From IMG/VR virus record IMGVR_UViG_3300032093_000742, positions 1 to 25,943 of that record: DNA of 25,943 nt. The stretch is one strand, 5' to 3'. The notes under the pieces were generated by a model. That model saw nothing but the letters and a program-made list of their open reading frames with translations. It was not told the DNA's origin and ran no database searches. Positions 1 to 25,943 of the stretch are shown here, one piece after another. The position numbers and the translations under genes were made by a program. Position 1 is the stretch's first letter, and each line of letters starts with the position of its first letter. This DNA is from a virus.

Positions 1-233
1 TTATTAACGCCCATACCAGAACCAATAGAACCAACCAACGCACCCCATTCGCTGTCTACGTTGTTACTGATTGCCTTGGTGAACCCGATGCGGTCAATGT
101 CCTGTGGAATTTGACGAACAAGTAAGCCGGTTTCATCTCCTTTCGGAGCCGTGTTTAGTCTGGACGCACCATTATAAGCCCCTTGCCCAAAGGCTGAAAT
201 TGAAATGAGTAAAAAGAAAAGTATTTTTTTCAT
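1..233 (-). CDS. Exported or tail-fibre-like protein, 3' end beyond window
   Basis: The reading frame starts with ATG at 233 and stays open to base 1, giving 77 residues of a longer protein. Residues 1-17 (MKKILFFLLISISAFGQ) form a typical Sec signal peptide: lysines, a hydrophobic core and a small-residue cleavage site. The following residues include GLLVRQIPQDIDRIGF and a Gly/Ser-rich GSIGSGMGV stretch, which resemble domains appended to Bacteroidetes phage fibre proteins; that likeness is from memory. It starts 3 bases after the tailspike gene stop, so it is probably co-transcribed. Its function is unknown. Receptor binding or an exported accessory protein are both possible. The signal peptide is clear, the rest is inference. 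Confidence 0.75.
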   Translation of the reverse strand, partial: MKKILFFLLISISAFGQGAYNGASRLNTAPKGDETGLLVRQIPQDIDRIGFTKAISNNVDSEWGALVGSIGSGMGVN

Positions 234-236
234 TTG

Positions 237-2522
237 TTAGTTAGTTATTATCCAAAGCCCGTCAATTTTTTCCATGTGGCAAGGAACGTTGTAAAGTAAT
301 TCAGTAACCACCGTAACCCGATCCGCAAGGTAAACCGTTGCCCCTGTAAAGCTCCATACATACACGTCCTCGGTGTTGTAGAATTTCATTACATCACCAT
401 TCGATCCGGTCGGAATAGTTATCACTCGATTAGCCGTAGCCACCCCGTCTAAAATATTGTGAACCCCGTTAACCGTGGCTGTGAAATTCGCGTCCGTTGC
501 GTTGGCTACAAGTGTGGTCGGGGCGTAGTAAGTTCCGCCTCCACCGCCTCCACCGCCTCCACCGCCTCCACTCAAAGCAGTCCAAACCCCGCTTATCTTT
601 GCTCTTGGTGCGCCTGTACTTGAATTTGAATAGATAGTACCATCTGGTGCGGTAGCCCCGATAAACCCTGCGTCCGCAGCCGCATCGTTAGCAAACAAAG
701 CGGGGTTGATAAACGTTGAAGAAAGACTACCTACTGCGCTACCTCCGTCTGTAATTCTTAAACGCCTTGCAGATTGACGTTCGATTCTTGCTTCGACACC
801 TCCACCGGCTGCGCCACCCGTCCAGTTCAAACCAGTAACGTTGCTAAGTTTCAATCCAGTTGCATCGTTAAAGTGCCAGGTGTTGTTGAGCACGTAACTA
901 TTTACACCGCTGCCAGCATCTCCAAAAAGCAGCAAACTTCCTGCTTGCGACCACAATCTTAAATTTCCAGACGATTCTAGTTGAAAATCGCTGAGTGAGT
1001 AAGTGTATCGACCGCTTGTTGCACCCGTTCTCCAATAAGTTCCTATACCTTCAACACCACCGCCTACCGGAGTTCTGTCTATGTAGTCGGCAATCTTATC
1101 CGCTCCCGCGTCTGTATTGCGATACCATATTTCCCCAGTTCCTGCACGTTGATGACGAATGCCATTATTACTCTTTATGGTGTTTAGTCCATAGTATTCT
1201 ACGTTATTTGAAAATACGTTAGTCCCTCCACTTGCAGAAGTGTTTATTGAATTTAGTTCTGGGTTACTACCTCCAAAAATAGGTGCTGCTTGAAATCCAC
1301 CATCCCTCCAAAAATGATTTTGTGATAAGGCGGTGTTAAATACCATAAAAGCACACGTACCATTAATATTGTCGTAGCTGGAATTATCAGTGAACGAGAA
1401 ATTTACACATCTATCCAGATACCACATTTGAGTATAGTTGGTAACCTCTAACACATTGTTTTGAAATACATTTCCAGCACTTGAATTAGTAACATCACCA
1501 ATAAATCTAAATGCCTCAGAACCTCCACAATTATACATCACCCAATTACTTCTAACCGTTATTCCATTACAATAGTTTTGCCCCCAAACAGCCCTCCTTA
1601 TAAAATCAAAGTTGCAGTTTTCAATAACGGTTCCGTAGCCTTGAAAGGGAGCAGCAATAGTATTATTTGTGATTGTTCCTGTTCCTCCTAAAACTATACA
1701 ATCTTGTGTCACACTTGTTCCAGTTGCCGAATTATTCCCAAAGAATGAAGCATCATGTATGTACAACCTAGTGTTTGTTGTCATTACAAATGGAGTTGAG
1801 AAATCATTCGCCAGTGTTGTTATTGCAATGTTGGTAATTTCTAAAGCTCCAAATCCAAGAGTTAAAAGTTTTGCCCCTGCCCCAGTATAACGTAAGTCTA
1901 AAATAGACCCTCCCTGAGCTGTTAAATTAAATGTCTGATTACTCCAATATCTACCAGCCCCTAAAATTTTAATTGACTTATTTTTTGGATTTAATGTAAC
2001 GCCATCATTGGGAATTACTATTTGCGAGTTTACTCTAAACACCCCTACAGGTACGTACATTGTGCCTCCACCTGCTGAAAAGATTGCGGCCAAGCAGTTA
2101 TTTATAGCTGTTGTGTTATCGGTCGTGCCATCCCCAACCGCGCCATAAGCTGTTATATTAAAAACCGTTTCATTTACATCGCTGACTCTTTTAGGAGTCA
2201 TCCCTTTGGTGTTGTCCGTCCCGGCCTGCGCTTCGGCTAAACTGGCTACGGTGAATCCGCCTATTGAAAGATCACCGCTGCCAAGTAATGAATTCCCGTT
2301 TACTGTTTTAATGTTTGTCCCAGATACTAACGTAGCCTGAAAAATAGGCGTTAGGTATGTTTGCCAAAGTAAAGGAGTAGCTTTTTTATTAACCCCGCTT
2401 TGAACGATAGGCACTAATTCAGTCCCAGTCAAAGAAGTAGCTGCCGGCATATCGGAAATCTTTACCTGACCAAAAGCCGACAAACTTAAAATCGAAAAGA
2501 AAAGTATAATTAGTTTTTTCAT
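237..2522 (-). CDS. Tailspike with pectate-lyase-type beta-helix and signal peptide
   Basis: This 761-residue protein starts with a Sec-type signal peptide (residues 1-19, MKKLIILFFSILSLSAFGQ). A phage-fibre-like segment follows, with AEAQAGTDNTKGMTPKRV near 97-112. At 122-137, NITAYGAVGDGTTDNT is the classic opening of a Pectate_lyase_3 beta-helix as found in capsule-degrading tailspikes. The middle is rich in Asn/Gly turn motifs that fit a beta-helix up to about residue 460. Residues 652-663 are twelve consecutive glycines, then a 98-residue C-terminal domain. Expected role: polysaccharide binding or depolymerisation during adsorption. The start overlaps the upstream stop by ATGA. The export signal is odd for a virion part assembled in the cytoplasm. 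Catalytic residues cannot be assigned by eye. Confidence 0.85.
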   Translation of the reverse strand: MKKLIILFFSILSLSAFGQVKISDMPAATSLTGTELVPIVQSGVNKKATPLLWQTYLTPIFQATLVSGTNIKTVNGNSLLGSGDLSIGGFTVASLAEAQAGTDNTKGMTPKRVSDVNETVFNITAYGAVGDGTTDNTTAINNCLAAIFSAGGGTMYVPVGVFRVNSQIVIPNDGVTLNPKNKSIKILGAGRYWSNQTFNLTAQGGSILDLRYTGAGAKLLTLGFGALEITNIAITTLANDFSTPFVMTTNTRLYIHDASFFGNNSATGTSVTQDCIVLGGTGTITNNTIAAPFQGYGTVIENCNFDFIRRAVWGQNYCNGITVRSNWVMYNCGGSEAFRFIGDVTNSSAGNVFQNNVLEVTNYTQMWYLDRCVNFSFTDNSSYDNINGTCAFMVFNTALSQNHFWRDGGFQAAPIFGGSNPELNSINTSASGGTNVFSNNVEYYGLNTIKSNNGIRHQRAGTGEIWYRNTDAGADKIADYIDRTPVGGGVEGIGTYWRTGATSGRYTYSLSDFQLESSGNLRLWSQAGSLLLFGDAGSGVNSYVLNNTWHFNDATGLKLSNVTGLNWTGGAAGGGVEARIERQSARRLRITDGGSAVGSLSSTFINPALFANDAAADAGFIGATAPDGTIYSNSSTGAPRAKISGVWTALSGGGGGGGGGGGGTYYAPTTLVANATDANFTATVNGVHNILDGVATANRVITIPTGSNGDVMKFYNTEDVYVWSFTGATVYLADRVTVVTELLYNVPCHMEKIDGLWIITN
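535..570 (-). repeat. Four perfect 9-bp tandem repeats encoding Gly12
   Basis: The plus strand reads ccgcctcca four times without a mismatch. On the coding strand this gives twelve glycine codons (residues 652-663 of the tailspike). Because the unit is 9 bp, gain or loss of copies keeps the frame and only changes the length of the flexible hinge before the C-terminal domain. Confidence 0.95.
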
Positions 2523-3025
2523 TCTGGTATTATAGTTTGATTACCCGAAAGGTCTTCCGTAATAAAATTAATTCCTGTTTCTGTTATTATGCCAGCTATT
2601 TCACCTGTATCCGAAACAATAAACGTCTGGGCAATCAATTTATTTTTGATGTAATAGTTTACCATCGGATCGCTTGCGTTTCCATATTTAAACTCCGTTG
2701 ATATTGCAACTCTTTCATTTAGGTTTTGATGTACTAACAAAGCATCTTTAAGCCCTATAAGACTACCAGAAACCTGTATCGAAATGTCATAAACAGACTG
2801 ATAATCATGGGCGTAAAAATAGCTAATTTTTTCCTTTTCCACCCTGGCAAAAACGGGTTTTCTTCTTCTGGCTTCGTTGTAAATTATGACTGACCCCAAA
2901 AGGTCGTTGTCTAAATTTAATCCTACGTTAAGACTCAAAATATTTTCCACGCCAATAACAGCATCACCGTATAGCTTTACAGCCACGTCAAAAAGATATT
3001 CTTCTTTAAGTGGTTTATACTCCAT
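2519..3025 (-). CDS. LysM-like baseplate or tail protein
   Basis: 168 residues. The N-terminus (EYLFDVAVKLYGDAVIGVEN, residues 9-28) resembles the first half of a LysM motif seen in small tail or baseplate proteins that bind peptidoglycan or cap the hub. The remainder shows alternating hydrophobic residues consistent with beta structure, and ends in a short tail (LSGNQTIIPE). It overlaps the spike gene by 11 bases and the tailspike start by four. Placement between spike and tailspike suggests a baseplate accessory or adapter protein. The family is not firmly recognised and an adapter joining the tailspike to the baseplate is an equally good reading. Confidence 0.6.
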   Translation of the reverse strand: MEYKPLKEEYLFDVAVKLYGDAVIGVENILSLNVGLNLDNDLLGSVIIYNEARRRKPVFARVEKEKISYFYAHDYQSVYDISIQVSGSLIGLKDALLVHQNLNERVAISTEFKYGNASDPMVNYYIKNKLIAQTFIVSDTGEIAGIITETGINFITEDLSGNQTIIPE

Positions 3026-3509
3026 GCTTTATTAAGTCGTTTTTGATGTCAGTAAAATCACCCACCGTTTTTATCCCTAATGTAGTATTGAAAAATGTCT
3101 TTAATGCCGCCCCTCCATCAGATGTTACAGGTACCCAATTCTTTAAACTATCAACCACAGCCTGTAAAACTTCGTTTGTTTTGTCAAGTTGTGTTTTTAA
3201 CTCATTCGCCTTTACTATTCCACCTAAAGACCCATCAAAATAAACAACCTCATCAAGCTCGGAGGTAAGAACTACAAACCCTAGAGTCTCGTTTGCCATG
3301 CAAACTAAAACCAGAGACCCCTCTGCCGGTTTGAGATACACGCCTCCCGAAACCGTTGTTTGTAGTCTTACGTCCAAGATTTCCGCATCACCATTAATAG
3401 GTGTGCATTTACAAGTCCTTTCAATATCATCTACTTCCGAAACGGTTGCCAAAATCATTCTTTCGTCACCTTGCTCCGCTATCAAACGTATGGCCTCTCT
3501 TATGGTCAT
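3015..3509 (-). CDS. Baseplate spike (gpV / Mu gp45-like OB-fold)
   Basis: 164 residues. After a short helix (residues 1-15) comes LATVSEVDDIERTCKCTPI, the usual start of the OB-fold in central spike proteins, and then GVYLKPAEGSLVLVCM with LGFVVLTSELDEVVYFDG, the strands that end the domain. The C-terminal 50 residues are helical with a repeated Leu/Val pattern. This protein would sit at the tip of the tail tube and pierce the outer membrane. It is preceded by the hub gene (4-base ATGA overlap) and followed by the LysM-like gene, the order expected for hub-spike modules. It lacks a long beta-helical needle, so a separate tip protein may be needed. Confidence 0.75.
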   Translation of the reverse strand: MTIREAIRLIAEQGDERMILATVSEVDDIERTCKCTPINGDAEILDVRLQTTVSGGVYLKPAEGSLVLVCMANETLGFVVLTSELDEVVYFDGSLGGIVKANELKTQLDKTNEVLQAVVDSLKNWVPVTSDGGAALKTFFNTTLGIKTVGDFTDIKNDLIKHGV

Positions 3510-4480
3510 GCTATTTTCCTGTCTAAAAATATTTCCTGACGACCTCCGCTTATTCCTGACGTAGTCAATACTCGCTTTACAATGTAAACACCGTTTTGAT
3601 CTGGGATAATTTTATTTATCAACTTGATCGAATCACCATGTTTTACAACTGGATTTAAGAACGTCAAAAAAGAACCTCTAAAGCCAGTGTATTTTAACTT
3701 TACAAGATTTTCGTTAGCAATGTTTTGCAATGTTGATTGAGGTAAATCGTATGTATAAATAACCCTTTTTTCACCGTCTGGACTGCCCGCCACTACATCA
3801 GGGTCACGGCTATTATCCTTCTTTACGTTTACGACCGTAACGTTTAATTCAACATCATCTGCCGTCATGTATTCAAGCTCGTCTTCAATTATGTTTTTTT
3901 GAAACTCAAACTCTTTTGTTTGATCTGGATTTTGTTCGGCTATGCGATACGAAAACCCAGCCCTAAGTATTCCGTTTTGGAAGTAGCAGCTTATTCCAAA
4001 CTTCTTTTTTAGGAAGTCCAAAACCTCGCCAGCCGTCACTTTGGTAAACCTTAAACTAAAAACAAAAGGATCAGCTTCTATTGTGTACTGTGGCAAAATC
4101 TCTTTTAAGAATTTCCCCAACTCTATATTTGATTCGGAGTAATTTTTTACAGGCGTTTGCTTTAGTTTCCACATCTCATCTTCACACTCAAAAGTCAAAG
4201 GGTTTTTTGTGATTATCTTGGTAATGTACCCGGTGAACCTAATAGGAACACCAAACGTGTCATATCCAAGCGATACTTTTACCGCATCGCCTCGTTTCCA
4301 AAATCCATCTTCGCCAGTGATAGCGGGTAAAAATTCACCGTCTTTTTTTGGCCTTAATTTATTTGGCAAAATAATCCTGCATGTATCTGTTAGATTTTCC
4401 CATGATGAATCAATAGACACGAAGTTGACGTAATCAAATTTTGCCTTGCCAATAGTAATATCACAAATTGGCCTAATCAT
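3506..4480 (-). CDS. Baseplate hub (gpD / Mu gp44 / gp27-like)
   Basis: 324 residues. The N-terminal half contains a domain with FGVPIRFTGYITKII, the typical hub motif in which a beta-barrel reports a 'tail/late control protein D' fold. The middle has AGEVLDFLKKKFGISCYFQNGIL near residues 150-170, and the C-terminus has PDQNGVYIVKRVLTTSG, matching the closing beta-hairpin of hub proteins. Size agrees with the family (about 300-400 residues). It is directly upstream of the spike with an ATGA overlap. Hub and spike together form the trimeric baseplate centre through which DNA passes. Assignment is from pattern and synteny. Confidence 0.75.
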   Translation of the reverse strand: MIRPICDITIGKAKFDYVNFVSIDSSWENLTDTCRIILPNKLRPKKDGEFLPAITGEDGFWKRGDAVKVSLGYDTFGVPIRFTGYITKIITKNPLTFECEDEMWKLKQTPVKNYSESNIELGKFLKEILPQYTIEADPFVFSLRFTKVTAGEVLDFLKKKFGISCYFQNGILRAGFSYRIAEQNPDQTKEFEFQKNIIEDELEYMTADDVELNVTVVNVKKDNSRDPDVVAGSPDGEKRVIYTYDLPQSTLQNIANENLVKLKYTGFRGSFLTFLNPVVKHGDSIKLINKIIPDQNGVYIVKRVLTTSGISGGRQEIFLDRKIA

Positions 4481-5045
4481 TTAATTCAAATTCGATAGGT
4501 AAATCACTAATTGCAACTATCTCAAAGGGCACTTCGTTTCTACTGCCTAATTTTTCGCTTATTGTGTAGTCCTCGATCACTATGTTTTCAATCCCAAACA
4601 ACGAAAGGAAATCGCAGATAACACCAAACTCCTGATTGACTTTACAGTACCTTATAAGCAAATCAACATCTTCGCGCGGGTAAACTAAAGCCTCTGGGCT
4701 AACAATTGACCCGTTGATTCTAAGCATATAGTCACCCTCGCCAATGTACTCTTTGATGGTACCGTTGCGGCCTTGTATTGGAGTCTTAATTATGTTTTTT
4801 GATTGCACTACCGTAATTAAAACGGTTTCTAAAATCAAATTTCTGGCACCTTCGCGCCCGTCTAATGTGGAAGGAGAACCAACCTGATTTTCAATTCCAT
4901 CCTTTGAAAACTCAAGCCTCGCGTAAACAGGTGTACCCAAATAAGAAGTGCCTATCGGACTATCTGAATTTTCAGCCTGAAACGGGTATCTTTTTACCAG
5001 TTTATCGGTAATAGCTACAATAGGTGGTATTATAAATCCTGCCAT
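4473..5045 (-). CDS. Baseplate/tail protein, DUF6046-like
   Basis: 190 residues lying between tape measure and hub, the slot of Mu gp43 (DNA circularisation/LysM-type tail proteins). The sequence has ARNLILETVLITVVQSKNII, GEGDYMLRINGSIV with a following PRED motif, and FGIENIVIEDYTISEKLGSRN, a pattern I associate with DUF6046 proteins of Bacteroidetes contractile phages. The likely role is to connect the tube end and tape measure to the hub. Its start codon overlaps the last base of the tape-measure stop and its end overlaps the hub start by eight bases. The family name is from memory; function is inferred from position. Confidence 0.6.
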   Translation of the reverse strand: MAGFIIPPIVAITDKLVKRYPFQAENSDSPIGTSYLGTPVYARLEFSKDGIENQVGSPSTLDGREGARNLILETVLITVVQSKNIIKTPIQGRNGTIKEYIGEGDYMLRINGSIVSPEALVYPREDVDLLIRYCKVNQEFGVICDFLSLFGIENIVIEDYTISEKLGSRNEVPFEIVAISDLPIEFELND

Positions 5046-6685
5046 TATTGAACTAGGTTAACATCGTTTACAGCCCGTAACAAAACGCGCTTTACCATTT
5101 CTTCCATATCGTATTCGTTTCTTGCAGGGTCTTTAGTGAAGTTTAGCGAATTAACAAGATTGTTAATATTTAAAGTAATGTTTCGTGTCGCGCTGCTAAT
5201 CTTTTCTATGCCCGCTTTTGTCGAGCCACCTCCACTTGTCCCCGTTGCGGTATCGCCTCCAGGAGTTCCCTTTGTTATTATCCCCGCCAGCCTAGCATCA
5301 ACGGCCTGTTTTAATAAGTCGCGATAAACCTGACCAAGTCCAGCCTCTTTAAAAGCCTTTTCTAATTTTGGCGATCCTATTTCACCTGTAGCCGCTGAGT
5401 ATGTTTTGTAAGCCTCACTTAAATCCTTTTGGAGGGCTGTGATGTCTTCTCTGATTTCGTTTTTTTCTTGGTTTGTGATAGCGTATTGCTTTTGACTTGC
5501 AAACCCTTGCGCCCCGCCTATTGACATGGATTTGCCCATGCCTAGAGGAGATAAATTTTGTGCTAGTAAATTGTTCTTTGAGCTTATTTTCTTACTAATG
5601 CTTAGTATATCGTCAAAGCTATTTTGAGCGGATTGCCTTTTTAAAATCAATTCCTTTTGAGCTGACAATTTAATATTGTCACGCAACTTTGAATTGCTTA
5701 TTTCGATTGCATTTCCGTAAGCGTCCCATTTAGAGACAGCGTTAGGGATCAAATCAGCAATGCTTTTTGTTAGCCCTTGTAGTTCTTTGCTTTCCTCGCT
5801 TGACCTGTTTAATGATGTAGAAAGTTTGTAATACCTTTCTATGAGTGATGTTATTGCCCTTTGATCTTCCAGTTTTTTTTCAGTTGAATCAAAAGACTTC
5901 AACATCCCGGAAACATTATCAAGCAGCTTGCCTAATGTTGGATTAAGCTTTTCACCTATCGACCTTCCAGTATTTTCAAGTACGTCCAAGAACGTAGACC
6001 ACCTACCGGATAATGTTTTGGCCTGTTTTTCCATAAGCCCTCCAAACATTGACCCTTCCTCTGTCATTTTCTTAAAGGCCTTTTCAATCACTCCAAAAGT
6101 GATTTCCCCGTTTTCAATTGCCTTGTTAAGTGATTGGCCGTACTTGCCTGTGATCTTATTCAACGCATCGTAAATAGGAATACCACGATTAGCGAACTGC
6201 ATGATGTCCTTAGTCATCGCCCGCCCTTGAGTGCGAACAGTACCGTATAAATAAACTAAGTCACCCAATGGAATAGAAAGACCTGATGCCACGTCTCCCA
6301 GCATTCTAAGGTTTCCGGTCAACCCCTCGGCCGCAAATCCATACGCTAGTAATTGCTTTGCGCCAGTTACGACTTCGCCTTGTCTGAATGGTGTAGCAAT
6401 AGCGAATTTGGTAAGCTCTTTTAGGGTGTTGTTTGCCTTGTCTGCACTGCCAAGCATCGTGGTAAATGAAACCCGTGTCTGCTCCATCTCGGCACCTAGC
6501 CCAACTATCTTTTTTGTAAGAAGCCCAACACCAGCCAGAACGGCAGCGCCAGCGAATACTTTGGAAAACGCCCCAGCCAAACCGCCTATCTTTTTTTCAA
6601 AGCGGTCTGTTTTTTTCTCAAGATCATCTAAGGGTTTGTCGAAAACCCTGATCTTAATGTCATAATGTGCGCTTTCCCCTGCCAT
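5045..6685 (-). CDS. Tail tape measure protein
   Basis: 546 residues, by far the longest helical protein of the tail module. Residues 1-35 are charged and helical, 36-66 hold a Gly/Ala-rich hydrophobic stretch (FAGAAVLAGVGLLTKKIVGLG), followed by the conserved tape-measure N-terminal block MEQTRVSFTTMLGSADKA ... LLAYGFAAEGLTGNLRMLGD. The middle is coiled-coil-like; a Gly/Thr-rich linker near 475-495 precedes a short C-terminal helix. It sits immediately after the tail chaperone genes, as in most tailed phages. At about 1.5 angstrom per residue this predicts a tail near 80 nm. It is short for a tape measure, implying a short contractile tail. Confidence 0.9.
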   Translation of the reverse strand: MAGESAHYDIKIRVFDKPLDDLEKKTDRFEKKIGGLAGAFSKVFAGAAVLAGVGLLTKKIVGLGAEMEQTRVSFTTMLGSADKANNTLKELTKFAIATPFRQGEVVTGAKQLLAYGFAAEGLTGNLRMLGDVASGLSIPLGDLVYLYGTVRTQGRAMTKDIMQFANRGIPIYDALNKITGKYGQSLNKAIENGEITFGVIEKAFKKMTEEGSMFGGLMEKQAKTLSGRWSTFLDVLENTGRSIGEKLNPTLGKLLDNVSGMLKSFDSTEKKLEDQRAITSLIERYYKLSTSLNRSSEESKELQGLTKSIADLIPNAVSKWDAYGNAIEISNSKLRDNIKLSAQKELILKRQSAQNSFDDILSISKKISSKNNLLAQNLSPLGMGKSMSIGGAQGFASQKQYAITNQEKNEIREDITALQKDLSEAYKTYSAATGEIGSPKLEKAFKEAGLGQVYRDLLKQAVDARLAGIITKGTPGGDTATGTSGGGSTKAGIEKISSATRNITLNINNLVNSLNFTKDPARNEYDMEEMVKRVLLRAVNDVNLVQ

Positions 6686-7202
6686 TATCCTTTTTTAACT
6701 TCGCTTACCTTCAATTTACCGTCAAATTGTAATGCAAACTTTAACTGCCCCCACGCCTTTGCCAACTCGTTAAAGTCATTTGGTTCCACGTGAAAATAAA
6801 AGCGGACTAAAGCCTTTACCTGACTTAGTCCGCCTTTATTCATTGGGTCAGATAAAATGATATTGCCATCAACGTCTCTTTCGACTGGCAACTCATATTC
6901 ATCTAATTTTTTTTTAACTCGCCCTGTACCGGTTCTAAAAATTGACCAAGTAAGAATGAGGCAGACTGCTTTGCGATAAAGTTGTTTTCCAAAACCTTTG
7001 GATCGTCACCTCCTACCCTCAATGCCTTAATCATTACCAGAACAGCGTCAAGTTCTTTGCCTTTGTCCAACAATGCCTTTGTTGTCAAAAATACCGTCTC
7101 GTCAATATCGCGTAAGTAAAACGTTGCCGTTTTTGTTTTTTCGCGATCCAATGGGACTATCAATGTGTAGTCTCCTATTTTTTCAGTTTTTTCAGGGGTC
7201 AT
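6685..7202 (-). CDS. Tail assembly chaperone GT fusion made by -1 frameshift
   Basis: The downstream frame (6685 to the A9 run) has no good start of its own: its first possible start is an in-frame TTG and the frame is open back into the run of nine adenines. Reading the upstream gene to its second AAA codon, slipping back one base and continuing gives K-L-D-E-Y-E-L-P-V-E-R, then a 68-residue C-terminal part ending LKVSEVKKG, about 172 residues in total. This is the lambda G/GT arrangement: a short and a long chaperone encoded directly before the tape measure, needed to assemble the tail tube around it. Slippage has not been demonstrated; the site, position and gene order are what support it. 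Confidence 0.8.
6903..7202 (-). CDS. Tail assembly chaperone, short form (G-like)
   Basis: 99 residues, acidic and mostly helical: TLIVPLDREKTKTATFYLRD, then LLDKGKELDAVLVMIKALRVGG and a final helix LLGQFLEPVQGELKKN. It lies between the tail tube gene (11 bases upstream) and the tape measure, the universal slot for tail-assembly chaperones (lambda gpG, Mu gp41). It ends in TTA AAA AAA AAT TAG, so the stop is right after the slippery run. The size (about 100-140 residues is usual) fits. Chaperones are absent from mature virions. Confidence 0.75.
   Translation of the reverse strand: MTPEKTEKIGDYTLIVPLDREKTKTATFYLRDIDETVFLTTKALLDKGKELDAVLVMIKALRVGGDDPKVLENNFIAKQSASFLLGQFLEPVQGELKKN
6907..6915 (-). 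other. Programmed -1 ribosomal frameshift site (A9)
   Basis: Nine adenines on the coding strand. In the zero frame they read (TT)A AAA AAA AA(T) TAG, so an A AAA AAA heptamer is present with both tRNAs able to re-pair one base back, and the zero-frame stop follows immediately. Any downstream stimulatory structure was not evident by eye. Transcriptional slippage on A9 could produce the same fusion. Confidence 0.75.
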
Positions 7203-7212
7203 TTTTTAATTT

Positions 7213-7650
7213 TTAAGTTGTTGCGTTGTAGTCGATGTCTGCAATAAATAACTCAAGAGCTTCCTCGATCTGCGTGTTGTTTACGCTTGAGTTTGGGTTG
7301 CGCCCTTTAAATTTGCATGACTTTAGTTTATGGGAAACAATATCCCCGGCCTCGGTCAAATAATTTACACGGATGTCAAACAAAGGGATATTTTGAATTC
7401 TGCCAAATGGTGCGGATGCAGTTAGTCGCTGCACCTCTTTCATTGTCATTGTCAAAGTACCCTCGAAAGAAACCGCCCCGATACCTACCGAAACAGGCAA
7501 ATGCCCAGTCCCGTGATTTGCTGTGATCTCTTGCATATCCCTGTAATCAATAGAGGTAAGCCCTACAATAGGCACTCCCAATATTTGAAGGATGATGTCT
7601 GCGTGAGTGTATTCTACTCCGTTTATCAGTGGTGGTCTTACTCCTATCAT
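7213..7650 (-). CDS. Tail tube protein
   Basis: 145 residues. The sequence carries a beta-rich pattern (GVPIVGLTSIDYRDMQEI, ISFEGTLTMTMKEVQRL-like strands, LFDIRVNYLTEAGDIVSHKLKSC) typical of contractile-phage tube proteins of Bacteroidetes that form stacked hexamers. It directly follows the sheath gene (overlap of four bases, 7647-7650) and precedes the chaperone genes, the fixed sheath-tube-chaperone-tape measure order. The family's usual length is about 140-170 residues. The motif GTGHLPVSVGIG near residues 47-58 is probably the loop joining strands. Assignment is mainly by size and synteny. Confidence 0.8.
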   Translation of the reverse strand: MIGVRPPLINGVEYTHADIILQILGVPIVGLTSIDYRDMQEITANHGTGHLPVSVGIGAVSFEGTLTMTMKEVQRLTASAPFGRIQNIPLFDIRVNYLTEAGDIVSHKLKSCKFKGRNPNSSVNNTQIEEALELFIADIDYNATT

Positions 7651-8831
7651 AATGATGTGGTTAATCCAATGTTAACAACTATTTGCTCTGCGATTCCTAC
7701 AGGAACAATTTTCACCGTAACGTTTAGCGTTGAAGTAGCCAAAACATCTTGATCCGGATTAATTAAAACCTGCGTTGCACTTACCTCACCGTCTGCCTCC
7801 ATTTGTGTGAGAGGGCGTTGAGCCGCGTCAATGTAATAACCGATGCTTTCCGCTTTTAACGTGCCGTCTGCGTTTACAATCACATTACCCTGCAACAATG
7901 GAGTCAAGGCAGAATCAACAAGCCTAATGGCTTTGTCTACAGTTCTGTTCGTCTCAAGCCATGCAAAGTCGTTAGTCGATGCAATAGCGGTCGGGCATCT
8001 TTCAAAGTAAGTCCCGGCTATTTTAGGAACGTATTTACGCGCTATCAAATAACCTTTGTCTTTCAAAGACGCTAATCCCGCCTCGGTCAAAGCAGAAACC
8101 AAGTCACCGTTGGAAAGTGCCGGAACTTCCATCTCAATACCATTTGAGATATTGAAGTTTTGAGGGTTACCGATTGATTGTTCTACGCTTGCCAATGAAG
8201 CCGCACCAACCGCGGCACCTAATGCCGTAATTGAGAAAGCCTTTGCGGTTGCAAGCGCTAGTCCTGCCCCACTTCCAGATTCAGCAACAACTACAGTTAC
8301 TTTTCTTGCTGTAAGCGTACGAAGATCAGTAACCGTAGCCCAACCAGAAACCGCAACAATGGCAGCCATGTTAGCCGCGTAGAATACCGACAACGGCTTA
8401 CCGTCTGCGTCTGCCAATGCTACTATTGCCTGAATTGTCGTTACTTGTGCTGATGCAAAAGTCAAAGCCTCCGCATATACTCCCAATTGCCTGATTTCAC
8501 CTTGAGCGATGTTTACCATAGTGGTAATCTCGGTAAAGGCATAAGTAGAAACCGGGACAGCAAAGTAACCTATCCACAATTCACCTTCTGGATTTATTCG
8601 GAAGTATTCTGAGATGTGATACCAATGCACATCGTGAGCAGCTGATGCCTGTGCAATTCCTAAAGCCTCTGCCTCCGCAAGCGAAAACACTTTTTTTACT
8701 CTGTCACTAGTGCCAAATCCTGACGGCAAAGTGTCATCGAAAAAAAGTAACCCGCTAATTTTATCTTTGTTCAAAGCTCGTCTTCCTAGACCGCCCTGAC
8801 CAACATTTATCGTTACTTTACTTAATGCCAT
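7647..8831 (-). CDS. Tail sheath protein (DUF2586-like)
   Basis: 394 residues. It begins MALSKVTINVGQGGLGRRALNKD, the start I associate with DUF2586 sheath proteins, in which the first strand joins the sheath 'handshake'. Further in are FFDDTLPSGFGTSDRVKKVFSLAEAEALG and a C-terminal domain ending VNVTVKIVPVGIAEQIVVNIGLTTSL-like strands that insert in the neighbouring subunit. This is the strongest evidence that the tail is contractile. It starts 14 bases inside the end of the preceding small gene and is followed by the tube with a four-base overlap. Confidence 0.85.
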   Translation of the reverse strand: MALSKVTINVGQGGLGRRALNKDKISGLLFFDDTLPSGFGTSDRVKKVFSLAEAEALGIAQASAAHDVHWYHISEYFRINPEGELWIGYFAVPVSTYAFTEITTMVNIAQGEIRQLGVYAEALTFASAQVTTIQAIVALADADGKPLSVFYAANMAAIVAVSGWATVTDLRTLTARKVTVVVAESGSGAGLALATAKAFSITALGAAVGAASLASVEQSIGNPQNFNISNGIEMEVPALSNGDLVSALTEAGLASLKDKGYLIARKYVPKIAGTYFERCPTAIASTNDFAWLETNRTVDKAIRLVDSALTPLLQGNVIVNADGTLKAESIGYYIDAAQRPLTQMEADGEVSATQVLINPDQDVLATSTLNVTVKIVPVGIAEQIVVNIGLTTSL

Positions 8832-9060
8832 TCACTTTTATTTTAAAAAGTTGAAGATTATTTTTGAAAGCGTGACTTTGAGCCTTTGAGTAGTTTGCCT
8901 CCCAAAAAACATTCAAATCACTTGACACGTAAGCAAAGGAATCTGCACTAGGCGCGGAGTATTTATTCTGATTATAAAACTTTTCAGCGCTTTCCTGTGA
9001 GTTAATAACAGAAACCAAAGGTTCCTCTGGTTTCTGTTTTTCTTTTGCTTCTTTGTTCAT
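8818..9060 (-). CDS. Small unknown protein between head and tail modules
   Basis: 80 residues, rich in Lys, Glu, Asn and Ser, with no transmembrane segment. It starts at ATG that overlaps the stop of the preceding accessory gene by one base and ends 14 bases inside the sheath gene. The first 15 residues (NKEAKEKQKPEEP) are highly charged and probably disordered; residues 16-80 look globular (SAEKFYNQN, YVSSDLNVFWEANYSKAQSHA). I do not recognise the family. Position suggests a head-tail connector accessory or a small head decoration protein. Confidence 0.65.
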   Translation of the reverse strand: MNKEAKEKQKPEEPLVSVINSQESAEKFYNQNKYSAPSADSFAYVSSDLNVFWEANYSKAQSHAFKNNLQLFKIKVNGIK

Positions 9061-9404
9061 TAGTCAATCTGACGTGGTGTAGCAACCGGTTTGAATGTTA
9101 CGCCATCGTAAATAAATAAAGTTTGGAATGTTTTACCCGCAACTCCTGTTAGGGTTGGTGCGGTAAATCCTGTCCCGAAAGTTGTAACCTCTGTTGCGTT
9201 AGATGTAGTTTGCACAATCAACTCCGAACCGATTGGCACTTCGCTATCAATTGTTAAGTTGATAGTCATTGCACCAGTTAATGTACCGGGATCAAGAATT
9301 GTTTTGTTTGAACGAATTGTCACCGCTAATGTAGCCGCGAATACAGGGCGTAAAACCTCTGCCGGGCCGAATGGGTAGTTAATCACTCCTATTGTCTCTG
9401 CCAT
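9060..9404 (-). CDS. Probable head decoration / structural protein
   Basis: 114 residues with a strong beta pattern: AEVLRPVFAATLAVTIRSNKT, LTGAMTINLTIDSEVPIGSELIVQT, TFGTGFTAPTL, FQTLFIYDGVTFKPV. It is 11 bases downstream of the capsid gene. Small all-beta proteins in this slot are often capsid decoration proteins or head-fibre subunits. No catalytic motif is seen. The alternative is a fibre-base protein similar to the 'carbohydrate-binding' repeats seen in phage appendages. The family is not recognised with certainty. Confidence 0.6.
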   Translation of the reverse strand: MAETIGVINYPFGPAEVLRPVFAATLAVTIRSNKTILDPGTLTGAMTINLTIDSEVPIGSELIVQTTSNATEVTTFGTGFTAPTLTGVAGKTFQTLFIYDGVTFKPVATPRQID

Positions 9405-9415
9405 AAAATTATTTT

Positions 9416-10360
9416 TTAAGCGTTATTTTCGAAAAGTAAAACAATACCTTTTTTGTCGTTACGTGCCGGTGAAGCCCCGAACATTGCCAATGAAGACATA
9501 ATGTTTCCGTAGTATTCAGGCTTGTATTCAGACACATCCGTTCTGATTGCACCCATTGCCAAACGCACATAATTAGGCGAGTAGAACAATGCCGCGTTTT
9601 GATCGTTAGCAGCCTCGGCTGCACCCTCTGCTTTCAATACGTCTGAGTTATTAAGCAACAAAGCCTCACTCCTAACGTACCAATCGAAACCAAAAGCACG
9701 AGCAAGCACACCTCCGGGTAGGCTATTTCTTCCTACACCAGCCCTGTCCGCATCTGTAAATTGCGCAAGTTTCAAAAGGTCTGTTTTCATGGAGTAAGGA
9801 ATAACCGCTACGCCCATCAAATCCTCATTTTCAGGAAGTACGTCTTGCTTATGGAAAATCTGCTGCACGTTTGCGATGTCATTGATTGAAACAGAAGCCC
9901 TGTTTCCAGTCTGAACTCCGTTTTTGGATTCAACGGCTCTTGTCGTTCCGGTTGTGGGTACAATTGCACCGGCTGACAGGCCAGTAGCCCATTTCACCAA
10001 AGTTCTTTTTGCGGCCTTCTCGCGAATGGCCATGATGTGATCCTTTAAAAGGTCGGCTCTTTTGTTCATTCCGCCCATCTCCAAAAGCACCTCAATGTTT
10101 TTCAATAGGGTAGGGTTTGAAGTAAGCTCTTCAAGATCGTAAGAATGAGGGGTGTCACTTCTTTGAGAAATAGGAGCCGGTAAGGCAACGCGGTTAACCT
10201 CAACGCCTGGAATAGCTCCAGCGTTATGAAGTTCAACGGTGTTGTTGTTTACCTTGTCGTCATCTCTTTTTGCTCTTGACATGAACCCTGTGGAAGGGAA
10301 AAGATTTGGGATGATTTCGGTAGTGAAGTACCTGGTCAATAATTCTGAACCTGCTGCCAT
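9416..10360 (-). CDS. Major capsid protein
   Basis: 314 residues, the expected size for an HK97-fold capsid protein of Mu-like type. The N-terminus is GSELLTRYFTTEIIPNLFPSTGFMSRA, and the spine-helix-like region AIREKAAKRTLVKWATGLSAG lies near residues 112-132. A later stretch reads MGVAVIPYSMKTDLLKLAQFTDADRAGVG, and the C-terminal strand is MGAIRTDVSEYKPEYYGNIMSSLAMFGAS. It follows the protease/scaffold gene with a 1-base gap and precedes the decoration candidate, so the order protease, capsid, decoration is kept. It does not have an obvious protease-cleaved delta domain at its N-terminus, which fits a separate scaffold protein. Confidence 0.85.
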   Translation of the reverse strand: MAAGSELLTRYFTTEIIPNLFPSTGFMSRAKRDDDKVNNNTVELHNAGAIPGVEVNRVALPAPISQRSDTPHSYDLEELTSNPTLLKNIEVLLEMGGMNKRADLLKDHIMAIREKAAKRTLVKWATGLSAGAIVPTTGTTRAVESKNGVQTGNRASVSINDIANVQQIFHKQDVLPENEDLMGVAVIPYSMKTDLLKLAQFTDADRAGVGRNSLPGGVLARAFGFDWYVRSEALLLNNSDVLKAEGAAEAANDQNAALFYSPNYVRLAMGAIRTDVSEYKPEYYGNIMSSLAMFGASPARNDKKGIVLLFENNA

Positions 10361-10361
10361 G

Positions 10362-10832
10362 TTATTTTACGTTTTTTTGTTTTTCTTGATATTCATTTGC
10401 GAGTTTCGCAAACAGGGCGGGGTCATTTTCTGCGATTTCTGCCAACTTTTTAGGATCGCGGTTTGCAAGCTCCTCATAAGTAAGGCCTGATTTTTTGTCC
10501 TCAAATCCAGCTACTACCGACACTTTTTTAGTGGGTGTGATAGCGTCAATAAGCGATTTAGCGTTGTCAAAATCAGCGTTAGCCGTCTTTTCCCATGCTT
10601 GGATAACTTCGGGCTTGTCGGCAATCTTACCAGCCTTTACAGCCTCGCTTACCAATTCCTTTGCCTTTACTCCGTTAACCACTTTTTCAGCGTTGGCCTC
10701 CGATGCTGCCAGACTTTGCTTTAAAGTCTCGTTTTCTTTCTTCAACGCCTCGGCATCCGCCTTGAGTTGAACCGCGTTGCTCACGCTTTCCATTTCGGTT
10801 TTACCACCGAATAGCTTGTTGAAAATTTCCAT
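10362..10832 (-). CDS. Nested in-frame scaffold protein (internal start)
   Basis: Inside the protease gene, codon 216 is ATG at 10832 (MEIFNKLFGGKTE), preceded on the coding strand by an almost pure A/C stretch (AAAACAACAAACAAAAAAAG), the type of A-rich initiation region used in Bacteroidetes. Starting there gives a 156-residue protein holding only the helical scaffold. Lambda Nu3 and Mu gpZ are produced in the same nested way from the protease gene. The internal start is inferred from sequence context. Confidence 0.6.
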   Translation of the reverse strand: MEIFNKLFGGKTEMESVSNAVQLKADAEALKKENETLKQSLAASEANAEKVVNGVKAKELVSEAVKAGKIADKPEVIQAWEKTANADFDNAKSLIDAITPTKKVSVVAGFEDKKSGLTYEELANRDPKKLAEIAENDPALFAKLANEYQEKQKNVK

Positions 10833-11477
10833 TTCTTTTTTTGTTTGTTGTTTTGGTTCTTGTTCTTGTATTGAATTATAAACAGCAAACATTTCCTCAA
10901 GCGTTGCGCTCGCTTCAATCTTTGCCGTCTTGTTTGTTGTGATAATCTTGTCAACTATGCCCTTCTCAAGCATCTGGGATGAGTCAAAGAAATAATCTTT
11001 GCCCGAATCCATCATGTCGTTTATTTCCTCGTCCGTAAATTTGGTTCGAGCCTTTAGTAATGATTTGAATTGAGCTCTGATAACCTCAAGAAATTGTTTG
11101 CTACCTCCCTTGGGAGCGTGGATCATTGCGGTTGAGTAGTCATTAGCTGACCGTGATCCTTGCTTACCTAGCATCAAAGCGATGCCCGCCATTGAAGCCG
11201 CTAACCCTACGTTAATAGTTTCTGCTTCAGTCGCTATAATGGCATCAATTATAGACCACCCATCAATGACACGGCCTCCGATTGAATTGATCTTTACTTT
11301 GACTTGGTAGCCCTGCGACTTCCAGTAGTACATTTCTTCGGCAAATTGCGCCCCTGAAATGAATGGATCTGGGTTTTCGTCTTTCCCGATATGGGCATTA
11401 AGAAGCATAAAGACCTCATTACCAATGACTTTATCGGTAAAAACAAGGTCTTTTCTATCTTTGATACTGTGTTCCAA
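10362..11477 (-). CDS. Prophage ClpP/S49-like head maturation protease fused to scaffold
   Basis: 371 residues, TTG start at 11477 chosen because it lies just downstream of the promoter at 11502-11531. Residues 1-180 are a ClpP-like domain: INSIGGRV (63-70, oxyanion strand), GLAASMAG with catalytic Ser95, MIHAP with His120, and an Asp near 170 (DYFFDSSQMLEKGIVDKI). Residues about 216-371 are a charged helical scaffold with coiled-coil pattern (AEALKKENETLKQSLAASEA). This matches lambda C/Nu3 and Mu I/Z, in which the protease removes the scaffold from the procapsid. Capsid gene follows after one base. The catalytic Asp is an educated guess. Confidence 0.85.
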   Translation of the reverse strand: MEHSIKDRKDLVFTDKVIGNEVFMLLNAHIGKDENPDPFISGAQFAEEMYYWKSQGYQVKVKINSIGGRVIDGWSIIDAIIATEAETINVGLAASMAGIALMLGKQGSRSANDYSTAMIHAPKGGSKQFLEVIRAQFKSLLKARTKFTDEEINDMMDSGKDYFFDSSQMLEKGIVDKIITTNKTAKIEASATLEEMFAVYNSIQEQEPKQQTKKEMEIFNKLFGGKTEMESVSNAVQLKADAEALKKENETLKQSLAASEANAEKVVNGVKAKELVSEAVKAGKIADKPEVIQAWEKTANADFDNAKSLIDAITPTKKVSVVAGFEDKKSGLTYEELANRDPKKLAEIAENDPALFAKLANEYQEKQKNVK

Positions 11478-11501
11478 ATTGGGAATCGGTTATCTTTAGT
11501 A

Positions 11502-11531
11502 CAAAGATATTCCTAATTTTGGAATTTACAA
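11502..11531 (-). promoter_or_regulatory. Bacteroidetes-type promoter for capsid-tail operon
   Basis: On the minus strand, TTG (11531-11529), a 19-bp spacer, then TATCTTTG (11509-11502) fit the Bacteroidetes consensus TTTG/TTG N19-21 TAnnTTTG. A start of transcription about 7 bases on would leave an 18-20 base leader before the TTG start codon of the protease gene. Two inverted repeats overlap it: ATTCC-N7-GGAAT (11509-11525) in the spacer and TATCTTT-N5-AAAGATA (11491-11509) over the -7 element and start region, which look like operators. Confidence 0.7.
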
Positions 11532-11544
11532 TATTTTGGGAAAA

Positions 11545-12009
11545 TTATTTTTTAGGTGTGCTGAACTGTGATTGGTCAAACAATTCGTCAATTAAAGCGG
11601 TTCTGAACGAATCTTTTTTGTACTCATAATAGTATGCTCCAGAGTTCATAATAGAAAATTTTAGTGTGTGCTTTCTGTTTAACAGTGCGTGCCCCAATTC
11701 GTGCATTATTAATCTTTCTACAAAAATAGTATCTCCATCTGTAAGGAATTTTTGGTAATGCTTTCTGTTTATGACAACGACTATCTGATTCCCAACCATT
11801 TGAACCTCTCCCAGATTGGAGGGGTCAACCGCATGATCATCTACAATTGCAATGAGATTATTTTTTTGTAATGAGATTCCTCTTTTTGAACCCTCTTGAT
11901 AGAATTTATCTACAGATTGCTTTAATAAAGGATCTATTTTAAACTCGACCTCTTGATCAAAAGAATCGCATGACACAAAAAGCAAAAAAGCAAACAATAA
12001 TTTTTTCAT
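11545..12009 (-). CDS. Lipoprotein zinc metallopeptidase (HExxH)
   Basis: 154 residues. The first 14 residues (MKKLLFAFLLFVSC) form a lipoprotein signal peptide with the lipobox Cys14 followed by Asp15. The core holds HELGHALLNRKH at residues 103-114: HExxH for zinc (His103, Glu104, His107) and a likely third ligand His114, one residue later than in classic metzincins, then SIMNSG with a Met-turn-like Met121. Similar small 'HELGH...SIM' proteins occur in Bacteroidetes genomes. The start overlaps the fibre stop by one base. It would be exported and membrane-anchored, so it is not a head protease; host-envelope modification, lysis help, or superinfection exclusion are open. Substrate unknown. 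Confidence 0.8.
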   Translation of the reverse strand: MKKLLFAFLLFVSCDSFDQEVEFKIDPLLKQSVDKFYQEGSKRGISLQKNNLIAIVDDHAVDPSNLGEVQMVGNQIVVVINRKHYQKFLTDGDTIFVERLIMHELGHALLNRKHTLKFSIMNSGAYYYEYKKDSFRTALIDELFDQSQFSTPKK

Positions 12010-12890
12010 TAGTCTGTATAGAATCTTACTACATCTAAATTGACGCTGCTTATTGCTGTTCCTGTCGCTCCATCAAATACAACGGTACCATTAGCATTGA
12101 CAGATAAAACCCCGATAATTCTAATGGAAGCATTGAAGCAATTTAAAGAGTACCTAACTTGTTGGGCTGGCCTAAATCCAACCGGAAGAGTTCCAATCAA
12201 TCCATTGCTACCTGTGTAGGTAGTTCCGTTTGTGTGAACTTCGCCAGTAAGAGCAACCTCTCCAAGAGTGCTTTTTCTATACTTCGCTGCAAAGTTCTGA
12301 GTTGTCCAAGGAGCAGTGTACGATAAGTTTGCCCAAGCATCTTGAGCCGCGTTTGCTTTAAATCCAAGTGCCGTAACCAAAGCTGCTTGTGTTACAGCCC
12401 CGTCCGTATTACTTGCGGCTACGTTTGCGTAAAGTTTTGTTAATCCTAACTTTGTTGCATTTGCCACGCTAAATCTTCTATCATTAGCAGCGGCCACCGA
12501 TGCAATAGTAATCTCCTGACCCGATCCGTCAACGGTCGCGCTAACCTCTGCTTTCCTTTCGACAATAAACGTCTTGTTAAGAGTGTCTTGAAACGCTCTT
12601 ACAATGTTTGTAGGTGTTGCGGCCTTAATGTACTTTGGGAAAGTCTGATTGGTTACCGCATCGACACGCATAAACTCGCCATTGAGATATACTATACCAG
12701 CAGTCATGTCGAAGTTTCCAACGTTTGGCGTTACAACGCAACCAGAAACTATTACACCTTCTGCATCGTCATTGTATTGCGATAGCATAGCCTGTAATGC
12801 CGCCCATATTTCGCCTTGAAAAACATCATTCAAATCCTCGTTTGAAAATGGTGCACCCCCGGAGGGCATTGGATTATTTAGTTTTCTCAT
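12009..12890 (-). CDS. Tail fibre
   Basis: 293 residues. N-terminal residues 1-70 (SNEDLNDVFQGEIWAALQAML, then NFDMTAGIVYLNGEFMRVDAV) match the baseplate-attachment part of fibres. The middle has helical, repetitive Ala/Asn-rich segments (AASNTDGAVTQAALVTALGFKANAAQDAW) resembling phage-fibre repeats, and the C-terminal 90 residues form the beta-rich head (LPVGFRPAQQVRYSL, IIGVLSVNANGTVVFDG). The gene follows the baseplate proteins by one base. The head would bind the receptor. No chaperone gene of the Mu gpU type is obvious beside it, although the lipoprotein next door may have replaced that slot. Confidence 0.75.
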   Translation of the reverse strand: MRKLNNPMPSGGAPFSNEDLNDVFQGEIWAALQAMLSQYNDDAEGVIVSGCVVTPNVGNFDMTAGIVYLNGEFMRVDAVTNQTFPKYIKAATPTNIVRAFQDTLNKTFIVERKAEVSATVDGSGQEITIASVAAANDRRFSVANATKLGLTKLYANVAASNTDGAVTQAALVTALGFKANAAQDAWANLSYTAPWTTQNFAAKYRKSTLGEVALTGEVHTNGTTYTGSNGLIGTLPVGFRPAQQVRYSLNCFNASIRIIGVLSVNANGTVVFDGATGTAISSVNLDVVRFYTD

Positions 12891-12891
12891 T

Positions 12892-13347
12892 TTAGTATGT
12901 TTCTATTATGAATCTTGTGCCAGCTAATTTTATCAACTCCGTTTCGCTTTTTACCCTTCTCTCTAGCTCTGCCGTGTGTAGCGAAATCGGTATTAAAACC
13001 TTAAAGTCATAAGTCACGTCAACCTTCTCAGACGTGTTGAAAAAGTAAAACGGATCTGATTCAGCGGTGTTGAAAAAGTGTTGTTTGGTTAGCTCCGAAT
13101 TGTTGTAAAAGAATATTTTATTGGTGTCATCAAAACTATTCTCAATCAAAATTTTTGGGTCAACTGTAATGGAAAAAAGGTCGTTTAACCCTGCCGCTAA
13201 AACCATCTTTTGACCGTTGAACTTAGCAGATTTTTTCATCAACGTATCAAAGGCATCCATTTCAGCAGTCAATGACTGCAATGGAAACAGCAAAGCCGCT
13301 AAGAATTCCTTAACCGATGTACCTACTTGTAAAACTATATCAGTCAT
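12892..13347 (-). CDS. Baseplate-associated unknown protein
   Basis: 151 residues, starting MTDIVLQVGTSVKEFLAALLFPLQSLTAEMD, with a helical N-terminus and a mixed C-terminal half (YDFKVLIPISLHTAELERRVKSETELIKLAGTRF). It lies between gp25-like and fibre genes, the place of Mu gp48 or P2 gpI, proteins linking fibre and wedge. It is shorter than gpI (about 180-200 residues) and I cannot confirm homology. Overlaps the gp25-like gene by eight bases and precedes the fibre by one base. Confidence 0.6.
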   Translation of the reverse strand: MTDIVLQVGTSVKEFLAALLFPLQSLTAEMDAFDTLMKKSAKFNGQKMVLAAGLNDLFSITVDPKILIENSFDDTNKIFFYNNSELTKQHFFNTAESDPFYFFNTSEKVDVTYDFKVLIPISLHTAELERRVKSETELIKLAGTRFIIETY

Positions 13348-13684
13348 TCAGTTTTATCCTTATTTTATTGACAATGATCTCTGGGAACCCTTTTGCGTTA
13401 ACAAAAGCATTTTTAAAGATGTCAGAGGTTAATTGAATTCTTATAGCCCTTTCAATTTCAGCAGCCGTTGACGTGGAGTGTAAAAATTTAAATATTCCAA
13501 CACCCAAAGCCGGAAATTCCTTCCAATGACCTGGCGAACTTACGACTATGTAACCAATCGCTGCGTTATCTGTTTCGCCCGTTTTAAAGTCATCGTTTGC
13601 CTCCACAAATCCAAGATCGCGCAGTACAGGCGGAAGTAATAACTCCGCTTGAATTGACCATGTAAGATTTGTGTATAAGCTCAT
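13340..13684 (-). CDS. Baseplate wedge, gp25/GPW-like
   Basis: 114 residues. It contains SSPGHWKEFPALGVGIFKFLHS (about 50-70), the family signature region with the Pro-Gly-x-x-x-x-x-Pro-xx-Gly-xx-Gly motif, and a following AEIERAIRIQLTSDIFKNAF helix typical of gp25-like (Mu gp46, P2 W) proteins. The C-terminal strand is IIVNKIRIKLND. It is an essential wedge part in every contractile tail and is adjacent to the baseplate J gene, as in other systems. Overlaps the upstream J gene by four bases. Confidence 0.8.
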   Translation of the reverse strand: MSLYTNLTWSIQAELLLPPVLRDLGFVEANDDFKTGETDNAAIGYIVVSSPGHWKEFPALGVGIFKFLHSTSTAAEIERAIRIQLTSDIFKNAFVNAKGFPEIIVNKIRIKLND

Positions 13685-14550
13685 AATGTTTCCTCCGCCA
13701 TTGTGATAGTATTTGTCAGTAAATTACCAGAAGTGTCTTCCGAAATTAAATAGCCCGCTACCGTGGTATAAAATCCCTGCACGTCAATAACCGTAGCTGA
13801 TGCCAAAGGAGTAGCCGCTTCTCTGGCTTTTACCTCGGTTAAAACAATCCTAGAAACCCCATCAACAGCCTGCACCGCATCAATAAGTTTTATCATAAAC
13901 ACCGTCCCGTCAAAAGCCTCTGATTGAAAGGTGCTAAAGAAATTATTTATAGCAGCAATTACGTTTGTCTTCACGGTAGCCTCTACAAATTGACCAAAGA
14001 AATACACTGTAGCCTGTACCCTCATTCTATCCGGGTTAAGGTTTACAAAAGTAGTCCTCACCCCCGCGAACCCTACGCCTTCTGTTGATCCAGTTCCAAA
14101 CCAGTAATTTTGTAGAGCTGTTAATTCGGGCGCAGACAATGGCGTTAATGATGGAGCTATTCCTTTTGCAACTTTAATTGCAAGGTCACCGCTTCCAAGC
14201 TGTTTAACGGAGCATTGCGTTACAATTCTAGCTGATTCGTCAACAGGTACGTAGGTAGGCACGAAGTTAACAAGTGTTACAACGTCACCGTATTGAAAGT
14301 TTAGTATTTGCCTTTGCACCCATTTTGCGTTTCCAGAAATAGCCTGATCGCGAAGCGTTGTGATCTCTGACTTCGTGACATCAAGTATTGTTTCGAAGGT
14401 AAAGATGGCCGCAGCCACCACATAGATAATCACGTTAAAGATTGAAACCTTACTGCCGCCCTCCTCTGGGAATAGGTAGGCATCTAGTGACGGGTAAGTC
14501 CTAATGTTTGTTTTTATTACCTCCTTAATAGCTTCTAATGATCTTGCCAT
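13681..14550 (-). CDS. Baseplate wedge protein J (Mu gp47-like)
   Basis: 289 residues. The N-terminal segment (ARSLEAIKEVIKTNIRTYPSLDAYLFPEEGGSKV) and the middle RDQAISGNAKWVQRQILNFQYGDVVT are recognisable J-type features. The remainder is beta-rich (MRVQATVYFFGQFVEATVKTNVIAAINNFF; FDGTVFMIKLIDAVQAVDGVSRIVLTEV), the usual end of baseplate J proteins where DAVQAVDGV precedes the closing strands. The family is usually 300-380 residues, so this is somewhat short. It precedes gp25-like; in Mu the order is gp46 then gp47, so here the order is inverted. It starts one base after the neighbouring stop. Confidence 0.75.
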   Translation of the reverse strand: MARSLEAIKEVIKTNIRTYPSLDAYLFPEEGGSKVSIFNVIIYVVAAAIFTFETILDVTKSEITTLRDQAISGNAKWVQRQILNFQYGDVVTLVNFVPTYVPVDESARIVTQCSVKQLGSGDLAIKVAKGIAPSLTPLSAPELTALQNYWFGTGSTEGVGFAGVRTTFVNLNPDRMRVQATVYFFGQFVEATVKTNVIAAINNFFSTFQSEAFDGTVFMIKLIDAVQAVDGVSRIVLTEVKAREAATPLASATVIDVQGFYTTVAGYLISEDTSGNLLTNTITMAEETL

Positions 14551-14551
14551 A

Positions 14552-15094
14552 TTATATTTCGGTTACTACCTGTCCGGTAGGTACATTTTCCACATCTACA
14601 GCGTTTGCCGTCCCGTTGTATCGGCTGTTAATTGAAACCCTTAATCTAGTTCGATAGTCACGGGTCGGGATTTCCACGTTGTTAAAGTTTTCGTCAAAGT
14701 CCGTTTGAATTTCCTGAAAAGTTGTGAATGTTAGCCCGCTTATGGTCGTGGGTGCCATTAACTGAATAGACTGATCGAACGTATCCGCAAAGTCAAAGGT
14801 GTCCAACCGCTCAAACTTGTAGCTTTCAATTCCGAAACGAAAACGAACTGTTAAAAGGTAATCCTTTATTCCAAGCGGCAAATTATTCGTTTCGTTTACG
14901 ATAAATTCAACAAAGCAAGCAGGGTAAGGAAAAGGTTTCTCGGTACGATAGCCATAACGCGATCCGGTCGTACCGTCTTTTCGGTCGTTATGCTCGTTGC
15001 TGTTCACGAATTGATTATTGAACATCCTAACGGTTTTAATCGCGGGGACTTCCGTGTTTATTCGTGCTTTGATAAATTCAAAAAAGGCTTTCAT
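14552..15094 (-). CDS. Tail terminator-like protein (Mu gp37 slot)
   Basis: 180 residues. FEFIKARINTEVPAIKTVRMFNNQF opens with a helix and a strand like those of tail-terminator or gp37-type proteins, followed by PYPACFVEFIVNETNNL and LLTVRFRFGIESYKFERLDTFDFADTFDQSIQL. The overall alpha-beta layout and its place after the Mu G-like gene fit a neck/tail terminator. It ends near the baseplate block, one base from gene J. I cannot prove homology by eye. Confidence 0.55.
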   Translation of the reverse strand: MKAFFEFIKARINTEVPAIKTVRMFNNQFVNSNEHNDRKDGTTGSRYGYRTEKPFPYPACFVEFIVNETNNLPLGIKDYLLTVRFRFGIESYKFERLDTFDFADTFDQSIQLMAPTTISGLTFTTFQEIQTDFDENFNNVEIPTRDYRTRLRVSINSRYNGTANAVDVENVPTGQVVTEI

Positions 15095-15495
15095 TTGTGA
15101 GCTTTACCAGTTTCAAAAACTTTCTTCATCATCTTTTTGAATTCCGTATATCTTTTTTTTTCAAGTCCTTTAAAATTACCTAGAAATTGTCTTTTCGGTA
15201 ATCTTTCAGTCCCCTCGTTATGATACTTAGCGTAGTCAACATTTGAGTCTACGCGTCTGTGATTAAATCCTCTTTCCCTTATTCCTATTGATGCTCTAAG
15301 AGTTCCTGTTTTTACCAACATAGTACGGCTATCATCTTTCTTTTTTCTTTCCTTCCACTTTTTGCCATCGAATGAAGCGGTGTCAAAAACATCTCCTTTA
15401 TAATACGCAACAGCATACAGCGCAATATTTTCCAAGGCGACTTGCTTTGCTACCGCCAAAGCTCTCATCTTTGCCCTGAATTGGAATTTACTCAT
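15091..15495 (-). CDS. Virion morphogenesis protein (Mu gpG-like)
   Basis: 134 residues, strongly basic. It contains VKTGTLRASIGIRERGFNHRRVDSNVDYAKYHNEGTERLPKRQFLG, within which YAKYHNEGT ... RQFLG is the signature of the phage G/tail-completion family (PF05069-type: 'YAxxHNxG ... RxFLG'). The N-terminal helix (KMRALAVAKQVALENIALYAV) is usual for it. Family role: completes tails or neck. Four-base overlap with the Mu F-like gene, and it precedes the terminator candidate, the expected Mu order F-G-(gp37). Confidence 0.8.
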   Translation of the reverse strand: MSKFQFRAKMRALAVAKQVALENIALYAVAYYKGDVFDTASFDGKKWKERKKKDDSRTMLVKTGTLRASIGIRERGFNHRRVDSNVDYAKYHNEGTERLPKRQFLGNFKGLEKKRYTEFKKMMKKVFETGKAHK

Positions 15496-16310
15496 GGCAC
15501 AAAAAGATTATAGTTTGCCTTCTTAAAATTCGCGTCACCCTTGGCAACATGAAAATAAGGGTGTTGTTTAGGGTCAAAAATATATCCGTCTATTGCTGGG
15601 TTCATACGAAATAGCTTCGGGAATTTCTTTTCGTCTTCCAAGTCAGATAGATCAATTTTACTAAGGTCTGTTTTCTTGCCTTTTTCTAACGGTATTGTAA
15701 AACATCGGCAGTTCCATCCATTCTTCGGCATGTTGTATCTCCAAAACGGATCGTCTGGCGGTAATGTTATCCCGTCCAATATTGCGTGTTCGTCTCTCAC
15801 TCTCTTGTCACGCTGCGTTCGGTATTGCAATAACGGTGTGCTATACTCAATCGCATCAACATAGTCACGAGCCATTTGAGACTGACCTACTGCCGTATTG
15901 TATTCGGTCTTTAAGTAATTCTTATTGTATGATTCAAAAATCTTAGAGGCTTCTTCTTTAAATGTTTTAAACTTTTGACTCTCATCAATCATGCCACTAA
16001 GTTTTTTTAGCCCTGCCTCCATTTCACGAACTTGTGAATATTGTTTAGCCGCAGAAAAAATATAAAGTGATTTCCTTAAAGAATTTGCCGACTTAAAGAT
16101 GCGTGAATTTATTGGAAGAGTAGAAGCATCACCGCCCATACCTTCAAACAAAGCCTTTTCAAAATACGATGCAATTTTAGCGTGATAGTCTGCGCTAAGG
16201 GCGTTCTTATTTATAATCCCGTGGTAAACGAATAGATTGTACATGTCCATCTCGTCCATTGTGAATAGACTAAAGTCATCTACATTCTTCGATTTAAACC
16301 AATCAAACAT
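15492..16310 (-). CDS. Head morphogenesis protein (Mu gpF / SPP1 gp7-like)
   Basis: 272 residues. The C-terminal half contains the Mu F core: QYRTQRDKRVRDEHAILDGITLPPDDPFW, followed by PKNGWNCRCFTIPLEKG near residues 195-212, whose Cys-Arg-Cys motif is diagnostic. The N-terminal half is helical (AQVREMEAGLKKLSGMIDE-like, NYLKTEYNTAVGQSQMARDYVDAI). The protein is a minor capsid component that connects portal and head and enters the host in Mu. It overlaps the portal gene by eight bases and the Mu G-like gene by four. Confidence 0.85.
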   Translation of the reverse strand: MFDWFKSKNVDDFSLFTMDEMDMYNLFVYHGIINKNALSADYHAKIASYFEKALFEGMGGDASTLPINSRIFKSANSLRKSLYIFSAAKQYSQVREMEAGLKKLSGMIDESQKFKTFKEEASKIFESYNKNYLKTEYNTAVGQSQMARDYVDAIEYSTPLLQYRTQRDKRVRDEHAILDGITLPPDDPFWRYNMPKNGWNCRCFTIPLEKGKKTDLSKIDLSDLEDEKKFPKLFRMNPAIDGYIFDPKQHPYFHVAKGDANFKKANYNLFVP

Positions 16311-17532
16311 TATACAAGTTTTTGATAGCCTGTTTTATTTCTTCAGGGTTATCTTCGGCCTCATCTACTTCGGTGCCGTAGGTCTTCATAATGTATTCCT
16401 TTGTCGGCTTGTAGCCCATCTGTGAAATACGCAAATCTATTTCGCTACGCTGCGACAATGGTACTTTCTCCGTTGTGTCCCATTGGAAGGTTAACCCATT
16501 GAGATTTACGCCCAAGTCCTTCAGGAAGGCGAATAGTTCACCGTTTACCAATCGCTCGATGAACACACCGTCAGAATCCCCGTACATATTAGCCACGTTC
16601 TCGCCAACTTCTCCGACTACTTGACCGGTATTGTTGCTCACCACGTCCTGACCAAATACTAATTTGGACACTTGGGAGTCAACGTATTTTATTAACTCAT
16701 GGTAAACTTTAAAAGCATCCGTTCTGGGACTACCGATGTACTCCACACGGTCACCTTCATTGAATACCCCGTATGAATTTGCTCCCAAGTTTTTAATGGC
16801 CTCAAGAAAGCGTTTACGGTCTTCGTTTTGTGTTCTGGTATATCCTACCCTTTTGTCCATCCCGAACACCTCCGCCCATTCTGACCAATTCCCTAAACAG
16901 TTATCCTTGAAAAGGATGTACTTGGTTGCGTTGAATAGAATCGAGTCTAAGCAATGCCCATATTGACCAACAAATAAAAGGCTGTTTTTATACTTAGGAT
17001 CATCGAACGAAACGCCCGTATTCATGCCCGGGGTGTTGGTTATTATCCCGTATTCAGGCTTCACGTTATCGCGGTCGATAACATTAACGCCAGAATAAAT
17101 CTTATTTTTGACTTGGTATGGCATAAATGTAGTGCCGTTCCAATTTCCAAATTCTATCAATGAATAACCCCACAAACGAGAATCTAAAGCCGCGTCAACA
17201 AAGTCTGTGAACCAGTTGGCCTGAAATAGCTTCGTGCGCTCGTCTTCCTCACCTGCCGAATTTGCCAACTTGAAAGCCCGCGTTTTAGTCTTCATCTTTC
17301 GGCTGTTAAAGTTTGCCGATAAATTGGGGTCACGAACTAGCTCTCTGTAAATGTCATGTAGTAATTGGCGGTCGTGGTTATTAGGGTTTTCGGCTGAGTC
17401 AACCGCCAAACGTAGACGTAGCAAGTCCTGACGAGTCCTTATTTTTTGCTGCTCCAGAACGTAAAGAATCGGAGATTCTTTTTTTACTTCCGGGGTAATT
17501 ACCGCCTTTGTTTGAAAATGATGTTTACCCAT
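16303..17532 (-). CDS. Portal protein (DUF935, Mu gp29-like)
   Basis: 409 residues. RTRQDLLRLRLAVDSAENPNNHDRQLLHDIYRE near the N-terminus, LDSRLWGYSLIEFGNWNG, and a C-terminal half with FGQDVVSNNTGQVVGEVGENVANMYGDSDG are DUF935 features that identify Mu gp29-type portals. The family's usual length is 400-520 residues. Twelve copies form the DNA channel at the head vertex. It overlaps the DUF1320 gene by eight bases and the Mu F-like gene by eight bases. The long spacing from terminase makes DUF1320 the intervening gene. Confidence 0.85.
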   Translation of the reverse strand: MGKHHFQTKAVITPEVKKESPILYVLEQQKIRTRQDLLRLRLAVDSAENPNNHDRQLLHDIYRELVRDPNLSANFNSRKMKTKTRAFKLANSAGEEDERTKLFQANWFTDFVDAALDSRLWGYSLIEFGNWNGTTFMPYQVKNKIYSGVNVIDRDNVKPEYGIITNTPGMNTGVSFDDPKYKNSLLFVGQYGHCLDSILFNATKYILFKDNCLGNWSEWAEVFGMDKRVGYTRTQNEDRKRFLEAIKNLGANSYGVFNEGDRVEYIGSPRTDAFKVYHELIKYVDSQVSKLVFGQDVVSNNTGQVVGEVGENVANMYGDSDGVFIERLVNGELFAFLKDLGVNLNGLTFQWDTTEKVPLSQRSEIDLRISQMGYKPTKEYIMKTYGTEVDEAEDNPEEIKQAIKNLYNV

Positions 17533-17986
17533 GAAGCGAAGCGTCTGAGAATGGTTTGGAAATAAACTTGGTTTGACTTCCGAGTTCGGTCACATAGACC
17601 GGATCGGTTGCGAACGTGGCAACATTAAGAGATAGCAGCCCGTCACGAATGTCTTTAAGGGATTGCAAGGCCTGTTTACAAGCGATGTCCCTGAGTTCAG
17701 GAATATCTCTAGGATTTATTGTTTTGTGTAGCGAACAGATGGCAAGATCAATGTAAATAGATAGCACCATTTCGTCACGCTCTTGCGAAAATGTTTTACC
17801 AAGCTCCGAGTCAATTGCATATTTGGATTTAAGGTAACTTTTAATTGTGGAGGCCGCTAGGTTTTCATGCTTCGCCCTTACCTGATCTTGAGTTAACCCA
17901 GATGTGTTGGCCGCCTGCTCAAGTATCTCGTCCAAGTGGTCAATCGCTATGGAAATTGTATAGTCTGATTTTTGGAGATACGGCAT
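17525..17986 (-). CDS. DUF1320 head protein (Mu gp36-like)
   Basis: 153 residues, helical, with KSYLKSKYAIDSEL, ERDEMVLSIYIDLAICSLHKTINPRDIPELRDIACKQALQSLKDIRDG: the paired helices and the 'P-R-D/Q-I-P-E-L/I-R' segment I associate with DUF1320, the Mu gp36 family of head-tail connection proteins. In Mu it lies after the capsid gene; here it lies between terminase and portal. ATG at 17986 starts after a 48-base gap below the terminase gene. The name is from memory of the family. Confidence 0.7.
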   Translation of the reverse strand: MPYLQKSDYTISIAIDHLDEILEQAANTSGLTQDQVRAKHENLAASTIKSYLKSKYAIDSELGKTFSQERDEMVLSIYIDLAICSLHKTINPRDIPELRDIACKQALQSLKDIRDGLLSLNVATFATDPVYVTELGSQTKFISKPFSDASLHG

Positions 17987-18034
17987 ACTATATTTTTCCC
18001 AAAATTGGACAAATTACCATAATAAAACAAACGT

Positions 18035-19447
18035 TTACCGTCTAAAATTATACGATCTGTCATTACCCACATCGTACGAAGCTGTAAAACCACCGTTGAG
18101 ATAGAAATTAAAGTCATTCATAAAACACTCGCACATGAAATAACAGAACGCGTCAATAGCGTGACCATGTTTCTCATAGCTTACCCCTGTGTTTGGATCG
18201 GTAACCCTTTTCTTTAGTATTCCGCCCTCTTCGTCTTCCAATGCCGATGCAAAGTCACTAATTGCCGTTTTGCAGGATCGATCGATCTCTATTTTCAAAT
18301 CCCGGTAATCCTTTTCAAAAACTAGATTTAAAAATCCCGCCCTTGCCACTACTGGCGGGTTTTTTGATGGCACCCGCATAGATGGGTGGTATTGCTGAAG
18401 GTAGCTGATTATGTCCGTAAAGAAGTTTTCCCCGTACTCCTTATCCGTTTCGTTCTTTTGCGAGCTCGCGTCCCCATATATAAACATCCCGGAATGATGC
18501 CCGCCTAAGTATTGGATGATTTCAGCGCATACCCTTTTACGGGTATTCAATGGCGGCCGCGGGCAAATCTCATGGATCATTTGAACCCGTCTACAGGTGT
18601 CGGTTCTAATTTGCCAAATCTGGCAAGTTATGTGAGGGTTTACGTTTTCGTCAAACGTAATATGAACAGGTAAATTAGGGTCTAATTCGTGCTGAAAATT
18701 AGCGTGTTTGTCCGCATTAAACTCTTTAAAGTATTCCGCCCCAGTCTTTTGCCGGGCATTCCAGTCACCACCTAATAGGCGCAATCGGTCAAATGCAGAT
18801 AGGTTATTCTCAAGCGTGTCTGCATAGCTTTCGGCAAATTTTTTGTTTGGATTGCTTGCTAGCGTGGCCGGAATGAATATCGCCTTTTTGTTGAATTTAC
18901 CCTCTAACTGAGGTATTACTATTTCATCTCTGATCCATCCGTCACCCGGGTTGCAGGTTATCAACTGCTTTGGGAATAGGTCAAATTCTTCATGCTTGTA
19001 TCGAGTACGGGAAATTAGCAAGTCTGCCGCCCGTCTGTGGGTGTTGATACCCTCTTCGATGCAGCCGAAAGTATATTCCCGCGATCCGAACCTCTCAAAA
19101 TTGGGATCAGACGGATAGGCCATTGTTTCGAGCAGGTATATCTCAGACCCGTTTGGGTATGTGATCTTTGATTTGTCTTCGCGGTATTTGAAGACACTAC
19201 CTGTCATTTTGGTAATATCGAAGAAGGTCAAAAGGATAGATTCTTTGATGTCCTTCAACGTTTCGCGGGCAAGATAACCTCGGCACCCAGCAAACTGCCT
19301 CGCCATGTAGTCGGTGTAAAGGCTGATTAAAACGCTTTTTCCCCCTCCAGCCGCGCCTCCAAATATTATTCTAGTTAGCTCTTTATGTTTCGGGTCGGTA
19401 AGTCTCCACCAAACTTTTGATTGTTCTTTCGAAAGATCAAAACTCAT
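18035..19447 (-). CDS. terL: Terminase large subunit (terL)
   Basis: 470 residues, the DNA-packaging motor. Residues 30-38 (GGAAGGGKS) are Walker A; IEEG near 128-131 is Walker B with the catalytic glutamate; LITCNPG near 160-170 is the coupling motif. The C-terminal nuclease carries the three acidic positions: ITFDENVNPHI (first Asp), IYGDASS (second) and HGHAIDAFCYFM (third). Size (about 450-500) is normal. It starts with an ATGA overlap to the short upstream ORF. All motor and nuclease residues appear present, so the enzyme is probably functional. Confidence 0.93.
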   Translation of the reverse strand: MSFDLSKEQSKVWWRLTDPKHKELTRIIFGGAAGGGKSVLISLYTDYMARQFAGCRGYLARETLKDIKESILLTFFDITKMTGSVFKYREDKSKITYPNGSEIYLLETMAYPSDPNFERFGSREYTFGCIEEGINTHRRAADLLISRTRYKHEEFDLFPKQLITCNPGDGWIRDEIVIPQLEGKFNKKAIFIPATLASNPNKKFAESYADTLENNLSAFDRLRLLGGDWNARQKTGAEYFKEFNADKHANFQHELDPNLPVHITFDENVNPHITCQIWQIRTDTCRRVQMIHEICPRPPLNTRKRVCAEIIQYLGGHHSGMFIYGDASSQKNETDKEYGENFFTDIISYLQQYHPSMRVPSKNPPVVARAGFLNLVFEKDYRDLKIEIDRSCKTAISDFASALEDEEGGILKKRVTDPNTGVSYEKHGHAIDAFCYFMCECFMNDFNFYLNGGFTASYDVGNDRSYNFRR

Positions 19448-19560
19448 AAGTATTCGATCTTTAAACCCCGCACACTCTTAAAGTGTTTTTCTTTATTTAA
19501 AACTCTTTGAACCGTCCTTTTGTCAAGCGACAGAGACCGTGTTTTTTCGGGAGCTACCAA
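19444..19560 (-). CDS. 38-residue ORF with helix-turn-helix-like motif, TTG start
   Basis: A frame of 38 codons runs from TTG at 19560 to TGA at 19444-19446, which overlaps the ATG of terminase as ATGA. The sequence SLDKRTVQRVLNKEKHFKS near residues 11-29 looks like two basic helices of a DNA-binding domain. It begins only five bases after the stop of the DUF5681 gene. Support is the tight packing and coding-like composition; TTG and the small size leave doubt. It may be the DNA-binding remnant of a small terminase or HNH-type gene. I do not recognise the family. Confidence 0.5.
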   Translation of the reverse strand: MVAPEKTRSLSLDKRTVQRVLNKEKHFKSVRGLKIEYL

Positions 19561-19564
19561 AATA

Positions 19565-19891
19565 TTATTCCGTGTCTGGTTTAATATTCAAACTAAATGG
19601 CTTGCCGACTGTGGTGAGGTCAATTTCCTGCTTTGCCTTTCCCTCAGTGCGGTCAAATATCTCAATGATAGCCCGTATCTCGCCATCGTTGGCTTTCTTT
19701 AATAGCTTGCGTATAATGACCTCCTGAAACTGTTTGCGTGACTTCACCCCGTCAATGTTGACTTCGATCTCCTCCTCCAGCATTTCCTTTAAGATAGTGG
19801 AAAGGTTACGGCTTCCCTTTGGCCTACCTGACGGGTTAGGCGATGGGCCTCCCTCCTTCCACGGTTCTTTAAGGTTTTCAGGATTAGGCAT
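19565..19891 (-). CDS. DUF5681 protein, probable small-terminase-type DNA binder
   Basis: 108 residues. It begins NPENLKEPWKEGGPSPNPSGRPKGSRNLS, with NPSGRPKGSRN as the DUF5681 signature seen upstream of phage large terminases. The rest is two helices rich in charge (LKEMLEEEIEVNIDG, RKQFQEVIIRKLLKKANDGEIRAIIEIFDRTEGKAKQEID), compatible with a DNA-binding packaging protein. Terminase large subunit follows after the short ORF. The role as small subunit is inferred from neighbours. Confidence 0.75.
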   Translation of the reverse strand: MPNPENLKEPWKEGGPSPNPSGRPKGSRNLSTILKEMLEEEIEVNIDGVKSRKQFQEVIIRKLLKKANDGEIRAIIEIFDRTEGKAKQEIDLTTVGKPFSLNIKPDTE

Positions 19892-20359
19892 TAATCGGTG
19901 TTTTTTCGGTGTTTACATACTCCTGCCCGTTTCGCTTGATTTTAAGCGATGGGTCAAGTTTAAGCATTCGGCCTTTTCGGGTAAATCATCGTTTTCAATT
20001 ACATCAAACTTCCCACTTCTACCATTAAACGCCACATTGTATGGCGGGTCTGTAAAAACCATGTCCGCTTTCTCGCCATCCATCAACCTTGCAACAGCAT
20101 CACTATCAGTTGAATCCCCACACAACAATCGGTGTTCGCCTATCTCAAACAAATCGCCAAGTACAATATCCGTTTTGATACCGCCTTCAGGCACGTCAAA
20201 ATCATCCTCAACAGCTTCCGCTTCTTCAACTTTAAACTCCGGCACCTCCAACCCCCACTCCTCCAGAAAGTCTTTGATGGACTGGACTAGCTTTTTAAAC
20301 TTGTCGTCCTTTATTAGACGGGGATTGTTTGGGTTGGGTTTTATCTGTGAAACCAGCAT
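19884..20359 (-). pseudogene. ParB-methyltransferase remnant with two internal deletions
   Basis: The first 31 residues ([19 protein letters not shown] ...) are the start of a ParB-like domain. At residues 31-32 they join directly to [11 protein letters not shown], a segment that in intact relatives comes about 80 residues later. The methyltransferase part starts [20 protein letters not shown] and has motif [16 protein letters not shown] (Asp104-Tyr107), but stops soon after NDDLPEKAE. Beyond that point another frame carries [17 protein letters not shown], the usual C-terminal tail, reaching a stop at 19884 that overlaps the DUF5681 start. The open frame alone is 148 residues (19913-20359). 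The SAM-binding FxG motif is gone, so activity is not expected. Family sizes are from memory. Confidence 0.7.
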
Positions 20360-20360
20360 A

Positions 20361-20750
20361 CTACAAAATTAGCCAAATCCCTACTAACATCAAAACGAAC
20401 TTTATAATCCACTCAATGTCACCGGGCAAATTGAACCTGTCTAATACCGCGTCTTTGCCGAGGTAATTCCATACCTTGCCCCTCATCAGGTTTAAACCAA
20501 CATCGAACGGGAACCAGAAAGCCAGGCCGCAGCCAATGCAATAAACAACCGTGGTTACAGGCAACACTAACTCCCTGCCAAAAATGACCACGGTTGAAAG
20601 TTCAAGATCGAATTTAAAGAAAGCGATAAAGATTACCGCAAGTATTCTCAACGCCCATCCGCGGGCGTGGTTGGGCGTTTGTTTCATCTTTACGATAGCA
20701 AACCAGTTGCGGAACAGTTCGAAGGCCAAAAGGATGAGGAATGGTACCAT
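20361..20750 (-). CDS. Multi-pass membrane protein
   Basis: 129 residues. Hydrophobic segments occur at about 2-18 ([19 protein letters not shown]), 32-45 ([14 protein letters not shown]), 62-82 ([20 protein letters not shown]) and 112-129 ([16 protein letters not shown]), so three or four membrane spans. The loop between contains [19 protein letters not shown]. It is found between the 73-residue unknown and the methyltransferase remnant. Such proteins occur in phage replication regions; a holin role is possible but unsupported because no endolysin is adjacent. The start is ATG at 20750. Confidence 0.65.
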
Positions 20751-20754
20751 GTGT

Positions 20755-20976
20755 TTATTCTTTAAGTTTTATTGTTTCGTTCAACTGCCTTGTCTCGCGC
20801 ACCTTGTCCACGGCAGCCCAATAGTCGCTTGCCTTTATTTGGCCAACACCTATAACGTGTATGACCCTGTTTTTGAAGAACTTGCGCAGTTTCCATTCGT
20901 ATAGCGCCTCTTTCTTTTCTGCTTCGGTAAGCTCGATGTCGAGGATTTCGTCATGGTGCCGGATTTTGTATTCCAT
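20755..20976 (-). CDS. Unknown 73-residue protein
   Basis: 73 residues starting MEYKIRHHDEILDIELTEAEKKEA. It is alpha-helical with mixed charge (LRKFFKNRVIHVIGVGQIKASDYWAAVDKV). Two bases separate it from the helicase stop, and four from the membrane gene start, so it belongs to the same operon. No motif was recognised. It might be a helicase loader or single-strand-binding regulator, which is only a guess based on location. Confidence 0.6.
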   Translation of the reverse strand: MEYKIRHHDEILDIELTEAEKKEALYEWKLRKFFKNRVIHVIGVGQIKASDYWAAVDKVRETRQLNETIKLKE

Positions 20977-20978
20977 TT

Positions 20979-21917
20979 TTAAAAGGGTACTTGTGTATAA
21001 TCAATCTTTGAATACCCATTTGGTGCGTTTGATACCTTATCGTAATTGTTCGTAAACCCTGTCCAATCCTTTTTAAAATCAAAATAGATCGGCTCGCTGT
21101 ATGGGGTAGGCTCCCCTCCCCCGTCACGGTTTCTAACCTTGTCGATGTAAAGTTCAGAGGTATAACGTTTTTCTTTTTCAGAGTGGTAAAGATGCCGGTG
21201 TATTACCCATGTGTCATCGGCCTTGTTTGGGAACTTAGCCCCTCCCTCCACATCGGATGCCATCGGACGGGGTATTTCCCCGTCTTTGTTTGGCTTAACC
21301 CTTTGAGCCTCGGTCACGGTATGGCAGTTTAGGAATATGCTTTTGCCAGTTGTTTTCGTAAAGATACGCATATTTTCAATCGCATCATAGTGATACTCAT
21401 GGGTATTGCCTTTTGAATCTATCTTGAGGGAGTTGTACGGATCAATCAAAATCATGTCGGCATTAAAGCCTATGTCATCAGATACCGCCAACTGCTCAAG
21501 CATATCTTTGTAGGTAAATTGTTTCACGTGTTTGATGAACAAAACCCGCTCCCGTAGCCATTTGAAGTGCTTTTGGTGGTTTGTGTTTGTGTTAAATACA
21601 AATTGGATTATAAGCCTTGCCAGCTGACTGATCCTGTTTTCAGCCGAATAGATTACAATTTTCTTACGGTCTAGCAATCTGGAAAGGAGGTAAACGATTA
21701 GCGTAGTCTTTCCTACATTGGTATGCCCGATTATACAGGTAAGTTGCCCTTGCTTGTATGGGCAATGCTCGTCAAGTTTGACATGGTTGTACCTCAATAC
21801 CTCCCACTTAACCCCCGTTAGTATCTCCTTTTCGTAAACATCGGGAACCTCAAAGTAGGACTTCCCAGGTTCGAGTTGGCTGTTAAGCTGCTCTTTTATC
21901 CTTTCCTGTAATGTCAT
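20979..21917 (-). CDS. DnaB/RecA-fold replicative helicase
   Basis: 312 residues. GHTNVGKTT (64-72) is Walker A, YSAEN (around 90) is the Walker A' region, MILIDPYNSL (around 155-164) is Walker B and the start of the DnaB motif, and FLNCHT with a following MASDVEGGAKFPNKAD is motif H3/H4-like. The C-terminal end (RNRDGGGEPTPYSEPIYFDF) resembles phage helicases of SF4 type. The protein lacks a TOPRIM/zinc primase domain, so a host primase would be needed. It overlaps the upstream helical gene by 35 bases, suggesting translational coupling. Function: unwinds phage DNA. Confidence 0.85.
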   Translation of the reverse strand: MTLQERIKEQLNSQLEPGKSYFEVPDVYEKEILTGVKWEVLRYNHVKLDEHCPYKQGQLTCIIGHTNVGKTTLIVYLLSRLLDRKKIVIYSAENRISQLARLIIQFVFNTNTNHQKHFKWLRERVLFIKHVKQFTYKDMLEQLAVSDDIGFNADMILIDPYNSLKIDSKGNTHEYHYDAIENMRIFTKTTGKSIFLNCHTVTEAQRVKPNKDGEIPRPMASDVEGGAKFPNKADDTWVIHRHLYHSEKEKRYTSELYIDKVRNRDGGGEPTPYSEPIYFDFKKDWTGFTNNYDKVSNAPNGYSKIDYTQVPF

Positions 21918-22227
21918 TTGATTGAATTAAAAGCCCTATAAACTCGTTTTGGTCGTTTACGGTGTTTCTTAGCTTCGACCCTTCCATAAGTGCCTCCGCG
22001 TCATTGGCTACCCCTTGCAGAACGTTTTTCATGTAGTCCAATAAGTCAACCGTAACATCGTACCCCTCCGCTACCGAAAGGAGCAATGCTTTTACATCAT
22101 CTGTTTGCTTACTTAATGCCAAACCCTCAATCAATCGCTTTTGGGTTGTAATGACTTGCATCAGCTTTCCGGCCTTGTTAGGGAAGGCTTTGTTTAGTTC
22201 GTAATACTTTTCGTTAAGATCACGCAT
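21883..22227 (-). CDS. Small helical protein beside helicase
   Basis: The start chosen is ATG at 22227 (MRDLNEKYYELNK), overlapping the upstream replication gene by 8 bases; the longer in-frame start at 22314 would read inside that gene and give an uncharacteristic Ser/Thr-rich leader. The resulting 114 residues are almost all helical with heptad-like LKVVI/LL spacing. It ends 35 bases inside the helicase gene. I do not recognise it; helicase loader or organiser is a reasonable guess from its place between the DUF6291-like initiator and the helicase. Confidence 0.6.
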   Translation of the reverse strand: MRDLNEKYYELNKAFPNKAGKLMQVITTQKRLIEGLALSKQTDDVKALLLSVAEGYDVTVDLLDYMKNVLQGVANDAEALMEGSKLRNTVNDQNEFIGLLIQSNDITGKDKRAA

Positions 22228-22768
22228 TGTCTGTGAATTTATTGTAAGAGTTAAAAACGTGCATGAAGTCATTGAACTGGGCCCCGTTATATTTGCGCAT
22301 GAACTTTTCGGCAAACTGTGGGTAGTTCAATATTGATTGGTTTGCCTCCATGTATTCGTTTAGGCCATCGACACCATTTACTCGGTAGGCTTTGTCTGTG
22401 ATGTATTTCTTTTTGACTGTAAAGAAGTTTTTACCTGAACCAAATATTTTTGTTTGATCGCGTATTACATATTTACCTTCTTCTTTCTCTTGTTCTTTCT
22501 CTTCCTCTTGTTGTGAAGGGGGTTGCGTAGCCCCTTGCGTAGGGGGTTGCGTAGCCCCTACCTTAGTCAAAAATCCGTTAATTTGGGCATCTATTGAGTG
22601 CTTCTGGCTTATAAAAGCAAACTTTGCCATACCTTCAAGCTCTCTAGGCTTGCCGGTAAACTGACACTCAAGCAAGGCCATAAGGAATTGATACCTATCC
22701 TTGTCAGATAGTTCCATTGCCACATCAAAATACGATCGGTAAAATTTAAAGGCCTTTCTACTGTCCAT
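22220..22768 (-). CDS. DUF6291-like replication protein
   Basis: 182 residues. Residues 1-70 (SRKAFKFYRSYFDVAMELSDKDRYQFLMALLECQFTGK ... AFISQKHSIDAQINGF) match the DUF6291 pattern of phage replication initiators. A disordered linker follows with the repeat GATQPPTQGATQPPSQ (70-85) and a Glu/Lys run, then a C-terminal domain of about 85 residues with KNFFTVKKKYITDKAYRVNGVDGLNEYMEA. DUF6291 proteins are frequently upstream of DnaB-type helicases, as here. The start is ATG at 22768. Confidence 0.7.
   Translation of the reverse strand: MDSRKAFKFYRSYFDVAMELSDKDRYQFLMALLECQFTGKPRELEGMAKFAFISQKHSIDAQINGFLTKVGATQPPTQGATQPPSQQEEEKEQEKEEGKYVIRDQTKIFGSGKNFFTVKKKYITDKAYRVNGVDGLNEYMEANQSILNYPQFAEKFMRKYNGAQFNDFMHVFNSYNKFTDNA
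22518..22560 (-). repeat. 24-bp tandem repeat in replication protein linker
   Basis: The 24-base unit beginning gggggttgcgtagcccc is present once complete (22518-22541) and once partly (22542-22560). It encodes the duplicated GATQPPTQ / GATQPPSQ in a flexible linker, so copy changes would alter linker length by eight residues. Confidence 0.85.
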
Positions 22769-22814
22769 AAAAAAATACCCCTACGCATACAAAGGCTAGA
22801 CCGTTCAGCGTCAT
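22758..22814 (-). CDS. 18-residue hydrophobic micro-ORF
   Basis: ATG at 22814 overlaps the TGA of the upstream membrane gene (ATGA) and the frame stops at 22758, inside the start of the replication gene. The peptide MTLNGLAFVCVGVFFYGQ has a single hydrophobic stretch. It could be a translational coupler, a tiny membrane peptide, or chance. Only the overlap pattern supports it. Confidence 0.3.
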   Translation of the reverse strand: MTLNGLAFVCVGVFFYGQ

Positions 22815-23068
22815 TTCATTATCATTTTGACGTACAAAAAAAGCACGATAGTCCAGACGGTTATAAACCCAACGGTGAACAGAAAAGCCTGCCATTGTTC
22901 AAAGCCCGTGGGGATTCGGTCGCGCATGTTTACGGCAAACCATACGAGGACGGCAGCGATAAACGCCCCGGCAGTTATTACACACGTCAGAACCCATTTG
23001 TGGAAGCTTGCAGCCTCGGGGTCGTCTGACATCTCAAAGCGGTGGTCAAGTTCTGTTTTGCGTTTCAT
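22811..23068 (-). CDS. Two-span membrane protein
   Basis: 85 residues. After a charged N-terminus (KRKTELDHRFEMSDDPEAASFHKW), hydrophobic spans cover about 27-47 (VLTCVITAGAFIAAVLVWFAV) and 63-83 (FLFTVGFITVWTIVLFLYVKM). The start overlaps the leader ORF stop (ATGA). Membrane topology with both ends likely cytoplasmic resembles small phage holins, but it lies in the replication region with no lysis partners in view. Function unknown. Confidence 0.6.
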   Translation of the reverse strand: MKRKTELDHRFEMSDDPEAASFHKWVLTCVITAGAFIAAVLVWFAVNMRDRIPTGFEQWQAFLFTVGFITVWTIVLFLYVKMIMK

Positions 23069-23139
23069 CTGTTTGTAATTGTGTAGTTACCTTTTAATTC
23101 TGACGGCTCAAAGCGGAAGTATGGAAGTTCCTTTGCCAT
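23065..23139 (-). CDS. 24-residue leader ORF, possible relic of a replication gene
   Basis: ATG at 23139 directly follows the terminator T8 tract; the frame ends TGA at 23065-23067, overlapping the next ATG. It encodes MAKELPYFRFEPSELKG... of 24 residues. The PYFRFEPSE start resembles the first residues of Bacteroidetes phage replication proteins of the DUF4373 type (PYFKFxPSEW). It may be a leftover N-terminus or a leader peptide read with the attenuator. Homology is from memory. Confidence 0.4.
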   Translation of the reverse strand: MAKELPYFRFEPSELKGNYTITNR

Positions 23140-23197
23140 AAAAAAAATGCCCTTAAAGTGCCTCCCCCGGTGGTGATCGAGTTCGGCCTTTAAGGGC
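23140..23197 (-). terminator. Intrinsic terminator before the replication genes
   Basis: On the minus strand a perfect 10-bp stem GCCCTTAAAG / CTTTAAGGGC (arms 23188-23197 and 23149-23158), with an extra GCC/GGC helix inside a 29-base loop, is followed by one A and eight T. Stem, T tract and position are those of a Rho-independent terminator. Confidence 0.8.
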
Positions 23198-23240
23198 TCA
23201 AATGTTTAAAATCGCGTTCACCACTCCGCTGCCTTTCGGC
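23140..23240 (-). ncRNA. Structured leader or small RNA, pseudoknot-capable
   Basis: From the predicted start near 23240 the RNA begins with a GCC-GAAA-GGC hairpin (23240-23231). Then GTGGTGAACG (23224-23215) pairs, one mismatch allowed, with CGATCACCAC (23179-23170), which lies in the loop of the terminator stem. The order A-B-A'-B' gives a pseudoknot or two mutually exclusive hairpins. It ends in the T8 tract. It could be a small RNA of about 100 nt or an attenuator for the replication genes. I do not recognise it as a named family. Confidence 0.55.
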
Positions 23241-23244
23241 TTTA

Positions 23245-23272
23245 CAAATATACAAAAACTTCCACAATTCAA
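23245..23272 (-). promoter_or_regulatory. Promoter for structured RNA / replication operon
   Basis: Minus strand: TTG (23272-23270), 17 bp, TATATTTG (23252-23245), which fits the Bacteroidetes TAnnTTTG consensus. Transcription would start near 23240 just after it. It overlaps the last codons of the upstream 67-residue gene. Confidence 0.6.
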
Positions 23273-23472
23273 CGCCTCTTATAAACTATTTTACCGTTAA
23301 CGTACTCTTTTATCGTACTGGATTTACTCTTTTTGCTGACCTTGTTGATCCTGATAGTGTAGCGATCCTCAAGATGCAAGACGTTGGAAAAGATAAACTC
23401 CGAGCGGCCTTGTATGTGCAGCTTGTTGGCCTCAATTATTTCTGCAATGTTTACTTTGCTGGCTTCGATCAT
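23269..23472 (-). CDS. Unknown 67-residue basic protein
   Basis: The start at 23472 gives an ATGA overlap with the preceding winged-helix gene and is preferred over 23505. The 67 residues (IEASKVNIAEIIEANKLHIQG..., then EDRYTIRINKVSKKSKSS and a basic tail VYKRR) show one helix and then beta pattern. No family recognised. The replication promoter begins at its 3' end. Confidence 0.6.
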   Translation of the reverse strand: MIEASKVNIAEIIEANKLHIQGRSEFIFSNVLHLEDRYTIRINKVSKKSKSSTIKEYVNGKIVYKRR

Positions 23473-23759
23473 AACAATTTCAATTGGAGTGAAGTAAACA
23501 CCCACTGCTGGGCTTTCCGTTGCGTTTCCGGGTCGGTTACCTTATTCCCAGGCTTTACCACTTTAAGCTCGTTTACAAGCGAGTTCATCCGCCCTGTGAT
23601 GCAATTGATAGGCATACCAAGATAGTCGGCTATTTCCTTGTTTGTCGCCTTGCCTTTTAAAGCAATCAGCGCACCCAGTACAAGGTTCTCTTTCGGTCGA
23701 AGATCGCGTCTGATTGAATCGTAAGCCTCTAGGCTAGTGTCTCGCATTTTTGTTTTCAT
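23469..23759 (-). CDS. Winged helix-turn-helix protein
   Basis: 96 residues. The middle reads LVLGALIALKGKATNKEIADYLGMPINCITGRMNSLVNELKVV (about 27-69), a clear winged-HTH: helix 2 (ATNKEIADYLG) and recognition helix (INCITGRMNSLVN). The C-terminal wing is followed by PGNKVTDPETQRKAQQWVFTS. It resembles MarR/ arsR-like regulators in phage early regions. Its start overlaps the frameshifted small gene and its stop overlaps the next start, so it is part of the early operon. Target unknown. Confidence 0.75.
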   Translation of the reverse strand: MKTKMRDTSLEAYDSIRRDLRPKENLVLGALIALKGKATNKEIADYLGMPINCITGRMNSLVNELKVVKPGNKVTDPETQRKAQQWVFTSLQLKLL

Positions 23760-23927
23760 AGGTTATCTATTACGTTAGCGTTTGCCAATACCCAAGCGAT
23801 GGCGAGAAAAACACCGAGCGATAAAAGGAAAGCTATCAACAATCCTTTCAACAGTTCCAGCGCGGGACGGTTGGTCTCCGTGCCGTGTATCTCGTACTTG
23901 AGGTCTTTTTAGTTTTGTGTTTTTCAT
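23756..23927 (-). pseudogene. Small membrane-protein gene broken by a one-base insertion
   Basis: ATG at 23927 opens a frame that ends early; the frame entering the next gene via a TGA overlapping its ATG encodes LELLKGLLIAFLLSLGVF, a membrane helix followed by AIAWVLANANVIDNL. The two frames meet at a run of five A on the coding strand (23906-23910). With four A, one 56-residue protein (MKNTKLKDLKYEIHG start) would be read, with correct ATGA junction. Either the gene is broken, the base is a sequencing error, or slippage repairs it. Confidence 0.6.
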
Positions 23928-23928
23928 G

Positions 23929-24135
23929 TCAAAATTGTTTTAAAGGTTTAACTGGTGTTGTCGGTGAGGCAAAAAAAGAACCGCTTTCCGTTGTGACTAT
24001 GTAGTTGAAATCGCCTTTTTGGTAAAACGTGTAAACCGTTCCGCCCGTGTGCCTCATTCGGAACGTGTCACCTTCGTTAAGGTCTTTAAGAAAGCACTCC
24101 TTGCCCTCCATTAGTTGTTTCGTTCTTTGTTTCAT
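23929..24135 (-). CDS. Unknown small protein (68 residues)
   Basis: 68 residues starting MKQRTKQLMEGKECFLKDLNEGDTFRM. The middle KDLNEGDTFRMRHTGGTVYTFYQ suggests a small SH3-like beta fold often seen in phage regulators (Gly-Asp followed by strands). The start overlaps the preceding gene's stop by ATGA. Function unknown. Confidence 0.6.
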   Translation of the reverse strand: MKQRTKQLMEGKECFLKDLNEGDTFRMRHTGGTVYTFYQKGDFNYIVTTESGSFFASPTTPVKPLKQF

Positions 24136-24272
24136 ATCTCAATGTTATACCCCCACAAAGGGAGGCTTTTGTAAAACAATCCTTTCCAGTTGAAAACATA
24201 ATCGACCGCTTTAACATCTCTATTACAGATGTTGTACCGGACGGCTTCGAGGTTGGGCGTGAAGATGGTCAT
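24132..24272 (-). CDS. 46-residue small ORF linked by ATGA at both ends
   Basis: ATG at 24272 overlaps the TGA of the neighbour and the frame's own TGA at 24132-24134 overlaps the next ATG. The peptide includes AVRYNICNRDVKAVDYVFNWKG, aromatic and mildly charged. Not recognised. Two-sided overlaps strongly suggest it is translated. Confidence 0.6.
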   Translation of the reverse strand: MTIFTPNLEAVRYNICNRDVKAVDYVFNWKGLFYKSLPLWGYNIEI

Positions 24273-24451
24273 ACAACCTCGGAGTAAAGTTTGCCGCTAT
24301 CCTTCCCCTTGTTGACCCTGATGTTAGTCCAGCCAGTACCTTTCGCGTCTAACTCTTTCTGCAATAGGTCAATGTCCTTTTGTTGGATTCCGATCTCTAC
24401 CTGATCGGGATACTTGCCTAGCTTTGTTTTACCAATGAATTTCTTTTCCAT
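24269..24451 (-). CDS. Unknown 60-residue protein
   Basis: 60 residues, basic: KFIGKTKLGKYPDQVEIGIQQKDIDLLQKELDAKG, then GWTNIRVNKGKDSGKLY. It is followed by the 46-residue ORF (ATGA overlap) and lies 1 base downstream of the exonuclease gene. It might be a small phage accessory protein; no family recognised. Confidence 0.6.
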   Translation of the reverse strand: MEKKFIGKTKLGKYPDQVEIGIQQKDIDLLQKELDAKGTGWTNIRVNKGKDSGKLYSEVV

Positions 24452-24452
24452 G

Positions 24453-25079
24453 TTAGTTGAATTTTAGTTTATACATTTGAATATATTCGTCACGCTTTGA
24501 AACAACAAATGGTAGGTTAGAATGAAATTTATCTCTCCACTCCTGACTTGCTTTTACCTCGTTTAAAATCATTCTGTTTTTATCCTTAACTGGATACCTC
24601 AAACCATTCTCATTCATTCTGCTAGTCTCAGCAAGATAAGCACATACTAGCCACCTGTCTTTTTTTAATCCCATCATATAAAGCTGGGCTTGGTTGTATT
24701 CATAATCTGATATTCCATCAGTCAGGTAATCAAGAAAGTTTTGAAGCGTTGTAGGACATTTCCAATCAGCTCCGTAATCAGATGCGACCGCGTCAGGGCT
24801 CCATCCTATGTCACCTTCAAATCCAAATTCACCAACTTCTATTTTTGGATCAAAGTATTGCAAGTAATGTTGAAGCGCAAAGCCCTCACCCATTTTGCCG
24901 TGCTCCATTTGCCATGTTGAAACATCATCGTAATGCTGGAAAAACCTTTCCTTTGCTAATTCCTTGGCAAGCGTTATCTGTCCTTTTTGAGCGTCCTTTT
25001 TAGGAACTAATGGGGAGCATCTTGAGCCGGTTACTAACCCGAATCTTTCAGGTGGAAATGTGTCTATTGCGAAATTCAT
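24453..25079 (-). CDS. YqaJ-like exonuclease (PD-(D/E)xK)
   Basis: 208 residues. GLVTGSRCSPLV (14-25) is the opening motif of YqaJ/lambda-exonuclease enzymes; MEHGKMGEGF (58-67) gives Glu59 and Glu65; GWSPDAV (92-98) supplies Asp96; GADWKCPT (103-110) gives the catalytic D-x-K (Asp105, Lys107). The later QAQLYMMGL is the usual glutamine helix. Such nucleases resect DNA ends for annealing-based recombination, generally with a single-strand annealing or binding partner, which is probably the upstream gene (4-base overlap). All expected active-site positions are present. Confidence 0.85.
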   Translation of the reverse strand: MNFAIDTFPPERFGLVTGSRCSPLVPKKDAQKGQITLAKELAKERFFQHYDDVSTWQMEHGKMGEGFALQHYLQYFDPKIEVGEFGFEGDIGWSPDAVASDYGADWKCPTTLQNFLDYLTDGISDYEYNQAQLYMMGLKKDRWLVCAYLAETSRMNENGLRYPVKDKNRMILNEVKASQEWRDKFHSNLPFVVSKRDEYIQMYKLKFN

Positions 25080-25435
25080 ACTTTCTGATTTTTAACCCGT
25101 AAAGCGTCTACCATTTCGCCAAAGGCTTTAACCTTTGCGGAGTAAATAATGATCGACTTGCCTGACCACTCTTCAATGTACGGAGTATCTAAAACCCTGG
25201 CAATGATTTTGCAATTTGTTTTGTTAAGTATCATTGGTTTTTTAGCGCCTTTAATCTTGGCTACTATACATTGCTCCTCTTTACCATCCGATCCTTTTAC
25301 GACCTCTTTTGAAACTGACTCAATAGTGAGTGTCAATTCCTGATTTGGTAAAAGATCGTGCGCCCCTACGTAATTAGGGTTAGTCAATTTTTTCCAGTGC
25401 GTGATTTGTTTTTCGGGTACTTTAGGCGTTTCCAT
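25076..25435 (-). CDS. Probable OB-fold single-strand DNA-binding partner
   Basis: 119 residues, beta-rich, with LTLTIESVSKEVV, CIVAKIKGAKKPMILNKTNCKIIARVL and EEWSGKSIIIYSAKVKAFGEMVDALRV. The L-N-K-T-N...W-x-G-K-x-I pattern is seen in small phage proteins next to YqaJ-type nucleases; an OB-fold ssDNA-binding role is likely. It overlaps the nuclease start by ATGA. It may serve as the annealing or binding partner of the exonuclease. The exact family is uncertain. Confidence 0.6.
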   Translation of the reverse strand: METPKVPEKQITHWKKLTNPNYVGAHDLLPNQELTLTIESVSKEVVKGSDGKEEQCIVAKIKGAKKPMILNKTNCKIIARVLDTPYIEEWSGKSIIIYSAKVKAFGEMVDALRVKNQKV

Positions 25436-25440
25436 TTGGT

Positions 25441-25566
25441 TTATTTAGTTATTGATTTTAGATATGTTCGTAATGCTCGTTCCGCTTGGTGACGTGTCCA
25501 GAAATGGTAAGTGTTTTTTTGAAAGTCAAGCGCGTAGTAGTCCAGTAGTCTAATGTGGCGGATCAT
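25441..25566 (-). CDS. 41-residue small ORF
   Basis: ATG at 25566 overlaps the upstream TGA as ATGA. The peptide includes RLLDYYALDFQKNTYHFW followed by a basic helix RHQAERALRTYLKSITK. It fills the interval before the OB-fold-like gene (5 bases left). Unrecognised; coding-like packing is the evidence. Confidence 0.6.
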   Translation of the reverse strand: MIRHIRLLDYYALDFQKNTYHFWTRHQAERALRTYLKSITK

Positions 25567-25769
25567 ATTACTATTGCTTTTATGTTTGGGAATCTCTTTT
25601 TGATCTGGCCTAATGATTCGCAGCCTATAACCTGATCTAAAGTGGTAAGCACAATATAAGGATAAAACCTGTTACTGTGTAATGTATATCCCCCGATCAT
25701 TTCAAATGAAGTTTCGCAATTAGCCTTTAACTGTGGGTAAAATCTGCGAGTGCCTTTGATTATTTTCAT
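25563..25769 (-). CDS. First gene of leftward early operon, unknown
   Basis: Start set at ATG 25769 (MKIIKGTRRFYPQLK); the longer in-frame start at 25814 lies within the promoter. The protein has 68 residues with the pattern IGGYTLHSNRFYPYIVLTTLDQVIG and ends IKKRFPNIKAIVI. It resembles small Bacteroidetes phage proteins; function unknown. The leader is very short (about 9 bases) and A-rich before the ATG. Confidence 0.65.
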   Translation of the reverse strand: MKIIKGTRRFYPQLKANCETSFEMIGGYTLHSNRFYPYIVLTTLDQVIGCESLGQIKKRFPNIKAIVI

Positions 25770-25784
25770 ATTGTTTTCGTTTTT

Positions 25785-25814
25785 CAAAGGTAATAATATC
25801 ATTTTAATATCCAA
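25785..25814 (-). promoter_or_regulatory. Leftward early promoter
   Basis: Minus strand: TTG (25814-25812), 19 bp, TACCTTTG (25792-25785), the Bacteroidetes consensus. It fires the early operon. The spacer contains two AATATC copies 11 bases apart. Confidence 0.7.
25795..25811. promoter_or_regulatory. Two 6-bp direct repeats, possible operator
   Basis: AATATC at 25795-25800 and 25806-25811 are spaced by 11 bp, one turn of DNA, inside the leftward promoter. Ribbon-helix-helix proteins often bind such tandem repeats, and the rightward gene next to it starts like one. The repeat is short, so chance is possible. Confidence 0.35.
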
Positions 25815-25818
25815 GCCT

Positions 25819-25848
25819 TTTGATTGTAATATTTTTATACTATCTTTG
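25819..25848 (+). promoter_or_regulatory. Rightward promoter
   Basis: TTTG (25819-25822), 18 bp, TATCTTTG (25841-25848), the Bacteroidetes form, located about 20 bases before the rightward ATG at 25868. It is divergent from the leftward promoter, with the two -33 elements 4 bases apart. Confidence 0.65.
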
Positions 25849-25867
25849 TAATACTATTCTAAAAGAT

Positions 25868-25943
25868 ATGAAAAAACCTAAGAAAAACACCAAAAACATA
25901 CTTTTGCGGCTACCTCCTAAACTTGCCGATAGGGTGTCAAAAA
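25868..25943 (+). CDS. Ribbon-helix-helix-like regulator, 3' end beyond window
   Basis: The only rightward gene. ATG at 25868 with 25 codons seen. KKPKKNTKN is a basic arm, then ILLRLPPKLADRVSK, the strand and helix start typical of an Arc/MetJ ribbon-helix-helix domain. Facing the early operon, it may be a repressor or antitoxin. Only its start is visible, so the family is tentative. Confidence 0.5.
   Translation, partial: MKKPKKNTKNILLRLPPKLADRVSK

What the first reader, a model, noticed from the sequence alone, without database searches (positions are those of the whole stretch)
11545..12009. Lipoprotein zinc metallopeptidase inside the structural gene cluster
A protein with a lipobox (Cys14), HELGH (103-107), a possible third ligand His114 and a Met-turn-like SIM lies between tail fibre and head protease. 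Phage metallopeptidases anchored in the host envelope are unusual. It could process host surface proteins, assist release or block superinfection.
Basis: partly seen in the sequence, partly recalled or inferred. Interest (0 to 1): 0.65.

Follow-up and report, generated by a model that had tools for sequence, protein, structure and literature searches.

The report
Fibre-linked phage lipoprotein metallopeptidase
Next to its tail-fibre gene this virus of a Bacteroidota-type bacterium carries a gene for a small, lipid-anchored zinc protease of an unnamed but widespread family, possibly used to clip host surface proteins and keep rival or sister phages off; the protease family is well supported, the role is still a hypothesis.

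Summary
Confirmed: window 11545-12009 (minus strand) encodes a 154-aa lipoprotein with HELGH 103-107, His114 and SIM 119-121, between a tail-fibre gene and a ClpP-like head protease. It belongs to an uncurated family of short envelope-anchored zincins found in dozens of IMG/VR phage contigs and in many chromosomes of one other bacterial phylum. The zinc motif is HEXXHx6H, one residue longer than metzincins. With the third His left open, 61 of 80 loci had it at x6 and none at the metzincin x5. Two AlphaFold models give a metzincin-like fold (best Z 9.4: MMP-11, snapalysin). dN/dS is 0.03-0.26. In the window's two clades, 17 of 22 members abut the 3' end of a fibre gene, same strand or convergent, on different phage backbones; an unrelated backbone shares only fibre tip, peptidase and spike end with the window. 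This resembles T5 Llp, a superinfection-exclusion lipoprotein next to the receptor-binding gene. Best explanation: a surface or periplasmic protease that inactivates host envelope proteins, probably the receptor. Enzyme family and cassette well supported; substrate and purpose inferred (about 0.4). Novelty: new variant of a known kind.

The parts
11545..12009 (-). lipoprotein metallopeptidase gene, 154 aa
   Evidence: dN/dS 0.08-0.26 in window pairs
11968..12009 (-). signal peptide and lipobox, residues 1-14 (MKKLLFAFLLFVSC), Cys14 = lipid anchor (predicted by eye/rule)
   Evidence: C14 in over 90% of rows of A4
11947..11967 (-). DSFDQEV just after Cys14: acid-rich, resembles Bacteroidota surface-export signals
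   Evidence: consensus SDDFE for F. johnsoniae in PMC5080379
11689..11703 (-). HELGH, residues 103-107: zinc ligands and catalytic Glu (predicted)
   Evidence: invariant in A4; active-site helix 94-110 in the model
11668..11670 (-). His114: predicted third zinc ligand, x6 spacing
   Evidence: 61 of 80 loci with the third His left open
11647..11655 (-). SIM, residues 119-121: Met-turn-like
   Evidence: S and M over 90% in A4, M invariant in A6; profile aligns it with the Met-turn region of adamalysin 1kug
11578..11589 (-). DELF, residues 141-144: conserved end of the C-terminal helix
   Evidence: E142 and L143 over 90%; nucleotide identity with sister contig L014 starts here
12009..12890 (-). 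tail-fibre gene; its stop overlaps the peptidase start (TAATG)
10362..11477 (-). ClpP-like head maturation protease, downstream neighbour
11508..11552 (.). AT-rich flank, 80% like the region upstream of the inverted peptidase gene in L052; probable edge of the exchange slot
237..2522 (-). tail spike; its C-terminal region is shared with L003 and L006, which carry close relatives of this peptidase

Best explanation
SHOWN OR WELL SUPPORTED: the gene encodes a small lipid-anchored zincin with a metzincin-like fold and an atypical HEXXHx6H plus Met-turn-like signature. In the window's clades it travels with tail-fibre genes as an exchangeable cassette. INFERRED: made late with the fibre in this phage (translational coupling), it is lipidated and inserted in the outer membrane, perhaps flipped to the surface. 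There it cleaves host envelope proteins, most likely the fibre's own receptor or a coat protein that hides it, so that the infected cell or its debris no longer binds this phage or competitors that use the same fibre type. It would work like T5 Llp, but by proteolysis rather than by jamming the receptor.
For: Fold: pLDDT 89.7 and 86.0 for two members; the best 50 VIA-align rows of each are metzincins, Z up to 9.4, rmsd about 3 to 3.5 A for the leading rows. Motif: x6 third His in 61 of 80 loci selected without it. Envelope anchoring: lipobox in 61 of 95 by rule. Surface signal: mean 1.95 acidic residues at +2 to +8 in the fibre-adjacent group against 0.85 in the rest, p 4e-5, not corrected for relatedness. 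Fibre link: 17 of 22 members of the two window-type clades abut the 3' end of a fibre gene, one more is cut by its contig end; tail PHROGs hit several of those neighbours. Cassette: unrelated backbone L003 shares only fibre tip plus peptidase (74% nt over 871 bp) and the spike end; sister L014 (85% nt) carries a different peptidase allele; the same backbone in L034 and L052 has the gene inverted at the same place. Purifying selection. Two Mu-like members (L037, L043) have it directly upstream of the MuA-like transposase; in L037 a divergent HTH regulator is near, an early/immunity position. Precedent: Llp is a lipoprotein adjacent and downstream of the T5 receptor-binding gene (PMC9586334).
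Against: No substrate, receptor, expression or localisation data. Known exclusion lipoproteins (Llp, Rtp45) act by binding, not cleavage. No report of a receptor-cleaving phage metalloprotease turned up. Many family members in other phages and chromosomes are not near fibre genes, so the ancestral function is not tied to fibres. The acidic signal does not match a published consensus exactly. Atomic zinc geometry could not be inspected.
Confidence: 0.4

Rival explanations
1. Egress aid: the lipoprotein protease weakens the outer membrane or the surface protein or matrix layer at lysis, as a spanin substitute or a helper for virion release.
For: Late, operonic position in the window. Listeria phage-derived metzincin Mtz with Tim increases lysis and virion release (PMC8235301). 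The Molly lipoprotein metzincin was proposed to degrade matrix (PMC8776804).
Against: Relative L006 also encodes a lipoprotein with a C-terminal membrane segment that looks like a unimolecular spanin, so a spanin gap is not general. The gene sits by fibre genes, not lysis genes; two Mu-like members have it by the transposase.
Confidence: 0.25
2. Exclusion by attacking the incoming phage: the anchored protease cuts tail or ejection proteins of superinfecting phages in the periplasm or at the surface.
For: Moron-like placement, often on the opposite strand; allele swaps between sister phages.
Against: Would not by itself explain tight linkage to the fibre gene; no direct evidence.
Confidence: 0.14
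3. Pseudo-enzyme: keeps the fold but acts by binding, like Llp or Cor.
For: Exclusion lipoproteins with known structure act by binding (PMC9586334, PMC12685063). A few members lack the x6 His (L171, L174).
Against: His103, Glu104, His107 and a third His are kept in nearly all members, including ones found without requiring the third His; purifying selection.
Confidence: 0.1
4. Accidental passenger from a host lipoprotein with no benefit to the phage.
For: Strong homologues in many chromosomes of L020's phylum in non-phage surroundings.
Against: Repeated association with fibre genes and low dN/dS.
Confidence: 0.06

Closest known systems
Metzincins, nearest by fold: snapalysin and matrixins
   Same: small alpha/beta domain, HEXXH helix, third His, Met-turn-like SxM, C-terminal helix; Z 9.4 to 1kuh and 1hv5
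   Different: third His at x6 instead of x5, no Gly turn, lipoprotein, no Pfam metzincin family above threshold
Selecase MJ1213 (mini-zincin, PDB 4qhf)
   Same: HEXXHx6H aligns without gaps; profile E 0.0016
   Different: 110 aa, no signal peptide known to me, Met-turn not compared; weaker fold match
PF18894 PhageMetallopep
   Same: 26 of 57 members hit at E under 0.01; L020 passes the cut-off
   Different: the window protein does not hit it; the match covers only the HEXXH region
T5 Llp, Rtp45 and Cor superinfection-exclusion lipoproteins
   Same: phage outer-membrane lipoprotein; Llp gene is adjacent and downstream of the receptor-binding gene (PMC9586334)
   Different: those are small (Rtp45 about 6 kDa, PMC12685063) and act by binding the receptor; this is a 154-aa predicted enzyme
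Maribacter phage Molly lipoprotein metzincin (PMC8776804)
   Same: short lipoprotein metallopeptidase of a flavobacterial phage
   Different: canonical HEIAHVLGLGH, not matched by the family profile
Listeria Mtz/Tim (PMC8235301)
   Same: phage-derived metzincin acting on the bacterial envelope
   Different: secreted, canonical motif, paired with a TIMP-like lipoprotein

Membership tests
Metzincins | HEXXHXXGXXH/D motif | tested here: not met
   x6 spacing; 0 of 80 loci have His at x5; definition in PMC3890501
Metzincins | Met-turn | tested here: inconclusive
   S-x-M over 90% conserved and aligned to the 1kug Met-turn region; geometry not seen
Metzincins | overall fold | tested here: met
   two models, Z up to 9.4 over 111-124 residues, all top rows metzincins; Foldseek alone weak, E above 0.005
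Metzincins | three His coordinate one zinc | not testable with these tools
   no model coordinates are returned
PF18894 PhageMetallopep | curated Pfam score | tested here: not met
   no hit for the window protein
Selecase (M95) | HEXXHx6H and selecase fold | tested here: inconclusive
   ungapped profile match E 0.0016; Foldseek E 0.02-0.13
Gluzincins | third ligand Glu downstream | tested here: inconclusive
   E142 is nearly invariant but H114 is too; geometry not seen
Llp/Cor exclusion lipoproteins | lipoprotein gene next to the receptor-binding gene | tested here: met
   that the fibre binds the receptor is inferred
Llp/Cor exclusion lipoproteins | blocks adsorption or superinfection | not testable with these tools
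   needs an experiment
Bacterial lipoproteins | lipobox Cys within a signal peptide | tested here: met
   Cys14, in over 90% of aligned rows; no dedicated predictor run

The most novel reading that the evidence does not exclude
A phage receptor-destroying enzyme: tail fibre and a matching surface-anchored metalloprotease inherited as one cassette, so that receptor choice and enzymatic superinfection exclusion (or freeing of progeny from debris) move together between unrelated phages, comparable to receptor-destroying enzymes of animal viruses.
Probability: 0.3. Interest if true: 0.8.

Novelty: new variant of a known kind. Interest (0 to 1): 0.55.

Why it matters
It defines an uncurated, widespread family of anchored zincins with a non-metzincin ligand spacing. 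It also gives a concrete candidate for exclusion by proteolysis in Bacteroidota-type phages, where exclusion systems and receptors are little known. The adjacent fibre tells which receptor to look at, so the idea can be tested directly.

Tried and rejected
Curated families: Pfam, PHROGs, NCBIfam and PADLOC give nothing significant for the window protein. Isolate phages: five tblastn searches of INPHARED gave no match; one search gave one weak metallo-protease hit, E 0.09, and NinB noise. Flavobacterium relatives pippi8-1 and FPSV-S1 carry other opposite-strand genes at the homologous place, not this one. Molly and Colly: no profile hit. First genome-contig scan with a poor pattern found nothing; the second found three loci, of which L019 and L021 are unrelated M50-like proteins and L020 is a true relative. 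Bacteroidota chromosomes could not be searched, for lack of a centre genome. Own promoter for inverted copies: weak, 4 of 13 with TAnnTTTG against 1.5 expected, three of them near-identical. H114 conservation was at first inflated by the search pattern; re-tested without it.

Full report
OBSERVATION. The ORF 11545-12009 lies on the minus strand and encodes 154 aa with Cys14 at the end of a hydrophobic signal, HELGH at 103-107, His114 and SIM at 119-121. Its ATG overlaps the stop of the upstream gene as TAATG. That gene (12009-12890) matches minor-tail families; the downstream gene (10362-11477) is a ClpP-like head maturation protease. The window is a virus record. Its tail sheath is 37-39% identical to Flavobacterium phages pippi8-1 and FPSV-S1, so a Bacteroidota host is likely.

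FAMILY. Direct searches of IMG/VR gave relatives at 87, 68 and about 30% identity. A degenerate-DNA scan for the motif gave 115 stretches; 95 short motif-bearing ORFs were kept, of which 61 pass a simple lipobox rule and several others have an obvious lipobox by eye or an N-terminal membrane anchor. A 57-row alignment keeps H103, E104, G106, H107 and H114 without exception and C14, F36, L105, L110, S119, M121, E142 and L143 in 90% or more. Since H114 was part of that pattern, I scanned again without it: 61 of 80 loci have His at x6 and none at the metzincin x5. Among exceptions that look like true members, three have His one residue later (L183, L184, L189), one has Asp (L174) and one neither (L171). 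Twenty chromosomal loci from one phylum, found by profile, were examined; those displayed keep the HEXXH and third His and lie among ordinary chromosomal genes. 74 of 144 genomes there have a match at E 0.001 or better, about 35-40 of them strong.

FOLD. AlphaFold with 57 and 55 sequences gave pLDDT 89.7 and 86.0 for the window protein and for L034. Foldseek matches are weak (E above 0.005), but the structural realignment ranks only metzincins in the top 50 of each, Z up to 9.4: MMP-11 for the first, snapalysin and MMP-11 for the second. A profile search of PDB sequences aligns the three His and the S-I-M of the family with an adamalysin, with a one-residue gap at the spacing, and without a gap with selecase over the three His. 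The fold is thus metzincin-like, while the defining HEXXHXXGXXH is not met. Coordinates are not returned, so zinc geometry remains untested, and E142 as an alternative ligand is not excluded.

SURROUNDINGS. In the two clades that hold the window-type proteins (12 and 10 rows), 17 of 22 members abut the 3' end of a fibre-type gene. L014 is cut by its contig end, L037 and L043 sit directly upstream of a MuA-like transposase, and L070 and L071 are elsewhere. Two further fibre-adjacent members (L103, L116) lie outside these clades on long branches. The gene is downstream on the same strand (window, L003, L005, L006, L011, L012) or convergent (L007, L017, L028, L034, L051-L053, L101, L111, L117, L123). 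In L011 and L012 against L028, L051 and L123 it occupies the same place, between the fibre gene and a gene whose product carries KMHRSALP-type residues near its start, in opposite orientations. Fibre assignment rests on tail families for several neighbours and on position and shared C-terminal ends for others; not every neighbour has a family hit.

EXCHANGE. Against the window, L003, on an otherwise unrelated backbone, matches only over fibre tip plus peptidase (871 bp, 74%) and the end of the spike gene. L006 matches only over the peptidase and the spike end. L014 is 85% identical over 3951 bp up to codon 141 of the peptidase and then carries a divergent allele. dN/dS is 0.03-0.26, so the gene is kept for its protein.

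MECHANISM. Shown or strongly supported: real gene, lipoprotein type, zincin fold and motif, purifying selection, fibre-linked exchange. Inferred: outer-membrane location; possible surface exposure, suggested by more acidic residues after the Cys in the fibre-adjacent group (1.95 against 0.85 at +2 to +8), similar in kind to published export signals (PMC5080379); proteolysis of host envelope proteins; and the purpose. T5 Llp, an exclusion lipoprotein encoded next to the receptor-binding protein, is the closest functional precedent (PMC9586334); Rtp45 is another exclusion lipoprotein (PMC12685063). Lysis aid is the main rival, with the Listeria metzincin as precedent (PMC8235301); a spanin-like gene in L006 speaks against a general spanin role.

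VERDICT. Observation confirmed; interpretation partly supported. New variant of a known kind: a lipoprotein zincin family with a metzincin-like fold and atypical spacing, in a fibre-linked cassette. Confidence about 0.85 in the enzyme family and cassette, about 0.4 in the receptor-inactivation mechanism.

Noticed in passing
window 237-2522 (-), L003 8452-10413, L006 1080-2990: Tail-spike type proteins begin with what looks like a cleavable Sec signal peptide (MKKLIILFFSILSLSAFGQ), odd for virion proteins assembled in the cytoplasm; the C-terminal region is shared between phages with different backbones.
   Followed up: partly
window 19913-20359 (-): ORF that looks like a ParB-type N-terminus joined to a DNA methylase that ends early; it may be a truncated remnant.
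   Followed up: no
L169 18823-19498 (-), L170 13713-14213 (+): In isolated Flavobacterium phages the place before the head protease holds other, unrelated opposite-strand genes, as if it were a general slot for extra genes.
   Followed up: partly
L162 3759-4385: Maribacter phage Molly_1 lipoprotein with a canonical metzincin motif HEIAHVLGLGH: a second, separate line of phage lipoprotein metallopeptidases.
   Followed up: partly
L037 9752-10177, L043 9879-10349: Mu-like phages carry a family member directly upstream of the MuA-like transposase; in L037 a divergent HTH regulator lies just beyond.
   Followed up: partly
L174, L184, L183, L189: Family members whose third ligand is Asp or His shifted by one more residue: natural variants of the zinc-site spacing.
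   Followed up: no
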